DNA of 64,000 nt from Verrucomicrobiaceae bacterium (GTDB lineage: Bacteria > Verrucomicrobiota > Verrucomicrobiia > Verrucomicrobiales > Verrucomicrobiaceae), in assembly GCA_027487315.1 (NCBI GenBank), contig JAIYDW010000076.1:1-64000 (forward strand), given 5' to 3'. Position numbers and translations under genes: made by a program. Shown here piece after piece: positions 1 to 64,000 of this stretch (position 1 is the first letter of the stretch; each line of letters starts with the position of its first letter). A model generated the notes under the pieces. The model searched no databases and was not told the DNA's origin. It saw nothing but the letters and a program-made list of their open reading frames with translations.

Positions 1-534
1 GGCAAGAGAACGAAGGCTTTCCTGATTTGGGGTGGTAACCACCAACAATCCTCCAGGTTTGAGGAGACGGAACAGATCGCGGAACATGGCCCGTGGATTC
101 TCCAAGTGCTCAATGACTTCTGAGGACATTATGGCGTCGAAAGAAGCATCGGGAGCTGGGAGAGGGTTGTTTAAGTCACCCTGAATCCAACCGATTTCCT
201 GCTGCAATTCCGGTGGGCGGGGTAGGATGTCAGCGGCCCACATTTCTGCCTCAGGGAAGGCTGAGTGGAGAATGCCTGGAAGTGTGCCAATGCCCGACCC
301 GTAGTCAAGGACCTTCCCTCGCAGCCCGCGTTGACGGCAGATTCGAAGGACGAGGTTATAAACTGGCTCTGCGCTGGTGCCACGGGTGACCTCAGCGGCA
401 AGCATTCGATAGGATTCGAGATTGGAGTTCACAGGCAAATTACGGTTAAAAAGGAAAAGTTTTGTTTTTTTCGGGCATGAAACAATGCCCACACTGCTGG
501 TGGGATTAATGGGTTTGGAGCGTAAGCCCAGCAT
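1..534 (-). CDS. Class I SAM-dependent methyltransferase, C-terminus cut off by window edge
   Basis: An open frame of 178 codons runs from an ATG at 534 off the left edge with no stop. The protein shows a Rossmann methyltransferase core: motif I LDYGSGIGT (residues 76-84), SEVIEHL (138-144), and LLKPGG followed by TTPN (157-170), typical of the UbiE/Methyltransf_11 group. It probably transfers a methyl group from SAM to a sugar or small molecule in the surrounding polysaccharide pathway; the substrate is unknown. The start at 534 overlaps the 3' end of the upstream FkbM-type gene by 29 bases. A later start at 405 (Met44) would still keep the whole core, so the start is uncertain. Confidence 0.8.
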   Translation of the reverse strand, partial: MLGLRSKPINPTSSVGIVSCPKKTKLFLFNRNLPVNSNLESYRMLAAEVTRGTSAEPVYNLVLRICRQRGLRGKVLDYGSGIGTLPGILHSAFPEAEMWAADILPRPPELQQEIGWIQGDLNNPLPAPDASFDAIMSSEVIEHLENPRAMFRDLFRLLKPGGLLVVTTPNQESLRSLA

Positions 535-1333
535 TGCCTCCATTCTTCGGTAGGCAAAGCAGCCAAATTTGATCTGGTCTGACTTCTTGGGACGCGAGTT
601 CGCGTTCCCGATCCGTGGCGAGGAAGTTCAGGTCAACATTGGGTGTTCGACGAGTGCCAATCATGGTGACAACTTCGACGACGTGAGACGCGTCGAAGGT
701 TTTGCGCAGGCGGTCACAAACACCTGGGACGAAACAATCGTGGGTTTCCACGATGAGAGTAGAGGTGGTCAGTTTGGCAACGACTTCGGGACTGAAAAGT
801 GCGCCTTCGAAGCCTTCGCAATCGCTAATGATAAAAGCATCCTGCCGAATGTTTTGCATGAGCCATTGAGGGGTGCAAAAGCCTTTGATCTGGACATTGG
901 ATGTTTGATTTGCAGATGCCATTTCGAGGGTGGCTTTACGAGCCCACCAGTCGGTATCAAATGCAATTACTTCGGCTTGCGGGTACTTTTTGGCCAGGCC
1001 CACGGCGTAGAAACCGAACTTTGCACCCACGTCAATGATTTGAGTATACGTGCCCTGAAGGATGGTGGCCCAGGAGTTATCCAGTTCACTTTCGTAGACG
1101 CCCAAGAGGTAGGGTCCAATTTGTTCAGCATGGGTCATCGGGGTGAGGATCACATTCTCAAAAGGGCCTGTAATCACCGAGTTTCCGAAGTGTGAGATTA
1201 GCTTCTGATTAATTGGACCGCACCCCCATTCGCGGACGACATTGTGGGAATGGGCGCGGCCTTTTGCCGAAACAATGGAGGTTGTCAATTCTGGGGCGAA
1301 CTTGTACAGGAGGTGCTTGATTAGCTGTTTCAT
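506..1333 (-). CDS. FkbM-family methyltransferase
   Basis: The 275-residue protein has the SAM-binding motif DVGAKFGFY (residues 101-109), an acidic strand-2 end AFDTD, and DCEGFEGALF (171-180), which resembles the D(I/V)EGxE signature of FkbM methyltransferases. A later IVETHD segment also fits the family. FkbM enzymes O-methylate sugars or other small molecules, so decoration of a surface glycan is likely; the substrate cannot be read from sequence. It lies between a gmd-like gene and another methyltransferase on the same strand. A second, only distantly similar FkbM gene lies at 6517-7320. Confidence 0.8.
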   Translation of the reverse strand: MKQLIKHLLYKFAPELTTSIVSAKGRAHSHNVVREWGCGPINQKLISHFGNSVITGPFENVILTPMTHAEQIGPYLLGVYESELDNSWATILQGTYTQIIDVGAKFGFYAVGLAKKYPQAEVIAFDTDWWARKATLEMASANQTSNVQIKGFCTPQWLMQNIRQDAFIISDCEGFEGALFSPEVVAKLTTSTLIVETHDCFVPGVCDRLRKTFDASHVVEVVTMIGTRRTPNVDLNFLATDRERELASQEVRPDQIWLLCLPKNGGNAGLTLQTH

Positions 1334-1476
1334 AGAAGAACGATTTGTTATTCGGGATGGATTGGTGCGTTCGGACGGGCTAGCTGGCTGGCGGTTCGCA
1401 CCAAATAGGCATGCACCGATTGGGGAGGATGGGGTCGTTAGTTGGGAAGGGCTGAGGGGTGAGAGTGGAGAGTTGG

Positions 1477-2451
1477 CTAACGGAGGGTGGAGAGATCGGC
1501 TTCGACCATTTCTTGGATCATGTCTGGAAAGGAGCGGGTGCGGTGCCAGCCGAGGGTGGATTCGATTTTGGAGGGGTTGCCGACGAGCTGGGTGGCGGGC
1601 TCTTCACGGATGAACTGGGGATTGACCTGGACGTGGTCCTGCCAACTGAGGCCGACGTGGGAGAAGGCGATTTCGCAGAGGTCGCGGACGGAGTGGAGTT
1701 TGCCGGTAGCGACAACGTAGTCATCGGGCTGGGCATGAGTGAGCATCATGTGCATGGCGCGGACGTAGTCGGGAGCGTAACCCCAGTCGCGCTGGGCATC
1801 GAGGTTGCCGAGTTCGAGTTTGCGGGTGTCGCCGCGGGCGATGCGGGCGGCGGCGAGGGTGATTTTGCGGGGGACGAATTCGGGGCGGCGGCGGGGGCTT
1901 TCGTGGTTGTAGAGGATGCCGGTGGTGCAGAAGAGGTTGTGGGCCTCGCGGTAGCAGCGCATGAGGTGGAAGCCGGCGACTTTGCTGATGCCGTAGGCGT
2001 TCCTGGGCATGAGGGGTGTGGACTCATCCTGGGGGGAGGATTCGGGGCGGCCAAACATCTCGCTGGAACCCGCGAAGTAGAGGCGGCAGGCGGGTTGGAA
2101 TTCTGAGAGAGCGGTGAGGAGGTACTGGGTGCTGCTGATGTTGTTTTGAATGGTCTGGAGGCCATCGGCAAGGCGCTCGCCAACGAAGCTGGAGGCGGCG
2201 AGGTGGTAACACTCGTTGAAATGGGTGGCGGAGAAGAGGCGGTAGATGCCAGGGAAGTTGTCGAGGCTGATGGCGTGGAGGTGGAGGTGGGAGTGGGCCT
2301 CCGGTGGGATGTCCCTGAGGAGGGTGTTTTTGACGTGTTCGAGGCCGGTCTGGCGGACGAGGCCATGGACTTGGTAACCTAGAGCGAGGAGGTGCTCGGT
2401 GAGGTAGAAGCCGTCCTGACCTGTGATGCCTGTAATGAGAGCTGTCTTCAT
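1477..2451 (-). CDS. GDP-mannose 4,6-dehydratase-like SDR enzyme (divergent paralogue)
   Basis: From the ATG at 2451 the protein is 324 residues and begins with the extended-SDR NAD(P) motif GITGQDG (8-14). It has S130-E-M-F-G and Y153-G-I-S-K157, which match the catalytic Ser/Glu and YxxxK of Gmd, and a NHESPRR segment. The frame continues 84 codons further upstream, but that stretch is the relic of another gene, so 2451 is the likely start. Compared with the canonical Gmd at 17055-18059 it is shorter and lacks the RSSxFNTxRIDHL loop that binds NADP at the tetramer interface. It may act on GDP-mannose or on another NDP-sugar. Confidence 0.78.
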   Translation of the reverse strand: MKTALITGITGQDGFYLTEHLLALGYQVHGLVRQTGLEHVKNTLLRDIPPEAHSHLHLHAISLDNFPGIYRLFSATHFNECYHLAASSFVGERLADGLQTIQNNISSTQYLLTALSEFQPACRLYFAGSSEMFGRPESSPQDESTPLMPRNAYGISKVAGFHLMRCYREAHNLFCTTGILYNHESPRRRPEFVPRKITLAAARIARGDTRKLELGNLDAQRDWGYAPDYVRAMHMMLTHAQPDDYVVATGKLHSVRDLCEIAFSHVGLSWQDHVQVNPQFIREEPATQLVGNPSKIESTLGWHRTRSFPDMIQEMVEADLSTLR

Positions 2452-2482
2452 TTTGCTGGGAGCTATGGCGGCGTGTGAGGGG

Positions 2483-2785
2483 TCAAGCGATTGGGGCGAG
2501 GGCTGATTGGAATCCGTGAAGGGCTTGTTGGAAGCTCCAGGAGTTGATCCGATTGAGGCTGGCCTGCCCGGCTTGTTTGAGGAGGGTGGGGTTGGAGAGG
2601 AAACGGTGGAGAAGGGAGGATAAAGCGTTGAGATCGCCTTCGGGGAAAATGGCGCCGTTGGATTTGGGGTCGATGAGCTAGGGGGCGGAGCCGACTGCAT
2701 CACTGGCGATGACGGGTTTTGCGGCGTTCATGACTTCGTTGACGACGAGGACCAGGGTTGGAAAAGGTTGTGGAATGGACGTTTG
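2483..2785 (-). pseudogene. C-terminal relic of a GT4 glycosyltransferase with an internal stop
   Basis: Reading the minus strand downward from about 2785 gives a clear GT4 C-terminal domain: LVVNEVMNAAKPVIASDAVG, then an amber codon (2678-2680) exactly where the family has the Asp of APDLI, then LIDPKSNGAIFPEGDL and a closing helix ending at TGA (2483-2485). About 100 codons remain; the N-terminal domain is missing. It abuts the stop codon of the intact GT4 gene at 2788. An N-terminal GT4 relic lies on the other side of that intact gene (3993-4330), so both pieces may come from one ancestral gene. Confidence 0.75.
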
Positions 2786-2787
2786 AG

Positions 2788-3975
2788 TTAGGGGTCAAGA
2801 TTCTGAGTCAATTCTGTGGCGCAGTGCTCTATGATTTCGCAGAAAACTGCTTCGGTGTGTTTGGATGCGCGATTTAGGGAGGCGGAAGCAAAGGTTCGTC
2901 TTTTTGCGTGATCATCTACCAAGTAGGTCATTTTTTCCGCCAGGTCCTTGGTGTTTCCACACTGGAAAGTGAGACCTGCTTGGGCTTCTTTAATCAGGTC
3001 AGGATGGGAGCCTGTGCGATCAGAAAGTAATAAGGCGAGTCCGGATATGGCGCCTTCGAGGATTGAGTAGGGCCAGGGATCGCGTTCAGAAGTGTGGAGA
3101 AGGACGTCGGCGGCTTGAAGCACGGCGGGCAATTCAGATTGGTTTCGGAAGCCCCACCAGTGAACACGGTCCTCGATGCCCATAGTTTGAGCTTGTTGCA
3201 TGAGTTGTGTTTCCAAGGGGCCCGAGCCGAGAAACCAGAGACGGCAGGGGGAGTCTTTGAGCGCTTGGAAGGCGCTCAGAGCATCTGCGGGGCGCTTGCG
3301 AGACTCAAGTTTGCCTGATACGACGAAAATGGTTTCGCCTGGGAGAGCACCCGTCGCTGCCCTGAACGCTTCTCTGTCTGCCGGGGATATGAATGCGGAC
3401 TGCCGGAAAATGGTGTTGTCGGATACGCAGGGGATCCAAGTGAGTCTTTCTTGACTTGCGCCTTTTTGAGCCCAGAAAGCTTTGTTTTCGATGCCCTGAT
3501 AGAAAACTCTATCCATGCGAGATGTAAAGCAGCGAGCCAACTGGCGATTGAAGAAAGCGAAGCGACTGAGAGATGGGACGAGGGTATCACCGTCACCGCG
3601 TGCGACGAGTTGTTTGTTGTGCGTGACGGCCCAAAACCAAGCGACCCACTGAATCGCAGTGCTGTAGCCATTGAGGTGGACGATGTCGGGATTAAATGCG
3701 GAAAGCTCCGCAGACAAGGAGGAGGAGAAACTGCTGAAGAACCCGCCGAAGGGACGTTTTCCCGAGTCGGGGAGAAGTACAGCGGGGAACGTGGATTGCT
3801 GGCAGTTGTCCCAGGAGATGACGCGGCCAAAACCACGGTCATTAAAGCCCTCGGTTTGGTGAGCGTAGAATACGCGAACCTCAATCATTCCACGATCATG
3901 AAGCGCCTGAAGCACATTAGTGAAGTATTGAATCTTGTGGGTAAAGACAAAAGCGATGCGTGGGTGACGGTTCAT
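2788..3975 (-). CDS. Glycosyltransferase family 4 (GT-B fold)
   Basis: This 395-residue protein has a two-domain GT-B layout. The N-terminal domain (1 to about 190) contains VRVFYAHQ and DIVHLNGY. The C-terminal nucleotide-sugar domain begins with VVSGKLESRKRP (218-229), followed by LGSGPLETQL and the retaining-GT4 acidic motif SERDPWPYSILEGA (296-309). It likely adds one sugar from an NDP-donor at the cytoplasmic face during polysaccharide assembly. It sits between two decayed GT4 fragments: the N-terminal relic upstream and the C-terminal relic downstream. Confidence 0.85.
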   Translation of the reverse strand: MNRHPRIAFVFTHKIQYFTNVLQALHDRGMIEVRVFYAHQTEGFNDRGFGRVISWDNCQQSTFPAVLLPDSGKRPFGGFFSSFSSSLSAELSAFNPDIVHLNGYSTAIQWVAWFWAVTHNKQLVARGDGDTLVPSLSRFAFFNRQLARCFTSRMDRVFYQGIENKAFWAQKGASQERLTWIPCVSDNTIFRQSAFISPADREAFRAATGALPGETIFVVSGKLESRKRPADALSAFQALKDSPCRLWFLGSGPLETQLMQQAQTMGIEDRVHWWGFRNQSELPAVLQAADVLLHTSERDPWPYSILEGAISGLALLLSDRTGSHPDLIKEAQAGLTFQCGNTKDLAEKMTYLVDDHAKRRTFASASLNRASKHTEAVFCEIIEHCATELTQNLDP

Positions 3976-3992
3976 GCGGACGGGGAGAACGA

Positions 3993-4330
3993 ATGACTCA
4001 TGGATGATTGAAGAAAACCAGAGAGCGGAAAAAGGGGCGGGTGGTGAACTCGGGTGTCAACTGTTGCTCATACAAACGAGTTTGGTGGGCGATGGTGCTT
4101 TTGGGGGCAATTGAGGTATGGATGGAGTGGGGGGAGCCTTCGAGGAGAGGGATGTCCCAGGAGACGAACTGGTCGAACTCGTTATGTAATATCCAGCGGC
4201 GTCTGGTGCGGAGGCGTAAGCCACGTAGAGCGAGAGACCACCGTTAACTGAGCACCTGATTAGGGGGCTCTGGTATTGAATGGGGTGAGCGGGGGAATAG
4301 GTGACCAAGATTTGAGCGAAGAAGTGAAAA
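3993..4330 (-). pseudogene. N-terminal relic of a GT4 glycosyltransferase, frameshifted
   Basis: Minus-strand reading gives ILVTYSPAHPIQYQSPLIR and later SLYVAYASAPDAAG in one frame. It then continues in another frame as NEFDQFVSWDIPLLEG and ends FFRSLVFFNHP-stop (about 3993). PAHPIQYQ.PL and (V/E)WD.PLLEG are typical of the first 90 residues of GT4 enzymes that act in polysaccharide synthesis. The two halves need one frameshift near 4195. I see no plausible ATG in frame with the first half, so the gene is not functional as read. The remaining 420-base gap between genes contains nothing else I recognise. Confidence 0.72.
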
Positions 4331-4394
4331 GCTGAAATCCCAAGGAATAGACTACGCTGTTGCGGACAGGAAAGAGTGATAGGATCTGTTCCTA

Positions 4395-5315
4395 TCAGCC
4401 AATGAAGCGGCCAAGGGCGCAGGCTAAAAACAGGTCGAATTTGATTTGGCGGAGGCGGTTCGGCGGTAATGGATGGATGGGACCGTTAAGGTTGGCAACG
4501 AAGCCACGATCGGCGATGCTGGGCCGTTGGAATTTGGTGAGAAGAGTTAGGAGGAAGCGTTTCCGCCAGGGCTTTATGCCTCCAGCCGCGTGGCTCATGA
4601 CGTAGCCACCGCCGCCCCATTGGAAGTCCATGCCATCTGCGCCAATTGTGCTGACTTCACCAGTGTGGGCCATGCAAGCGATGTTGAGAGCGTCCTGATC
4701 TGGGAAGGAGAATGGAATCGTGCGGTCCCCTTGACTGAGTTTGTTGAGGTTGATGTTAAGACTGCCCATCAACGAGATGGTGTGTTGCCAAACTTCGATA
4801 AAAGCCTTTTGTGATTTAACAACGCCTACGAAACCGCCGTTTACATACAAGTCCATTGGACGATGGAGGTTTATATCAAGGGGCGCCAAGATTTTGCGCC
4901 ACATTTGACGCAACGGGTGAGTGTTGGGCATGTCGCCGTTGATATCTCGGCAGACCGCCACACCGAAAGCGGCCCATTCCTCGAAGAATGACCAGCGGCA
5001 CTTGATGACAATGTCGGGATCAAAATAGAATAGCGCGTCAGCGTCAGGGCAGTGGTGATGCCAGAGGTCGAGCATGAAATCTGGCTTGTAGTTGGTGAGG
5101 TGAATGGTCGTTTTGAGCGGAATGAAATGGACAGTGATGTCAGAAGTTACCTTTAGGGTTCCGGCGGGGCTGGGGAGAGAGGCCCAAGGAGGGAGATGTC
5201 CGCGATAACCGGCATAGACCGTTCCTTTGAATCCGTGGGCGGAGAGGGAGTTGATCAACGCGGCGACACCGAGGTGATAGTCGCCCTCAAACAAAGTGCA
5301 TATTACGGTATTCAT
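4395..5315 (-). CDS. GT8-like/nucleotide-diphospho-sugar transferase
   Basis: The 306-residue protein starts MNTVICTLFEGDYHLGVAALINSL, a GT-A-like first strand with a nucleotide-binding helix. It has a metal-binding DxD equivalent FDPD (98-101) and a VNGGFVGV segment (158-165) like that of GT8 enzymes and related transferases. It probably uses an NDP-sugar and Mn2+ to extend the glycan. The following gene on the same strand starts 8 bases or more upstream within the same operon: the stop of 5312-6367 overlaps this start by 4 bases (ATGA), which suggests translational coupling. Confidence 0.7.
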   Translation of the reverse strand: MNTVICTLFEGDYHLGVAALINSLSAHGFKGTVYAGYRGHLPPWASLPSPAGTLKVTSDITVHFIPLKTTIHLTNYKPDFMLDLWHHHCPDADALFYFDPDIVIKCRWSFFEEWAAFGVAVCRDINGDMPNTHPLRQMWRKILAPLDINLHRPMDLYVNGGFVGVVKSQKAFIEVWQHTISLMGSLNINLNKLSQGDRTIPFSFPDQDALNIACMAHTGEVSTIGADGMDFQWGGGGYVMSHAAGGIKPWRKRFLLTLLTKFQRPSIADRGFVANLNGPIHPLPPNRLRQIKFDLFLACALGRFIG

Positions 5316-6367
5316 GGAAGAAGACTCTGGTGCAGGAGGTTGTGTTTTAGGGCAAGGTTAGGCCAGGACAAATTGCTTTCAGCGAATCGGCGGTTGGCTT
5401 GAGAACGTTCGGCTCTGAGATTGTCGTGGTTGATTAGGGCTTCCAATTCGGCAAACATGGCGGCATCGTCATTGTTATCGACGACGGGGTAAAGGGTGCC
5501 ACCGCCATAGTCGCGAATGCCACCCACGTCAGTGGTGACGATCGGTAGACCACATGCAAGCGCCTCGACGATTGCGGAGTTGGCGCCACTGTCTTCCATT
5601 GGAAGAAGGAGGATGGAGGCTGATTGATACAAAGCCAGTAATTGGTTGTCATCCAAGCCCCCATGCCACGTGATGGCCGGGTGGGTTAAGAGGTCACCGA
5701 AGTCGGCGGAACTCCGGCGGTGTTCGGGAACCAAGAAGTCGAACTGGATCTGGGGGAAGCGTGAATGGATAGCGGGGAGCAAACGCCTTAACATGGCGAT
5801 GTTGCGGAGATGGACTCCGTTGTATAAAAGGCGGATTTGAGTTTTAGGGGTGTGTGAAGTGGGGCGGAAGAAATCGGTATCGGTGCCATAGTGGATGAAG
5901 GAGATTTGCGCGTGAGGCATGTATGACGAGAAAAACGAAATGTCTTTCTGGTATAGAAAGAGAGCGTTTCGCAAGGTGGCAAGGGATGAAAGAGATTCAG
6001 GGGTCCACTGGGAGCGCGGTTGGTGAAGACCGATAAGCGTGCGGGACTGAATGGCTTTGGGATATTTTGCCCAAAGGGGCGCATGATGATCCCCATAAAG
6101 GATGTGGAGCACTTGTCGGGGATTGATAGCCAGACGCGATGCCGCGTAGAATTGAGCGCTACTGTGAATTGAGTTGCAGGGTCCTGCGCGCAAAATCAGG
6201 GAGGCTAATTTGCCAACGGCTCGATTGATAGCAGAGGGTGAGACGTTGATTTCGTGAGTGGCCAAGCCCTGCATTCGAAGTTGAAGGGGCAGGCATTCGT
6301 AGCCGGTCTTGCTGCCAAACCAGGGGATTTTTTCCGTGAGGAAAAGAGTTGGGCGGCTGCTAGTCAT
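5312..6367 (-). CDS. Glycosyltransferase family 4
   Basis: From the ATG at 6367 (a GTG seven codons upstream is possible) the protein is 351 residues. The C-terminal domain carries the GT4 signature: LLYNGVHLRNIAML, then ILLLPMEDSGANSAIVEALA followed by CGLPIVTTDVGGIRDYG, with the conserved E-x7-E arrangement altered to D-x7-E (D of MEDSG, E of VEALA). The N-terminus reads TLFLTEKIPWFGSKTGYECLP. It overlaps the downstream GT8-like gene by 4 bases. The donor and acceptor sugars cannot be predicted. Confidence 0.82.
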   Translation of the reverse strand: MTSSRPTLFLTEKIPWFGSKTGYECLPLQLRMQGLATHEINVSPSAINRAVGKLASLILRAGPCNSIHSSAQFYAASRLAINPRQVLHILYGDHHAPLWAKYPKAIQSRTLIGLHQPRSQWTPESLSSLATLRNALFLYQKDISFFSSYMPHAQISFIHYGTDTDFFRPTSHTPKTQIRLLYNGVHLRNIAMLRRLLPAIHSRFPQIQFDFLVPEHRRSSADFGDLLTHPAITWHGGLDDNQLLALYQSASILLLPMEDSGANSAIVEALACGLPIVTTDVGGIRDYGGGTLYPVVDNNDDAAMFAELEALINHDNLRAERSQANRRFAESNLSWPNLALKHNLLHQSLLP

Positions 6368-6516
6368 GGGGGTGAGAGCTGAATGCACAGCGATAAAGTT
6401 TCAGGATATTATGATCAGAGGTCGTGAGTTGCTGAGGAGCGATCATCAATGGGTGGTAGATTGGAGAATCCACATGCCATCTGGTGATAACAAAGTTTCC
6501 TTAATGGTGTCGGAAA

Positions 6517-7320
6517 TCAGCGACTCAAATAGCCGTCAATGGCATCACCTCGTCGACGCACTTCGGTGAATACGAAGCTGTTTTCGGATGCCCATTTCTT
6601 CATCCATGTTAGGGATGAGTCGCCACGGTGTAATTCTATGAAGATGAAACAATCGGCAGGAAGCTTCTGGGATAGGGACGGCAGAGCTGACTCTTCCGAG
6701 CCTTCGATGTCGAGTTTGAGTAGTATACGGCGATTTTTGGCGGTCGAGATAATCGAATCCATCGTGACGCACAGAACAGTGATACTAGTTGGAGTTTCAC
6801 TTAGCTCTTGAAAGACTGCCCCTTCGTTCTGCAAAAACTTGATTCCGGGCTCATCGTCTACAGCGCATTGAAGCATCGTTGCCGAGATTCGATTCTCGTG
6901 GAGATTGATACCCAATTGTGTGAATGTTGCAGGATGAGGTTCGACACATACGATTGGGGTATTGGGCCAGCGTGTTGCAGCTAGCAGTGAAAACATCCCG
7001 ATGTTTGCTCCAAAATCAAATATGACTTCGGGAATGAATGGGACGTGGTTCAAATCGTAAACCTGTTCGACTAGGACTTCATTCGCAACCCAAAGGTGAG
7101 TGGGGTCACCTCCAGACACCGAGATAGTTTTGTTGTGGCCGTCTATTGAGCATTGAAATGAAAAGTTTCTTCTTCTAATCCACTCCTGTAAAGGCTTTAT
7201 AGCCCACCAAGAGCGGACGGTTGCGTAGTTAAGGATGCCGAGTTTAGATCTTTGGAGGAAAGATTGACTTAGCGGGTTAGGCGGAAGAAGGTACGGTTGT
7301 AGTTTGGAGAATATGCTCAT
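6517..7320 (-). CDS. FkbM-family methyltransferase
   Basis: This 267-residue protein contains IFDFGANIGMFSLLA (SAM motif I), CVEPHPATFTQL, VTMDSI, and the family signature LLKLDIEGSEESAL, where the D-I-E-G-x-E core is intact. FkbM proteins O-methylate sugar hydroxyls or related groups. The gene sits 3 bases from the acetyltransferase gene at 7324, so the two are probably co-transcribed and both decorate the same glycan. Its base composition is less GC-rich than that of the flanking glycosyltransferases. Confidence 0.88.
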   Translation of the reverse strand: MSIFSKLQPYLLPPNPLSQSFLQRSKLGILNYATVRSWWAIKPLQEWIRRRNFSFQCSIDGHNKTISVSGGDPTHLWVANEVLVEQVYDLNHVPFIPEVIFDFGANIGMFSLLAATRWPNTPIVCVEPHPATFTQLGINLHENRISATMLQCAVDDEPGIKFLQNEGAVFQELSETPTSITVLCVTMDSIISTAKNRRILLKLDIEGSEESALPSLSQKLPADCFIFIELHRGDSSLTWMKKWASENSFVFTEVRRRGDAIDGYLSR

Positions 7321-7323
7321 GTC

Positions 7324-7866
7324 TTAATTAGCGTGCGCGTTTGCAAGCGATGGTAAAGGTCTAACAAGCTTCGCTGGGACACCTGCGTAAACGCCCGTCA
7401 CGGTGCAAGATTTGACTACTACAGCGCCAGCGCAGATGACACTGTGATCTGCAATTTCTACGTTACCAGTTACGATAACGCCGCTAGCCAACCATACGCC
7501 TCTACCAATCCTAATATCACGCGAATTTTCGGTTTGTGTAGTTTGCTGTCGGGCTAAATCAATCTGTTGGTAGTCGTGGGTTCCGGTAAGGAACATGCAG
7601 CCGTGGCCGCAAAATGCATAGTCCCCAAAATGGATATGGCCACAAACGGTATTGAGAAGAGCGTCCTGCAGTTCGACGTTCGCTCCAAGGTGGATACGCT
7701 CTGGGGGACCCCATATAGACGAAGCGCGCAGCGTAAGCTTGAGGTGGTTCGCCTCATACTTTAACAATGATATCAATTTTCGTGCAAGCCAAGCTTTAAT
7801 TCGAGTCTTGAGATTCCGTTTTGATTCGCGGGAGGAATACAGACTTGCTGGATCAAAATGTAACAT
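7324..7866 (-). CDS. Hexapeptide-repeat O-acetyltransferase (left-handed beta-helix)
   Basis: The 180-residue protein has an N-terminal helix and then repeated [LIV]-G-x4 hexapeptides: IHFGDYAFCGHGCMFL, IRIGRGVWLASGVIVTGNVEI, ICAGAVVV, then the C-terminal GVPAKLVRPL seen in WbbJ/Maa-type acyltransferases. The TGTHDY motif contains the likely catalytic His. It should transfer acetyl from acetyl-CoA to a sugar as a trimer in the cytoplasm. The 3-base gap to the FkbM gene (stop at 7324, next start at 7320) indicates one transcript. The region has lower GC than its surroundings. Confidence 0.87.
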   Translation of the reverse strand: MLHFDPASLYSSRESKRNLKTRIKAWLARKLISLLKYEANHLKLTLRASSIWGPPERIHLGANVELQDALLNTVCGHIHFGDYAFCGHGCMFLTGTHDYQQIDLARQQTTQTENSRDIRIGRGVWLASGVIVTGNVEIADHSVICAGAVVVKSCTVTGVYAGVPAKLVRPLPSLANAHAN

Positions 7867-7889
7867 GCATTTCAGTATCTAGGGATTCT

Positions 7890-9167
7890 TTAATGAGGCA
7901 GCTGGGTTATACCTTGGGTTGCTCTTTTTAAGCTGAGAAAAATACCAAGTGGTGTGGTCAGGATGTTCATCCATAATACTCCGGCTAAAGTAGAGATGTC
8001 CAAAATTGAGATCAATATGATCTGTTGAATGATTCCCGTAGAGATGGCGAGCGAAGGGGAGACAATCCATCCTCGCGAGGCGTTCAGAGTGTACATGCTG
8101 CCGACAACAGCGCTAAGAATGCCACTCACAAGACTCAAAAGCAGTGCAGTCTCTAGGCCTGAGTAATTAGAACCGAGGAGCCAGAGGATTTGAGTTGGGA
8201 AAAACCATGCAGCAACTACCAAAATTAGGCCGAATGCCAGGAGTCCAATGCAAACGTTGATGTAGAGGCGGCGAAGTTGCTTGGGGTCCTGGATACGAGC
8301 GAAGCGAGGCACGATGAGAGAATTCAGAACTGAGGTGACGACAGTGAAGATGACGGTCAACCGGCCGAGAGCACCCATTTCGGCAACGTTTTGAGTGTTA
8401 CCAAAGATGCTGATGAGCCAGAGGCTGATCTGGCCTTGGACACAAAAGTAGAGTGTGTTGGGTGTCTGTTGTTTGACAATGGAGAGGATTTCCGCGCGAT
8501 GTTGGGGATTTTGAGGGGCATCGCGAGCGACTAGGTCCGGGATCCAGCGCTGGAGCATCCACCATTGAATCAAAAGGGCGAAAGCGGCAATTGAGATGGC
8601 GACGGTGGCATTGAGGAAAGAAATGGCGGCTATGCCGAGGAGAGCGAGGCGGGCGGCTGCGCTGGCGAGGTCGAGGGATTGAATGCGGTTTGTCTGCAAG
8701 GCGAGCCTTGGGACGACGGAGTAGACACCGATTCCCATTTGGAGCCAGAAGCAGGCGAGCACGGCCAAGGTCAGGGAAGTAATTTGCGAGGGGGAGGCCT
8801 GATTGCGGAAGAGCATCCAAACCAACGCGGGTGTGACAAGCAGGAGGGCGCAGGCGCCGAGGGTTTTCCGCAAGCCGATGGCGGTATTGATGAGTTGGCC
8901 GAACTGCTGGCGGTCGGCATGCACTTTGCCGCCGATGGAGGTCAAGCCGCTGGAGATGCCATTGTCTGAGAGAACGGCCATCATACCAAGCATGCCGTTT
9001 GCGATGGTGAAGTAGGCGTAGTCCTCCTTGGTGAGGAGCCGAACGAGGAGGAATCCGCTGAGGATTCCGACCGCCTGAACGAATAGCTGCACACCGACGA
9101 ATTTGCCTAGAATGCGAGTTATGTGGACGAGTCTGTCCGAGGAATAAAAGGGAAAGATGAGGCCCAT
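7890..9167 (-). CDS. Wzx-like polysaccharide flippase (MATE/PST exporter superfamily), copy 1
   Basis: From the ATG at 9167 the protein is 425 residues with about 12 hydrophobic segments. The N-terminus VGVQLFVQAVGILSGFLLVRLLTKEDYAYFTIANG is typical of lipid-linked oligosaccharide flippases: it ends with the LxxxxYAxFTIA pattern of this family. It probably moves undecaprenyl-linked repeat units across the inner membrane. It is a tandem paralogue of the gene at 9199-10515; both share KxxYAxFTIA near residue 50 and TPNTLYFCVQGQISLWLIS / NAAFTCVQGQLGVWLIS in the middle. A one-for-two-glycans or duplication-and-divergence scenario fits. Confidence 0.82.
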   Translation of the reverse strand: MGLIFPFYSSDRLVHITRILGKFVGVQLFVQAVGILSGFLLVRLLTKEDYAYFTIANGMLGMMAVLSDNGISSGLTSIGGKVHADRQQFGQLINTAIGLRKTLGACALLLVTPALVWMLFRNQASPSQITSLTLAVLACFWLQMGIGVYSVVPRLALQTNRIQSLDLASAAARLALLGIAAISFLNATVAISIAAFALLIQWWMLQRWIPDLVARDAPQNPQHRAEILSIVKQQTPNTLYFCVQGQISLWLISIFGNTQNVAEMGALGRLTVIFTVVTSVLNSLIVPRFARIQDPKQLRRLYINVCIGLLAFGLILVVAAWFFPTQILWLLGSNYSGLETALLLSLVSGILSAVVGSMYTLNASRGWIVSPSLAISTGIIQQIILISILDISTLAGVLWMNILTTPLGIFLSLKRATQGITQLPH

Positions 9168-9198
9168 CAAGCAGCGGGTTCCAGTCAGTCTTTTGACA

Positions 9199-10515
9199 CT
9201 AGGGGTGAAGGGGAATCATGGCGGCTTGGCTGATCGAACGGAACGCGACGAGGCATGCATGCACAATTTGGACGGAGGCAACCAGAATGGACATGAGGGC
9301 GATGCCCATGATCGTGTTGATTGGATGGAGCAGCAGGAAGAGGACTTGAACGCAGATGACGATAGGGATGTTCCAGGTGAGGGAGCTGACCCAACCGCGG
9401 GCGCCGTTGAGCTGCCAGATGGTTTGCATGAGTGAAGTGATGCTCATCATGGCGATGATCCAGAGGAGTTCGGTTTCGAGGGCGTTGTATTGGGAGCCGA
9501 GGATGATGAGGAGGGCCTGGGGGAAGGTGGCGGCGAGGAGGAGGAGGAGGCCTGAGAGGAGGGCGACGAGGCCGCAGGAAGCGAGGAGGATGAAGGTGAG
9601 GCGGCGGGGGTTGGGGGGGCAGCGGGCGAAGGCGGGGCAGATGGCGTGGACGAGGGGGCCGTTGAAGGCGGTGAAGATGAGGGCGAGGCGGGAGAGGGCA
9701 CCGAAGTCGGCGACTTCGGAAGTGGAGGCGAAGGCGCTGATGAGCCAGACTCCTAACTGGCCCTGGACGCAGGTGAAGGCAGCGTTGGGGTAAATCTGAC
9801 GGATGGATTTTTTGAGTTCCGGATCAAAGGTTTCGGGGGCGATTTGGGGGATTTCGGGAGCGGAGGCGAGGAGGGGGCGGACTTGTTTGCGGACAATTAG
9901 GAAGCCTGAGGCGACCGAAAACAGGCCGGCGACCATTGCGGAGATTGCCGTGAGGGCGCTGCCGAGAGCGAAGGCGGCGGTGGCGGCTAAGCGGGTGAGG
10001 CCGACAGCGATTTCAGCGATTTGGAGTTGGCGAGTGCGGGAGTGGAGGCGACTGACGACGGTGTAGATGCTGAAGAGGGCGAGTTGAGCGGTGGGGAGGA
10101 TGGAGAGGGTGGTGAGGAGGAGGGCGGTGGGCCAGGGGCAGTCGGTGCGAAGAAGGAGGATGAGTGAGAGGGGAGCGGTGAGGGCGATGGCGATGACGGT
10201 GAGGCGGGAGCGCCAATGGAGGGCGCGCTGGACGAGGGAAGCGAGTTGGCCGGGTTGCTTCCAGATGCGGCCGCCGATGGAGGTGACGGCGCTGGCGAGG
10301 CCAGCATCTGAGAGGATGTTGAGGGCGGCGGTGATGCCGGAGGCGATGGTGAACCAGGCGTATTCGGTTTTGCCGAGGGCGCGGATGACGAGGATGCCTG
10401 AGAGGGCACTGAGGACCTGGGTGGCGACGGAACTGAGGGCGAAAGAGGCCAGGGTCTGTGCCCAGCGAGAGAGGAGTTCGCGATTGGCGGTAAGGCGTGA
10501 GGAGAGGGAGGGCAA
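9199..10515 (-). CDS. Wzx-like polysaccharide flippase, copy 2, TTG start next to a heptamer array
   Basis: This 438-residue, multi-pass membrane protein is a tandem paralogue of the flippase at 7890. It carries KTEYAWFTIASG near residue 55 and NAAFTCVQGQLGVWLISAFA. The only initiator between the upstream in-frame TAA and the conserved region is TTG at 10515; there is no ATG or GTG and no strong Shine-Dalgarno. A heptamer array (10528-10560) begins 13 bases upstream, so the native 5' end may have been replaced. Expected role: translocation of lipid-linked glycan units across the inner membrane. Confidence 0.8.
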   Translation of the reverse strand: MPSLSSRLTANRELLSRWAQTLASFALSSVATQVLSALSGILVIRALGKTEYAWFTIASGITAALNILSDAGLASAVTSIGGRIWKQPGQLASLVQRALHWRSRLTVIAIALTAPLSLILLLRTDCPWPTALLLTTLSILPTAQLALFSIYTVVSRLHSRTRQLQIAEIAVGLTRLAATAAFALGSALTAISAMVAGLFSVASGFLIVRKQVRPLLASAPEIPQIAPETFDPELKKSIRQIYPNAAFTCVQGQLGVWLISAFASTSEVADFGALSRLALIFTAFNGPLVHAICPAFARCPPNPRRLTFILLASCGLVALLSGLLLLLAATFPQALLIILGSQYNALETELLWIIAMMSITSLMQTIWQLNGARGWVSSLTWNIPIVICVQVLFLLLHPINTIMGIALMSILVASVQIVHACLVAFRSISQAAMIPLHP

Positions 10516-10527
10516 GAGGGGGGGCGA

Positions 10528-10662
10528 TTAACTTTGAACTTTGAACTTTGAACTTTGAACGCTGAATGCGGATTGTGGAATGCGGAATGCGGAATGCGGA
10601 ATGCGGAATGCGGACGAGGACGAGGACGAGGACGAGGAGGAGGAGGAGGAGGAGGAGGAGGG
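10528..10662. repeat. Compound short tandem repeats: two heptamers, a hexamer and GAG triplets
   Basis: Four arrays lie end to end between the divergent flippase and GT25 genes: AACTTTG heptamers (10528-10560, over 4 copies), GAATGCG heptamers with two variant units (10563-10613), GACGAG hexamers (about 10612-10637) and GAG triplets (to about 10662). Heptanucleotide arrays of this sort are known from filamentous cyanobacteria as STRRs; here they occur at several loci. A 7-base unit changes the reading frame with each copy gained or lost. Confidence 0.9.
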
Positions 10663-10692
10663 TGGGGTTTAGGGGGTTGAGGAAGGGGGGGA

Positions 10693-11463
10693 ATGGTGGC
10701 AGGATTGGGGATGCGAGAGAGTGATGTGTCTTTGCCGGGGTCTGATGCCAGGGGTTTTCGACTGGGGGTGCAGGTGATTCACTACACGGGGCTGGCGGAG
10801 CGGCGGCCGCATGTGGAGCGGGTGTTGGAGGAGACGGGGTTGAATGGGTGTCCGGTGCGATGGGTGGCGGAGTGGGACAAGGAGGCGGTCTTGGAAGGGG
10901 GGCGTTATGAGCGTGGGGAATGGGGGAAGCCGGGGGAGATCGCGGCGGGATCGGTCTCGCTGATTCTGAAGCACGTGTCAGCGTGGCAGGCGGTGGTGGC
11001 TGATCCGGAGGGATGGCATCTTATTCTGGAAGATGATGTGTTGGTGCCGGAACCGAGTCGGTTGATGGCGGATTTGGAGGCGGTGACGCGGGAGCTGCCG
11101 GAGGGGGGATGGGACTTGCTGTTTGTGGGACTGGGGTGCGGGCTGCATGTGCCGTGGTGGCGGCGGCTGTTGCGTCCCGGGAAGCGGGTGTTTTGGAGGG
11201 GGTGGCGCCGGGGGCACCTATGGGGAGGCGGGGGATGCAGTCGGTGCACGGAGGCTTATTTGATTCATCCGGCGTTTGCGGAGCGGCTTTTGGAGTCGCG
11301 CCATGCGAAGCCGCCGTTTCGGCGGGCGATTGATTGGCTGTTGAATGAGGCGGGGGAGGCGATGCAGGCGAGGGCGTATTGGGTGGAGCCGGCTTTGGTG
11401 ACGCAGGGGGCGTTTGAGAGTTGGATGGCGAATGACGAATGGCGAATGACGAATGACGAATGA
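10693..11463 (+). CDS. Glycosyltransferase family 25 (LPS-type)
   Basis: The 256-residue protein begins with GVQVIHYTGLAERRPHVERVL, which matches the start of GT25 enzymes, and has SLILKHVSAWQ followed by the acidic motif LILEDDVLVPE (110-120), the hallmark LEDD of the family. It also has TEAYLIHPAFAERLL near residue 195. A strong purine-rich Shine-Dalgarno lies just before the ATG. The last 13 residues (WMANDEWRMTNDE) are encoded by a CGAATGA heptamer array, so the original C-terminus has probably been replaced or extended. It is transcribed opposite to its neighbours. Confidence 0.85.
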   Translation: MVAGLGMRESDVSLPGSDARGFRLGVQVIHYTGLAERRPHVERVLEETGLNGCPVRWVAEWDKEAVLEGGRYERGEWGKPGEIAAGSVSLILKHVSAWQAVVADPEGWHLILEDDVLVPEPSRLMADLEAVTRELPEGGWDLLFVGLGCGLHVPWWRRLLRPGKRVFWRGWRRGHLWGGGGCSRCTEAYLIHPAFAERLLESRHAKPPFRRAIDWLLNEAGEAMQARAYWVEPALVTQGAFESWMANDEWRMTNDE

Positions 11464-11557
11464 CGAAATGGGGATTGCCGAGGCCCGCCGGCCTCACCCT
11501 GCGGGCAGCCTTTGGCTGGCTGTCTCGCTCCGCTCGGCTGACGAATGACGAATGACG
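11427..11557. repeat. CGAATGA heptamer arrays
   Basis: About five to six CGAATGA units (11427-11466) form the last codons and stop of the GT25 gene, and another two to three units occur at 11540-11557. Between them lies a GC-rich palindrome (arms GAGGCC/GGCCTC near 11480-11495). Confidence 0.85.
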
Positions 11558-11805
11558 GAAGGGGAGTGGTGAGGGGGCTGGCAGGAAGATGGGGGGCAGG
11601 AATAAGGGTTGGGAACCACGAATTTCACGGAGGGCACGAATGGAAGGGAGAGGGCCGCCTGAAGGCGGGTCTACAGGACGGATGAGGGGAGACGGAGAAG
11701 GAAGGGGTGATGAGAGGGGGCCCGTTCTTCGCTAAAGCTTCGAAGGGCTCGCTTCGCTCGGAGGGGGGAAGGCGAGGACGAGGAGGCGGCGGAGAGAGAG
11801 GAGGG
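11464..11805. other. Intergenic spacer between convergent genes, repeats only
   Basis: No coding region recognised. The spacer contains the second CGAATGA array, a GAATTTCACGGAGGGCACGAAT-like stretch at about 11618-11640, one copy of the GGCCGCCT hairpin repeat (11653-11681) and a palindromic CGCTTCGCTCGG segment around 11748-11760. Confidence 0.7.
11653..11681. repeat. GGCCGCCT hairpin repeat, copy 1
   Basis: A 29-base element with arms CCGCCT and AGGCGG followed by a CTACAG.ACGG tail. A second copy at 16122-16150 differs at three positions and supplies the stop codon of an acetyltransferase gene. Confidence 0.8.
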
Positions 11806-12720
11806 TTAGGGGAGCCGTTGCATCCAGAAGCTGCCGCCGGTGTCGGTTAGGATTTCGGGGAGAGAGAGTTGGAAGAGGTCGGGGAAGGTGGCGGCGGCGT
11901 GGGAGTTGAAGGCGCGGGTGATCCAACCGGGGTTACCGAGGAGGAAGGTGCGGAGGAAGAGGGATTCGTTCCAGGCGCGGCCTTCGAGAAACCAGTCGAT
12001 GGGATAGGAGGCGGGATAAAAGATGTCGTGGATGTGAACCCAGACGCCCGGGCGGAGGCGAGGGAGGATGCGGAGGAAGAGGAAGGCGACATCGCTGCCG
12101 GCTTTGGCGACGTGGGAGGAGTCGATGAAGAGGATGTCGTTGGGGGCCAACTGGTCGAAGAAGGCGGGATCGAGGGTTTGGACGGACTGGGGTAGGAGGG
12201 TGATGCGGGGGTGGTGAGACTGTGGGAGGAGGGAAAGGAGGCGCTGGGGGTGGGGCTCGATGCAGGTGATGGCGCAGGAGGCGTTTGTTTTTTCCAGGGT
12301 GTCGAGGGTGGCGGCGGTGGAGAAGCCGGAGCCGACTTCGATGATTTTTTGGGGTTGGAGGTGCTGGATGAGGCCGCTGAGGAGGAAGGCGTCGGCGAGG
12401 GGGAACCAGCCGTTGGGCTGATGGTAAAGCCAGTCTGGGTGGGGTTGGGAGGGGAAGGGGAGGCGTGGGGTTTGAGTGAGGAGGTTGTGGTAGAGGGTTT
12501 TTTGCTGGGCAGGTTGGAGGTCGATGTGTTCCCAGTTGGCGGCGGTGTCGTGGGGGAGGGTGGTGGTGCCGGGAGGGAGGTGATCCAGGTCGAGGAGTGG
12601 GGAGTGGAAATGGCCCGGAGGGAAGCGGCAGGCGCCGCGATGGGTGGGGTGGGAGGCTAGCCACCACCGGAGAAGGCGGGATTTGAGGGCCGTCCGGAGG
12701 GAGGCGAGGGGGGGAGGCAT
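11806..12720 (-). CDS. Class I SAM-dependent methyltransferase (Methyltransf_24-like)
   Basis: The 304-residue protein has KIIEVGSGFSTAATLDTL (SAM motif I), ITCIEPHPQRL, and ILFIDSSHVAKAGSDV in which the DSSH segment matches the metal- or substrate-binding region of the Methyltransf_24 group, followed by LRPGVWVHIHDIF. The N-terminal 100 residues are variable. It lies beside a second methyltransferase and two GT4 genes, so glycan or aglycone methylation is likely. The ATG at 12720 is immediately preceded by a hairpin- and heptamer-rich spacer (12734-12805 array), with no obvious promoter. Confidence 0.78.
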   Translation of the reverse strand: MPPPLASLRTALKSRLLRWWLASHPTHRGACRFPPGHFHSPLLDLDHLPPGTTTLPHDTAANWEHIDLQPAQQKTLYHNLLTQTPRLPFPSQPHPDWLYHQPNGWFPLADAFLLSGLIQHLQPQKIIEVGSGFSTAATLDTLEKTNASCAITCIEPHPQRLLSLLPQSHHPRITLLPQSVQTLDPAFFDQLAPNDILFIDSSHVAKAGSDVAFLFLRILPRLRPGVWVHIHDIFYPASYPIDWFLEGRAWNESLFLRTFLLGNPGWITRAFNSHAAATFPDLFQLSLPEILTDTGGSFWMQRLP

Positions 12721-12733
12721 TGAGGGGGGCGGA

Positions 12734-12805
12734 GGAGTGGGGAGTGGGGAGTGGGGAGTGGGGAGTGGGGAGTGGGGAGTGGGGAGTGGGGAGTGGGGAG
12801 TGGGG
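12734..12805. repeat. AGTGGGG heptamer array, about 10 copies
   Basis: Ten near-perfect AGTGGGG units immediately upstream of the methyltransferase gene that starts at 12720 on the minus strand. The same unit, mixed with AGTGGAG, recurs at 16061-16116. Confidence 0.92.
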
Positions 12806-12809
12806 GAAG

Positions 12810-12885
12810 TGGCGGCTTTGCCGCATTGGGGCGCCAGCGGGCTGGCTGGGGGAAAGCTGCAGCGGGCTGCAGCAGTCCAAGGGGG
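12810..12885 (+). repeat. REP element copy A
   Basis: Contains three consecutive palindromes: GGCGGC-TTT-GCCGC, GCCAGC..GCTGGC, and the core GCTGCAGC-GG-GCTGCAGC (12856-12873), then the shared tail AGTCCAAGGGGG. In this copy the core arms carry compensating changes relative to GCGGCAGC/GCTGCCGC of the other copies, so base pairing is kept. Confidence 0.85.
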
Positions 12886-13025
12886 GGCGGTGTGAGGGAA
12901 GAGGGCGGAGAGTGGGGAGGGCGAGGGCGAGAGGGGAGGACGAGGAGGAGGGCGAGGACGAGGAGGAGGAGGAGGACGAGGGGGTGTGGGAGAGGGGTAA
13001 TCGGTATTGAGTGAGGGGGGAGCTT

Positions 13026-13787
13026 TTAGGGTTTGGTGGCTAGGGCGAACAGGGCGATGGAGAGGTCTAGGCCGGAGGGTGGATGGGATTCGGGGACTTG
13101 GGCTTGGGAGGTGGTGAAATGATTGACGAGGCGGTTGAGGGTGGGGCGGAGGGTGAGGTGGAGGCGGCGGAGGAGGCGGGGGGTGATGGCGTGGTGGGGG
13201 AGGGAGAGGAGGGATTGGTCGAATAGGAACCAGGCGGCGCGGAAGCCGTGAGTGAGTTTGGAGACGGAGTGGACGGTGAAGCCTGCGGATTCGAGCTGTT
13301 GGCGGAGGCCTGAAGCGGTCCAGCGCCAGAGGTCGAGTGGGCAGGGATGATCCGGGAAGGTGCCGTGAGTGGAGAGGATGAGGGTGCCGCCGGGGCGGAG
13401 GGCTCTTTGGGCCTGAAGGAGGTAGTGGTGTGGGTCTGAGACGTGTTCGAGGACCTGAGAGGAGAGGACGAGGTCGAAGTCAGCGGGGATGGATGGCGGG
13501 AGGGTGCCGTCCGGGGCGATGGGGAAGTCCACTGGGGTGGTGGAGGGGAGGTCGGCGCGGAGGTAGGTGGCGGTGGGGAAGAGGAATCGGTAGGGGGAGC
13601 CGCCGGCACCGAAGTCGAGGATTTTTTGAGGATCGGCAGGGAGGGTCGATTTGAGGGCGGCGAGGAGGTCGAGGAGATGGAGGTAGAATTGGTCTTCGGG
13701 TTGAGGGGAGGAGCGCTGGCGGAGGTAGTCGGAGGAGGCGAGAGCAGCGGGGTCCGAGGACTGGGGGGGATGGGGAGGAGGGGTCAT
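13026..13787 (-). CDS. Class I SAM-dependent methyltransferase (Methyltransf_11-like)
   Basis: The 253-residue protein has KILDFGAGGSPY (SAM motif I), YLRADLPS, FDLVLSSQVLEHVSDPHHYL and ALRPGGTLILSTHG, the usual order for this group. The C-terminal part (WRWTASGLRQQLESAGF) matches the post-core region of methyltransferases found in polysaccharide clusters. Its ATG overlaps the stop of the GT4 gene at 13784 (4-base ATGA overlap), indicating tight translational coupling in the order 14977, 13784, 13026. Confidence 0.85.
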   Translation of the reverse strand: MTPPPHPPQSSDPAALASSDYLRQRSSPQPEDQFYLHLLDLLAALKSTLPADPQKILDFGAGGSPYRFLFPTATYLRADLPSTTPVDFPIAPDGTLPPSIPADFDLVLSSQVLEHVSDPHHYLLQAQRALRPGGTLILSTHGTFPDHPCPLDLWRWTASGLRQQLESAGFTVHSVSKLTHGFRAAWFLFDQSLLSLPHHAITPRLLRRLHLTLRPTLNRLVNHFTTSQAQVPESHPPSGLDLSIALFALATKP

Positions 13788-14980
13788 GAGGCCGCGTGCG
13801 GGGAGGCCAGCAGTTCGTCAAAGAGAGCGGTGTAAGAAGCGAGGCAGCGATTCATTTCGAAGGGCTGTCGGGCGAGGGTGGAGCGGGAGGTGAGTTCGGC
13901 GCGCCGGGTGGGCTCACTGATCAGGGAGTGGAGGGCGGTGGCGAGGGCGGGGATGTCCGCGCGGCCGGAGGGGGCGAGGGGAACGAGGATGCCCGCTGGG
14001 CCTGCAGGGGTGGCGAGCATTTCCGGGATGCCACCGACGGGAGTGGTGACGATGGGGAGGCCGGCGTTGAGGTATTCGATGATGGTGTTGGGGAGGCTTT
14101 CGCCGGGGAGGAAGGTGGGGAGGAGACCGATGTGGAAGCGGGCGAGCTGGGTTTCCGGCTGGTCGAGGTGGCCGAGGAGGGTGATCCAGGATTGCTCAGA
14201 GGGGGTGAGGGAGGCGCGGATTTGCTGGAGGCAGGGGCCGTCGCCGATGAGGGTGAGGGTGAAGTGGGAGAGGTTTTGAGAGCGAAGGAGGCGACAGGCG
14301 GCGAGGGCTTCCAGCCAGCCTTTTTCTTCGACCCCGCGAGCGACCATGCCGATGTGGACGGGTGGGGCTGGCGGGGTAGGGGTGAGGGTGGCAGGTGGGG
14401 GGAGGGAGCCGTAGGGGATGACGCGGCGGATGAGGCCGGGGTGCCAGGGGAGGTTCTGGCTAAAGGAGGCGTTGGCGTGGCAAGGGTGGACGAGGGCGGT
14501 GAGGCGATCGAAGATGGGCTGAGCGTGGGGGTGCTCACTGGGGGGGAGGAAGGCGTAGTGGCCGTGGTCGCTTTCGACGATGGGGAGGGTGTCTTTTGCA
14601 AAGGCGGTGCAAGCGTATTGCGAGGCCAGGTAGAGGTGGGTGTTGATCAGGTGGAAGCGGTGTTTGTGATGGAGGCGGCGGATGAGGGATTGGTTGAGGG
14701 CGAGTTCGATGTCGAGATGGGGCCACCTGTTGCGGATGAGCTGGCGGAACTTGTAGAAGAGCCAGTAGGCGGTTTCGTTGAGGTGGGGAGCGCTGGTGAG
14801 GGGGAGGCCGGCGAGGCGTGAGCGCATGCTGCGGTCTGCGAAGGCAAGGCAGGGGATGAAGCCGTGGACGTCATGGTGGGCGGCGAGAGCGACGGCGAGG
14901 TTGACGAAGAATTTTTCGGCACCGCCCGCAGGCAGACTATGGGTGGTGAGCAGGATGCGCCGGGGCTGCTGGCGATTCAT
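13784..14980 (-). CDS. Glycosyltransferase family 4
   Basis: The 398-residue GT-B protein begins RRILLTTHSLPAGGAEKFFVNLAVALA (GGAE glycine-rich loop) and has HIGMVARGVEEKGWLEAL at the start of the donor domain, LIGDGPCLQQI, and GLLPTFLPGESLPNTIIEYLNAG followed by LPIVTTPVGGIPEML. The acidic E-x7-E pair of retaining GT4 enzymes appears as E..(SLPNTII)..E. It overlaps its neighbours on both sides by 4 bases, so it is translated as part of one coupled unit. Confidence 0.87.
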   Translation of the reverse strand: MNRQQPRRILLTTHSLPAGGAEKFFVNLAVALAAHHDVHGFIPCLAFADRSMRSRLAGLPLTSAPHLNETAYWLFYKFRQLIRNRWPHLDIELALNQSLIRRLHHKHRFHLINTHLYLASQYACTAFAKDTLPIVESDHGHYAFLPPSEHPHAQPIFDRLTALVHPCHANASFSQNLPWHPGLIRRVIPYGSLPPPATLTPTPPAPPVHIGMVARGVEEKGWLEALAACRLLRSQNLSHFTLTLIGDGPCLQQIRASLTPSEQSWITLLGHLDQPETQLARFHIGLLPTFLPGESLPNTIIEYLNAGLPIVTTPVGGIPEMLATPAGPAGILVPLAPSGRADIPALATALHSLISEPTRRAELTSRSTLARQPFEMNRCLASYTALFDELLASPHAAS

Positions 14981-16032
14981 GCCGCGAGGAGTTGGGAGTA
15001 GAGGGCGCTGGTCTGACGGGCGGCATTGGGCCAGGCGAGGGACTCGGCCTGAGGGCGGGCATTTTTGGCGAGTCGGGAGAGGAGGGTGGGGTCCTGGAGC
15101 AGTTGGTGAATGGAGTCCATGACTGCGGTGGGAGAGGAGGGGGGGACGAGAAGGGAGCAGGAGGGGGAGAGGTATTCCGGAATGCCGCCGATTTGAGAGG
15201 CGATGACTGGCAGACCGCAGGCGAGTGCTTCGAGGAGGACGTTGTTGGCCGTGGCGGAGGTGGCGAGGTGGAGGAGAGCGTGGGAGGACTGGTAGGCGAG
15301 GAGGAGTTCGGTGTCCGGGATGCGGCTGCGATAGGTGACGTGGGGGAGGTCGGCGAAGGCGGGTTGCTCCGAAGCGGGGCCGATGATGTCGAAGAGCACA
15401 TCGGTGCGATTTTGGAAGGCTGAAGCGGTGGCGTGAAGGGTGGTGAAGTCGCGTCCTGTTGAGCCGACGGCGAGCAGGCGGAGGGGTGAATGGGAGTCAG
15501 GGGTGGGGGCGGGCGAGGGGCAGAAATAGGTGGTGTCGACGCCATGGGGGATGACGTGGAGGCGCTCGGGAGGGACGCCCTGGGCGAGGAACCAATCCCT
15601 CTGGATGGTACTCATGAGGATGATGGCATCGAAACGGGGGAGGCTGCGGGGGCGGCGGATGATTTCGGGCAACTGGTGGGGGGGCTGGTGGAAGGTGCCG
15701 ACCCAGTGGATGCCGCGGGGTTTGGGGAGGAGATCGAGGAAGGCGAAGTCGCGGTCACACCAGAGGTAGTGGAGGATGCCTTGGAAACCCGCTTTGATGC
15801 GACGGCGAACGAGGCGGTCAACGGTGAAACTGCCGCCGACGCACCAGCGTGAGAAGGCAAGGCGGCGGAGGAGCCGGGTGAGGAGGAGGGCTGACGGGGT
15901 GGTGGGGTTGGTGCGGGGGGCGGTGAGGCGCTCGCCGGGGAGGTTGTCAGCGATGATGTGGTAGCCTGAGCGGGAGGCGAGGATGGCATCCTGGGTCCAG
16001 GCGAGGAGGTTGGGGGAGGCGGCTGTGCCGCC
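14977..16032 (-). pseudogene. Glycosyltransferase family 4 without a usable start codon (5'-truncated or phase-variable)
   Basis: The minus-strand frame from 16032 to 14977 encodes a nearly full GT4: AASPNLLAWTQDAILASRSGY, LHYLWCDRDFAFLDLLPK, IHWVGTFHQPPHQL, then LHVIPHGVDTTYF and CGLPVIASQIGGIPEYLS. No ATG, GTG or TTG occurs in frame from 16200 down to a TTG at 15672, which lies in the middle of the N-terminal domain and would give only 231 residues. The expected N-terminus coincides with a GGCGGC hairpin repeat (16018-16045) and the AGTGGGG/AGTGGAG heptamer array (16061-16116). The gene is therefore either decapitated by repeats or switched by array length. Confidence 0.72.
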
Positions 16033-16045
16033 GGAGATGGGAGAT
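16018..16045. repeat. GGCGGC hairpin repeat, copy 1
   Basis: Perfect hairpin GGCGGC-TGT-GCCGCC followed by GGAGATGGGAGAT. The identical 28 bases occur at 19120-19147. This copy lies exactly where homology to GT4 proteins ends in the gene at 14977. Confidence 0.88.
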
Positions 16046-16060
16046 GGGGGATGGAAGATG

Positions 16061-16116
16061 GGGAGTGGAGAGTGGAGAGTGGAGAGTGGGGAGTGGGGAG
16101 TGGGGAGTGGGGAGTG
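16061..16116. repeat. AGTGGAG/AGTGGGG heptamer array
   Basis: About eight units: first AGTGGAG, then AGTGGGG, spanning the presumed 5' end of the GT4 gene at 14977 and the spacer to the acetyltransferase gene. Confidence 0.9.
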
Positions 16117-16121
16117 TTTGG

Positions 16122-16150
16122 GGCCGCCTAAAGGCGGGACTACAGAACGG
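16122..16150. repeat. GGCCGCCT hairpin repeat, copy 2
   Basis: Second copy of the element at 11653-11681. On the minus strand its CTGTAG supplies the last codons and the stop (16140-16142) of the acetyltransferase gene, so the native 3' end of that gene was probably altered by the repeat. Confidence 0.82.
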
Positions 16151-16700
16151 GTGGGGGCGGGGAGGAGGGGAGGGTTTTGAGCGGGGTGGCGGGGTTGCCG
16201 CGGACTAGGGTGTGGTCGGGGACGTTTGAGGAGACGATGCTGCCGGCGCTGACAACACTGCTTTGGCCGACTTCGACGCCTGGGGAGATGAAGGCTTGGG
16301 CGGCGATCCAGGAACCTTGGCGGAGAGTGATGGGTCGGGTGATGAGGTCGAAGGTGTCTTTCTTGTAGTCGTGCGAGCCGGTGCAGAGGAAGGCGCGTTG
16401 GGAGATGCAGACGTGGGACTCGATGGTGACTTGGGCGAGGCTCAAGATCATGACTTCTTCACCGATCCAAACATGGTCGCCGATGTGGAGGTGCCAAGGG
16501 AAGGAGATGTTGACATTGGCCCGGATGACGACGCCGTGACCGATCCGGGCGCCGAACAAGCGCAGGAGGGCGGAACGGAAGGTGGAGGGCCATGGGAGGG
16601 TGGTTTGGAAGAACAGCCATTTGATGGCCAGCCAAGCGGATTCTTTGAGGCGTGAGGCGCCGCGATCGAAGTCGTCATTGGCGAATTTTGAGAGGTCCAT
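16140..16700 (-). CDS. WcaF-family polysaccharide O-acetyltransferase
   Basis: The 186-residue protein matches WcaF-type acetyltransferases: RLKESAWLAIKWLFFQT near residue 20, FGARIGHGVVIRANVNISFPW, then hexapeptide repeats (LHIGDHVWIGEEVMI, VTIESHVCISQRAFL), CTGSHDYKKDTFDL with the probable catalytic His, GSWIAAQAFISPGVEVGQSSVV and RGNPATPLK. It probably acetylates a sugar with acetyl-CoA. The last few residues (PPPPVL) and the stop lie in a dispersed hairpin repeat. Confidence 0.88.
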   Translation of the reverse strand: MDLSKFANDDFDRGASRLKESAWLAIKWLFFQTTLPWPSTFRSALLRLFGARIGHGVVIRANVNISFPWHLHIGDHVWIGEEVMILSLAQVTIESHVCISQRAFLCTGSHDYKKDTFDLITRPITLRQGSWIAAQAFISPGVEVGQSSVVSAGSIVSSNVPDHTLVRGNPATPLKTLPSSPPPPVL

Positions 16701-17054
16701 GGGGATGGCGGTGGGATTGCCCGATGGGGGGAGTGGTTCTCTGTTCTCCGTTCGCGGTGATGGGGAGCTCGTTCTTCGCCGGGGGTTCGAAAGATTGCTG
16801 CGCGAGGGGGTCGGTTGGGATTTTTGGAAATCGAAAACCCCCGGGATTGGACATGCTACCGCCCTTGGTTGCGAAGGAAGCAGCCTAGAGCAGGGTGGGA
16901 CATTGAACGGGAGAATCCCAAATTGAAAGGTCAGGTTAGCGGGAGGTGTGCCTATGGAAAGGACTAAGTTGTGTTGAAATCGTTTCTTTGTTTTGGCGTT
17001 TGGCGGGGTTTTTCACTTGATCTGGTGATTGGTGCGTGGTCATCTCTGCGCCTC
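16701..17054. other. Intergenic spacer between divergent acetyltransferase and gmd genes
   Basis: No gene recognised. It should contain the divergent promoters. A pyrimidine/purine-rich segment with an imperfect dyad (GGATTTTTG..CGAAAACCCC) is visible around 16818-16845. The TTCTCTGTT stretch near 16738 recurs near 18159. Confidence 0.5.
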
Positions 17055-18059
17055 ATGAAGAAAGCTTTGATTACCGGAATCACGGGGCAGGATGGGTCTT
17101 ACTTGGCAGAATTGCTGCTGGAGAAGGGATATGAGGTGCATGGGATCATCCGGCGGTCATCGACCTTTAATACCTCCCGGATTGATCATTTGTATCAGGA
17201 TCCGCATGCTTCCGGGGCGCGGTTGTTTTTGCATTACGGGGATTTGATGGATTCGGTGGCTCTGGTGAAGCTGCTGTATGATCTGAAGCCGGATGAGGTT
17301 TACAATTTGGGGGCGCAGAGCCATGTGCGGGTGTCGTTTGATGTGCCGGAGACGACGGGGGACATTGACGGGCTGGGGACGTTGCGGATTTTGGAGGCGA
17401 TTCGGGAGACGGGGCTGATCGAGAAGGTGCGTTTTTATCAGGCGAGTTCGTCGGAGATGTATGGGAAGGTGCAGGAGGTGCCGCAGACGGAGACGACGCC
17501 GTTTTGGCCGAGGTCGCCATACGGTTGCGCTAAGGTTTTTGCCTACTGGTTGACGGTGAACTATCGGGAAAGTTACGGGCTGCATGCGAGCAACGGGATT
17601 TTGTTCAACCATGAGAGCCCACGCCGGGGAGAGACGTTTGTGACGCGGAAGATCACGCGGGCGGCGACTCGGATCAAACTGGGGCTGCAGAAGGATTTGT
17701 ATTTGGGGAACCTGGATGCGAAGCGGGACTGGGGGTTTGCGAAGGATTATGTGGAGATGATGTGGATGATGCTGCAGCAGGAGACGCCGGATGATTATGT
17801 GGTGGCGACGGGGGAGACGCACAGTGTGCGGGAGTTTGTGGAGGAGACCTTTGCGTGCCTGGATCTGGACTGGAAGGAGCACCTGAAGTATGACGCCCGC
17901 TATGAGCGGCCTGCGGAGGTGGAACTGCTCATCGGGGATCCGGCGAAGGCGAAGAAGCAACTGGGGTGGGTGCCGAAGGTGACCTTCAAGGAATTGGTGA
18001 AGATCATGGTGGAGGCGGATCTGGAGCTGGCGAAGCGGGAGGCTCGGATGTTGGGGTAG
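17055..18059 (+). CDS. gmd: GDP-mannose 4,6-dehydratase
   Basis: From the ATG at 17055 the protein is 334 residues. It has GITGQDG (8-14), the [14 protein letters not shown] loop (33-46) that binds NADP at the tetramer interface, S133-E134, and Y156-G-C-A-K160; these match the Ser/Thr, Glu, Tyr and Lys of characterised Gmd enzymes at the same numbers. It converts GDP-mannose to GDP-4-keto-6-deoxymannose, the precursor of GDP-fucose, GDP-rhamnose or GDP-perosamine. No partner reductase or aminotransferase gene is visible in the window. A GTG at 16971 extends the frame by 28 residues but lacks homology. Confidence 0.95.
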
Positions 18060-18370
18060 GGGAGCGGATTTTGGATTTCGGATTGGGGAGTGTGTGTGGG
18101 AGTGATCAGTGATTAGTGATCAGTAGTCAGTGTGTAGCGGATTGCGGGGAGCGGTTCTCTGTTCGATGGAAGTGGTTTGGGGGTTGTGGGCGGGGGTTTT
18201 GCTATTGAGCGGAAGGGGGTTGGTCCCGACAGCGGGCTGCCCGAACGGGAAAGCGGCAGCGGGCTGCCGCAGTCCAAGGGGGAGAGCTAACGTGGGGTGA
18301 GAGGGGGGGAAGTGTTTTTTGGGTTTGGGTGATGGTTTGGGGGTGGGATTTGCGTTAGTGGGTGCGTGAC
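18060..18370. other. Intergenic spacer with tandem GTGAT(C/T)A repeats and REP copy B
   Basis: No gene recognised. Short direct repeats of AGTGATCAGTGATTAGTGAT type lie at about 18102-18132, and REP copy B at 18201-18282 precedes the secreted-protein gene. Confidence 0.7.
18201..18282 (+). repeat. REP element copy B
   Basis: Starts GCTATTGAGCG, has GGGCTGCCCG..CGGG and the perfect core palindrome GCGGCAGC-GG-GCTGCCGC (18253-18270), and ends AGTCCAAGGGGG. Same orientation and layout as copies C and D next to the RAYT gene. Confidence 0.92.
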
Positions 18371-19117
18371 ATGCATGTGGCTGTGTTGAGGAACCCGATC
18401 CTTTTGGCTTTGCGAAGCGCTCTTCTTCTTGGGTTGATGGGCGTTGGGGTGGTGCGTGGTGCTGAGACGGCTGGGGTGGCTTCTGACGATGGGGATGAGC
18501 CGGTGATTTTGCGTGCGGTGGATGCATCGATCTTTGAGGTTTTGTTCACGAATCCGCCGTTCACTCGCTCTGTGGATCCCTCGGATTCGCTTATTTTGAC
18601 GGGGATGGCTTCCATTCGTGGGGAGGTGGTGGCGACTGTGCTGGACACGGCGACGATGAGGTCGCAGGTGGTCTCGAAGGTGCCGAATGCGCAGGGGTGG
18701 CAGTTGATTGGAGTTGGAGGGGACGAGGCGGTCGCGCGGACGTGGAAGGCGCAGATCCGGATTGAGGGTGGGGAAGTGATTGCGGTTCGTTATCAAAAGC
18801 CGCCGGTGAAGATTCCGCGAACGACATCGGGAGGTGGGAGTGGTGGCGGCAGTGGTTCGACGGGCAAGGCGCCGCCGTTGAGTTCGGGGCAGTTGGCGGA
18901 GGCGAAGAAGGCGGCGGTGGACTACAAGGAGGGGTTTTCCTCGGATGGCTATCCGAACAAGCCGCCGCCGGAGATGGTGGCGAAGTTGTCGCGGTTGAGT
19001 GTGGCGCAGCGAGAGGGGATCAATCAGCAGATGCTGGGGTATCGGAACCAGGGATTGGGGCTTGAGGAGCGGAGGAAGATTTATGAGAGGCTGGTGGAGC
19101 GGGAGGGGGGGAGGTGA
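18371..19117 (+). CDS. Secreted protein of unknown function
   Basis: From the ATG at 18371 the protein is 248 residues. It starts with a signal peptide (hydrophobic LLALRSALLLGLMGVGVVRG, cut near AGA). The mature N-terminal half (VILRAVDASIFEVLFTNPPF) is followed by a Gly/Ser-rich linker GGGSGGGSGSTG (about 155-168) and a charged helical tail. I do not recognise the family. Its last 24 codons are duplicated at 20217-20299, at the edge of the REP next to the RAYT gene, and its stop codon abuts a GGCGGC hairpin repeat (19120). Confidence 0.75.
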   Translation: MHVAVLRNPILLALRSALLLGLMGVGVVRGAETAGVASDDGDEPVILRAVDASIFEVLFTNPPFTRSVDPSDSLILTGMASIRGEVVATVLDTATMRSQVVSKVPNAQGWQLIGVGGDEAVARTWKAQIRIEGGEVIAVRYQKPPVKIPRTTSGGGSGGGSGSTGKAPPLSSGQLAEAKKAAVDYKEGFSSDGYPNKPPPEMVAKLSRLSVAQREGINQQMLGYRNQGLGLEERRKIYERLVEREGGR

Positions 19118-19119
19118 GG

Positions 19120-19147
19120 GGCGGCTGTGCCGCCGGAGATGGGAGAT
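19120..19147. repeat. GGCGGC hairpin repeat, copy 2
   Basis: Identical to 16018-16045, two bases after the stop codon of the secreted-protein gene; it could act as a transcription-ending hairpin there, but has no T-run. Confidence 0.85.
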
Positions 19148-19333
19148 AGAAGATCGGAGATGGGGAGTTAGTGAGAGGCGGTGAGGGCAGAGGGTTTGTT
19201 TTGTTTAGGCCTGTACTCCGTATTGACTTATCGGGGGTTTAGAATCAGTCTTTTGAAGTGTCTTCCCTGAAAACATTGCGTGGGAGAGTCATTCGAATGG
19301 ACTGGTAATGCAGTTAGGCCCCTCGAGACGGTT

Positions 19334-19594
19334 ATGAAGATACCCACCTATACACAGACAGCCGGACTGGAGCGTTTTCCCCAGCTCGAGCGGTTTAGCG
19401 TGTATCGCGCGACGCACAAGCGGTTGTTGAGCGAGGACCCTACGTATCAACGTCGCTAGCAGCTTTACATCGCTGCCGTGTTTTGTTTGGCCCCTATCCC
19501 GATTGTTGGCTGGGTCGCCACCGTTATGCTGGCGTTCCGCCAGCAGGAGTTTCAGAACCAGAGGATTGGAGATGTTTTGCAATCCGCGACCTAA
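19334..19594 (+). pseudogene. Small membrane protein gene with an internal amber codon
   Basis: An 87-codon frame opens with ATG at 19334 (MKIPTYTQTAGLERFPQLERF...), meets TAG as codon 42 after ..DPTYQRR, and continues as QLYIAAVFCLAPIPIVGWVATVMLAFRQQ, a strong transmembrane segment, to IGDVLQSAT-TAA (19592-19594). The two halves read as one protein: a charged soluble part and a membrane anchor. I do not recognise the family. The segment has lower GC and different codon choice from its neighbours, suggesting foreign DNA. It is most simply a recent pseudogene; the alternatives are a sequencing error or amber readthrough. Confidence 0.6.
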
Positions 19595-19676
19595 CGAACA
19601 GGCGCACCAGCGAACGGCGGGGCGTCGTCGCTGAACTGGAGTCGTTTTTCCAAGAAACCAAGTTCATCCCACTACC

Positions 19677-20135
19677 ATGAAAAAGATCCCATGCCTCTTC
19701 ATTGCCTTGAGTCTGCTCACTCAAGTTGGAAATGCGACTCCACCAGCGAAAGAGGCGACTGAGGAGATCGCCGTTTCATTCATGGAAGTGACAGAGGCGT
19801 ATCGTGCACTCAAGGCAGACTACCCTGAGATTGCGGCGATTGTTCGGAGTATTGAGATCGACAAGAACGCGATGACGATCCAGCAAGGGCATCCGAAGCT
19901 TGCGGAGTTTAAGAAGTCTCTGGCTGAACTGGATCGCCGTCCCAATCAGATCCTGCTTGAGGCCGTCGTTTCCGAAGTCAGTCAGAGCACAGGAAAAGAG
20001 AGGGTTCTGTCACGACCCACCGTCCTGACGTTGGAGGGGCAACCCGCTGCCATCAGCCTGCCGTCATCTTCGGATGATCAGGAACTCAAGGTTACCATCA
20101 CTTCTCGTTCGGTGCCTTCGATAGCGAGGAAGTAG
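19677..20135 (+). CDS. Secreted secretin-like (type II/III secretion N-domain-like) protein
   Basis: The 152-residue protein has a signal peptide (MKKIPCLFIALSLLTQVGNA). The region LAELDRRPNQILLEAVVSEVSQS followed by VLSRPTVLTLEGQPAAISLPSS resembles the junction between the last N-domain and the core of secretins (..RPxQVLIEAxIxEV.., ..vlSrPxlltldgqpA.i..). The secretin pore itself is absent, so it is a stand-alone fragment or a small secreted protein that reuses the fold. Codon use is less GC-rich than average. Similar fragments are seen at 50599-51417 and in the protein at 59173. Confidence 0.6.
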   Translation: MKKIPCLFIALSLLTQVGNATPPAKEATEEIAVSFMEVTEAYRALKADYPEIAAIVRSIEIDKNAMTIQQGHPKLAEFKKSLAELDRRPNQILLEAVVSEVSQSTGKERVLSRPTVLTLEGQPAAISLPSSSDDQELKVTITSRSVPSIARK

Positions 20136-20216
20136 ATGTGTAGAGTCGATCTTGGGATCGAGTGATGCTATTCTTGAGGTCGGGGAGGGAGGCGTGGAGA
20201 GTCTATGAAACGATGC

Positions 20217-20299
20217 GGGTGCTGAGGTATCGGAACCAGGGATTGGGGCTGAAGGAGTGGAGGAAGATTGATGGGAGGCTGGTGGAGCGGGAGGGGGGT
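20217..20299 (+). pseudogene. Duplicated 3' end of the secreted-protein gene at 18371
   Basis: These 83 bases repeat the last codons of the 18371 gene (RYRNQGLGL.E.RKI..RLVEREGG) with about ten substitutions. There is no start and no upstream portion. The copy stops next to the first base of REP copy C (20304). The arrangement suggests that DNA carrying the gene tail moved or was copied together with the REP. Confidence 0.75.
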
Positions 20300-20303
20300 A
20301 TTG

Positions 20304-20385
20304 GCTATTGAGCGAAAGGTGTTTGCTCCCGGCAGCAGGCTGCCCTTGCGGGAAAGCGGCAGCGGGCTACCGCAGTCCAAGGGGG
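20304..20385 (+). repeat. REP element copy C, left flank of the RAYT gene
   Basis: GGCTATTGAGCGAAAGG..., GGCAGCAGGCTGCC, core GCGGCAGC-GG-GCTACCGC (20356-20373, one mismatch) and the tail AGTCCAAGGGGG ending at 20385. The next base starts the reverse-complement stop codon of the RAYT gene, so repeat and gene abut exactly. Confidence 0.92.
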
Positions 20386-20964
20386 TCAGTCGCCGTCTTG
20401 GGTGGCGATTTCGTCGAAGGGGAAACGGGCGATGGTTTTGACCCAGGCGGGTGAGGCGGTGGCTTTGAAAGCAGCTGCGCTGCACCAGGGCCACTGAGAG
20501 GCCTGGGGGACCAGTCCATGATGACGGGGGTTTTGATGCACGTAGTTCAGACGGGCAAGGTAGCTGTGCTGATAGGTGAGGTGCGTCTCCCGGTAGTTCT
20601 GCCAAAGTCGGGTTCGGTTGGGAACGTCGTCTTCGAGGTTCAGTTGCTTGGTGGCGAGGCTGTGGAGCTTTTGGAGGATCGGCTTCAGGGTGATGGCTCC
20701 CGACTTGGGACTGTGTGCGATGACGTGGTAGTGATTGGAGAGGACAGCCCAGGCTTCGAGTGGCCAGGAGCGTTCGGCAAAGACGTCGAAAAGGAGTTGC
20801 TGGAACCAGTCGCGTCGCTCCGGGGAATGAAGGAGGTGGGCTTCGTGACGGGTGCGGGCGGTGACGAAATAGACTCCGGCTTCTGAAAGGCGATGGGGCG
20901 GTGCGTGAGGCCAGGTCCGGGTCCCGATGAGAGCTTCCTGATCTGAAGGAAGATGGCTGTTCAT
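20386..20964 (-). CDS. REP-associated tyrosine transposase (RAYT, Y1 HUH family)
   Basis: The 192-residue protein belongs to the Y1/IS200-like HUH nucleases. It has the metal-binding pair in SNHYHVIAH (H78, H80 within residues 76-84) and the probable catalytic Tyr141 in YVHQNPRHHGLV (141-152), the motif that reads YIHxNPxRAGLV in typical RAYTs. RAYTs cut and paste single-stranded REP hairpins and are usually single-copy chromosomal genes. The gene is flanked by REP copies C (20304) and D (21050) in direct orientation, forming a compact REP-RAYT-REP unit. All residues needed for activity appear present. Confidence 0.9.
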   Translation of the reverse strand: MNSHLPSDQEALIGTRTWPHAPPHRLSEAGVYFVTARTRHEAHLLHSPERRDWFQQLLFDVFAERSWPLEAWAVLSNHYHVIAHSPKSGAITLKPILQKLHSLATKQLNLEDDVPNRTRLWQNYRETHLTYQHSYLARLNYVHQNPRHHGLVPQASQWPWCSAAAFKATASPAWVKTIARFPFDEIATQDGD

Positions 20965-21049
20965 GGGGGACGAGGTTAGGTCAATGAACGTGAACGTAAA
21001 GTGTGGAGTGCGGCAGCCGGCTGGCCGTGGTAGTCTTTGTGCGGAGTTT

Positions 21050-21129
21050 GCTGGTTGAGCGAAAGGAGTCCACCCCCGGCAGCAGGCTGCCCATGCGGGA
21101 AAGCGGCAGCGGGCTGCCGCAGTCCAAGG
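21050..21129 (+). repeat. REP element copy D, right flank of the RAYT gene
   Basis: GCTGGTTGAGCGAAAGG..., GGCAGCAGGCTGCC, perfect core GCGGCAGC-GG-GCTGCCGC (21103-21120), tail AGTCCAAGGA. It is the closest relative of copy C in the window (both share GGTTGAGCGAAAGG-like starts and the ..GGCAGCAGGCTGCCC segment). Confidence 0.92.
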
Positions 21130-21138
21130 ACGTGGGGC

Positions 21139-22488
21139 TCAGTTGGAGGTGGTGAGGGTGGTGGCTAGGAGGGCGGTGGTTTTTTGGGTGTCGGTTGGGA
21201 CTTTGGTGGGGAGGGTGGCTAGGGTGCGGTTGGCTTGGGTGACGCTGCCGTTCCAGGAGGTGACGACGGGGTAGACTTGGGCGCTGGTGGCGAGGTGGAG
21301 GCGACCGGGGATGAGGACTTCGGGGGGGCGGCGGTTGAGGTAGCCGGTGGTGTAGATGGGCTCGACGAAGGGGGCGCGGAAGAGGTGCTGGGCTTCGATG
21401 TCGCTCTCTTTGAGGTCGGGAAAGAGTTTTTGCAGGGCGGCGAACCAGGAGGCGGTGATTTCGGATTCCGGCTGGGTGAAGCGGGGGTCGGTGCGGTGGA
21501 GGTATTTGGTGAGGTAGAGGATGTGGCGACCGGGGCCACGATCCGATTCGTCGGTGAGGGTGGAGGTTTCGACGATGCCGTCGAAGGGATACTCGGGCTC
21601 AGGGGTGGCGAGCCAGTAGTTCTTCTGAAGCGGGCGCTTGAGGAAGAGGAAGTGGTTGATAACGGCTTGGAAGTCGATGGACCAGTCGATCTGTGGGGCG
21701 GCGGCTTTAAGGGCGGGGCTGGCGATTTTGCTGAAGGTGGGCCAGGGGAGGGTGACGATCATTTGATCGAAGGTCTCGGTGCCGGTGGCGGTGGTGATGA
21801 CGGGGCGTTGATCGGGGGTGAGGTCGATCTGGGCGATGGGGGTGTTGAGGCGGAGGTCGACGCCGAGTTCCTTGAGCTTGATGGCGAAGGTGTCGGTGAT
21901 GCGTTTGTAGCCACCGCGGATGTAGCCTTTGCACTCGCCTTTGGACTCGCCCTTTTCACGGTTGAAGCGGGTCCAGAACCAGAGGGCGGGGACGGTGGGG
22001 TAGCGGTCGCCGAATTTGGCTTCGAGCATGGGCTGCCAGAATTTTTTGAAGGCGGTGCGGCCGGAGAGTTTTTCAAGCCACTGGGCGGTGGTGATGTCGT
22101 CGAGGCCTTTGTCGGAGCAGAGGCGGCCGTAGAGGCCGGTGAGGCCGACGCGGAGGCGGTCGATGAAGGAGAGGGGGGAGAAGCGGAGGAGGTCGAGGGC
22201 GCCGTTGAGGGAGAAGATGCGGCGCTGGTCGGCGTAGGCGAAGGTGGTGGGTTTCCAGTAGATGTCGGAGGTGAGGCCGAGGTCGTCGAGGAGAGCGAGC
22301 AGGGGGCCGTCGCTGGGGAGCATGCAGTGGTAGAATTTTTCGAAGGTGCGGCCGTCGTGCTCGAAGAAGGTGCCGAGGCCGCCGAGCTGGCCGGAGGCTT
22401 CGATGAGGGTGACGCGGTGACCGGCCTGGGCGAGGCGGAAGGCGGTGGTGAGGCCGGAGATGCCGGCGCCTAGGACGGCGGTGTGCAT
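21139..22488 (-). CDS. NAD(P)/FAD-dependent oxidoreductase (protoporphyrinogen oxidase/amine oxidase superfamily)
   Basis: The 449-residue protein starts with the FAD-binding dinucleotide motif VLGAGISGLTTAFRLAQAGHRVTLIEAS (GxGxxG...E). It has the second-half FAD contact LATSAQVYPVVTSWNGSV near the C-terminus. Homologues in exopolysaccharide clusters act as putative UDP-galactopyranose mutase-like or desaturase-like enzymes of unknown substrate. It is the last gene of the operon 27187 to 21139 and is separated from the GT2 gene by a spacer that carries a dispersed ACAGGATT repeat just upstream of its start. Confidence 0.82.
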   Translation of the reverse strand: MHTAVLGAGISGLTTAFRLAQAGHRVTLIEASGQLGGLGTFFEHDGRTFEKFYHCMLPSDGPLLALLDDLGLTSDIYWKPTTFAYADQRRIFSLNGALDLLRFSPLSFIDRLRVGLTGLYGRLCSDKGLDDITTAQWLEKLSGRTAFKKFWQPMLEAKFGDRYPTVPALWFWTRFNREKGESKGECKGYIRGGYKRITDTFAIKLKELGVDLRLNTPIAQIDLTPDQRPVITTATGTETFDQMIVTLPWPTFSKIASPALKAAAPQIDWSIDFQAVINHFLFLKRPLQKNYWLATPEPEYPFDGIVETSTLTDESDRGPGRHILYLTKYLHRTDPRFTQPESEITASWFAALQKLFPDLKESDIEAQHLFRAPFVEPIYTTGYLNRRPPEVLIPGRLHLATSAQVYPVVTSWNGSVTQANRTLATLPTKVPTDTQKTTALLATTLTTSN

Positions 22489-22511
22489 GAGAGCGAAGCG
22501 GGCTTTTTTTT

Positions 22512-22545
22512 GGACAGGATTACAGGATTGCGGGATTAACGGGAT
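22512..22545 (-). repeat. ACAGGATT repeat, copy i
   Basis: GGACAGGATTACAGGATTG...GGATTAACGGGAT. It lies 23 bases upstream of the start codon of the FAD oxidoreductase gene and is read on the same strand as the gene (AATCCTGT form). Two more copies lie upstream of sufB and sufC with the same orientation. Confidence 0.82.
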
Positions 22546-22616
22546 GCGGGAATGGAGGGAAGAGGGGAATGGGCGAGCGGGGGTTTTTAATGATCGGCTG
22601 AAGCCTGGACACCAAC

Positions 22617-23417
22617 TTAGGCTTTGGTGGCTTGGGTGGTGGGGGAGAGGGATTCGGGGAGGGAGGGGGTGGGGAGTTTGGCGCGGTAGCGGTTCACGAC
22701 GGCGAGGTAGCGGCGGAGGGTGCGGAAGATGCGGAGTTTGCTGGCGCCGGCTTTGAGGTCGTAGCGGAGGGTGTAGGGGATTTCGGCGGCGGTGGCGCCG
22801 ATGGCGCGGAGTTTGAGGAGGATCTCCAGCATGCAGACGAAGCCGCTTTCCTCGACGAGTTTGTCCTGGCCGTAAGCGAGGATCATGCGCTGGAGGATGG
22901 AGGCGTCGTAAGCGCGGAAGCCGGCGGAGTAGTCGCGCACGTTTTTGAATGGGACGACGGTCTTCATGAGGACGAAGCAGCCGAGGCTGAGGATCTGCCG
23001 GTAGAAGGGGACGCCCTGGATGACGCTGCCTTTTTGATAACGGGAGGCGATGACGACCTGGGCGGTGCCGCTGCGGATGAGGTTGATCATGGCCGGGACG
23101 TTGATGGGGTCGTGGGTGTTGTCCGAGTCCATGGTGATGACGGCGTCGGCGGAGGTGGCAGCGGCGTGGAGTCCGGTCTGCATGGCCATGCCGAGGCCGC
23201 GATTTTGCGGGTGCTGGATGAGGCGGACGGGCATGCGGAGGGAGGCCTCGCGGGCGATGTCGGCGGTGCGGTCTTTGGAGCCGTCATCGACGACGATGAC
23301 CTGGTAGCGGAAGGGTTGGTTGGAGAGGGTTTCCTCGATGCGAGCGAGGAGCTTGGGGAGGTCCTGCTCTTCGTTGAAGGCGGGGAGGACGATGGCGATG
23401 TCGTTGATGGGGTTCAT
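22617..23417 (-). CDS. Glycosyltransferase family 2 (dolichyl/undecaprenyl-phosphate glycosyltransferase-like)
   Basis: From the ATG at 23417 the protein is 266 residues. It shows the GT-A hallmarks ALPAFNEE (LPAFNEEQDL, 11-20), VVDDGSKDRT (42-51) and MDSDNTHDP (96-104), with YSAGFRAYD and a final basic segment. It resembles polyprenyl-phosphate mannosyl/glucosyl transferases (DPM1-like) without the extra membrane segments. The upstream 300 codons of the same frame belong to the deacetylase gene on another frame, so the long frame is not the gene. It overlaps the deacetylase stop by 4 bases. Confidence 0.9.
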   Translation of the reverse strand: MNPINDIAIVLPAFNEEQDLPKLLARIEETLSNQPFRYQVIVVDDGSKDRTADIAREASLRMPVRLIQHPQNRGLGMAMQTGLHAAATSADAVITMDSDNTHDPINVPAMINLIRSGTAQVVIASRYQKGSVIQGVPFYRQILSLGCFVLMKTVVPFKNVRDYSAGFRAYDASILQRMILAYGQDKLVEESGFVCMLEILLKLRAIGATAAEIPYTLRYDLKAGASKLRIFRTLRRYLAVVNRYRAKLPTPSLPESLSPTTQATKA

Positions 23418-24376
23418 GGAATTGCGGATTGCGGATTTGGGATTGCGGATTGGAAAGAGGGTGCTGGCGAGAGGGACTGGGCGTGGGGGAGCATGGGGCC
23501 GAGGTGCCAGTGTTTTTGGAGGGTGGTGAGGGTGTGGCGGACGAGGGCGATTTTGCGGGCGGAGGGGATGCGCATGGCGGGGAAGAAGGCCATGGCGGGG
23601 ACGTCGGTGGCGTCGAGGAAGTCGGTGGGGTGGAGGAGGAGGGAGGGGGCGGTGCCGGTGAGGCGGCAGAGGGTGATGGCGATGCGCCAGTAGAGGCGGG
23701 CGAGGGGTTCGGAGACGGTGGAGAGGAAGAGCAGGTAGCTGAGGTGGATGGGGGTGCGGAAGATGGGGGTGGTGGTGACGGGGACTTCGACAAGGCCGGG
23801 CTGGATCTCGTAGGGATGCAGGGAGGAGAGGCTGTCGGAGAGGGAGCCGTAGAGTTTGGAGCGTTTGGCTTTTTCCTCTGGGGGAAGCTTGGAGGTGAGG
23901 AAGAACCAAGCGCGGGCGAGGGGGCCGATGAGGGTGGGGAAGAGGGAGGCGTCGTAGGTGTAGCCGCGCTCGACGAGGAGGTCGCGGACAGCGGGGGAGG
24001 TGCTGAAGCCGGGGCCGCGGAAACCTCGGGGGCGCTGGCCGGTGGCGGTGAGGATGGCGGCTTCGGTTTGCTCGAAGTCGGCGCGGAGTTCGGCGTCGGA
24101 GTAGAGGTGGAGCCAGGGTTCGTGGAGAAAGGAGTGGTTGGCGATTTCGTGTCCGGCGTCGGCGATGCTGCGCAGGGCGGAGTGGTTTTTTTCGAGGGAG
24201 GCGTCTTTGCCGACGACGAAGAAGGTGATGGGGAGATTCAGCTCGGAGAGGAGGCTGAGGATGCGTGGGGTGACGAGGTCGAGGTAGGAGGGGAAGTCCT
24301 GCCAGCCGTCGATGCCCTGGGTCTTGAGGTAGGCCCATTGGTTATCGAGATCGAGGGAGACGCTGGCGGGGGACAT
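23414..24376 (-). CDS. Polysaccharide deacetylase (NodB homology domain)
   Basis: The 320-residue protein has SLDLDN at residues 7-12 with the catalytic base and metal Asp (D9, D11), the H-x4-H metal pair in GHEIANHSFLHE (H76, H81), and RGFRGPGFSTSPAVRDLL, a typical third NodB motif. It likely removes acetyl groups from an N-acetylated glycan. The C-terminal SAIPNPQSAIP is encoded by GATTGCG repeats, so the tail is repeat-derived. It has a 4-base ATGA overlap with the downstream GT2 gene. Confidence 0.88.
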   Translation of the reverse strand: MSPASVSLDLDNQWAYLKTQGIDGWQDFPSYLDLVTPRILSLLSELNLPITFFVVGKDASLEKNHSALRSIADAGHEIANHSFLHEPWLHLYSDAELRADFEQTEAAILTATGQRPRGFRGPGFSTSPAVRDLLVERGYTYDASLFPTLIGPLARAWFFLTSKLPPEEKAKRSKLYGSLSDSLSSLHPYEIQPGLVEVPVTTTPIFRTPIHLSYLLFLSTVSEPLARLYWRIAITLCRLTGTAPSLLLHPTDFLDATDVPAMAFFPAMRIPSARKIALVRHTLTTLQKHWHLGPMLPHAQSLSPAPSFQSAIPNPQSAIP

Positions 24377-24380
24377 TTTT

Positions 24381-24512
<132 letters not shown>

Positions 24513-24513
24513 T

Positions 24514-25671
24514 TTAGGCGGAGAGGCGGGCGGGTTCGGGTTGGGGGAGGAGGATTTGGGTGATGCGCTGGGCGGCGGTGCCGTCGCCAAAGACTTTGGT
24601 GACGCGGCGGGCGTGTTCGAACCAGTCGGTGTCGGCGATGGCTTCTTCGAGGAGGGGGGCGAGGTCGTCGGCGCGTTCGCCGACGAGACGTGCGACACCG
24701 GCTTGGACGCCTTCGGGGCGTTCGGTGTTTTCGCGGAGGACGAGGATGGGTTTGCCGAGTGAGGCGGCTTCTTCCTGGATGCCGCCGGAGTCGGAGACGA
24801 GGAGCCAGGCGTCCGACAGGAGGTGGACGAAGTCGGCGTAACCCATGGGGGCGGTGAGGATGACCTGGTCGCAGCCCATGAGTTCCTGGACGGCGGCTTC
24901 TTTGACGGCGGGGTTGGGATGGACGGGGAAGACGACGCAGAGGTCGGGGTGGGCCTGGGTGAAGGCGCGCAGGGTGCGCAGGTGGGTGCGCATGGTGTCG
25001 CCGAAGTTTTCGCGGCGATGGGTGGTGAGAAGGATCATTTTGCGACCACGGACCTGGTCGCGGAGAGAGTGGATTTCGGGTCCGGGTTGGGTGGTGGCGA
25101 GGGTTTGGAAGAGAGCGTCGACGACGGTGTTACCGGTGACGTGGATAGTTTGATCCGAGACTTTTTCGAGGATGAGGGTGCAGCGGTTGTGCTGGGTGGC
25201 TGCGAAGTGGAGGGAGGCGATTTGGGAGATGAGGCGGCGATTCATTTCCTCCGGGAAGGGGCTCAAGGGGTTGCCCGAGCGGAGGCCGGCTTCGACATGG
25301 CCGACGGGGATTTTGCGGTTGAAGGCGGCCATGGCGCCGGCGAGGGCGGTGGCGGTATCGCCCTGGACGATGACGTAGTCGGGTTTTTCCTGTTCGAGGA
25401 TGGGGTCGAGGCGCTCGATGATTTTGGCGCCGAGGGTGTTGAGGGATTGGCCGGGGGACATGGCGGCCAGATCGTGGTCGGGCTGGATGTTGAAGAGCTG
25501 GAAGAGGGGGGTGAGGAGGTCGGCGTGCTGGCCGGAGTTGACGACGATGGGGTGGCCGCCCTGGCGTCGGACCTCATGGATGAGGGGGGCCATTTTGATC
25601 ATTTCGGGCCGGGTTCCGAAGCAGAAGAGGACGCGAGAGGCGGTGGCAGTGGACGGAAATTGAATAACCAT
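24514..25671 (-). CDS. wecB: UDP-N-acetylglucosamine 2-epimerase (non-hydrolysing)
   Basis: From the ATG at 25671 the protein is 385 residues. It carries the family's landmarks in order: FCFGTRPEMIKMAPL near residue 20, VNSGQHADLL, VQGDTATAL, GHVEAGLRSG, LLTTHRREN and SDSGGIQEEAASLGKP. It interconverts UDP-GlcNAc and UDP-ManNAc, supplying N-acetylmannosamine for the glycan. Its stop abuts a GACGAG repeat tract. The AT-rich 200-base spacer upstream (25672-25873) probably carries its own promoter. Confidence 0.95.
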   Translation of the reverse strand: MVIQFPSTATASRVLFCFGTRPEMIKMAPLIHEVRRQGGHPIVVNSGQHADLLTPLFQLFNIQPDHDLAAMSPGQSLNTLGAKIIERLDPILEQEKPDYVIVQGDTATALAGAMAAFNRKIPVGHVEAGLRSGNPLSPFPEEMNRRLISQIASLHFAATQHNRCTLILEKVSDQTIHVTGNTVVDALFQTLATTQPGPEIHSLRDQVRGRKMILLTTHRRENFGDTMRTHLRTLRAFTQAHPDLCVVFPVHPNPAVKEAAVQELMGCDQVILTAPMGYADFVHLLSDAWLLVSDSGGIQEEAASLGKPILVLRENTERPEGVQAGVARLVGERADDLAPLLEEAIADTDWFEHARRVTKVFGDGTAAQRITQILLPQPEPARLSA

Positions 25672-25873
25672 AACCACAATAAATCACCAAGAGCTTGAGT
25701 AGGCAAGCAAAAGTGTGAAAATTATCGTTAGTGCGATTCAATTCTAAATTAAGCGGCGATTATGGAGGTGAGGGGAGGTGGGAATGGGGTTTTGAGCGGG
25801 GGCTTTTGAGGGAGCCTCGAGGGGTTCGGATGGGTGATGGAGGTAGCATTCTGGCGAATGCTCCTACGCTGGG

Positions 25874-27187
25874 CTATTTTGGAGGCAACGCGATTTGGAG
25901 GCGGAGGTGGCGGTGGAGGATGGTGGCGGTGACGATGAAGAGAATGGGGGTGATGGCGGCGAAGTAGCGGGGGAGGCCCGAGGCGAGGGAGGTGCCGCCG
26001 AGGTAGAAGGCGGCGAAGGCGGTGAGGATCCAGATTTCGGGCGGAGTGGAGCGCCAGAAGCGGAGGGCGATGAAGGCGGCGAGGAGGGTGGCGAGAATGA
26101 GGGGGAGGTGGAGGAAGATGAGGGGGAGGGGGCGGAGTTCTTCGGGTTGGAAGGAGCGGGGGAAGCCGAAGGCGAGGCGGGAGAGGTTGCAGAGCCAGTT
26201 GTAGGCGAAGCTGGAAGGGGTGAATTGGGCCTTGGCTTGAGCTTTGAATGCGGCTTCGCGCTCTGTGACGGGGAGTTTGAGGGTGCGTTCGAAGAAGGCC
26301 CGGTGATTGGGGGCTAGGTGGGGATCGTTTTGGGCGTCTTCGTAGCTGAACCAGTGGCCGTTTTCTCCGGGGTGATGGCTGGTCATCCAGTAGAGGAGTT
26401 CACCGCTGTTGGTGGACCAGCAGGGGAAGGTGCCGGTGACTTTCCAGGTGTGGTGGAGGTAGGGGGCGCAGATGATTAAGGCACCGGTGAGGATGAGCAG
26501 GGTGCGTTGGAGGGCGGGGCGCCAGGCTTTGAGAATGGGCCAAGCGATGAGGATGAGGACGCCGGTGGCGACGATGACGTGGCCGAAGAAGACGCGGGTG
26601 AGGGTGAGCCAGCCGAGGAAGGCGGTTGCGGCGGTGAGCCAGCGCCAGGGAATGGATGGAGAGCGGAGGGTTTGGCAGAAAGACCAGATGAAACCGGAGA
26701 GGCAGAAGAGGGCGAGGGGTTCGGTCATGAGCGCGAAGCTCATCCAGAGGATAGCGGGATGGAGACCGGTCCAGAGGGCGCCGAGGGTGGCCCAGATGGG
26801 GTTGGTGTAGTGGCGGAGGGTGAGGAAGACGAAGGCGGCGGCGCCGGTCATGAAGAAGGCATTGAGGAGGCGGGCGAGGAAGAGGGGTGCCGCGGAAGTT
26901 GCTGACTGTTGATTGAAACGAAAGCCCGACGCTTTGACAAAGGGAGCTAGAACCAAGGGGTAGCCGGGGCCGTTGACGAAGTCGTGGGGATCGAAGGTGG
27001 GGACGGGGGTGCCGAGGTGGTTGAGGGCGCATTCGACGTAGCGGCCTTCGTCCCAGATGAGTTGGTCGTCGTGGCGGAGGACGACGGAGATGGTGTTGGC
27101 GAGGAAGACGAGGAGGAGCGCTGAGAGGGTTGCTCTGGGGTGGGCGAACGAAGCGGAGAGACGGGAGAAGAGAGTGGGCTCGGCCAT
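25874..27187 (-). CDS. Glycosyltransferase family 39-like (ArnT/PMT superfamily) membrane protein
   Basis: The 437-residue protein has around 11 hydrophobic segments. The first loop contains IWDEGRYVECALNHL (residues 44-58) with the acidic DE pair (46-47) expected for GT-C enzymes of the ArnT/PMT group, followed by NGPGYPLVLAPF, a PLV-type pattern of the family. It probably transfers a sugar from a polyprenyl-phosphate donor in the periplasmic leaflet. It heads the operon that ends with the FAD oxidoreductase and includes WecB, a deacetylase and a GT2. Confidence 0.82.
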   Translation of the reverse strand: MAEPTLFSRLSASFAHPRATLSALLLVFLANTISVVLRHDDQLIWDEGRYVECALNHLGTPVPTFDPHDFVNGPGYPLVLAPFVKASGFRFNQQSATSAAPLFLARLLNAFFMTGAAAFVFLTLRHYTNPIWATLGALWTGLHPAILWMSFALMTEPLALFCLSGFIWSFCQTLRSPSIPWRWLTAATAFLGWLTLTRVFFGHVIVATGVLILIAWPILKAWRPALQRTLLILTGALIICAPYLHHTWKVTGTFPCWSTNSGELLYWMTSHHPGENGHWFSYEDAQNDPHLAPNHRAFFERTLKLPVTEREAAFKAQAKAQFTPSSFAYNWLCNLSRLAFGFPRSFQPEELRPLPLIFLHLPLILATLLAAFIALRFWRSTPPEIWILTAFAAFYLGGTSLASGLPRYFAAITPILFIVTATILHRHLRLQIALPPK

Positions 27188-27501
27188 GGAGGAACTGAAG
27201 GCTCAGTTCGGGGATTTGGCGAGGGGGAATTGTTGAATTGCGGGTTGCGGATTGAGTGATGATGACGAGAGGGTGGACGGGGCTACGGTTAAGGGGCGTT
27301 TGCTTTCGCTGGGCTTCGGTTCCCTTCGGTTCCCTTCGGTCGGTTCGCGGAGCGGTGACGTGCACTTTGGGGAGTGGCGGCGGGGCCGCGTTTTGGGCGC
27401 CAGCAGGCTGGCTGAGGGAAAGCGGCAGCGGGCTGCCGCAGTCCAAGGGGGTTTTAGCGAAGGGAGTCGTTCACCTGCGGAGGGCTGCAGCAGTCCAGGG
27501 A
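27188..27501. other. Intergenic spacer with REP copy E
   Basis: No gene recognised. It contains three TTCGGTTCCC decamers (27315-27345), the full REP copy E (27370-27451) and a partial tail copy (GGGCTGCAGCAGTCCAGGGA, 27482-27501) just before the sugar dehydrogenase stop. Confidence 0.75.
27370..27451 (+). repeat. REP element copy E
   Basis: Layout as copy A: GGCGGC-GGG-GCCGC, GCCAGC..GCTGGC, then the perfect core GCGGCAGC-GG-GCTGCCGC (27422-27439) and AGTCCAAGGGGG. Confidence 0.9.
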
Positions 27502-28689
27502 CTATTTTTGGGCGCGGTAGAGGGCGCCGTTCCAGTCGAGGACTAGGAGTTCGCCGTTTTTGTCGGGGCAGAAGGAGGTGGGTTTGACGAGGACGGTGGG
27601 TTTCTTTTTGGGGCCGGTGGGTTCGCCTTGGGGGCTGGTGTAGAGGAGGGTGTCGCTGGTGACTTTGCCGGTGTCGTCGGTGCGGAGGGCCCAGATTTTG
27701 CCGATGATGAAGTCGCCATAGATGTAGGCGCCGGCGTGGTCTGGGAGGGTTTTGCCCTGGTAGATGTAGCCGCCGGTGATGCTGAGTCCGGTGGCGTGGT
27801 CGTATTGATGGATGGGGTCGATGAACTGAGCACCTTCGGGGTCTTTTTCGTTGCGGAGGACGAAGGTGCCTTTGCCTTCGCGATAGCTCCAGCCGTAGTT
27901 GCCACCTTTAGTGATCCAGTTGATTTCCTCATAGAGATCCTGGCCGACGTCGGCGCACCAGAGGTTGCCTTTGGCGTCGAAGGTGAGGCCCCAGGGGTTG
28001 CGGATGCCCAAGGCGTAGATTTGAGGGAGGGCGTTTTTGCCGTCGGCGAAAGGGTTGTCGGCGGGGATGGAGTAGCGACCGGCCCAGTCGGTTTTATTGA
28101 CATCGATGCGGAGGATTTTGCCGTTGAGGGTGGCATTGGTTTCGGAGAGGCGGAGTTCGCCATTGCGCTTCGACATGTCGCCGACGCCGATGTAGAGGAA
28201 GCCGTCGGGGCCGAAGACGATGTTGCCGCCGTGGTGGTTCCAGTTCACGAGGGGGATTTCGATGAGGACGCGTTCGGAGGCGGGGTCGGCCTTGTTGGGA
28301 TCGGACTTGGAGACTTGCATCTCGGTGACGAGGAGGCGCTTGGGCTGCTGCTGGGTGTAGCAGAGGTAGAATTTGCCGTTTGACTTGTAGTCGGGGTGGA
28401 AGGCGAGGCCGTTGAGGCCTTCTTCGAATTTGCCATCGGGGGCTTCCATGGAGCGGGTGCTGAGGTCGAGGAAGACGGGGGCGGACTTGGCGGATTCGTC
28501 ATCGGGGAGGATGAGGATTTGGCCGCGCTGGAGGGCGAGGAATTGGCGGCCGGAACCGTCGTTGGGGATTTGGACGGTGATGGGGAAGGGGGTTTCCAGT
28601 TCCGGGTAGAGGCGCTGGAGCTGGATGAGATCGGCAGCGGGCGCGAGGGTGGCGGCGGCGAGGAGGGTGAGAAGGAGGGAGCGGAACAT
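27502..28689 (-). CDS. PQQ-type soluble aldose sugar dehydrogenase, secreted
   Basis: The 395-residue protein has a signal peptide (1-18, MFRSLLLTLLAAATLAPA). The mature region forms a six-bladed GDH/SGNDH beta-propeller (GSDH family): GLNGLAFHPDYKSNGKFYLCY, NHHGGNIVFGPDGFLYIGVGD, GIRNPWGLTFDAKGNLWCADVGQ, NYGWSYREGKG and ITGGYIYQGKTLP are the recurrent blade motifs. Enzymes of this family oxidise aldoses with PQQ in the periplasm; some relatives have no PQQ activity. It is transcribed divergently from proS and ends beside REP copy E. Confidence 0.87.
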   Translation of the reverse strand: MFRSLLLTLLAAATLAPAADLIQLQRLYPELETPFPITVQIPNDGSGRQFLALQRGQILILPDDESAKSAPVFLDLSTRSMEAPDGKFEEGLNGLAFHPDYKSNGKFYLCYTQQQPKRLLVTEMQVSKSDPNKADPASERVLIEIPLVNWNHHGGNIVFGPDGFLYIGVGDMSKRNGELRLSETNATLNGKILRIDVNKTDWAGRYSIPADNPFADGKNALPQIYALGIRNPWGLTFDAKGNLWCADVGQDLYEEINWITKGGNYGWSYREGKGTFVLRNEKDPEGAQFIDPIHQYDHATGLSITGGYIYQGKTLPDHAGAYIYGDFIIGKIWALRTDDTGKVTSDTLLYTSPQGEPTGPKKKPTVLVKPTSFCPDKNGELLVLDWNGALYRAQK

Positions 28690-28807
28690 GGCGTGGAAGG
28701 GAGGATGACGGAAAGTGGCGAGGGAGTAAACGATGAAATGCGCCGGGACTTGCGGCGCTCGTTGACCTGAGGCGGGAAGGCTTTATGCTGCGATCCTTCC
28801 AATTCCC

Positions 28808-30343
28808 ATGAGCCAAGACAAATCCGCCATCAGTCCCCGTCGCGAAGAAGATTTTCCGGAGTGGTATCAGCAGGTCGTTCGTGCTGCTGACATGGCCGAG
28901 AACTCGGAGGTGCGGGGGTGCATGGTGATCAAGCCGTGGGGTTATGGGCTGTGGGAGAACATTCAGAAGCAACTGGATGTGAAGTTCAAGGAGACGGGGC
29001 ATGTGAATGCGTATTTTCCGCTGCTGATTCCGCTGAGCTACCTGGAGAAAGAGGCGGAGCATGCGGAGGGTTTTGCGACGGAGTGCGCGGTGGTGACACA
29101 CCATCGGTTGGTAGCGCAGAAGCAGCCGGATGGGACGACGAAGATGATTCCGACGGGGGAACTGGCGGAGCCGTTTGTGATCCGGCCGACTTCGGAGACG
29201 ATCATTGGCGCGGCGTTTGCGCGCTGGGTGGAGAGTTATCGGGATTTGCCGTTGCTGATCAATCAGTGGGCGAATGTGATGCGCTGGGAGATGCGGCCGC
29301 GGTTGTTTTTGCGGACGGCGGAGTTCCTGTGGCAGGAGGGGCACACGGCGCATGAGACGGCGGAGGAGGCGATGGCTGAAACCAAGCTGATGCACAAGGT
29401 GTATGCGGATTTCCTGCGGGATCATCTGGCGATCCCGGTGATTCCGGGGGAGAAGACAGAGAACGAGCGGTTCCCGGGAGCGGTGAGCACGTTCACGGTG
29501 GAAGCGATGGTGCAGGATCGGAAGGCGATCCAGGCAGGGACGTCGCATTTCCTGGGGCAGAATTTTGCGAAGGCGTCGGGGATTCAGTTTTTGGGTCGCG
29601 ACAATCAGCGGCAGCATGCGTGGACGACGAGCTGGGGGGTGAGCACGCGTTTGATTGGGACGATGATCATGGCGCATGCGGATGATGACGGGATGATCAT
29701 GCCGCCGCGGATGGCGCCGACGCAGATTGTGATTTTGCCAGTGACACCGAAGCCTGATACGAGGCAGGAAGTGATCGATGCGTGTGAGGCGCTAGCGACG
29801 ACGCTGCGGGCGCAGACCTACGCAGGTGAGCCGCTGCGGGTGCATGTGGACAAGCGTGATTTGCAGGGGGGGACGAAGAATTGGGAGTGGATCAAGAAGG
29901 GGGTGCCGCTGCGGGTGGAGATGGGGCCGCGCGACATCACGAGTCGGAGCGTGGCGGTGAGTCGTCGTGATGCTGGGGTGAAGGGGAAGGAGATTGTGGG
30001 GAAAGAGGACTTTTTGCGCAACGTGACGGAGCTGCTGCATGAGGTGCAGAGCACGCTGCTGGCGCGGGCGACGGCGCTGCGTGACGAGCACACGAAGAAG
30101 CTGGAGACGATGGAAGAGTTTGTGGCGTTCTTCACGCCGAAGAATGCGGACAAGCCGGAGGCGCATGGTGGCTTTGCGCTGATGCATTGGGCGGGGAGCA
30201 ATGAGGATGAGGACCGGATCGCGAAGGACTACAAGGTGACGATTCGGTGCATTCCGCTGGGGGATGAGTATGCGGAGGAGGGGACCTGTTTTGTGACGGG
30301 GAAACCGAGTTCGCGGCGGGTGGTGTTTGCAAAGAGTTATTGA
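28808..30343 (+). CDS. proS: Prolyl-tRNA synthetase (short archaeal-type ProRS)
   Basis: The 511-residue protein has the class II aaRS catalytic core: RPTSETIIGAAFARWVESYRDLPL (motif 2 region), LFLRTAEFLWQEGHTAHET, and TSWGVSTRLIGTMIMAH (motif 3 with R). It lacks the large editing insertion of the bacterial ProRS type and starts EDFPEWYQQVVRAADMAE, as in the archaeal/eukaryotic-like form. It joins proline to tRNA(Pro). This form of ProRS occurs in several non-proteobacterial phyla. It is a housekeeping gene and lies between regulatory hairpins and the glucose dehydrogenase. Confidence 0.95.
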   Translation: MSQDKSAISPRREEDFPEWYQQVVRAADMAENSEVRGCMVIKPWGYGLWENIQKQLDVKFKETGHVNAYFPLLIPLSYLEKEAEHAEGFATECAVVTHHRLVAQKQPDGTTKMIPTGELAEPFVIRPTSETIIGAAFARWVESYRDLPLLINQWANVMRWEMRPRLFLRTAEFLWQEGHTAHETAEEAMAETKLMHKVYADFLRDHLAIPVIPGEKTENERFPGAVSTFTVEAMVQDRKAIQAGTSHFLGQNFAKASGIQFLGRDNQRQHAWTTSWGVSTRLIGTMIMAHADDDGMIMPPRMAPTQIVILPVTPKPDTRQEVIDACEALATTLRAQTYAGEPLRVHVDKRDLQGGTKNWEWIKKGVPLRVEMGPRDITSRSVAVSRRDAGVKGKEIVGKEDFLRNVTELLHEVQSTLLARATALRDEHTKKLETMEEFVAFFTPKNADKPEAHGGFALMHWAGSNEDEDRIAKDYKVTIRCIPLGDEYAEEGTCFVTGKPSSRRVVFAKSY

Positions 30344-30401
30344 GGGGCTGAAGAGTCCGGTGGTGGGGCGACCGGCTCGGTAGCCTGCTGCTGTGATGGA
30401 G

Positions 30402-30457
30402 GCAAGCCAGCGGCTTGCTCCACGGGCTGCGATGGGTGCAAGCCAGCGGCTTGCACC
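30402..30457. terminator. Paired hairpins between convergent genes (bidirectional terminator or REP-like)
   Basis: Two copies of a hairpin: GCAAGC-CAGCG-GCTTGC at 30402-30418, and GGTGCAAGC...GCTTGCACC (9-bp perfect stem, 30435-30457). They separate the ends of proS (stop at 30341-30343) and the VWA gene (stop at 30463). A third related hairpin occurs at 55694-55720. No T-run is present, so the ends may rely on the stems alone. Confidence 0.6.
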
Positions 30458-30462
30458 ACGGT

Positions 30463-32664
30463 TTAGAACGTGCCGGCGGCTTTGCGGCCGATCCAGAAGG
30501 TGGCTAGGAGGAGGATGAGGAGGGTGATCCAGGCGGGGTGGGACCAGAGGAGGACGCGCTGTTCGATGGGGGCGGGCTCGGGGAGTTTTTGGATGGCTTT
30601 GAGGATGGCTTCGGGGGTGAGGTCGCGGATGAGTTCGCCGCGGGTGAGTTGGGCGATCTCGGAGAGGATGTCGAGGCGGATGGGCTGGCCGCGTTTTTCT
30701 TTGGAGGTGCCCTGGACGGAGATGGTGGTGTCGAGGGATTCGCCGGCGTCGGCGCTGCTGAGGCGGATTTGGTGATCGCCGGGTTCGGTGGGGGTGAAGG
30801 AGGCGGAGAAGAGGCCCCAGGCTTCCTCGCCTGCGGAGGTGAGGCGGAGGGAGGTGGTTTTGCCGGAGGGAGCAGCGATCTGGGCGACCACGACGCCTTC
30901 ACGGAGGGGTTCGCCGGTCATGGCGATGACGTTGGCGTTGAGGGTGATGCTGCCGCCGGTGCGAGGGCGGTCGGGGGCGTAGAAGAGGCGGATTTTTTCG
31001 CCGCGGGCCATGTTGCGTTGATAGGCCATCCAGCGGACAACTTGGCCCCAGAAGCGATAGTGGTATTTGTCTTCGACACCGCGACGCCAGCGCCAGGCGC
31101 CGTCGGCTCCCATGAAGAGGATTTTGCCGGAGCCAAAGGTTTTGGTGACGATGAGGGGGATACGACCGAAGCGATTGGATTCGGTGCCATGGGTGGCGAG
31201 GACTTCGCTGCCGGCCTTGGCGCGGAGGGCGGGGCCATACCACTGGAAGCCGGGGAGGGTGGACCAGACGCGGGCGGAGGCTTCCTCGGTGTCTTCGAGT
31301 TTGGTGAGCAGGCTGCTGGTTCCGGCTTCGGTGAGGACGAAGCGGCCGGGGGATTCGGAGCCGAAACCGCGGGGTTGGGCGTCGTCCCAGACGACGGGGA
31401 GAAGTTCGTTGAGCGGGGTTTGCCAGAGGGTGGATTGGGAACCGCGCAGGCCGGGGAGGAAGACGAGGCCGGTGGCTTGGTCACGGACGAGTTTGTGGAG
31501 GGTGGCGGCTTGCTCGGGGGTGAGTTGATCGGGGGCGATGCCGACGTCGCCGAGGAAGACGACGTCGTAGGGGGTGAGGTCGTCTTCTTTGGGGAAGGTG
31601 GCGAGGTAACCGCGGCCGTTGCCGGTTTTGCCGAGGTCGGGATGGAAGAGGAGGGTGTTGACTTCGACACCGGGGTCGCGTTCGAGGGCATTGCGGAGGT
31701 AGCGGTATTCCCAGCGGGGGAAGCTTTCGACGATGAGGACGCGGAGCTGTTCTTTGCGGATGTCGAGTGGGGCTTCGAGTTCGTTGTTGTCGAGGTTTTT
31801 TTCGCCTCCGGTGGCTGGGATTTTGAGTTTGAGACGAACGGGGCCGGGGTCCTTGGGTCGCCAAACGAGGGCGTCCTGAGTGCGGGACATGGCGGGCAGA
31901 TTGATCTCCTGGGTGATGACCTCGCCAGTGGTGGAGACGGTCATTTCGACGAGGACGGTTTCGTCGCGAGGGAGGGCGCTTTCGAGGGTGAAGGGGATGC
32001 GGAGGGGTTTGCCGGCGATGGCGAAGGCGGGGACGTCGAAGCCGGAGAGTTCGACATCGGGCTGGCGGGTCTCGGAGCCGACGGGCACGGTCAGGACCGG
32101 GATGTTCCGCATGCGCAGGCGGGTGGCGGCGCTGGCGGGGGGCGGGCCGGTGTTGCGGTCGCCATCGGAGAGGAGAACGACGGCGGCGAGTTGGGGTTGG
32201 TTTTCGGCGACGGCGGCGAGAGCGGCGTTGAGATCGGTGGCTTCAGTGGGAGGATCTTCAGTGGAGGAGAAGGGGAGTTTGAGGAGGTCGAAGCGGTCTT
32301 TGAGGGGAGCCCAGACGGTGTCGTCGAGCAGTGGGGTGATGGCTTCGGCGCGGGAGCGGGTTTGTTTGGTGGTGGGGTCTTCGACGTCGCGGGTTTCCAT
32401 GGAGCGTGAGACGTCGTGGAGGAGAGCGAGGACGGGTTTGGAGTCGGGTTTGAAGATGCGGCGCCACTCGGGCTGGAGGAGCGTGATGGCGAGCGCGAGC
32501 GCGATGAGGACGCGGAGGGATTCGAGGGCGACAGTGAGGCGCTGCCAGCCGGAGCGTTTGCAGGCGAGGAGAGCGAGGGCGAGAATGACGAGGACGAATC
32601 CGGCGCCGACCGTGAGGGACCACGGTTCGGCGTTGAAGACGAGGGATTCGGAGGTGGGGGTCAT
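30463..32664 (-). CDS. VWA-domain membrane protein with CARDB-like and GATase-like regions
   Basis: The 733-residue protein has two N-terminal membrane segments (about 17-34 and 49-64), then a VWA-like region with a MIDAS D-V-S-R-S (ALLHDVSRSMETRD, near residue 80) and LLSDGDRNTG. The middle part (LRVLIVESFPRWEYRYLRNAL..) is like the GATase1-like fold found in large Bat-associated proteins, and a final C-terminal hydrophobic anchor lies at the end (WITLLILLLATFWIG). It is the last gene of the MoxR operon and probably scaffolds a cell-envelope complex. Its function is otherwise unknown. Confidence 0.75.
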   Translation of the reverse strand: MTPTSESLVFNAEPWSLTVGAGFVLVILALALLACKRSGWQRLTVALESLRVLIALALAITLLQPEWRRIFKPDSKPVLALLHDVSRSMETRDVEDPTTKQTRSRAEAITPLLDDTVWAPLKDRFDLLKLPFSSTEDPPTEATDLNAALAAVAENQPQLAAVVLLSDGDRNTGPPPASAATRLRMRNIPVLTVPVGSETRQPDVELSGFDVPAFAIAGKPLRIPFTLESALPRDETVLVEMTVSTTGEVITQEINLPAMSRTQDALVWRPKDPGPVRLKLKIPATGGEKNLDNNELEAPLDIRKEQLRVLIVESFPRWEYRYLRNALERDPGVEVNTLLFHPDLGKTGNGRGYLATFPKEDDLTPYDVVFLGDVGIAPDQLTPEQAATLHKLVRDQATGLVFLPGLRGSQSTLWQTPLNELLPVVWDDAQPRGFGSESPGRFVLTEAGTSSLLTKLEDTEEASARVWSTLPGFQWYGPALRAKAGSEVLATHGTESNRFGRIPLIVTKTFGSGKILFMGADGAWRWRRGVEDKYHYRFWGQVVRWMAYQRNMARGEKIRLFYAPDRPRTGGSITLNANVIAMTGEPLREGVVVAQIAAPSGKTTSLRLTSAGEEAWGLFSASFTPTEPGDHQIRLSSADAGESLDTTISVQGTSKEKRGQPIRLDILSEIAQLTRGELIRDLTPEAILKAIQKLPEPAPIEQRVLLWSHPAWITLLILLLATFWIGRKAAGTF

Positions 32665-32683
32665 TTAGGAGAAGGCCAGATTG

Positions 32684-33112
32684 TCATGGTCTGAGGTGTA
32701 GGAAGGCGAGCTTTGGAAAGCGGGTGAAGTCTTTGTCGAAGGAGACGATTCGACTGTTGGTTTGCATCGCGAGTGCCGCGAGGTAGGCATCGGTCCAAAG
32801 GTGATGAGGGATGGAGGCGGGTGACGAGAGTTTGTGGAACGTGAGATCGAGATTCGCAGGTTCGGAAAGGGAAACGATTTCGGGGAGGCGCAGGAAGGCG
32901 AGATAGGTTTGCCAAGCTTCGGCGTGGGTGAGCTTTCGCGAAAGCACGCGAGGGGAGGAACTGAGGCGAAGGAACCCGAGCATCGTGATTCGACAGAAGG
33001 CCCGTTTGGGGGTCGAGGGATCGTTCCAGTATGCGGCGGCGGCAGCGTGCAGGCTATGGTTTTCATCGACCAAAGCCAACCAGACGTTGATGTCGGGAAG
33101 ATCAGTGTCCAT
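32684..33112 (-). CDS. vapC: PIN-domain toxin (VapC)
   Basis: From the ATG at 33112 the protein is 142 residues. It has a first PIN acidic residue in DLPDINVWLALVDENH (D7), further acidics in HHLWTDAYLAALA and the late IVSFDKDFTRF, which is the usual PIN layout. It should cut RNA until VapB binds it. Its start overlaps the vapB stop by 11 bases (coupled). The pair lies inside the MoxR/VWA operon, 20 bases from the start of the next gene downstream. Confidence 0.85.
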   Translation of the reverse strand: MDTDLPDINVWLALVDENHSLHAAAAAYWNDPSTPKRAFCRITMLGFLRLSSSPRVLSRKLTHAEAWQTYLAFLRLPEIVSLSEPANLDLTFHKLSSPASIPHHLWTDAYLAALAMQTNSRIVSFDKDFTRFPKLAFLHLRP

Positions 33113-33389
33113 GAAGCTCTTGGAACTTGGCAATCTCCTGGTTTTCGAGAATGGCAGTGAGTTGAGCCTTACTTAAAGCTGGTGTTTTGCGGGTGCCGCG
33201 TTTGCGGGGAATAGCGATTGGAATCGGGCTGGCCGTTTCTTTTGGTGGTGCTGTAAATACGGGCAAGGGGCTGTGTAGGCCGGATTCGATGAATTGGGCA
33301 AGGAGATCTTTGAGTTTGACGCCTTTTTGAACAGCAAGCGTTTTGACCTCGCGGAAGAGATCATCTGGAATATCAAGAGTCGTTCTCAT
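33102..33389 (-). CDS. vapB: Ribbon-helix-helix antitoxin (VapB type)
   Basis: From the ATG at 33389 the protein is 95 residues. The first 40 (RTTLDIPDDLFREVKTLAVQ followed by KGVKLKDLLAQFIESGL) form a typical ribbon-helix-helix DNA-binding domain, and the C-terminal region (TAILENQEIAKFQELHGH) would clamp VapC. A perfect inverted repeat at 33401-33420 lies 12 bases upstream, the expected autoregulatory operator. An alternative start 33 bases upstream (33422) lies within the palindrome region and is less likely. Confidence 0.82.
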   Translation of the reverse strand: MRTTLDIPDDLFREVKTLAVQKGVKLKDLLAQFIESGLHSPLPVFTAPPKETASPIPIAIPRKRGTRKTPALSKAQLTAILENQEIAKFQELHGH

Positions 33390-33400
33390 TTGGCATTTTC

Positions 33401-33420
33401 GCATCAAAACGCTTTGATGC
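33401..33420. promoter_or_regulatory. Putative VapBC operator palindrome
   Basis: Perfect 8-bp inverted repeat GCATCAAA-ACGC-TTTGATGC, 12 bases upstream of the vapB ATG (33389) and 16 bases after the BatA-like gene stop. Position and symmetry fit an autoregulatory operator for the RHH antitoxin. Confidence 0.7.
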
Positions 33421-33436
33421 AAAGACTTGCGAGAGT

Positions 33437-35479
33437 TTAGGCCATTGCGGCGTGGGATGATGCGGGAGCTGGGCGTTTAGCGGAGGGGAGGCAGAGGAGG
33501 GCTTCGAGGAGGAGGGCTGTGGCCATGAGAAGGAGGAAGGTGCGCCAGATTTCGGAGGCGAGGGAGCGGCTATCGTCGATGGTGTCTTCGATGTAGCGGG
33601 TGTCGAGGCCGGCGAAGAGTTCTTCGACGGCGGCGCGGGAGAGGGTGGCGGTTTGGTCTTCGAGGGTGGGGCGGTTGAGGGCGGTCCACTGGGCGGTTGG
33701 GCCGGGTTCGCCGAGGCGGAAGACGCCGGTGCGGAGGGCGCGTTCGGCGGCGGTCAGGCCGGGCTCGGCGTCGGCGTTGGCGGCGGTCCAGGCGGAGGGA
33801 TCGGGGGCGAGGGCGGTGGATCCGGCATCGCGGGAGCGGGCGTTGCCGAGGGCGGTGGAGCCGGCTTCGAGGGCGCGGTGGAGGAGGGCGAACTGGACGA
33901 CGCCATCGCGGGCGAGGCTGGAGGCGGCGGGGCCCGGGAGGGTGCCGAGGAACCAGACGTTGGGGGCGTTTTCCTGAGCGCTGCGCATCATGAGGGGGAC
34001 ATTTTCTGGGAGGCGGGCGAGGGTGACGCCGGTGCCTGCGATGGGGGTGTGTTTGAGGAGGGTGAGATCGCCGACGGGGAGGGCGGTGCCGGCTTGGGTG
34101 TTGGCGAGGAGATCGGAGTCGGTGCGCCACCATTCGGGGCGGGGGAGGGCGTTGGGAGAGGAGGTGACGGGGGTTTGCCAGGAGAGTCCGGCGAAGGGGG
34201 TGGTGTCGGGGGAATCGGGAGGGAGGAAGAGGAGGGCGCGGCCGGCGGTGGTGTGGGCGGTGAGCTGGCTGTGGAGGAGGTCGGTGGGTTTGGGGATGGT
34301 GGCGTGCCAGACGATGAGGGCGGTGTTTTCCCAGTCGATTTCGGCGGCGCGTTCGGGGGGGAGGACTTCGCTGGTGTACGTGCGGGAGGGGTCGAGGCGG
34401 GCGGTGAGGGCGGCTTTGAGGGGGCGGGCGACGTCTTCGTCGCTGGTGATGAGGACGCTGCGGAGGGGGGCGGGTTCGCCGAAGACGAAGGCGGCGCGGT
34501 TATCGGCGGGGTTGGTGTCAGCGGGGAGGTCGATTTGGCCCCAGCCGGTTTTGGCGGTTTGGTCGAGGGGGAGGGAGTGGCCTTGGAGGACGAGTTCTTT
34601 TTCTTTGAGATTGAGGTTGAGAGTGCTGGAGGTGCCGTTGAGGGTGATGCGGAGAGGGACATCAAGCGGAGAGGCGGGTGGGCCTTCGGGACGGGTGAGG
34701 CGGAGATCGAGGAGGAGTTCGGCATTGCCGCCGGAGGTGGCGCGGCGGGTGACGCGGTCGATGCGGAGGGCGAGGTTGTTCTGAGCGGGTTCGGGGTAGC
34801 TGAGGAGGTGGAAGCGGAGACCCTGGAGGGAGCTGAATGCGGCGCGGAGGGTTTCCCAGCGACCGCCGGCGGCGTCCCAGTCGTTTTGGCGGAGGTCGGA
34901 GAGGAGCCAGAGGTCGGTGCGGCCGGTTTGGTTGGTGGTGATGTGATCGAGAGCGGTTTGGAGAAGGGCGGGGACGTCGGTGCTGGTGGCGGTGCCGCCG
35001 AGGGAGGGGAGGGCGCGGAGGGCGGCGGCGTTTTCGAGGGATTGGGTGGTGAGGGTGGCGCTGTCGATGAGGACAAGGCGGGAGCGGGAGCCGTAGGCTT
35101 CGTCGATGGCATTGGCGAGGTTGGAGAGGCCGGTGGCGCGTTTGGAGAGGCCGGTGGCGAGGTTTTGCTGCTCCATGCTGGCGCTGCGGTCGATGAGGAG
35201 GAGGACGGTGTCAGGTGCGCCGCCGGTGAGGCCGAGGAGGCCGCCGGCGAGGGGGCGACCGGCCATGAGGATGAGGGCGGCGAGAGCGAGGACTCGGAGA
35301 GCTAGGATGAGGTACTGGCGGAGTTTGGAGAGGCCCTGGTTCATGCGCTGGGCGGCGCGGAGGAACATGGTGGCGGCCCAGCGGACGGCGCGGCGGCGAT
35401 GCAGGTGGATCAGGTGGATGATGACCGGGAGGAGCGCGAGGGGGAGCGCGATGAGGAGGAGGGGTTGGAGGAAGCTCAA
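33437..35479 (-). CDS. BatA/aerotolerance-type VWA membrane protein
   Basis: The 680-residue protein begins with the BatA N-terminal signature FLQPLLLIALPLALLPVIIHLI followed by HRRRAVRWAAT, a second transmembrane helix (LALRVLALAALILMAG), and a VWA domain with MIDAS D-R-S-A-S (LLIDRSASMEQQ, about residue 95) and LWLLSDLRQNDW. A final membrane segment lies near the C-terminus (EIWRTFLLLMATALLLEALLC). It should form a membrane-bound VWA complex with the MoxR ATPase and the DUF58 protein. The 4-base overlap with the DUF58 gene indicates coupling. Confidence 0.86.
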   Translation of the reverse strand: MSFLQPLLLIALPLALLPVIIHLIHLHRRRAVRWAATMFLRAAQRMNQGLSKLRQYLILALRVLALAALILMAGRPLAGGLLGLTGGAPDTVLLLIDRSASMEQQNLATGLSKRATGLSNLANAIDEAYGSRSRLVLIDSATLTTQSLENAAALRALPSLGGTATSTDVPALLQTALDHITTNQTGRTDLWLLSDLRQNDWDAAGGRWETLRAAFSSLQGLRFHLLSYPEPAQNNLALRIDRVTRRATSGGNAELLLDLRLTRPEGPPASPLDVPLRITLNGTSSTLNLNLKEKELVLQGHSLPLDQTAKTGWGQIDLPADTNPADNRAAFVFGEPAPLRSVLITSDEDVARPLKAALTARLDPSRTYTSEVLPPERAAEIDWENTALIVWHATIPKPTDLLHSQLTAHTTAGRALLFLPPDSPDTTPFAGLSWQTPVTSSPNALPRPEWWRTDSDLLANTQAGTALPVGDLTLLKHTPIAGTGVTLARLPENVPLMMRSAQENAPNVWFLGTLPGPAASSLARDGVVQFALLHRALEAGSTALGNARSRDAGSTALAPDPSAWTAANADAEPGLTAAERALRTGVFRLGEPGPTAQWTALNRPTLEDQTATLSRAAVEELFAGLDTRYIEDTIDDSRSLASEIWRTFLLLMATALLLEALLCLPSAKRPAPASSHAAMA

Positions 35480-36378
35480 GTTCGGCCTCCTTTCTGAAGG
35501 CGTGAGAGGAGGAAGCGGGCGAGGATTTCTTCGGGGTTTTCTTGGAGGAGGATGCGGTGGTAGTCGATGGCGGTGTCGCGGACGAGGGTGTCGATGGCGG
35601 TGAGGTAGGCGCGGACGACTTCGCGGTAGCGGGTGGCGACGAGGGAGGGGTCGATGAGCATGGGTTCGGCGCCTTCGAGGTCGAGGAAGCGGGCGGGGCG
35701 GTCGAAGTTGAAGTCGATTTCTTCCGGGGCGAGGAGGTGGAAGAGGGCGACGTCATGGCGGCGGAAGCGGAGGTGCTGGATGGCGCTTTTCAATTCGTCG
35801 GGTTCGACGAAGAAGTCGGAGATGACGATGACGAGGGCGCGTTGGCGGATTTCTTCGGCGGCGGTGTGGAGGGATTCGATGAGGGTGGTGCCGCCTTTGG
35901 GTTGGAGAGCGGTGAGTTGGTCGATGACGAGGTTGAGGTGGGTGGCGCCGCGTTTGGAGGGGATTTTTTGGCGGTGGTCGGCACCGATGCCCCAGAGGCC
36001 GACGGCGTCGCCCTGGTGGGCGGCGAGGTAGGCAAGGGAGGCGCCGAGCTGGCGGGCGAGGTCCATGCGGGTGCGCTTGCCGGGGGCGGGATCGGGGTAG
36101 TCCATGGAGCCTGAGGCATCGACGATGAGGCAGAGGCGGAGGTTGGTGTCGGCCTCGAATTCTTTGATGTAGAATCGATCAGAGCGGCCCCAGGTGCGCC
36201 AGTCGAGGCGGCGGGTGTCGTCGCCGGGGACGTATTTGCGGTATTGGGCGAATTCGAGTGAGGAGCCTTTGACGGGGGAGCGGTGGCGACCGGAGACACT
36301 GCCGAGCATGGCCTGGCGCGCGTTCAGGGGGAGCGCGAGGAGGCGGGCTAGGGCGGTGGGGTCTAGGAGGGGCATCAA
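35476..36378 (-). CDS. DUF58-domain protein
   Basis: The 300-residue protein contains GRHRSPVKGSSLEFAQYRKY followed by VPGDDTRRLDWRTWGRSDRFYIKEFE (DUF58 signature: RxYxPGDxxRxIDWxxxAR), then a VWA-like LIVDASGSMDYPD with MIDAS D-A-S-G-S, and VIVISDFFVEPDEL. DUF58 proteins are MoxR partners that assemble or regulate cell-envelope or metalloenzyme complexes. It sits between moxR and the BatA-like gene in the same operon and overlaps the latter by 4 bases. Confidence 0.92.
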   Translation of the reverse strand: MMPLLDPTALARLLALPLNARQAMLGSVSGRHRSPVKGSSLEFAQYRKYVPGDDTRRLDWRTWGRSDRFYIKEFEADTNLRLCLIVDASGSMDYPDPAPGKRTRMDLARQLGASLAYLAAHQGDAVGLWGIGADHRQKIPSKRGATHLNLVIDQLTALQPKGGTTLIESLHTAAEEIRQRALVIVISDFFVEPDELKSAIQHLRFRRHDVALFHLLAPEEIDFNFDRPARFLDLEGAEPMLIDPSLVATRYREVVRAYLTAIDTLVRDTAIDYHRILLQENPEEILARFLLSRLQKGGRT

Positions 36379-36406
36379 TGCTATTTTGGGACTGGATGAA
36401 CGGGTT

Positions 36407-37435
36407 TTAGAGTTCTTTGGCGAGGTCGGTGAGGAGGCGGTCGGTGACGTTGAGGCTGGTGATGCCTTCGGATTCGGCGGTGAAGGTGGTCATGACGCGG
36501 TGGCGGAGGACGGGGCCGGCGACGGCGGTGATGTCCTCCCGGCGGACGACGTAGGAGCCGAGGAGAGCGGCGCGGGCTTTGGCTCCGAGGATGAGGTATT
36601 GCACGGCGCGGGGGCCGGCGCCCCAGCCGACGAGGGGCTTGAGCCATTCGGGGGCGTCGGAGGTGCGGGGGCGGGTGCGGCGGACGAGATCGACGGCGAG
36701 GGCGTAGAGGTGCTCGGGGACGGGGACGCGGCGGACTAGGTCCTGGAAGGCGAGGACGCGGGGGCCGTCGAGGATGTGGGAGAGTTCGGGGAGGCGGGTG
36801 CCGGTGGTGGATTTGGCGATGGCGATTTCTTCATCGCGGGAAGGGTAATCGACGCCGATCATGAACATGAAGCGGTCAAGTTGGGCTTCGGGGAGGGGGT
36901 AGGTGCCTTCTTGTTCGATGGGGTTTTGGGTGGCGAGAACGAAGAAGGGGGAGTCGAGGGTGTAGGTGCGGCCGGCGACGGTGACTTTGTGCTCTTGCAT
37001 GGCTTCGAGCATGGCGGCCTGGGTTTTGGCGGGGGCGCGGTTGATTTCGTCGGCGAGGACGATGTTGGCGAATACGGGGCCTTTGGCGAATTCGAAGGCG
37101 CGTTTGCCGCCGGGGAGTTCCTGCAAGATGTCGGTGCCAGTGATGTCCATGGGCATCAGGTCGGGGGTGAACTGGATGCGGGAGAAGGCGAGGGACATGG
37201 TCTCGGCGAGTTTGCTGATGAGCAAGGTTTTGGCGAGGCCGGGGACGCCCATGAGGAGGGCGTGGCCGCGGGCGAAGAGGCATATGCAGAGCTGCTCGAT
37301 GACGTGATTTTGGCCGACGATGACCCGGCTGAGTTCGGTGGTGAGGCGGGCGTAGGTGGCGCGGAGTTCGTCGATGGCGGCGACGTCGTCTGCGGGGAGG
37401 GGTGTGCCAGAGGAGGCGGAGGATGCGTCAGACAT
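36407..37435 (-). CDS. MoxR-family AAA+ ATPase
   Basis: The 342-residue protein has Walker A GVPGLAKT (63-70), Walker B VLADEINRAPAK (126-137), MQEHKVTV (near 147) and FMIGVDYPSRDEE; these are the MoxR/RavA-type AAA+ landmarks. It probably remodels a partner protein bound by the DUF58 and VWA proteins downstream. It starts the operon moxR, DUF58, batA-like, vapBC, VWA. The divergent spacer to the gene at 37598 (about 160 bases) should hold both promoters. Confidence 0.92.
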   Translation of the reverse strand: MSDASSASSGTPLPADDVAAIDELRATYARLTTELSRVIVGQNHVIEQLCICLFARGHALLMGVPGLAKTLLISKLAETMSLAFSRIQFTPDLMPMDITGTDILQELPGGKRAFEFAKGPVFANIVLADEINRAPAKTQAAMLEAMQEHKVTVAGRTYTLDSPFFVLATQNPIEQEGTYPLPEAQLDRFMFMIGVDYPSRDEEIAIAKSTTGTRLPELSHILDGPRVLAFQDLVRRVPVPEHLYALAVDLVRRTRPRTSDAPEWLKPLVGWGAGPRAVQYLILGAKARAALLGSYVVRREDITAVAGPVLRHRVMTTFTAESEGITSLNVTDRLLTDLAKEL

Positions 37436-37597
37436 GAGGAGGATTTTTTAGGGCCGAGGTGATGACACCAGAGGCGAGGGTAGGGTGCAAGAGAAAAGGG
37501 GATGTGGCAACTTGCCTGAGAGTGAAGAATCGAGAATGAAGCTGGAAATGCGCCGGGGACTCGTTATTTGTGGTGGATGATGAGTTGGAAAGCTTCA

Positions 37598-38437
37598 ATG
37601 GCCCGATTGAATCGTGGCATGGCCCTGGCGCTGGCGATCGCTGGGGTTGGGGTGTTGGGTATGGCGATGGGGCAGGAGAAGGAGGCGAAGGCGACGAAGT
37701 TGCCGCCGATTCCGGAGGATTTTTTGGGGGATGAGCACATTCGGGAAGAGTTCGGGATCAATGAGTGGACGACGCCATCGATTGGGAAGATTTTTGACAT
37801 CATGGGCGGGCTGGGGACGCTGTCGTTTGATGAGTTGAAGCGGAAGGTGCCGGACAAGCCGCCGGGGGATCGGGTGGCTGTGTCACTGGGACTGGGGGCA
37901 TTGATTGCGGATGGGTTCCTGGTGGTGCAGTGCGAGAAGGTGGAGGCGATGGAGGATGTGGGGCGAGCGATGATCAAGTATGCGAAGGCGCTGGGGGCGG
38001 GTTCGCGGATGAACCGGCACACGCAGAGTTTGCTTGAGAACAGTGTGCAGGGTGACTGGGCGAGTTTGCGAATGGAGCTGGCGAAGACGCAGGCGGATGT
38101 GGAGGGGGAGATGCTGCAGTTGCGGGATGTGGAGATCGCGCATTTGATCAGTTTGGGGGGATGGTTGCGGGGGTTTGAGATATCGACGGATGCGGTGAAG
38201 GCGTCGTATACCGAGGAGAAGAGCCGGCAACTGGGACGGCGAGATATTGTGGAGTATTACGCGGCGAGTTTGGAGAATGTGAATCCGGATTTGGTGGAGA
38301 AAGAGCCGTTGAAGAGTTTGCGGGAGGGCTTGGTGGAATTGCTGCCGCTGGTGGATGTGCCCGAGGGCAAGGCGCTGACGGTTGAGGAGGTGGCGCAACT
38401 GAACAAGGTGGCGAAGAAGATGGCGTCTAAGCTTTGA
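37598..38437 (+). CDS. Secreted protein of unknown function
   Basis: I chose the ATG at 37598 because a GGAAAG Shine-Dalgarno lies six bases upstream and the resulting N-terminus (MARLNRGMALALAIAGVGVLGMAMGQ) is a good signal peptide; a longer frame starts at 37568. The 279-residue protein is mostly helical: KLPPIPEDFLGDEHIREEFGINEWTTPSIGKIFD is followed by amphipathic helices with many charged residues. I do not recognise the family. It is divergent from the MoxR operon and is followed 24 bases later by the gene at 38462, so the two form an operon. Confidence 0.72.
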   Translation: MARLNRGMALALAIAGVGVLGMAMGQEKEAKATKLPPIPEDFLGDEHIREEFGINEWTTPSIGKIFDIMGGLGTLSFDELKRKVPDKPPGDRVAVSLGLGALIADGFLVVQCEKVEAMEDVGRAMIKYAKALGAGSRMNRHTQSLLENSVQGDWASLRMELAKTQADVEGEMLQLRDVEIAHLISLGGWLRGFEISTDAVKASYTEEKSRQLGRRDIVEYYAASLENVNPDLVEKEPLKSLREGLVELLPLVDVPEGKALTVEEVAQLNKVAKKMASKL

Positions 38438-38461
38438 GGTTTTTTTTGAAGAGGAAATGAC

Positions 38462-38986
38462 ATGGTGGAACTTACGGTAGAACAAAAACAGAAGGTCAGC
38501 GAGTGGGCTGAGGCGGGAGCGACTTTGAATGAGCTACAGTCTCGTTTGAAGACGGAGTTTGGGTTGACGATGACCTACATGGAGGCGCGGCTTTTGGCGA
38601 TGGAGTTGGAGGTGAGGTTGAAGGACAAGACGGTGAAGGCGGCTCCGGTGGCGGAGGCTGCGGCGGTGGCTCCAGTGACGGCGGAGGAGGAGATGGATGA
38701 GGCTTTTGACGGGCCTGCACCCGAGAGTTTTCCGCTAGCGGAAGATGAGGAGGAGGTGCCGGGGGTGGCGACGTTTGCGATGGCGAAGGATGAACTGGTG
38801 GTGCCTGGGGCGCTGGTGAGCGGGACGGTAACGTTCAGCGATGGGATGGAGGCGAAGTGGTTTTTGGATCAGACGGGTCGGCTGAGTTTGAAGGCGGGGC
38901 ATACGGGGTATCAACCGCCGCAGGTGGATGTGCCGAAGTTTCAGCAGGAGTTGGAGAAGATCCTGGTGAAGATGGGGATGTATTAG
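38462..38986 (+). CDS. Conserved hypothetical cytoplasmic protein
   Basis: The 174-residue protein has a helical N-terminal region (KVSEWAEAGATLNELQSRLKTEFGLTMTYMEARLLAMELEV), which resembles a small helix-turn-helix or ribbon-like fold, a variable Ala/Val/Glu-rich linker (63-100), and a C-terminal beta-rich part GTVTFSDGMEAKWFLDQTGRLSLK. It probably belongs to a Verrucomicrobia-wide family, but no function is evident. It follows the secreted-protein gene with a 24-base gap and an AGAGGAAATGAC Shine-Dalgarno. Confidence 0.72.
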   Translation: MVELTVEQKQKVSEWAEAGATLNELQSRLKTEFGLTMTYMEARLLAMELEVRLKDKTVKAAPVAEAAAVAPVTAEEEMDEAFDGPAPESFPLAEDEEEVPGVATFAMAKDELVVPGALVSGTVTFSDGMEAKWFLDQTGRLSLKAGHTGYQPPQVDVPKFQQELEKILVKMGMY

Positions 38987-39158
38987 AGCAGTTTAAGAAA
39001 ACCTGTAACCGCTCCTTTGGGGCGGCGGAGGCGGAGTTGAGCCCTTGTCAGCTTGGGACGTATGCCTTGATATGCCCCGGCGCCGGCAACGGCCCACCTC
39101 CACCTACGGCGCTCCCAAATCATCGGCTACATCTTTTCTTAAAATGCTCTGAGTCGAA

Positions 39159-40421
39159 CTAGAGGCGGCGTTGGTCGAGCATTTCGAGGGCGGTGATGCG
39201 CCAGGAGCCATTGATGGGGCTGACGGTGATGCGGCCGAGGTTGACGTTGGTGCGAGTGTGGGAGTGGCCCCAGTGGCCGACGGTACCGAGCGCGCTCCAG
39301 GAAGTTTTGGCGGTGAAGGAGCCGTCTTCTTTGCCGGGGGAAACTTCTTCGACTTCCGATGAGAATTCGGCGACGTGGACACGAGCGGCTTCGGATTCAT
39401 CGAGGGAGAGGGCGGAGATGATATCGAGGTAGAGTTGCTTGAGCAGGGGGCCATCGGCGCTGCGGGCGAGGATGTCGTAGATGGTGCTTTCCTGGCGGTT
39501 GTCGAAGGCGCGGTAGATGTTGCGGAGGAGTGGCGAGACGATGGCATCTGCCTGGGTGGCGGTGGTAATGCCAGTGGATTGGGTGGAGCCGGGAGCGGGG
39601 AATTTGATGATGATCAGGGGATAGGTGAGGAGGGCGCCAAGGATCCAGACGCAAAGGAAGGGGAGTGCGCCGGTGGGGAGCCAGCGGCCGGGTTTGCGAA
39701 GGAAGATGAGGTAAAGGAGGCCAAAGGTGCACCAGAGGATGGCACCGAGGCGGATGGGGATGGTGGGTTGTTCTGGGACGAGGGGGACGGCGACGAGAGG
39801 AGGCGGGGCGGGGAGGCGGCCCGAGTTTTCCCAGCGGAGATGGGGGGCAAAGGTGGCGAGGTTTTGGGTTTCTGAGACGGAACCGAAGAAGAGGGTGACG
39901 GGGAGGGTCTTTACGTGATCGATGAAGCCCTGCCAGGTGACGGAGAGTTTTTGAGGGTGAGGGGCGACGGGGATTTCCCACATGAATCCGAGCATGGTTT
40001 CGGCGACGGAGATGGAGTCGGAGGGGTTGATCGGGAGGGTGCGGCCGGGTTCACCGCGGACGAGTTGGGTGAGGGTGAGATTAGGGAGGACTGAGAGGCC
40101 TTCGGCGCGGGCGGAGCACCAGGTAGCGGCGAGGGCGGAGGCTTTGGTGGTGATGATTTTGGCGGCGGAGGCGGGGAGGACTTCGCCGGAGAGGTCAGGG
40201 ATGGCGAGCCATTCGAGGGCGGTGGTGAGGTCGAGGAGGCATTCGAAGCGGGCTTGGTTGGGCTCGATGTAGAAGTAGCCCTGGGCGATGCGTTTGACCG
40301 GGGGAGGGGGCGGAGCGGGCGCGGGTTCGGGCTGCTGGGAGAGCAGGGACCAGGGGAGGAGCGCGCTGACGAGCAGGAGGGTGATGAGTCGGGCGGTAGG
40401 GAGACGGGTCACGAGGCGCAT
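39159..40421 (-). CDS. Membrane protein of unknown function
   Basis: From the ATG at 40421 (46 codons inside the longer frame) the 420-residue protein has an N-terminal signal/anchor LITLLLVSALLPWSLLSQ followed by a Pro-rich linker, a periplasmic domain, two adjacent transmembrane helices (IRLGAILWCTFGLLYLIFL and ALPFLCVWILGALLTYPLIII, about 236-280), and a C-terminal domain with ADAIVSPLLRNIYRAFDNRQ, repeated aromatic residues and GSWRITALEML. The C-terminal part resembles an NTF2-like fold, but this is only an impression. No family is assigned. Its stop lies in a spacer with no other gene. Confidence 0.65.
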   Translation of the reverse strand: MRLVTRLPTARLITLLLVSALLPWSLLSQQPEPAPAPPPPPVKRIAQGYFYIEPNQARFECLLDLTTALEWLAIPDLSGEVLPASAAKIITTKASALAATWCSARAEGLSVLPNLTLTQLVRGEPGRTLPINPSDSISVAETMLGFMWEIPVAPHPQKLSVTWQGFIDHVKTLPVTLFFGSVSETQNLATFAPHLRWENSGRLPAPPPLVAVPLVPEQPTIPIRLGAILWCTFGLLYLIFLRKPGRWLPTGALPFLCVWILGALLTYPLIIIKFPAPGSTQSTGITTATQADAIVSPLLRNIYRAFDNRQESTIYDILARSADGPLLKQLYLDIISALSLDESEAARVHVAEFSSEVEEVSPGKEDGSFTAKTSWSALGTVGHWGHSHTRTNVNLGRITVSPINGSWRITALEMLDQRRL

Positions 40422-40496
40422 AGTGGCACGGAGGCGGGAGCATGCAACTGTGTCTGGGACTTGCTTCGGCGGTGAAGTGTCCGACATTGCGAGTCC

Positions 40497-41357
40497 ATGC
40501 CTACTCCTGATACTGCCACTTTGTTGATTCATTGTCCCGACCAGCCCGGGCTGGTACATGATGTGACAGGATTCATTTCATCGCATCAGGGGAACATTTT
40601 GGATTTGCAGCAGCACATTGATCCGATTGAGAATGCGTTTTTCATGCGGGTGGAGTGGAGTTTGGAGAATTTCACCTTGGAACAGGGGGAGATTGAGGAT
40701 CGGTTATCGCCGATGGCGCGGCGGCATCAGATGCAGTGCGAATTGTATTTTTCGACGAAGAAGCGGCGGGTGGCGTTGTTTGTGACGAAGGAGAATCATT
40801 GTCTGTATGATTTACTGGCGAGGCATGAGGCGGGGGAGTTGCCGGTGGAGATTCCGGTGGTGGTGTCGAATCACGAGACATTGAGGCCGGCAGCGGAGCG
40901 GTTTGGAATTCCGTTTCGGGTGTTTCCGATCACGCCTGAGACAAAGGCGGTGCAGGAGGCGGCGCAGTTGGAACTGCTGCGGGAGGAGCGGGTGGATACG
41001 GTGGTGCTGGCGAGATACATGCAGATCATCAGCCCGGCGATGATCGAGGCGTTTCCGAATCGGATTTTGAACATTCACCACAGTTTCCTGCCGGCGTTTG
41101 TGGGGGCGAAGCCGTATCACCAGGCGTTTGAGCGGGGGGTGAAGTTGATCGGGGCGACGAGTCATTATGTGACGGCGGAGTTGGACCAGGGGCCGATCAT
41201 TTATCAGGATGTGATCCGGGTGTCTCACGAGGAGACGGTGGGGGATCTGGTGAGGTTGGGGCGTGACTTGGAGAAGACGGTGCTGGCGAAGGCGCTGTGG
41301 CAGCATGTGCGCAATCAGGTGCTGGTGTACCGGAACAAGACGGTGGTGTTTTCTTGA
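40497..41357 (+). CDS. purU: Formyltetrahydrofolate deformylase
   Basis: The 286-residue protein has an N-terminal ACT domain (TLLIHCPDQPGLVHDVTGFI) and a formyl-transferase domain with VSNHETLRPAAERFGIPF, VVLARYMQIISPAMI, and the catalytic Asn192, His194 and Asp230 in ILNIHHSFLPAF and ELDQGP. It hydrolyses 10-formyl-THF to formate and THF, feeding formate-dependent purine synthesis and balancing one-carbon pools. It is followed 19 bases later by a GT4 gene, with which it has no obvious link. Confidence 0.95.
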   Translation: MPTPDTATLLIHCPDQPGLVHDVTGFISSHQGNILDLQQHIDPIENAFFMRVEWSLENFTLEQGEIEDRLSPMARRHQMQCELYFSTKKRRVALFVTKENHCLYDLLARHEAGELPVEIPVVVSNHETLRPAAERFGIPFRVFPITPETKAVQEAAQLELLREERVDTVVLARYMQIISPAMIEAFPNRILNIHHSFLPAFVGAKPYHQAFERGVKLIGATSHYVTAELDQGPIIYQDVIRVSHEETVGDLVRLGRDLEKTVLAKALWQHVRNQVLVYRNKTVVFS

Positions 41358-41375
41358 GGTGGGACAGAACCCAAA

Positions 41376-42605
41376 ATGAGTGCGAGCGTGGCCAATGACT
41401 GGAAGCCTGAAGCGGTCGCGGGGTTGACGGTGCCTGAGGCGGGTGCGCTGCCGAAGTCGCTGCTGTATGCGACGAGTTCGGGGTTGGGGGGGACGGGGCT
41501 GAATACGACGTCGTTGGAGGGCGTGATGGCGTCAGTGGAGAACGGGTTTTTGAAGCGGGTGATGCATTTTGAGAACGATCAGAAGCGGGTGCCGGCGAAG
41601 TACTTGAAGTCGTTGAACTGGCATCCGGTGAGGGCGTTGTCCTATTTAGAGAGTCAGCGTTATTATGCGGCGAAGAAGCGGTATGTGAGTTGGAAGGCGG
41701 GGCAGGAATTGGAGCGGGGCGGGTATGACTGTTTTCACGGGTGGTCGGGGGATTGTTTCCGGGCGTTGATTGAGGCGAGGAAGCGGGATGTGCCGAGTTT
41801 GATGGACATTCCGACGTGGCATCGGAATAAGGGGAAGACGAAGTCGGGTGAGACGCGGTCGGAGCGGGAGATGCGGTTGGGGAAGAAGCGGTCGTGGCTG
41901 GAGCGGCTGGAGATCAGTCGATTGGAGATGCTGGCGGAGTATGATTTGGCGGATTTGATTTTGGTGCCATCGAGGAAGTCGGCGGAGACGTTTTTGGCGG
42001 CGGGAGTGAGTGAGCAGAAGTTGCATTACGTGGCGCGCGGGGTGGATGTGGAGCGGTATAGGCCGGGGGTGGCGCCGGAGGTGTTTCGGGTGTGTTTTGT
42101 GGGGGCGCTGATTGAGCGGAAGGGCGTGCATTTGCTTTTGGAGGCGTGGCATAAGCTGGGATTGAAGGATGCGGAGTTGGTGCTTGTGGGGACGGTGCAC
42201 GGGGAGATGAAGAAGCACCTGGAAAGTTGGGGGACGGAGACGGTGAAGGTGGTGGGGTTCACGCCGAATGTGCAGGAGGAGTTGAGGCGGTCGGCGGTGT
42301 TTGTGTTTCCGAGTGAGTGCGAGGGGTTTGCGAAATCGACGTTGGAGGCGGCGGCGTGCGGGTTGCCGTTGATCGCGACGGAGGAGTCGGGGGATGCGGT
42401 GGTGGATGGGGAGACGGGGCGGGTGATTCCGGCGAATGATGTGGAGGCGCTGGCGGCGGCTTTGGAGTGGGCGGCGGGGAATCGGGACGCGCTGGCGGAG
42501 ATGGGGCGGCGGGGGCGGGAGCGGGTGGAGCGGTGTTTGACGTGGGATCACTATCGGCTGCGATTGTTGAATGGGTATGCGAAGGTGATGGGAGGGAGGT
42601 CGTGA
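41376..42605 (+). CDS. Glycosyltransferase family 4
   Basis: The 409-residue protein shows the donor-binding domain of GT4: RVCFVGALIERKGVHLLLEAWHKL near residue 240, LVGTVHGEMKKHL, and SAVFVFPSECEGFAKSTLEAAACGLP (about 307-332) with E-x7-E. The N-terminal half carries HGWSGDCFRALIEARKRDVPSLMD. The stop TGA overlaps the ATG of the GT9 gene (TGATG), so both should be made together. Possible role: extension of a lipid-A/core-like or wall glycan. It is not located next to other polysaccharide genes, apart from the GT9. Confidence 0.87.
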   Translation: MSASVANDWKPEAVAGLTVPEAGALPKSLLYATSSGLGGTGLNTTSLEGVMASVENGFLKRVMHFENDQKRVPAKYLKSLNWHPVRALSYLESQRYYAAKKRYVSWKAGQELERGGYDCFHGWSGDCFRALIEARKRDVPSLMDIPTWHRNKGKTKSGETRSEREMRLGKKRSWLERLEISRLEMLAEYDLADLILVPSRKSAETFLAAGVSEQKLHYVARGVDVERYRPGVAPEVFRVCFVGALIERKGVHLLLEAWHKLGLKDAELVLVGTVHGEMKKHLESWGTETVKVVGFTPNVQEELRRSAVFVFPSECEGFAKSTLEAAACGLPLIATEESGDAVVDGETGRVIPANDVEALAAALEWAAGNRDALAEMGRRGRERVERCLTWDHYRLRLLNGYAKVMGGRS

Positions 42606-43609
42606 TGAGGCGGGCGAGGATTTTGGTTTTGCAGATGAAGCGGATTGGGGATTTGATCCTGACGGCACCGGCGATAGCGGATTTGAGGGGGGCTTTTCCG
42701 GAGGCGGAGATTGTGATGGTGGTGGCGGGCAACTGTGTGGATTTGGCGGAGTGTTTTCCAGGGGTGACGCAGGTGCTTCGCTATGACACGGGGAGGGTGA
42801 ATGCGGCGCTGTGGGCGGCGGTGTCGGTGGGAGGGTGGGATGTGTGTTTGGACTTTACGGGGACGGATCGGGCGGCGTTGCTGACGCAGTTGAGCGGGGC
42901 GAAGGAGCGGGTGGGGTATCGCAAATTTTGCGGGAAGAGTTTGCGGGCGCGGGCTTACACGCGGTTGTGCGAGGCGTCGGTGAGGGAGTTGCACACGGTG
43001 GCATTTCATCGGGCGCTGGTGGCGGAGGTGGGTGCGAAGAAGGGGGGAGATGAGGAGGGTGCGGTGTTTGGGTTTAAGGCGGGGACGCGGGAACGGATGG
43101 CGGAGGTGATGCGGGAGCACGGGGTGAGGGAGCGGTATGCGATTGTGCATCCAGGGACGGCGAGGCGGGAGAAGTTTTGGATGGCGGAGCGGTGGGTGGA
43201 GGTGGTGCGTTATTTGAAGGGAGCGGGGTGTCAGGTGGTGATGACGGGGACGGGGGTGGGGCTGGAGGCGGAGGATGTGGCGATGATTCGAGCGGAGGAG
43301 GGGGTGGTGGATTTGACGGGGAAGTTGGAGTTGTCGGAGTTGGCGGCGTTGATGCAGGGAGCGAGGGTGGCGATTGGGGTGGACAGCATGGCGATGCATT
43401 TGGCGGCGATGTGGAAGGTGCCGCAGGTGGTGCTGTTTGGGCCGACGAATCCGTTTCACTGGAGGCCTTTGCATGAGAAGGCGGTGGTTTTGGTGGGGGG
43501 GGGTGAGGGGAATGTGACGGCATTTGAGCCGCGGATGAAGGGTGGGGAGATGGGGCAGATCACGGTGAAGTCGGTTGAGAGCGCGGTGAGTGCGTTGTTG
43601 GACGGTTGA
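42605..43609 (+). CDS. Glycosyltransferase family 9 (heptosyltransferase-like)
   Basis: From the ATG at 42605 the protein is 334 residues; the frame extends 46 codons upstream, inside the GT4 gene. It begins RILVLQMKRIGDLILTAPAIADL, the conserved RIGD motif of ADP-heptose LPS heptosyltransferases, with PGTARREKFWMAERWVEV, VGLEAEDVAMIRAEEGVVDLTGKL, and IGVDSMAMHLAAMWKVPQVVLFGPTNPFHWRP, the C-terminal donor motif. It probably adds a heptose or related sugar to an LPS-like core. It overlaps the GT4 gene by one base. Confidence 0.9.
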   Translation: MRRARILVLQMKRIGDLILTAPAIADLRGAFPEAEIVMVVAGNCVDLAECFPGVTQVLRYDTGRVNAALWAAVSVGGWDVCLDFTGTDRAALLTQLSGAKERVGYRKFCGKSLRARAYTRLCEASVRELHTVAFHRALVAEVGAKKGGDEEGAVFGFKAGTRERMAEVMREHGVRERYAIVHPGTARREKFWMAERWVEVVRYLKGAGCQVVMTGTGVGLEAEDVAMIRAEEGVVDLTGKLELSELAALMQGARVAIGVDSMAMHLAAMWKVPQVVLFGPTNPFHWRPLHEKAVVLVGGGEGNVTAFEPRMKGGEMGQITVKSVESAVSALLDG

Positions 43610-43685
43610 ATGCAAAAATGCATACAAAGCCTTGTGTCCGGGCGGCGTATCATTGAAAGTCGGGTTTCCTGCTGTTGCCGTTCGC

Positions 43686-44987
43686 ATGACCGCTTATTTC
43701 ATTCGCCGTTTGCTATTCATTCCTCCGACATTGATCGGGATGACGTTGGCGGTGTTTTTCATCATTCGTTTCACGCCGGGCGGGCCGATGGAGCAGGCGT
43801 TGTTGGAGGCGCGGATGAAGGCGGACGGGCAGAAGGGAGGGGCGGCTAAACAACAGGCGTCTGGAGGATTGACGCCGGGGCAATTGCTGAAACTTCAGGA
43901 GCAGTATGGGCATGACAAGCCGTTCTTGGAGGCGTATGCGGCTTGGCTGGGATTGATGCCGAAGGAGACGAATCGGTCGAGGGCGGATTTTGCGGAGGCG
44001 AGTGAGGAAGTGGAGGTGCGACTGCCGGGGACGGCGCAGTTGGTGAAGGTGAGGCGGAATGACAAGAATGGGGCGGAATTGGTGCCGTTGGAGGGTGTGG
44101 ATTTGTCCTCCTGGAGGGGGCGGATCATTACGCCGGAGGAACAGAAGAAGGCTTGGGAGCAGTCGAATCCGGGGCAGGTTCTTGAGAAGGAGCAGCCTTA
44201 TGTGGCGATGATTTATCAGCCGAAGTTTGCAGGGGTGTTGCAGGGGGATTTGGGGGAATCGACGCGCTATTCGGAGCCGGTTTGGACGATGATGAAGCGG
44301 CGGTTCCCGATCTCGTTGTTTTATGGACTGACGTCTTTGATCATCACTTACCTGGTGTGTGTGCCGTTGGGAGTGGTGAAGGCGATCAAGCATCGGACGC
44401 TGCTGGATACTTGGACATCGGTGGCGATCTTTTTTGGGTATGCGATACCGGGGTTTGTGTTGGGGGTGTTTTTGATGGTGTTTTTGGCGGCGCGGCTGCG
44501 GTGGTTTCCGTTGGAGGGGTTTGTAAGTCCGGATTTTGCCGAGCTGGGTATGGGTGGGAAGGTGATGGATGTGTTGCACCACGCGGTGCTGCCTTTGACG
44601 TGTTATCTGGTGGGGAGTTTTGCGAGTTTGACGATGCTGGTGAAGAACAATTTGTTGGATCAACTGGCGAGTGATTATGTGCGGACGGCGGTGGCGAAGG
44701 GATTGCCTTTTCGGCAGGCGGTGACGCGGCATGCGCTGAGGAATTCGTTGATTCCGGTGGCGGCGACGGTGGGGCAGGCGTTGACGGTTTTGGTGGCGGG
44801 GAGCTTTCTGATTGAGCGCATTTTTGACATCGATGGATTTGGATTGATGGGGTTCAATGCGTTGCTGGAGAAGGACTATCCGATTGTGATGGCGACGGTG
44901 ACGGTGGGCGGGTTGTTGTTGATGTTGGGGAACGTGCTTTCGGACATGATCACGGCGCGATTGGATCCGCGCATTCGCTTTCAATAG
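43686..44987 (+). CDS. yejB: Peptide ABC transporter permease (YejB type)
   Basis: From the ATG at 43686 the 433-residue protein begins AYFIRRLLFIPPTLIGMTLAV, the conserved N-terminus of YejB/DppB permeases, has IRFTPGGPMEQAL, then the transport core: ISLFYGLTSLIITYLVCVPLGV, SLTMLVKNNLLDQ, the EAA-type loop YVRTAVAKGLPFRQAVTRHALRN, and NVLSDMITARLDPRIRF. With YejE and YejA it imports oligopeptides such as microcin-like peptides. The long cytoplasmic/periplasmic region near 60-200 is larger than in E. coli. It is followed by yejE after 5 bases. Confidence 0.92.
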   Translation: MTAYFIRRLLFIPPTLIGMTLAVFFIIRFTPGGPMEQALLEARMKADGQKGGAAKQQASGGLTPGQLLKLQEQYGHDKPFLEAYAAWLGLMPKETNRSRADFAEASEEVEVRLPGTAQLVKVRRNDKNGAELVPLEGVDLSSWRGRIITPEEQKKAWEQSNPGQVLEKEQPYVAMIYQPKFAGVLQGDLGESTRYSEPVWTMMKRRFPISLFYGLTSLIITYLVCVPLGVVKAIKHRTLLDTWTSVAIFFGYAIPGFVLGVFLMVFLAARLRWFPLEGFVSPDFAELGMGGKVMDVLHHAVLPLTCYLVGSFASLTMLVKNNLLDQLASDYVRTAVAKGLPFRQAVTRHALRNSLIPVAATVGQALTVLVAGSFLIERIFDIDGFGLMGFNALLEKDYPIVMATVTVGGLLLMLGNVLSDMITARLDPRIRFQ

Positions 44988-44992
44988 AGGAG

Positions 44993-46513
44993 ATGAACCG
45001 GAAACTATCTATCATTGCGATGCTGGTTGGGGGGCTGTCCATATTGGGGCAGGTGGGAGGGTTGGAGTTGCCTTCGGTGAGTTGGTTCTTTTCGGTGGGA
45101 AATGGTTTTGGGTGGGTGAGTTCGATCTTGCTGGTGGTGGGGGGATTGGCGGGGCTGCTGTTCTTGCCGAAGGAGATTCGGTGGACGCCGGTGACGCTGC
45201 AGAGGTTTCGGCGGTTTCGGAGCATTCGAAGGGGGTGGTGGTCGTTTTGTGTGTTGATGGGGTTGGTGGGCGTGGCCTTGCTGGACCAGGTGTTGGTGGG
45301 GAAGCGGGCACTGGTGGTGAGTCACGAGAGCGGGCTGTATTTTCCGGCGTTTGTGAAGCAGCGGTATCTGGCGAGTGAGTTTGGGATGGTGGGTGAGAGT
45401 GAGGTGAGTTATCGGGATTTGAAGGTGGAGTTGGCGAAGAGTGGAAAGGGATGGGTATTGATGCCGTTGGTGCCATGGGATCCGGTGTTGGATTCGGATA
45501 CGATGCAGACGATCACGCTGGAGCAGCGCGATGGGGTGTATTTTGAGCCGGGGGCGAAGGAGGCGTTTTCGGGGCGGGCGCGGCGGGATTATGCGGACAC
45601 GCCGGGGGTGAAGCACAGTGATCTGCGGTTGCGGAAAGGCTTGCCGGATGGGGAGTGGCTGGGGTATGAGAGGAACGGGGGGTTGGCGTTGTCGGCGCAG
45701 TACAAAGCGGGGGTGAAGGAGCGGGAGCGGTGGACGGGGGAGATGCCTCAAGGGGAATGGGAAGCGGCTGCGGTGACGGACTTGCAGGTGGCGGTGTACC
45801 CGCCGATTCCGCCGCTGTGGAAGGCGCGGCATTTTTTGGGGACGGACAGCAAGGGATGGGATGTGCTGGCGCACATTTACGGGGGGTGGCAGGTGAATTT
45901 GAAGGCGATCTTGATGTATTTGGGGATCACCTATGGGTTGGGGGTGATGGTGGGTTCGTTGATGGGGTTCTTGGGCGGTGTGTTTGACTTGCTGATGCAG
46001 CGGGTGATTGAGATCATTGAGGAGTTGCCGTTTTTGTACATCATCATGATCGTGGTGAGCATCATCACGATTGCGGAGATGAATCTGGGGATCCTGTTGG
46101 GGGTGATTTGTTTGTTTTCGTGGACAGGGCTAACGTATTCGATGCGGGCGCTGGCGTATAAGGAGAAAGAGCGGGATTACGTGGCGGCGGCGCGATTGCA
46201 GGGGGCTGGGACGTTTCGGATTTTGACGCGGTATTTGCTGCCGAACATGCTGGCCACGCTGGTGACGCACATTCCGTTTAGCGTGGCGGGGATTATCTCG
46301 TCTCTCACGGCGCTAGCGTTTGTGGGGTTTGGTTTGCCGGAGACGTATGCGCAGTGGGGGTGGTTGTTTGATGATGGGATGAACCATCTGAATGCGCTGT
46401 GGATTTCGGTATCGATGTTTGTGGTGATGGTGAGCATTCTTCTGCTGGTGACGTTTGTGGGGGAGGCGCTGCGGGAGGCGTTTGATCCGAAAAAATTCAG
46501 CACTTACCAATGA
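44993..46513 (+). CDS. yejE: Peptide ABC transporter permease (YejE type), enlarged
   Basis: The 506-residue protein contains RFRSIRRGWWSFCVLMGLVG (about 75-95), which matches the RFRxNRRGxWSxW.. start of YejE, then SHESGLYFPAFVKQRYLASEFG, and the core: HFLGTDSKGWDVLAHIYGGW, the EAA loop YVAAARLQGAGTFRILTRYL (396-415), and EALREAFDPKKF. Two extra N-terminal membrane segments (1-70) and a larger periplasmic insert (about 165-285) make it 160 residues longer than E. coli YejE. Its stop overlaps the yejA start (ATGA). Confidence 0.9.
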   Translation: MNRKLSIIAMLVGGLSILGQVGGLELPSVSWFFSVGNGFGWVSSILLVVGGLAGLLFLPKEIRWTPVTLQRFRRFRSIRRGWWSFCVLMGLVGVALLDQVLVGKRALVVSHESGLYFPAFVKQRYLASEFGMVGESEVSYRDLKVELAKSGKGWVLMPLVPWDPVLDSDTMQTITLEQRDGVYFEPGAKEAFSGRARRDYADTPGVKHSDLRLRKGLPDGEWLGYERNGGLALSAQYKAGVKERERWTGEMPQGEWEAAAVTDLQVAVYPPIPPLWKARHFLGTDSKGWDVLAHIYGGWQVNLKAILMYLGITYGLGVMVGSLMGFLGGVFDLLMQRVIEIIEELPFLYIIMIVVSIITIAEMNLGILLGVICLFSWTGLTYSMRALAYKEKERDYVAAARLQGAGTFRILTRYLLPNMLATLVTHIPFSVAGIISSLTALAFVGFGLPETYAQWGWLFDDGMNHLNALWISVSMFVVMVSILLLVTFVGEALREAFDPKKFSTYQ

Positions 46514-48594
46514 GGATGAGAGAGCAATCGGAACGAAGATCTGTGATGCGCTGGCGGTTTGGGTTGCTCGTGCTCATGGGGTTATGGGCTACTGTGGCGA
46601 CGTTAGTCGGAGCGGATTTTCCGGCTTATGATGGGACGGTGGAGAGGGATGCGTTTTGGGCGTTTTATAACAAGAAGGTGCTGACGGATTTGCAGGGGCA
46701 GGAGAAGGATTTGGTGGAGCAGATTGCGAAGGCGGATGGGGAGGTGAGGGCGGGTCTGGAGGTGGAACTGGCGAAGGTGAAGGAGCGGCTGAAGAAGCCG
46801 GAGTATTTTAGCTTTGTGACACCGGCTGATTTACCTGGGGATTTGAAATGGGAGGATGGGATGAACGAGCCTGAGATTGGTGATGCGAAGGCGAAGAAGG
46901 GTGGGACGATGCGGAATTACATCATGGCGTTTCCGCCAACGCTGAGGGTGCTGGGGGAGAACAGCAACAGTTCGTTTCGGGGCTATCATTACGACGATAT
47001 GGAGATGGGATTGATCACCTTGCATCCGGATACGGGGCGGGTGATTCCGGCGATTGCGAAGGAGTGGGCGGTTTCGGCTGACAATCGGACAGTGTATTAT
47101 CGCATCGATCCAGAAGCGCGGTTTTCGAACGGGGATCCAATTGAGGTGGAGGACTTTTTTCAGCAGTTTTACATGCAGCTTTCGGAGTATCCGAAGAACC
47201 CCTTTGGGAACGAGTACTATGCGACGCAGTTTGCGAACATCACTCGATACGATGCGAGGACGCTTTCGATCACGCTGCCGGAGGCGAAGCCGCTACCGCC
47301 GTATGAAACGGCGATTGTGCCGATGTCGAGGCAGTTCTATAGGGAGTTCGGACCGGACTTTGAGCAGCGGTATCAGTGGCGGTGCCGGCCGACGGCGGGG
47401 GCGTATGGGGTTCGGGAGGAGGACATTCAATTTGGCCGGAGCATCTCGTTGACGCGGGTGAAGGATTGGTGGGCGCGGGACAAGAAGTTTTATCGGTATC
47501 GGTTTAACATAGATCGGACGGTGTTTCGTGTGGTGCGATTGCAGGAGAAGGTGTTGGAGTTGTTTCGGCAAGGGGAGTTGGATGCAGAGGAGTTGATGAT
47601 GGGGATACCGGAGTATTGGTATGAGAAATTGGAGATCCCGGAGGTGCACAAGGGGTACATTCAGAAGACGAAGTATTACAATGTGTGGCCGAGCACGATG
47701 GCCGGGCTTTGGTTGAACACGGCGGTGGCGCCTTTGGATAACAAGGAGGTGAGGTTGGGGCTGTGTTATGCGACGAACTATCAGAAGGTGATCGACTTTG
47801 ATTTGAGAGGAGATTTTTCGAGGCTGAATGCGTTTGCGGAGGGGTATCCTTTGCTGGGTGATCCGCCGATCAAGGCGCGGCCGTTTGACCCAGAGAAGGC
47901 GAGAGAGCATTTTTTGAAGGCGGGCTATGCGAAGCCGGGGGCGGATGGGGTGCTGGTGAATGACAAAGGGGAGCGCCTTTCCTTGACGATCACGCATCGC
48001 AAGACGGAGATCGTGCAGAAGGTGATGCAGCGGTTGAAGGAGGAGGCGCTGAAGTGCGGGCTGGAGTACAAGTTGGAGGGAATCGAGAACACAGCGTATT
48101 TTCAGAAAGTGACGCAGAAGAAGCATCAGCTGGCGTCGGTGGCGTTCAGTGTGACACCGCCGTTTCCGGATCACTTTCAGGCGTGGCATTCGAAGGATGC
48201 GCGAATGGAGGATGGGAAGACGCCGAAGCCGAACACGAACAATTTGACGTGTTTTGCGGATCCGAGGATGGACAAGCTTTGCGAGGCGGAGCGGGCGGCG
48301 ACGACGATTGAGCAGATGAGGGAGGCGTCGTGGGGGGCGGACCAGATCATTCACGAAGAGGCGGCGTGGATTCCCGGGTATGACCAGAATTACTGGCGGG
48401 TGGCGTATTGGCGGTGGGTGAAGTGGCCGGAAAAGGTGTTCAATGTGAAGGTGAGCGAGTTACCGATGTCGAACCACGTGCACTGGATTGACGAGGAGGT
48501 GAAGGCGGAGACGCTGAAGGCGATGAGGGATGGGGTGGAGTTTCCGGAGGTGGACTTGGTGTTTGAAGGGAATTTGAAGGAGGCGGGTCAATAG
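46510..48594 (+). CDS. yejA: Periplasmic oligopeptide-binding protein (YejA type, SBP_bac_5)
   Basis: The 694-residue protein has a signal region (MRWRFGLLVLMGLWATVATLVGA, from Met13) and the SBP family 5 fold: MEMGLITLHPDTGRVIPAIAKEWAVS, VYYRIDPEARFSNGDPIEVEDF, NVWPSTMAGLWLNTAVAPLDNKEVRLGL and YDQNYWRVAYWRWV. This is the typical YejA architecture, larger than most peptide-binding proteins. It has an N-terminal extension with a coiled, charged region (LTDLQGQEKDLVEQIAKADGEV). It delivers peptides to YejB/YejE; the YejF ATPase is not in this window. Confidence 0.9.
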   Translation: MRMREQSERRSVMRWRFGLLVLMGLWATVATLVGADFPAYDGTVERDAFWAFYNKKVLTDLQGQEKDLVEQIAKADGEVRAGLEVELAKVKERLKKPEYFSFVTPADLPGDLKWEDGMNEPEIGDAKAKKGGTMRNYIMAFPPTLRVLGENSNSSFRGYHYDDMEMGLITLHPDTGRVIPAIAKEWAVSADNRTVYYRIDPEARFSNGDPIEVEDFFQQFYMQLSEYPKNPFGNEYYATQFANITRYDARTLSITLPEAKPLPPYETAIVPMSRQFYREFGPDFEQRYQWRCRPTAGAYGVREEDIQFGRSISLTRVKDWWARDKKFYRYRFNIDRTVFRVVRLQEKVLELFRQGELDAEELMMGIPEYWYEKLEIPEVHKGYIQKTKYYNVWPSTMAGLWLNTAVAPLDNKEVRLGLCYATNYQKVIDFDLRGDFSRLNAFAEGYPLLGDPPIKARPFDPEKAREHFLKAGYAKPGADGVLVNDKGERLSLTITHRKTEIVQKVMQRLKEEALKCGLEYKLEGIENTAYFQKVTQKKHQLASVAFSVTPPFPDHFQAWHSKDARMEDGKTPKPNTNNLTCFADPRMDKLCEAERAATTIEQMREASWGADQIIHEEAAWIPGYDQNYWRVAYWRWVKWPEKVFNVKVSELPMSNHVHWIDEEVKAETLKAMRDGVEFPEVDLVFEGNLKEAGQ

Positions 48595-48637
48595 GAGATT
48601 GGGATTGATGGGTCGATGAGATGAGGGATGGTGGGAA

Positions 48638-48886
48638 ATGATGACGGGAGAATTTGGCGTGGCTTTGATGGCGGTGCTTTGGCTGCTGATGTGTTTTCGA
48701 TTTTGGGTGATGGTGGGCAAGCGGAATCCGGGGCAGCGTCACATGCTGGCTTTGGCGGGAGGGTTGGGGGCGGGATTGATTTATGTTCTGGGGACGATGC
48801 TGTTGGGGTTGCTGAGGGAACCGGAGAAGGTACCGATCGAGGTGAAGAGTGGGGAGGAGGTGCGGGTGAAGTTAGGGGGTGAATGA
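48638..48886 (+). CDS. Small membrane protein of unknown function
   Basis: The 82-residue protein has two transmembrane helices (GVALMAVLWLLMCFRFWVMV and MLALAGGLGAGLIYVLGTMLLGLL) joined by a short basic loop, and an acidic/basic tail (EVKSGEEVRVKL). I do not recognise it. It follows yejA by 43 bases and precedes an anchored protein and an ABC ATPase, suggesting a membrane component, possibly a small permease partner. Confidence 0.55.
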   Translation: MMTGEFGVALMAVLWLLMCFRFWVMVGKRNPGQRHMLALAGGLGAGLIYVLGTMLLGLLREPEKVPIEVKSGEEVRVKLGGE

Positions 48887-48973
48887 GAGGGCGGGGGAAA
48901 GCGATTGAGGGCGATGTCGCGCAAGAGGTGGAGTGGGGATTGCAATGGGTGGGGGAGGGTGGATAATTGGGGG

Positions 48974-49759
48974 ATGCTTTGGAGGGTGCTGACGGCAGTT
49001 TTGCTTTTGTTTTGGGCTGTGATGACGGGTCTGCTGATGCGGACGGTCTATTTTCCCGATCAGTCGGTGCTGGCGGAAGTGCCGGTGAAGATGGTGTTGG
49101 ATTTGTTTTTGAATCAGGCAACGGCGCACAGCAACACGCTGCATTTGTATCAGCATGCGGAGCGGTTGGGGCATGCGAGTTTTCACGTGGTGCGGACGAA
49201 TCAGGCGGGCCTTGATGAGCCATTGTATCGGATGACCGTGAGTGGCGGGTTGGACATGGATGGGGGTGAGGGAGCGCCGCGGCGGATGGGGGCAGGATGG
49301 CGGATGGAGGCGGATTTGCGGGATGGCCAGGAACTGGAGGCCTTGCAGATGGATCTGACAGCGGCGGAGACGGAGCGGACGGTGATGCTGCGCTGGAAGA
49401 AAGGGCAGGAATTGCCGGCGATGGAGGTGCGGCAGGGGAATAAGCTTATCATGGATACCAAGGGGGCGATGGCCTTAGTGGGGATGAGCGAACAGATGGG
49501 GATGTTTGGGGGAATGTTTGGTTTGGTGAAGCCGGGCGGGGGGGCACCGCAGGTGACGGTGGAGGCTCGGGAAGGCGTGATGGATTTGGCGGGACGTGGC
49601 AGGCGTTGTTTTGTGGTTCGGATGAAGGTGTTTGAGACCTACGATGTGCAGGCGCTGTTTACGGAGGTGGGCGAACTGGCGCGGGTGGATCTGCCGCATG
49701 GATTTTCTTTGAAAGAGCCGCTGATCCATGGACTGGAACCGGATTTGGTGGAACGTTGA
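48974..49759 (+). CDS. Membrane-anchored periplasmic protein of unknown function
   Basis: From the ATG at 48974 (a purine-rich GGGGG lies six bases upstream; frame extends to 48905) the 261-residue protein starts with a membrane anchor (MLWRVLTAVLLLFWAVMTGLLM), followed by a soluble, mainly beta region: VVRTNQAGLDEPLYRMTVSGGLDMD, MRWKKGQELPAMEVRQGNK, VTVEAREGVMDLAGRGRRCFVVRMKVFETYDVQALFTEVGELARVDLP. I do not recognise the family. It ends 28 bases before the ABC ATPase gene. Confidence 0.65.
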   Translation: MLWRVLTAVLLLFWAVMTGLLMRTVYFPDQSVLAEVPVKMVLDLFLNQATAHSNTLHLYQHAERLGHASFHVVRTNQAGLDEPLYRMTVSGGLDMDGGEGAPRRMGAGWRMEADLRDGQELEALQMDLTAAETERTVMLRWKKGQELPAMEVRQGNKLIMDTKGAMALVGMSEQMGMFGGMFGLVKPGGGAPQVTVEAREGVMDLAGRGRRCFVVRMKVFETYDVQALFTEVGELARVDLPHGFSLKEPLIHGLEPDLVER

Positions 49760-49787
49760 AAGGCTGAACTTTGGACACTGACGCTGC

Positions 49788-50525
49788 ATGATTGAACTTG
49801 AGAATCTGACGATGCATTATGGGGACTTGAAGGCTTTGGATGGCCTGAGTCTGACGATCCAGCCGGGGGAGTTGTTCGCGTTTTTGGGGCCGAACGGGGC
49901 GGGGAAGACGACTGCGATCAAGATTCTGACAGGGTTGATGAAGCCGGATTCGGGAGTGGTGCGCATTTGCGGGCATGACATCGCGAAGGATCCGCTGCTT
50001 GCGAAGGCGGTGCTGGGGTATGTGCCTGATGTGGCGCAGTTTTATGAGAAGCTGTCAGCGGCGGAGTTCATGGAGTTCATCGCGGAACTGTTCACGATGG
50101 AGCGGCGCGATGCGGCGGTGAAGACGGATTCCCTGTTTACGAAGTTTGGGCTGCATGAGTATGCGGGAAAGCGGGTGGAGAATCTGAGCCACGGGACGCG
50201 GCAACGATTGGCGATTGCGTCGGCGCTGCTGCATGATCCGAAGGTGGTGGTGATCGATGAGCCGATGGTGGGGCTGGATCCGATTCACGCGCGGACGGTG
50301 AAGGCGGAGTTGAAGGCGAGGAGTTTGGCGGGGGCGACGGTGCTGATGAGCACGCACTTGCTTAACATTGCGGAGGAGTTGGCGGATCGGATTGGGATTT
50401 TGAAGGAGGGGAAATTGATCGCGTTGGGGACGATGGAGGAGTTGAGGAGTCAACAGGAGCGAAATGGGATGAAATTGGAGGAGATGTTTTTGGAGATGAT
50501 TGGGGAGGGTGAAGCTCCTTTGTGA
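49788..50525 (+). CDS. ABC transporter ATP-binding protein (ABC-2/drug-export type)
   Basis: The 245-residue protein has Walker A GPNGAGKT (34-41), Q-loop region near 82 (VPDVAQFYEKLS), signature LSHGTRQR (133-140; Gly-Gly of LSGGQ replaced by His-Gly), Walker B VVVIDEP (153-159) and the switch His in MSTHLLNIAEELAD. It resembles DrrA-type ATPases of ABC-2 exporters. No multi-span permease follows it; the only candidate partners in the window are the small membrane protein at 48638 and the anchored protein at 48974. It is not a YejF-like double ATPase. Confidence 0.88.
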   Translation: MIELENLTMHYGDLKALDGLSLTIQPGELFAFLGPNGAGKTTAIKILTGLMKPDSGVVRICGHDIAKDPLLAKAVLGYVPDVAQFYEKLSAAEFMEFIAELFTMERRDAAVKTDSLFTKFGLHEYAGKRVENLSHGTRQRLAIASALLHDPKVVVIDEPMVGLDPIHARTVKAELKARSLAGATVLMSTHLLNIAEELADRIGILKEGKLIALGTMEELRSQQERNGMKLEEMFLEMIGEGEAPL

Positions 50526-50598
50526 GGGGTAGGAGGTGGGGAAATGCAAGGATGACTCACTAGGATTGTAAATGTGGCAAAAGAGAAGAGGATGTCGA

Positions 50599-51417
50599 AT
50601 GCCGAAGATTCTTCAAAGCGTCCTCCTTTTGGGGTGGGTGAGCATTCTCGTTAATGGAGCAAAGGGCAAGGAAGCGGCTCCTGCGCTTGCTCTGGAGGTT
50701 CGAACGTGGTCGGTGTCGGCGGATTTTATGAGGCGTTTAATGGAGGGACCTCCGCTACAAAAGGAGGAGCCCGCTCGTGCTGATAATCCATTTGCCGCTG
50801 GCGGGCGTGGAGTTGTTTGTCAGTTCTTCTATGTTTTGCCAAGGATGTTTGAGATCTACTATGAGATCTCTCCATCCTCGGGCTCGACGTTTGAATTTTC
50901 GCCGAACCGTGGGGAACTGGTCGTCAAGAGTACCAGAGAGGTCTTGGAACGGATCGACAACGTGATCAAGTCGCTGGGGCCGATGAAAAGGTTAGTGTTG
51001 GATGCTGGGCTTTTCCGACCTTTCGGGAAGCTTATCTTGAACGGTGACTCCGTCGGTGACGAGGTGGTCGAATGGCAGTGGTTTGTGGCTCCTGAAGTGA
51101 TGGACAATTTTATCGAATCCTATTCGCGTGAAAGAGCCGAAAAAAAGGATCCTTTTGCCCCAAGTGACCCATTTAGTGACAATAGGAAAGAGGGAGAGGA
51201 TGAGGTGAAATCACGAAATCATAAACCTACGTTGGAAGACCTATTGATGGAGTATGGGGTTGCTGTTTTTGGGCCCGGTGTGTCGATCCGCTATGATCGT
51301 GTGACGGGGACTTTGACGAGCGTCAATACAACGCAGGCCACTTTGGTCCTGGAGCTTGTTTTTTTGGAATCTGCCGTATCGGTGGCTAGTGAAAAGCTCA
51401 AGACCAGGGAACGGTAA
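50599..51417 (+). CDS. Secreted protein with secretin N-domain-like repeats
   Basis: The ATG at 50599 has an AGAGG Shine-Dalgarno eight bases upstream. The 272-residue protein carries a signal peptide (ILQSVLLLGWVSILVNGAKG). The mature region ends its first domain with NRGELVVKSTREVLERIDNVIKSLG, a pattern seen in secretin N-domains, and its last part has VTGTLTSVNTTQATLVLELVFLESA, another such domain. The pore domain is missing. GC content is lower than around it. It lies between the ABC ATPase and VIT/VWA genes; function unknown. Confidence 0.62.
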   Translation: MPKILQSVLLLGWVSILVNGAKGKEAAPALALEVRTWSVSADFMRRLMEGPPLQKEEPARADNPFAAGGRGVVCQFFYVLPRMFEIYYEISPSSGSTFEFSPNRGELVVKSTREVLERIDNVIKSLGPMKRLVLDAGLFRPFGKLILNGDSVGDEVVEWQWFVAPEVMDNFIESYSRERAEKKDPFAPSDPFSDNRKEGEDEVKSRNHKPTLEDLLMEYGVAVFGPGVSIRYDRVTGTLTSVNTTQATLVLELVFLESAVSVASEKLKTRER

Positions 51418-51568
51418 GCTGAGTCCACTAGGTGAAAAAACTGGTCATCGAACGGGGCGGCGGTGGGTTAACTTAATGGAGAGGAGAGAGGAGGGTGTGG
51501 ATGGGTTTTCACGCACTTTTCACGGGGGATTCATCAAGTTCTCATGGGGGTGGGGTTGAATGGGGGCG

Positions 51569-53662
51569 ATGGCGAAAGGCTGTCGCACGACGATGAAGAC
51601 ACACACTCGATACACGACGGGAAAGACTGGGGTTCAGGGTTGGCTGATCATGCTGCTGGCGCTGGGGTTGGTCTGGATGACGAAGTTGGATGAGGCGCGG
51701 GCGGTGACGCGGGAGCGGGAGGCTCCGGTTTTGCGACCGGGGGATTCGGATCGGACGGAGGCTCCGTATTTTACGGTGGAAGGTGTGGATGGGGGGCGGG
51801 TGGATGCGTTTCCGGTGAAGCGCACGGGGGTGAAGGCGAAAGTGTCGGGGATCATCGCGGAGGTGGAGGTGGTGCAGGTGTATGCGAATGAGGCGGAGGT
51901 GCCGCTAGAGGCGGTGTATGTGTTTCCGGGATCAACACGGGCGGCGGTGCAGGGGCTGGAGATGCGGATTGGGGAGCGGGTGATTCGGGCGCAGATTCAG
52001 GAGAAGGGGGCGGCGCGGGCGGGTTATGAGAAGGCGAAGGCGGAGAAGAAGAACACGACCCTGCTGGAACAGGAGCGCCCGAATGTGTTCAAGATGAGTG
52101 TGGCGAACATCGCGCCGGGGGCGGAGGTGGAGGTGCGGCTGACTTACACGGAGGTGTTGCGGCCGACAGAGCGAGTTTATGAGTTTGTGTTTCCGACGGT
52201 GGTAGGGCCGAGGTATGCGGGGGCAGGCGGGAAGAAGGAAGCCTGGGTGGGGAATCCGTTTTTGAAGGAGGGCACGGCGACGCCGATGGGGTTTGAGTTT
52301 GAAATGAGTCTGAATGCGGGGATGGCGGTGCAGAGTCTGGCGTGCGCGAGTCATGAGGCGGAGGTGACGTTTTCTCATGCGACGTCGGCGGTGGTGAAAC
52401 TGAAGGCTGGGGCGGCGGCGGATCGGGATGTTGTGGTGCGGTATCAATTGGCGGATGCGAAGGTGGCGACGGGGTTGCTTTTGGAGAAGGGGCAGGAGGA
52501 GAACTTCTTTTTGCTGAATGTGCAGCCACCGGCCCGGGTGACGCCGGATCAGGTGCCGGCGCGGGAGTATGTGTTCATTGTGGATGTGTCGGGGTCGATG
52601 GATGGGTTTCCGATTCGGACGGCACAGTTGTTGATGGCGGATTTGGTGGGTGGATTGCGAGCGGAGGATCGGTTCAATGTGATGACGTTTGCGAGCGGGA
52701 GTGAGTTGATGGCGGATCGATCGGTGAGGGCGGATGCAGCTGCGGTGCGAAGGGCGTTGGATTTGGTGACGAATAAACGGGGGAGTGGTGGGACGGAGTT
52801 GCTGCCGGCGTTGAAGCGGGCGCTGGCGCTGCCGCGTGAGGAGGGGATGGCGCGGTGTGTGGTGCTGGTGACGGATGGGTATGTGAGTGTGGAGGGAGAA
52901 GCGTTTGATTTGATGCGGGAGCGGCTTGGGGAGGCGGCGTTTTTCACGTTTGGGATTGGTTCGAGTGTGAACCGGCATTTGCTGGAGGGATTGGCGCACA
53001 TTGGTGGTGGGGAGCCGTTTGTTGTGCTGAACGAGTCGGCGGCGCGGGCGGAGGCGAAGCGGTTCATGCAGTATGTGAGCGCTCCGGTGCTGACGCAGGT
53101 GAAGGTCGCGTTTGAGGGCTTTGCGGTGAATGACGTGCAGCCTGTGGTGGTGCCGGATGTGTATGCGGACAGGCCGGTGATGGTGGGGGGCAAGTGGAAG
53201 GGGGAGGCGCGGGGGCGGATCAAGGTGAGTGGGCTGGCGGCGGGGCGGCCGTATGAGGCGTGGATTGATGTGGCGGGTGAGGCGGCGAAGGCTGGTGCGA
53301 TGGTGAATCCGGCGCTGAGGAGCTATTGGGCGCGGGAGCGGGTGCGTGAGTTGAGCGACTACGCGGGGCTGAGTGATCGGGAGAAGAACCGTACGCAGGC
53401 GGAGGTGACGGCGCTGGGGCTGAAGTATGGGCTGCTGACGGAGTACACGTCGTTTCTGGCGGTGGATGAGAGGCCACAGCCGGAGCTTTTGGCCAAGGCG
53501 TCGGTGCCGGTGATGCAGCCGCTGCCGATTCCGCAGGGGGTGAGTCAGAGTGCGGTGAGTATCACGGGCAATGCGGGGTCAACGCCGGAGCCGGGGGTGA
53601 TGAGTTTGCTGATGCTGAGTCTGGCGGCGCTTTGGATGCAGCGGCGCAGAGTGCGGGTTTGA
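51569..53662 (+). CDS. VIT and VWA domain protein with PEP-CTERM sorting tail
   Basis: From the ATG at 51569 the protein is 697 residues. A signal peptide (GWLIMLLALGLVWM) is followed by a VIT domain (VSGIIAEVEVVQVYANEAEVPLEAVYVFP, EVEVRLTYTEVL) and a VWA domain with MIDAS D-V-S-G-S (YVFIVDVSGSMDGFP, about 338) and FGIGSSVNRHLLEGLA. The C-terminus reads STPEPGVMSLLMLSLAALWMQRRRVRV in two parts: PEP motif, hydrophobic helix and Arg cluster, a PEP-CTERM signal handled by exosortase. VIT+VWA proteins with sorting tails are found on many environmental bacteria; no exosortase gene is in the window. Confidence 0.9.
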   Translation: MAKGCRTTMKTHTRYTTGKTGVQGWLIMLLALGLVWMTKLDEARAVTREREAPVLRPGDSDRTEAPYFTVEGVDGGRVDAFPVKRTGVKAKVSGIIAEVEVVQVYANEAEVPLEAVYVFPGSTRAAVQGLEMRIGERVIRAQIQEKGAARAGYEKAKAEKKNTTLLEQERPNVFKMSVANIAPGAEVEVRLTYTEVLRPTERVYEFVFPTVVGPRYAGAGGKKEAWVGNPFLKEGTATPMGFEFEMSLNAGMAVQSLACASHEAEVTFSHATSAVVKLKAGAAADRDVVVRYQLADAKVATGLLLEKGQEENFFLLNVQPPARVTPDQVPAREYVFIVDVSGSMDGFPIRTAQLLMADLVGGLRAEDRFNVMTFASGSELMADRSVRADAAAVRRALDLVTNKRGSGGTELLPALKRALALPREEGMARCVVLVTDGYVSVEGEAFDLMRERLGEAAFFTFGIGSSVNRHLLEGLAHIGGGEPFVVLNESAARAEAKRFMQYVSAPVLTQVKVAFEGFAVNDVQPVVVPDVYADRPVMVGGKWKGEARGRIKVSGLAAGRPYEAWIDVAGEAAKAGAMVNPALRSYWARERVRELSDYAGLSDREKNRTQAEVTALGLKYGLLTEYTSFLAVDERPQPELLAKASVPVMQPLPIPQGVSQSAVSITGNAGSTPEPGVMSLLMLSLAALWMQRRRVRV

Positions 53663-53692
53663 CTGGAGTGTCCCGTTTGAGTTAGCCAAGAC

Positions 53693-54223
53693 TTAGCGGC
53701 GACGGCAGGCTTCCGTGTAGAAGGCGTTGCCTTCTCCGAGGGGGAGGCCGAGGTCGCCGGTGAGTTTGTAGAGGGCGCCGGTGTCGACGTATTCGGGGAG
53801 GCCATCGGGGGTTTCGACGAATTTGTTGCAGCCGAAGCACATTTCGAAGACGGCGACGACTTCGCCTTTAGCGCCGTAAAAGACGTAGGCGTGGTGGGGT
53901 TTGTAGCAGGGGGTGCGGGCTTGTTTGTCCTGCGAGGTGGTGAGGGCGTTGGTGAGGGTGGTGACTTGGGCGGGGGTGAGTTTGACACCTTTGGGGTCCA
54001 TGACGCCTTTATGCATGCGACCGTTGATGAAGAAGGAGCCTTCTTTTTCGGCGGTGTAGTCGTAGCAGTAGGCGCGGACTTCGGTGAAGGGTTTGCCGGG
54101 CCAATTGACGGTGGTACCGACGGCAGGTGATGGGGCGGCTCCGACACCGAAGTAGGGGACGGTGGAACAGGAGGCGAGGAGGGTGGAGACGGTGAGCGCG
54201 GCGAGGAGGCGGAAGGTGTTCAT
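53693..54223 (-). CDS. Putative outer-membrane lipoprotein, heme/metal-like Cys-rich
   Basis: The 176-residue protein has a lipobox LLASC (Cys19) after a signal peptide (MNTFRLLAALTVST). The mature protein contains YCYDYTAEKEGSFFINGRMHKGVM, TPCYKPHHAYVFY and EMCFGCNKF with a C-x2-C pair and several His, which could bind a metal, plus YTEACRRR at the end. I do not recognise the family. It lies at the 3' side of the suf operon, 116 bases downstream of the sufD stop, on the same strand, separated by a terminator-like hairpin. Confidence 0.7.
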   Translation of the reverse strand: MNTFRLLAALTVSTLLASCSTVPYFGVGAAPSPAVGTTVNWPGKPFTEVRAYCYDYTAEKEGSFFINGRMHKGVMDPKGVKLTPAQVTTLTNALTTSQDKQARTPCYKPHHAYVFYGAKGEVVAVFEMCFGCNKFVETPDGLPEYVDTGALYKLTGDLGLPLGEGNAFYTEACRRR

Positions 54224-54311
54224 GGGTGTGTCGTGACACTCATGAACTAGGATTGGCTGAGGGCAAGTGAAAGGGCAGAGGGCTTCCCGCTTGGTTGGGT
54301 TGGCGGAAAAC

Positions 54312-54332
54312 GGGCAACCAAGATGGTTGCCC
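54312..54332 (-). terminator. Terminator-like hairpin after sufD
   Basis: Perfect 9-bp stem GGGCAACCA / TGGTTGCCC with a TCT/AGA loop, five bases after the sufD stop codon in the transcribed direction and followed by GTTTT. It likely ends the fur-suf transcript. Confidence 0.75.
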
Positions 54333-54336
54333 TACC

Positions 54337-55641
54337 TTAGGCGATGCTGGCGAGTTTGGACTCGATGCGTTGCTCGATGAGGTGGCGGAGGGGTTCGTGG
54401 TCGAGGCGTGAGAGGGTGTCTTCGAGGAAGCCTTGGACGATGAGCTTGCGGGAGTCGTGATCGTTGATGCCGCGGGCTTTGAGGTAGAAGAGTTCTTCGT
54501 CACTGACGGGGCTGCTGGTGCTGCCGTGGCTGCATTTGACCTGATCGGCGTTGATTTCGAGGCCGGGCATGGAGTTGGCCTCGGCTTCCTCGCTGTTGAT
54601 GAGGTTGCGGCAGGTCTGGTAGGCGTCGGTGAAGTGGGCGCCTTCATCGACGGTGATGAGACCGGCGAAGATGGTGCGGGAGGTGTCGTAGAGGGCGTTT
54701 TTGTAAAGGAGGTCGCTGCCGGTGTGAGGGGCGGCGTGGTGCTGGAGGGTGCGCTGATCGACGACTTGGGAGGCGGTGGGCAGGGAGATGGAGATCATGT
54801 CGCTGCGGCTGCCTTGGCCGAGGAGGTCGCTGATGCTCTCGCTGCGGGAGAAGGCGGCGCCGAGTTGGACCTGGAAGGATTTGATTTGGGAGTCGCGATG
54901 GGCGGAGGTGGAGGAGAGGTGGAGGGCGGTGGCAGCGTTGCCGAGCTCCTGGCAATGAGCGTAGGTGATGCGGCCGCCGGGCTGGGCGACAAAATCGGCC
55001 ACGGCACAACTGAAGGCAGGGATTTCGCCGAGGGTGCGGTAGTGGTCGACGACGGTGACGGAGGCGTTGTCGCCAGCGACGATGAGGGTATGGGGAAAGA
55101 TGGCAGCGTTCTCGGTAGCGACCCAATGGAAGACTTCGATGGGGTTTTCGACGACGACGTTTTTGGGGACGATGACGACGATACCGGCCTGGACGTGGGC
55201 GAGGTGAAGGGCAGCGAATTTGGCGGAGCCGAGGGCGGCCTCGCGTTGCATGAAGTGTTGTTGGACGACCTCGGGGTGTTTGATGAGGGCGTCGGTGAGG
55301 GTTTCGCAGATAACGCCTTCGGGGAGGGCGTGGGTGTCCGACTGGACGAGTTGGTCGTTGACGAAAATCAATCGGGCAGCGGTGTCGGAGAGGCCGATGG
55401 AGGAGGCGACGGCTTCAGCTTCGGCGGATTCGGGCGCGGGCGTGGCGCGGTGGAAGGCGGCGGGGTCGAGGCGTTTGGCGTTGGAGTAGCGCCAGTGTTC
55501 GTCTTTGATGCCGGGGATGGGTAGGGAGTCGAAGGTGGTCCAGGCGGTGGTGGCGCGTTCGGCGAACCATTGCGGCAGGTCGGCGGAGGGCGTGGGCGCT
55601 GTGGTGGCGAGGGAGGCGGGAGCGGTGAGGGTGTCGGGCAT
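54337..55641 (-). CDS. sufD: Fe-S cluster assembly protein SufD
   Basis: The ATG at 55641 gives 434 residues. The protein has the SufBD fold: GIKDEHWRYSNAKRL near residue 45, VQAGIVVIVPKNVVVENPIEVFHW, AHCQELGNAATALHLSSTSAHRDSQIKS, TVDEGAHFTDAYQTCRNLINS and SPVSDEELFYLKARGI near the end. It forms the scaffold SufBCD with SufB and SufC and helps load iron. The frame extends to 56004 but that stretch lies inside sufB. The spacer to sufB holds a GCAAGCC hairpin repeat (55694). Confidence 0.93.
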   Translation of the reverse strand: MPDTLTAPASLATTAPTPSADLPQWFAERATTAWTTFDSLPIPGIKDEHWRYSNAKRLDPAAFHRATPAPESAEAEAVASSIGLSDTAARLIFVNDQLVQSDTHALPEGVICETLTDALIKHPEVVQQHFMQREAALGSAKFAALHLAHVQAGIVVIVPKNVVVENPIEVFHWVATENAAIFPHTLIVAGDNASVTVVDHYRTLGEIPAFSCAVADFVAQPGGRITYAHCQELGNAATALHLSSTSAHRDSQIKSFQVQLGAAFSRSESISDLLGQGSRSDMISISLPTASQVVDQRTLQHHAAPHTGSDLLYKNALYDTSRTIFAGLITVDEGAHFTDAYQTCRNLINSEEAEANSMPGLEINADQVKCSHGSTSSPVSDEELFYLKARGINDHDSRKLIVQGFLEDTLSRLDHEPLRHLIEQRIESKLASIA

Positions 55642-55693
55642 GTTTGAGGGAGGAAGAGGCGTGCTCAGCGAAAGGTATTTTGAAGTCGATGAG

Positions 55694-55720
55694 GTGGGGC
55701 AAGCCAGCGGATTGCTCCAC
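55694..55720. repeat. GCAAGCC hairpin repeat, third copy
   Basis: GTGGGGCAAGC-CAGCGGA-TTGCTCCAC, an imperfect hairpin related to the pair after proS (30402-30457). It lies between sufB and sufD, within the operon. Confidence 0.75.
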
Positions 55721-55727
55721 CTTTGGG

Positions 55728-57146
55728 TCAGCCGACGCTGCCTTCCATTTCGAGGTCGATAAGGCGTTTGAGTTCGACGCTGTATTCCATGGGGAACTCT
55801 TTCACCAGGTCGTTGATGAAGCCGTTGACGGAGAGGGACATGGCTTCGGCTTCGGTGAGGCCGCGTTGCATGAGGTAGAAGATCTGGTCTTCGCTGACTT
55901 GGGAGACGGAGGCTTCGTGCTGGGTGGCGTGTTTGTTGCCTTTGACGGAGATGGCGGGGTAGGTGTCGGTGCGGGAACTGCTGTTGATGAGCAGGGCGTC
56001 GCACTCGGTGTTGTTTTTGCAGCCTTTGAGGTGCTTGGGGATGTGGACTTGACCACGGTAGGTGGAGCGGCCTTCGCCGATGGAGATGGACTTCCAGACG
56101 ACGTTGGAGGTGGTGTCGTCGGCGAGGTGGATCATCTTGGCACCAGTGTCCTGGTGCTGGCCGGAGTTGGCGAGGGCGATGGAGATGACTTCACCACGGG
56201 CGCGTTTGCCTTTCATGATGACACCAGGGTACTTCATGGTGAGGCGGGAGCCGATGTTGCAGTCGATCCAGCGGACTTCTGCGTCTTCGTGGGCGATGCC
56301 GCGTTTGGTGACGAGGTTGAAGACGTTGGAACTCCAGTTTTGCACGGTGACGTACTGGATTTTGGCGCCTTTCATGGCGACGAGTTCGACGACGGCGGAA
56401 TGGAGGGTGGAGGTTTCGAATTTGGGGGCGGTGCAGCCTTCCATGTACATGATCTCGGAACCTTCATCGGCGATGATGAGGGTGCGCTCAAACTGGCCGA
56501 ACTGTTCGGAGTTGATGCGGAAATAGGCCTGCAAAGGGTGGCTGACTTTGACGCCTTTGGGGACGTAGATGAAGGAGCCGCCGGAGAAGACGGCGCTGTT
56601 GAGGGCGCTGAATTTGTTGTCGGAGGTGGGGATGACTTTGCCGAACCACGGGCGGAAGATCTCGGGGTATTTGTGGAGGCCTTCGGTGGAGTTGACGAAG
56701 ATGACGCCTTGGTCTTCGAGGACTTTTTTGACGTTGGAGTAGGCGGCTTCGGAGTCGTATTGGGCTTCGACACCGGCGAGGAATTTGCGTTCCTGCTCAG
56801 GGATGCCGAGGCGTTCGAAGGTGCGCTTGACGTCTTCGGGGACTTCGTCCCAGGAGCGCTTGGGCTTTTGGCCGTCGGAGAGGTAGTAACGGAATTCTTC
56901 AAAGTGGATGTTATCCAGGTCTTTGGTGGCCCAGTGGGTGGGCATGGGTTTGGAGTTGAAGATTTCGAGGGCTTTGTGGCGGAACTCGCGGATCCAGTCG
57001 GGGTCGTTTTTGACATCGCTGATGTAGTCCACTGTGCGCGGGCTGACGCCGAAGCCGGCGTCGAATTTGTTCCGCTCGGGGAAGGTGAAGTCGCCGATGT
57101 TGTCGGCTTTGATGTCGGTGATGTCGTTGTCGAGGGCGGTGACCAT
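55728..57146 (-). CDS. sufB: Fe-S cluster assembly scaffold SufB
   Basis: The 472-residue protein has the characteristic SufB regions: [80 protein letters not shown] (with the conserved C in xxCDSLLI) and [20 protein letters not shown]. It is the cysteine-containing scaffold on which new Fe-S clusters form with SufC and SufD. An ACAGGATT repeat lies 18 bases upstream of its ATG. Confidence 0.96.
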
Positions 57147-57164
57147 AATGGGGGGCCTTTCTTG

Positions 57165-57202
57165 GGACAGGATTGACGGGATTTTGGGAGGATTAACAGG
57201 AT
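57165..57202 (-). repeat. ACAGGATT repeat, copy ii
   Basis: GGGACAGGATTGACGGGATTTTG followed by GGATTAACAGGAT, between sufC and sufB, 18 bases upstream of the sufB ATG and read as AATCCTGT on the coding strand. Confidence 0.82.
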
Positions 57203-57206
57203 GGGG

Positions 57207-57962
57207 CTAGGCGGTAGCGAGGACTTCGTCTTTGACCCAGTCGTAGCCTTTTTCTTCGAGTTTGAGGGCGAGGTCTTTGCCGCCGGTGAGGACGATTTGG
57301 CCATCCATGAGGACGTGGACGATGTCGGGCTGGATGTAGTCGAGCAGGCGCTGGTAGTGGGTGATGAGGAGGAAGCCGCGGGACTCGCTGCGCATGGCAT
57401 TGACGCCGCGGGCGACGACTTTGAGGGCGTCGATGTCGAGGCCGGAGTCGGTTTCGTCGAGGATGGCGTATTTGGGTTCCAGCATCATGAGCTGGAGGAT
57501 CTCGTTGCGTTTTTTCTCGCCACCGGAGAAGCCTTCGTTGACGGAGCGGCCGGTGAAGGAGCGATCCATTTCAAGCTGGTCCATGCGGGTGTAGAGTTGT
57601 TTGTAGAAGGCGACGGCGTCGATGTCTTCGCCTTCCGGGAGGCGGGCTTTGAGGGCGGCGCGAAGGAAGTTGGCGTTGGAGACGCCGGGGATTTCGTGGG
57701 GGTATTGGAAGGCGAGGAAGAGGCCGGTACGGGCGCGGGCGTCGACTTCAAGGTCGAGGATGTTTTGGCCGTCGAGGGTGACGGTGCCTGCGGTGACTTC
57801 ATAGTCGCTGTGGCCGGAGAGGACTTTCGACAAGGTGCTTTTGCCGGAGCCGTTGGGGCCCATGATGGCGTGCACTTCACCGGGGTTGATGGTGAGGTTG
57901 AGGCCGTTGAGGATTTGACGGTCGGGGATTTGGGCGGTGAGGTTTTCGATGACGAGGGACAT
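57207..57962 (-). CDS. sufC: Fe-S cluster assembly ATPase SufC
   Basis: The ATG at 57962 gives 251 residues. It has Walker A GPNGSGKS (35-42), the signature [12 protein letters not shown] (145-156), Walker B-D-loop [10 protein letters not shown] (167-176), and [12 protein letters not shown] (His switch). This is the ABC-type ATPase of the SUF complex. The start is immediately followed upstream by the ACAGGATT repeat (57977-58016). Confidence 0.96.
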
Positions 57963-57976
57963 GAGGGCGATTTTTG

Positions 57977-58016
57977 GGGACAGGATTGACAGGATTTTGA
58001 AAGGATTAACGGGATT
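57977..58016 (-). repeat. ACAGGATT repeat, copy iii
   Basis: GGGGACAGGATTGACAGGATTTTG..GGATTAACGGGATT, between fur and sufC, 14 bases upstream of the sufC ATG and overlapping the fur 3' end. Confidence 0.82.
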
Positions 58017-58467
58017 TTTTGGTGGCGCAGGCGGGGCAGAGGCCGTGGATGGCGACTTCGGTGTGGGAGACGGTGGAGCCTGCGGGGAGGTTCCAGAAAT
58101 GGGTGGGGTCGAGGGGTTTGATGGGGTGGGCATCGGAGACGCTGCCGCAGGATTCGCAATGGAAGTGGACGTGTTCCTGGATGTTGGCGCAGTAGCGAGC
58201 TTGGGCGCGTTCGACCTGGACGAGTTTGATGAGGCCGTGGCCGGTGAGGTGCTCGAGGCAGTTGTAAACGGTGGCGAGGGAGATGCCGGGGGAGCGGCCT
58301 TTGACGCGGTCAAAGACGTCGTAGGCGGTGGGGTGGTCGGTGGATTCGGCGAGGACTTGGAAGACTTCGCGCCGATGAGGGGTGAGGCGGGCGTCGGTGC
58401 CGAGCACGGCCAGACGGCAATCCAGGCCGGAGGGCTTGGGGGCGGTGGAGGCTGGGGATTTGCGCAT
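58006..58467 (-). CDS. fur: Fur-family metalloregulator
   Basis: The 153-residue protein has the winged-helix DNA-binding half ([38 protein letters not shown]) and the C-terminal metal/dimer half with HVHFHC (99-104), C104-x2-C107 and C144-x2-C147 structural zinc pairs. The GISLATVYN helix is typical of Fur and PerR. It is upstream of sufCBD in the same direction and probably controls the operon. A perfect inverted repeat lies 23-49 bases upstream of its start. The metal (Fe, Mn or peroxide sensing) cannot be decided by sequence alone. Confidence 0.9.
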
Positions 58468-58489
58468 TGGGATGAAGAACTCGGCTTTA

Positions 58490-58516
58490 GAATTAGAACA
58501 AGAATGATTCTAATTC
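58490..58516. promoter_or_regulatory. Putative Fur/PerR-type operator
   Basis: Perfect 9-bp inverted repeat GAATTAGAA-(9 bases)-TTCTAATTC, with an inner AGAAT-G-ATTCT at 58501-58511. Arms and spacing resemble Fur-family boxes. It lies 23 bases upstream of the fur ATG and 125 bases upstream of the sigma factor gene on the other strand, in an AT-rich stretch unlike its surroundings. Confidence 0.7.
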
Positions 58517-58640
58517 AAATGGGAAACGGTGGGGTTTGGGGTTGGGACGCTTTTTTTCCTTCAAAATCTTTTTTTCTGTCAGGTTTGGGCTGGGTCGGAC
58601 AAAGAGAGTGTGGAGAAGGTGATGGCTTTCTTTTTTGACG

Positions 58641-59168
58641 ATGAATTCTGACCCTGAACAATTTCTTCCGCTGTTTCTGGCTGCCCAGTCGGATTTGCGA
58701 GCGTTCATCGGGGCGACGGTGCGGGATCGGGCGCTGAGGGAGGATGTGTTTCAGGAGGTGGCGATGGTGTTGTGGCGGACGTTTGAGCGGTTTGATTCGA
58801 GTCGGTCGTTTGGGGCGTGGGCGCGGGGGGTTGCGGCGCGGAAGATCATGGAGGATCGGCGGGTGCGGGCGAAGCTGCCAGATTACTGCACTTTGGAGAC
58901 GTTGGAGGTGCTGTCGGAGAGTTTTGAGACGCAGGAGGCGCAATCGGGGTGGGCGGAGCGGGAGCAGGCTTTGGCGTATTGCTTGGAGTTGCTGCCGGAG
59001 CGGTCGGCGAAGGTGATGTCGGCGAAGTATGGGCGGGGCGAGGCGGCGGAACAGATCGCGGGGGAGATGGGTTTGACGTTGGAGGCGGTGTATCAGGCGT
59101 TGAGCCGGGTGCGGAAACAACTGCGGGAGTGTGTGCAGCGGCGGCTGGGGCTGCCGATTCACGAATGA
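58641..59168 (+). CDS. ECF RNA polymerase sigma factor (Rhodopirellula/Verrucomicrobium family)
   Basis: The ATG at 58641 gives 175 residues; the frame also starts with TTG at 58635. It has a sigma-70 region 2 (LRAFIGATVRDRALREDVFQEVAMVLWRTFERFDSSRSFGAWARG) and a region 4 helix-turn-helix (RGEAAEQIAGEMGLTLEAVYQALSRVRKQL). This is the layout of the ECF subfamily widespread in Planctomycetes/Verrucomicrobia. A membrane protein gene follows directly (59173) and is the likely regulatory partner. It is divergent from fur. Confidence 0.93.
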   Translation: MNSDPEQFLPLFLAAQSDLRAFIGATVRDRALREDVFQEVAMVLWRTFERFDSSRSFGAWARGVAARKIMEDRRVRAKLPDYCTLETLEVLSESFETQEAQSGWAEREQALAYCLELLPERSAKVMSAKYGRGEAAEQIAGEMGLTLEAVYQALSRVRKQLRECVQRRLGLPIHE

Positions 59169-59172
59169 AGCG

Positions 59173-60765
59173 ATGAAGACACCTCTCGACATGCGTGAGT
59201 TTGCCCGGCTGAACCAGCTTTGGTTGGATGGTCGTGCGACGGCGGAGGAAGCGGCGTTGCATTGGCAGATGGTGGTGGAGCATGCGGAGTGTGCGCGGGA
59301 GTTGGCGGCTGCGGCGCGGTTTGAGGCACTTTTGGAGAAGAAGATGAGTGAGGCGAGTGAGGAGACGAAGGCGGCGGGGGTGCTGGCGACGGCGTCGGTG
59401 CGGCGTGAAGAGGTGAGGCGGGTGACGAATTGGAAAGGTGTGGTGAAACCGATGCTGAAGGTGGCAGCTTTGATTGCGGTGGGCGGGTTGTTGTGGTGGG
59501 TTTTGGGTCGGGATGGCTGGGACAGTGGGCCGAAGCAGGAGGTGGTGAGCAGGCGAGTGCGGGGGCCGGAGGTGAGGCCGGAAGGGGTGTTGCCAGTGGA
59601 GAGGGAGCCTAAGCCGGAGGTGGTTCCTGGAGTGGTGGCGGCGGGAGCGACCGAGTGGACGGTGGATTCTTTGCGGACCTGGCTGAATGGGTATTTTTTG
59701 AGAGGGGTGGATTTGAAGCAGGTGCCGCTGAAGGAGGCGCTGGGGCGGTTGCAGGCGGACATGATGGCGGTGAATTTCATGGGGGCTGAGGTGGTGGGTC
59801 GGCTGCGGGTGACGGTGTCTGCGGATGCGGCGGGGCGGCGGGTTTCGCTCAAGACGGGGTCGATTTCATTTTTGAAGGCGATTGAGGCTTTGGCGACGCA
59901 AGCGGGGTGTGAGGTGGAGGTGGGGGATTTGCTGCTGGCGTTGGAGTCGAAGGCGCAGCCGTTTCCGCAGCCGACAGCGCGGCATGATTTGAGAGAGGTG
60001 TTGGCGGGGCGATTTGATGCGAACGGGGTAGCGGAGGCGGATCGGCCGGACTTGATGGCAAAGGTGTGGGAGGATGCGGTGGCGCAGGGTTTTGTCACGG
60101 CGGATGCAGTGGGTGGGGGGTCGGTGCGATTGACGCAGGGGCAGGTGGAAACGTTGAGGGGGTTGGCGGAGGCGCGTGGCCAAGTGGAGCAATTGCCGGC
60201 GCAGCAGTATCAGATGCGGTTGGTGGCGGGGGGAGCTTTTGTGCCTGGGCAGGTGATTAATGAGGGGGAGGTGAAGCAGATTTTGGCGCAGCCGGCGAGT
60301 GAGGGTTCGGTGAAGGTGGTGGTGGTGAAGCCGGGGCAGCGGGTGGCGATTGATGAGGGAAATGAGGTGGCGGGGTCGGGGATGGAGTTCGAGGTGATGC
60401 CGGTGGGTCAGGGGTGGCAGTTGGGATTTTTTGGTGGGCGGGGACCGTCGAGTTTGGTGCCGTCTGGAGGGATCCGGATCGCTGGAAGGAGCGTGACTGC
60501 GGGTGATGCGGCGAGTCAGTTGAATTCGAATGCGGTGGTGGCTACGGCGGGTGTTTTGGTGTTGAGCGGGCAGGGGGCGGTGATGGAGATGGCGATGGGT
60601 GCCGCGGGGTCGACGGGTGCGGATGGGGCGGGGAGACTTAGTTTTTCGAATGCGGCATCGAGCAGTTTGCAAGTGAGCGGCGGTGGGACGTGGATGACCC
60701 ATTCGGTGGGTTCTTCCCAGGTGTTATTGCTGCCGGTGAACCCGCCGGAGGGGACTGCTCCTTGA
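59173..60765 (+). CDS. Membrane-anchored protein with an STN-like domain, partner of the ECF sigma factor
   Basis: From the ATG at 59173 the protein is 530 residues. A cytoplasmic N-terminal part (LNQLWLDGRATAEEAALHWQM, charged helices) is followed by one transmembrane helix (PMLKVAALIAVGGLLWWVLG, about 96-115), a Pro-rich linker, and a periplasmic region with VSLKTGSISFLKAIEALATQ (about 225-245), an STN-type repeat like secretins and TonB receptors. A later part has YQMRLVAGGAFVPGQVI and VKVVVVKPGQRVAIDEGNEV. It is in the position of an anti-sigma factor, but lacks a clear FecR or ZAS domain, so that role is inferred. Confidence 0.72.
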   Translation: MKTPLDMREFARLNQLWLDGRATAEEAALHWQMVVEHAECARELAAAARFEALLEKKMSEASEETKAAGVLATASVRREEVRRVTNWKGVVKPMLKVAALIAVGGLLWWVLGRDGWDSGPKQEVVSRRVRGPEVRPEGVLPVEREPKPEVVPGVVAAGATEWTVDSLRTWLNGYFLRGVDLKQVPLKEALGRLQADMMAVNFMGAEVVGRLRVTVSADAAGRRVSLKTGSISFLKAIEALATQAGCEVEVGDLLLALESKAQPFPQPTARHDLREVLAGRFDANGVAEADRPDLMAKVWEDAVAQGFVTADAVGGGSVRLTQGQVETLRGLAEARGQVEQLPAQQYQMRLVAGGAFVPGQVINEGEVKQILAQPASEGSVKVVVVKPGQRVAIDEGNEVAGSGMEFEVMPVGQGWQLGFFGGRGPSSLVPSGGIRIAGRSVTAGDAASQLNSNAVVATAGVLVLSGQGAVMEMAMGAAGSTGADGAGRLSFSNAASSSLQVSGGGTWMTHSVGSSQVLLLPVNPPEGTAP

Positions 60766-60801
60766 TTTTTCATTCGCTTTTGAACCCATCTTAATCCTAC
60801 C

Positions 60802-63800
60802 ATGAACTTTATTTATTCGATGTATTCCCTGATGTTGAAGAGACGTTTTCTTTTGGCTGGCTTTTGCGCTTTGTCGGTTTGTTTGCTGCCGGGATTGGCT
60901 TGGGCGGGTTTGCCGGGGGTGGTGCGTGGGGCAACGCCGGTGGCGCGTCCGTCGGGGATCAGGCCGGGGGTGGTGGGTCAATCGGCGATGCCATTGCCGA
61001 GGGTGCTTGGACCTGTGCGGGTGACGGGGACAACGAATGCGGCGACTGTGGCGAGGGGCAGAGAGTCGGTGGGTTTGGTTTTGAATGCGGTGGAAGAAGA
61101 GGGGAAGCTGAAGGCGACGGCGACGACGGAGCGGCCGCATTTGGTTTTGCAGGTGAGAAATGAAGAGGGTTGGAGTCCGGTGGCGAGTCGGCATTTGACG
61201 GGTGAGGGATCGGCCGAAGTGGTGTTTGAGATGCCGGAGTGGACGAAGGGGAAGACGCATCGGGTGATGGCGTATGAGGATGCGGGGTTTCCGAAAGGGT
61301 TCACTGGGGGAGAGCGGAGTTTCGCCTCGCGAGATGGGTGGTATGATGTTTATCCGGTTTGTGGAATGCCGGTGATGCCGATGATGCCGGTGATGCGGGC
61401 GATGCAGGTGCAGGAGACGATGTTTACGAACACTGGGGTGATTACCGGGGGTAACATGTTGTTAACGGGGGCGGTGACCACGAACTTGATGGCGACGACT
61501 GCAGTTACCAACAATATGGTGGGGGCATCGGCATCTGTGGCGAGGCTTGATGCGGTGGCTGCGCCAATTGCGGCACCAGCGGTTTCTTTGGAGGCGCCGG
61601 TGGAGGCGGACATCTGGAAGATTGTCGGGACGCGGTTGTATTTCTTCAATCAGTATCGGGGATTGCAGGTGTTTGATTTGAGCAATCCGGCGGCGCCAGT
61701 GAAGACGGGGGCGCTGCGGATGTCGGCGGTGGGTGAGCAGCTTTATGTTTTGAATGACCGGGGAACTTTGCTGGCGTTGGTGACGGATGTGCCGGGGGTG
61801 AATGGGATGGGTGCGACGGAGATTGTGATGGTGGAGGTGACTCGAAACGGGGTGCCGAAGGAGCTTTCGCGCTTTCGGATGAGTGGTCGTCATGAGGACA
61901 GTCGATGGATAGGGAGCCAACTGCATTTGGTGCTGACGCAGTCAACGCAGAGTTCTGATCAGGTGGCGTTGGTGTCGGTGGATTTTTCGAAGCCGAAGGC
62001 GCTGGTGATTCGGTCGAATCAGAAGGTGCCGGGGTGGACGCCGAAGCTGCAGGCGGTGGCTGGGCATTTGCTGGTGGCGACGACGGGATCAGCCAATTAT
62101 GGGTGGGTGGGCGGAGGGGAGGCCTCGACGGTGTATGTGTATCGGGCGCTGAGAGCGGGGGGCACGGAACTGGTGAAGTCGCTGCCGTTGAAAGGGGTGG
62201 TGTTGGACAAGTTTAAGATGAACCTAGCGGGCAATGCGCTGGTGGCGGTGACGCAGACGCGCAATGCCTCCAACTGGATGTTGCAGACATGGGTAGAGAC
62301 GTATGCGCTGGCGGGAGCGGAAGTGGCACCGATCGCGCAGGTGTCGATTCCGGCGGCGGACTGGGAGACGCTTTATGCAACGCGGTTTGACGGGACGAAG
62401 GTCTATGTGGTGACGTTCCGGCAGATTGATCCGTTGTTTGTGGTGGAGCTGGATGATCCGGCGAATCCGGTGATCACTGGGGAATTGAAGGTGCCGGGCT
62501 GGTCAACGTATTTGCTGCCGCGCGGGGATCAGTTGCTGGCGGTGGGGATCGAGGAGGGGCGGGCGACGGTCTCGATCTTTGGGGTGGCTGATCCGGCGGT
62601 GCCGACGCTGGTGTCGCGGGTGTTTTTGGGAGAGAAGGGTGGCTGGAGTTCGACCGAGGCGAACTATGATGAGAAGGCGGTGGAGTATTTGCCGGAGGCG
62701 GGGCTGTTGCTGCTGCCGTTTCAGAAGTCGGGTTATACGGCGGCGGGGCGATACTGGAATGAAAAGGGGATTCAGGTGGTGCGAGTGGGGCGTGATGAAT
62801 TGACGCTGGGAGAGGTGATTCCGCATGAATTTGAGGCGCGGCGGGGATCGTTGATCAAGGGGCACTTTGTGTCGATATCAGGGCGGGAATTGATCGTGGT
62901 GAAGCGTGGCGCGGGCAAGGCGCCGCCGGTGGCGCAGGTGTCGTTGGCGTGGCAGGTGGATGAGGTGGTGCCGTTTGGTGATTATCTTTTGCAGATCGAG
63001 TATGGGAGTCCGAATGCGATGCTGCGGGTGACGACGACGGGGAATCCGGATGGGTTGGTGGAAGAGATCGATCCGGGGCCGGGAGCGATTGTGGGAGTGG
63101 AGAGGCGTGGAGAAGAGTTGTTCGTGGCGCAGAAGGTGGTGAAGACCGAGGTGTTGGAGGGTGGGGGCACTCGGGAGGTGTATGGGTTGCGGACGTGGCG
63201 GTTTGGGATTGGGAATGAGCCGACGGTGAAGGAGTTGGGTCGGGTGGAGAGTTGGGCGTTTGGCGATGGTGCTGTGCTGGGTGGGCTTTATGGAAGGCCG
63301 AAGGTGCGGGCGGTGTGGCCGAAGGGGGATCTGCTGGTTTGGGAAGTGAAGGAAGGGGGATGGATTTGGGGCGGGCCGACTCTTATTCGCCTGGTGAATA
63401 CGATTGGGGTGATTCCGACTTTGACGATCAGTATTCAGCCTGAGGCGACTGTGTTTCGGGCGGCAGTGCTTTGGACGAATGATACGGTTTTGAAGTCGAT
63501 ACCCATCGATCCTCCGAAACTGGTGAGGCCATTGGTTCGGGAGCGTTCGCTGGCGATGCTGTGGCCGGTGAGTTTGGCGGGAGGTGAGATGACGTCGATG
63601 GAGACGGTGCCGGTGAAGGGTGGGCCAAGTGATCGGTTGAGTGGTGATTTGATGGCGCAGAACGGGTTCGTCTTTTTGGGGATGGAAGTGCGGAATGCGC
63701 CATGGGAGGCGGATGCGCAGGGGGTGCCGGTTGCAGAGGGGACTCAAGTTGTGTCGCCTGGCGGGTCGGGTCCGGTTCAGTATCTGTCGATGGGGTATTG

Positions 63801-64000
63801 GTATTACCAGCCGCCGAAGATTTGGTCGGCGATGATGGTGGTTGATTTCACGCAGAAGACGCCGGTGGTGCGTGAGCCGGTGGGGGTGCCGGGGGAATTG
63901 GTGGCGGTGGCGAATGTGGGGCAGGCGGGAGGTGTTGTGGTGGCGGTGGATGCTATTAAGAGGGATGTGAGGACACTGGTTTATGATGGGGTGGCGTGTT
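60802..64000 (+). CDS. Large secreted beta-propeller domain protein, 3' end beyond the window
   Basis: From the ATG at 60802 the frame stays open to the right edge (1066 codons) with no stop. A signal peptide (RFLLAGFCALSVCLLPGLAWA) is followed by an unusual Met/Pro-rich stretch (GMPVMPMMPVMRAMQVQ, about 188-204) and a beta-propeller similar to the PF09826 type: DIWKIVGTRLYFFNQYRGLQ, VFDLSNPAAPVKTGALRM, WIGSQLHLVLTQ, VVELDDPANPVITGEL. It lies 36 bases after the STN-like protein gene and is likely co-transcribed. A role as a surface or adhesive protein is a guess. Confidence 0.82.
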   Translation, partial: MNFIYSMYSLMLKRRFLLAGFCALSVCLLPGLAWAGLPGVVRGATPVARPSGIRPGVVGQSAMPLPRVLGPVRVTGTTNAATVARGRESVGLVLNAVEEEGKLKATATTERPHLVLQVRNEEGWSPVASRHLTGEGSAEVVFEMPEWTKGKTHRVMAYEDAGFPKGFTGGERSFASRDGWYDVYPVCGMPVMPMMPVMRAMQVQETMFTNTGVITGGNMLLTGAVTTNLMATTAVTNNMVGASASVARLDAVAAPIAAPAVSLEAPVEADIWKIVGTRLYFFNQYRGLQVFDLSNPAAPVKTGALRMSAVGEQLYVLNDRGTLLALVTDVPGVNGMGATEIVMVEVTRNGVPKELSRFRMSGRHEDSRWIGSQLHLVLTQSTQSSDQVALVSVDFSKPKALVIRSNQKVPGWTPKLQAVAGHLLVATTGSANYGWVGGGEASTVYVYRALRAGGTELVKSLPLKGVVLDKFKMNLAGNALVAVTQTRNASNWMLQTWVETYALAGAEVAPIAQVSIPAADWETLYATRFDGTKVYVVTFRQIDPLFVVELDDPANPVITGELKVPGWSTYLLPRGDQLLAVGIEEGRATVSIFGVADPAVPTLVSRVFLGEKGGWSSTEANYDEKAVEYLPEAGLLLLPFQKSGYTAAGRYWNEKGIQVVRVGRDELTLGEVIPHEFEARRGSLIKGHFVSISGRELIVVKRGAGKAPPVAQVSLAWQVDEVVPFGDYLLQIEYGSPNAMLRVTTTGNPDGLVEEIDPGPGAIVGVERRGEELFVAQKVVKTEVLEGGGTREVYGLRTWRFGIGNEPTVKELGRVESWAFGDGAVLGGLYGRPKVRAVWPKGDLLVWEVKEGGWIWGGPTLIRLVNTIGVIPTLTISIQPEATVFRAAVLWTNDTVLKSIPIDPPKLVRPLVRERSLAMLWPVSLAGGEMTSMETVPVKGGPSDRLSGDLMAQNGFVFLGMEVRNAPWEADAQGVPVAEGTQVVSPGGSGPVQYLSMGYWYYQPPKIWSAMMVVDFTQKTPVVREPVGVPGELVAVANVGQAGGVVVAVDAIKRDVRTLVYDGVAC

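Follow-up and report, generated by a model that had tools for sequence, protein, structure and literature searches.

A gene for a REP-associated tyrosine transposase (RAYT) lies at 20386–20964 on the minus strand of the window, by which we mean the whole 64-kb stretch of DNA that was analysed. The gene encodes a protein of 192 aa with an NHYH motif (H78, H80), the pair W121-Q122 and a tyrosine, Y141, within the motif YVHQNP. H78, H80 and Y141 were unchanged across 31 sequences. The protein scored 77.7 bits against the NCBIfam model NF047646 (REP_Tyr_transpos), just below the cutoff of 80. All 18 RAYTs of the aligned set matched this model (E ≤ 0.001), and only one of the 18 also matched the IS200 model. 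The only solved relative found by sequence was E. coli TnpA-REP, PDB 4ER8 (E 3e-5 with the single sequence, 2e-10 with a profile). The structure predicted for the window RAYT had a mean pLDDT of 83.6; a fold search with this model ranked 4ER8 first (E 2.6e-9) and IS200/IS605 transposases next. The HUH motif and the catalytic tyrosine were thus placed within a Y1 fold by both alignment and predicted structure, and the intact motifs reported in the earlier note are borne out by the NHYH motif and Tyr141.

A single close RAYT copy was found in the window's genome and no second one. For the pairs of RAYT genes where it could be computed, dN/dS was 0.02–0.18, so the genes have been kept functional under purifying selection. 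Low copy number per genome and purifying selection, two properties expected of RAYTs, were both found. Two RAYTs from different genera (L021 and L022; genomes G039 and G011) were almost identical in protein (dN 0.007, dS 0.28), which may reflect transfer or very strong constraint.

Read on the strand of the RAYT gene, the REP sequence is TTGGACT-GCGGCAGC-NN-GCTGCCGC-TTTC. The window was searched for the core palindrome, GCGGCAGC-NN-GCTGCCGC, with up to three mismatches. This gave eight matches, compared with a mean of 0.78 and a maximum of 4 in shuffled sequences. Five are true copies, all in the same orientation: A (12856), B (18253), C (20356), D (21103) and E (27422). C and D were seen to frame the RAYT gene, and A, B and E, together with a partial copy, lie elsewhere in the 64 kb, as the earlier note had described. 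Within the window the palindromes are intergenic, and DNA folding gave stable hairpins. A second hairpin flanks each core, making the unit longer than the core.

Copy C, 3′ of the RAYT gene (20329–20382, minus strand), comprises a core at 20356–20373 with one broken pair (C-A), the tag TGGACT on the minus strand at 20374–20379 and the second hairpin at 20329–20346. It had been placed one base before the RAYT stop codon. The copy is indeed near the stop, but the last base of its AGTCCAAGG tail is 20382, which leaves three bases between the tail and the codon (20386–20388); the tail abuts the codon only when a shared G run is counted. Copy D, 5′ of the gene (21004–21129), is a REPIN whose left end has decayed. 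A decayed inverted REP with a GGAG tag, TGGAGTGCGGCAGCCGGCTGGCCG, overlooked in the earlier note, occupies 21004–21027; it is followed by the inner hairpin at 21076–21093 and the right REP at 21103–21120, whose GGAC tag (on the minus strand) extends to 21129. The two-ended counterpart of copy D is intact in the sister genome G001 (locus L018).

Copy B (18228–18279, minus strand) corresponds to three tandem units at the same site in G001. Copies A and E are chimeric units. Copy A (12809–12882) consists of a GTGGCGGCTTTGCCGC REP at 12809–12824, a GCCAGC..GCTGGC hairpin and a GGAC-tagged REP at 12856–12873, in which the change G3→T is matched by C16→A, so that all eight pairs are kept; these are the paired arm changes reported previously. 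Copy E (27374–27448) has a GTGG REP at its left end and a GGAC REP at 27422–27439. Adjoining it is the partial copy, a decayed REP fragment at 27475–27499 (minus strand; CTGCGGAGGGCTGCAGCAGTCCAGG) that is better kept in genome G003. Tandem runs such as GAGGAC, GGGGAGT and ATTGCGG are present around genes in the window at 10560–10690, 12694–12816 and 24375–24514, and blur repeat junctions there.

The window's genome (G000) comprises 5.87 Mb in 256 contigs. With up to three mismatches the palindrome occurred 15 times in it, 10 of these outside the window, and the reversed control pattern did not occur; the search proposed in the earlier note thus returned the expected excess beyond the window. 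The window holds 5 of the 15 copies (binomial P 4e-7; leaving out C and D, 3 of 13, P 3e-4), which indicates clustering near the RAYT gene; the P values are flattering because the window was picked for its REP/RAYT feature. Dispersed palindromes and RAYT-flanking copies, as expected of a REP system, were therefore both present, with intergenic location assessed in the window.

Of 13 loci in the genome G000, eight, including A and E, hold a chimera of about 70 bp that joins a GTGGCGGCTTTGCCGC (GTGG) REP to a GGAC REP, one at each end, with the two tags outermost. Most perfect GTGG palindromes in the genome lie within such chimeras. In relatives, long units of two inverted REPs adjoin the RAYT on one side or on both; the two REPs are about 158 bp apart in genomes G011 and G019, with a second hairpin beside each REP. 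The unit is accordingly a REPIN-like or chimeric dimer and not a single REP.

The GTAG tag is known from enterics and pseudomonads. Four-base feet of RAYT-adjacent hairpins were compared with shuffles in an unbiased scan of 68 loci from relatives and 80 GTDB loci, a few of the latter being from the same genomes as the first sample. GGAC and GGAG were far above shuffles in both sets, and no enrichment of GTAG or GTGG was found at these feet, which stayed at chance level in both. The repeat is therefore a variant REP and not a canonical GTAG REP. Among 353 copies the consensus on the RAYT strand was YNT-GGAS-T-[hairpin]-TTT, with a pyrimidine at position −3 in 98%, T at −1 in approximately 90% and TTT after the hairpin. 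The foot motif is conserved on both sides of very different stems. Pairing of GGA with TCC around a small internal loop is possible in DNA folds, so GGA may be part of the stem and not a free foot. A genome-wide count of GGAG-type copies with a loose pattern matched 90 of 96 genomes and was noisy, control matches being common, and is taken as a hint only.

GGASTGC was found within 450 bases of the RAYT in 79 of the 80 GTDB loci, and copies flanked the RAYT in nearly every genome. The hosts were mainly Verrucomicrobiota (60 rows) and Planctomycetota (9), with a few labelled Lentisphaerota, Hydrogenedentes or others; some of the minor-phylum rows are perhaps mis-binned. The group of RAYTs with GGAC/GGAG-tagged REPs is thus large and belongs mostly to Verrucomicrobiota and Planctomycetota. 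Seven Planctomycetota records (L150, L152, L153, L155, L159, L160 and L169) carry RAYTs of the window's clade (59–62% identical), for which transfer between phyla and mis-binned contigs are both possible.

Across 96 genomes, at least five TGGACT-palindrome copies were present in all 14 that carry a close-clade RAYT and in 8 of the 82 in which no such RAYT was detected (Fisher P 1e-11, which overstates the association because the genomes are related). The earlier note had held that copies shared with RAYT-less genomes would speak against its reading. Such sharing is seen in part, in these eight genomes and, for copy E only, in G003; several of the eight REP-rich assemblies are incomplete or fragmented, and in G018 contigs break at the repeats. 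These eight genomes count against a RAYT-driven system, as do the low copy numbers, 15 here and 46 in the closed genome G005 (up to two mismatches), compared with the more than 100 typical of REPs.

Sister species differed in REP presence or copy number at orthologous sites. In G011 a REPIN of about 180 bp lies between two adjacent genes, ABC-transporter-like by eye, that are separated by 11 bp in the sister genome G018; about 30 extra bases on each side of the REPIN leave its exact ends unfixed. Two inverted REPs thus behave as one unit, as in a REPIN, present or absent as a whole at one orthologous site with approximate ends. Site B holds one unit in the window's genome and three in G001, and the site of copy E is occupied in G000 and G003, with only a GTGG palindrome found in G001. 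At the L015 site the unit is missing in G003, where the junction is blurred. The comparison of related genomes suggested in the earlier note therefore yielded both a copy-number difference and species-specific sites. No clean empty sites were found in the window's genus: differences were seen, but low-complexity DNA and other repeats blurred their junctions; for the RAYT itself no empty site was found in G002 or G003, whose assemblies yielded neither flanking gene.

The REP-RAYT reading of the locus is supported by these data. The locus is very probably a REPtron, in which a single-copy HUH/Y1 RAYT with cognate repeats moves two-ended units. The host is a bacterium related to Prosthecobacter, whose RAYT probably spreads the hairpin repeats that frame it. 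Past mobility of the REPs is supported, and they may be mobile at the present day.

The RAYT may instead have been domesticated and serve the cell, the repeats being old, decaying leftovers that are now immobile. The strong purifying selection on the gene would fit this, as would the decayed left REP of copy D, the broken pair of copy C and the few copies in the window's genome. The compensatory change in copy A, the occurrence of A-type copies at several sites, the one versus three units at site B and the species-specific sites all point to activity in the not too distant past, and we regard domestication as rather unlikely, though worth keeping in mind; it would be compatible with REPtron identity.

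A classic IS200/IS605-like element or another IS bounded by terminal inverted repeats, with the flanking repeats as element ends and the dispersed copies as solo ends or MITEs, is improbable. It is true that in many genomes the gene has flanking units on each side, and that IS200 transposases share the fold. Such an element should occur as multiple near-identical full copies, however, and there is no second close RAYT copy in the window's genome; the RAYT model was matched by 18 of 18 proteins and the IS200 model by one of them, and many dispersed units are two-ended and not solo ends. It is very hard to believe that the palindromes are terminators of transcription, or hairpins with some other regulatory role, which spread by duplication and have a RAYT beside them by chance. 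Their intergenic position in the window and their stable hairpins would fit such a role. Against it stand the foot motif, conserved on either side of stems that differ greatly, the link between RAYT clade and REPs across genomes, and the RAYT-flanking copies in nearly every genome of the 80 GTDB loci.

For the REPtron, the most likely course of events would begin with binding of the RAYT to a single-stranded REP hairpin exposed in replication. The protein would read the foot motif TGGAS-T, and Tyr141 would nick beside the foot. Joining of ends by the RAYT would then allow two-ended units (REPINs and the 70-bp chimeras) to move and multiply.

The residues of E. coli TnpA-REP reported to contact GTAG are W94, Q95, E100, H101 and R104 (PMC6006769). 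More distant RAYTs (30–36% identical) from the same bacterial family as the window are flanked by inverted GTAGTCCCGGCTTTAGCCGG-type (GTAG) REPs. In an alignment with 4ER8 (E. coli numbering), R was found at both 101 and 104 in all eight GTAG-flanked RAYTs. Among 64 GGAS RAYTs, position 101 was T, S or K, and position 104 was T or S in 61 and D or E in three; the equivalents in the window RAYT are T127 and T130. The change of tag from GTAG to GGAS would reflect replacement of these tag-reading residues, a correlation and not proof, since it rests on one deep split and may be due to shared ancestry.

On an 81-row tree, tag position 4 changed from C to G or back at least 11 times, and L040 carries both types of tag on one REPIN. 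Two rules involving this position were rejected. The residue after W121 (Q or H) as its determinant fitted the first 14-member clade and broke down in the second sample, in which H, and likewise F, is found with both tags. An IS608-style guide rule (GGAG selecting CT, GGAC selecting GT) failed, tag position 4 not covarying with the three bases outside the tag. We tentatively propose, at somewhat less than an even chance, that a group of RAYTs, most of them from Verrucomicrobiota and Planctomycetota, recoded its REP recognition: replacement of basic H/R101 and R104 by Thr would have accompanied a change of foot from GTRG to GGAS, with position 4 free to toggle (11 changes on the 81-row tree), and such a relaxed RAYT may also move the GTGG/GGAC chimeric REPINs.

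The system resembles E. coli TnpA-REP/REP (group 2, PDB 4ER8) in its HUH/Y1 fold, in the single chromosomal gene between REP hairpins and in its inverted REP pairs. It differs in having GGAC/GGAG tags, T/T at the contact positions and low copy number, where the E. coli system has a GTAG tag and H101/R104. The E. coli protein does not tolerate any change in GTAG (PMC8266576). As in the REPINs of Pseudomonas (Bertels and Rainey 2011, PMC3116915), the mobile unit consists of two inverted REPs and is RAYT-linked, but here each half contains two hairpins, and in some units the two ends differ in tag (GTGG and GGAC). The repeats of Opitutus terrae (Di Nocera 2013, PMC3733652) are likewise REPs of Verrucomicrobiota and form dimers; their tags are GTAG/GTGG, and the text of that paper names no GGAC/GGAG tag. 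TnpA-Y1 subclass 2.6 and class 3, as described in Quentin 2018 (PMC6006769), also comprise RAYT-like genes beside 'atypical' structures without GT[AG]G. In that description subclass 2.6 is mainly from Bacteroidetes, whereas the present group is mainly from Verrucomicrobiota and Planctomycetota, and class 3 has the foot CnGA and Y....Q, compared with the foot GGAS and the Tyr motif YVHQN[P/A] here. The GGAC/GGAG foot was named in the text of no paper found, and priority is not certain. The earlier expectation that a verrucomicrobial version could be new in detail holds for the GGAC/GGAG tag in place of GTAG and for the REPIN-like or chimeric dimer unit.

It is an open question how a RAYT chooses its REPs, and so is the need for the GTAG foot. 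The existence of a natural group in which the foot differs and the likely specificity residues are indicated makes the recognition code directly testable, and GTAG-type RAYTs from the same family of bacteria provide a built-in control. The results also suggest that searches requiring GT[AG]G miss many REP families.

Two further repeats were observed. GTAGTCCCGCCTTCAGGCGG, at 11655–11674 and 16124–16143 (both minus strand), belongs to a second REP family of canonical GTAG type with 13 genomic copies; no GTAG-type RAYT for it was found in the window's assembly, so these REPs are apparently orphan. A separate dispersed repeat of approximately 78 bp (...CAATGAGGCCGCTGCGCCGCTGGGCAATGTGACAAGCATTTCGAGAGTCGGTCTA) occurs at tens of places in G000, G001 and G003, for example at L111:1167–1245 and L112:~518–616, and one copy adjoins the RAYT locus of G001.
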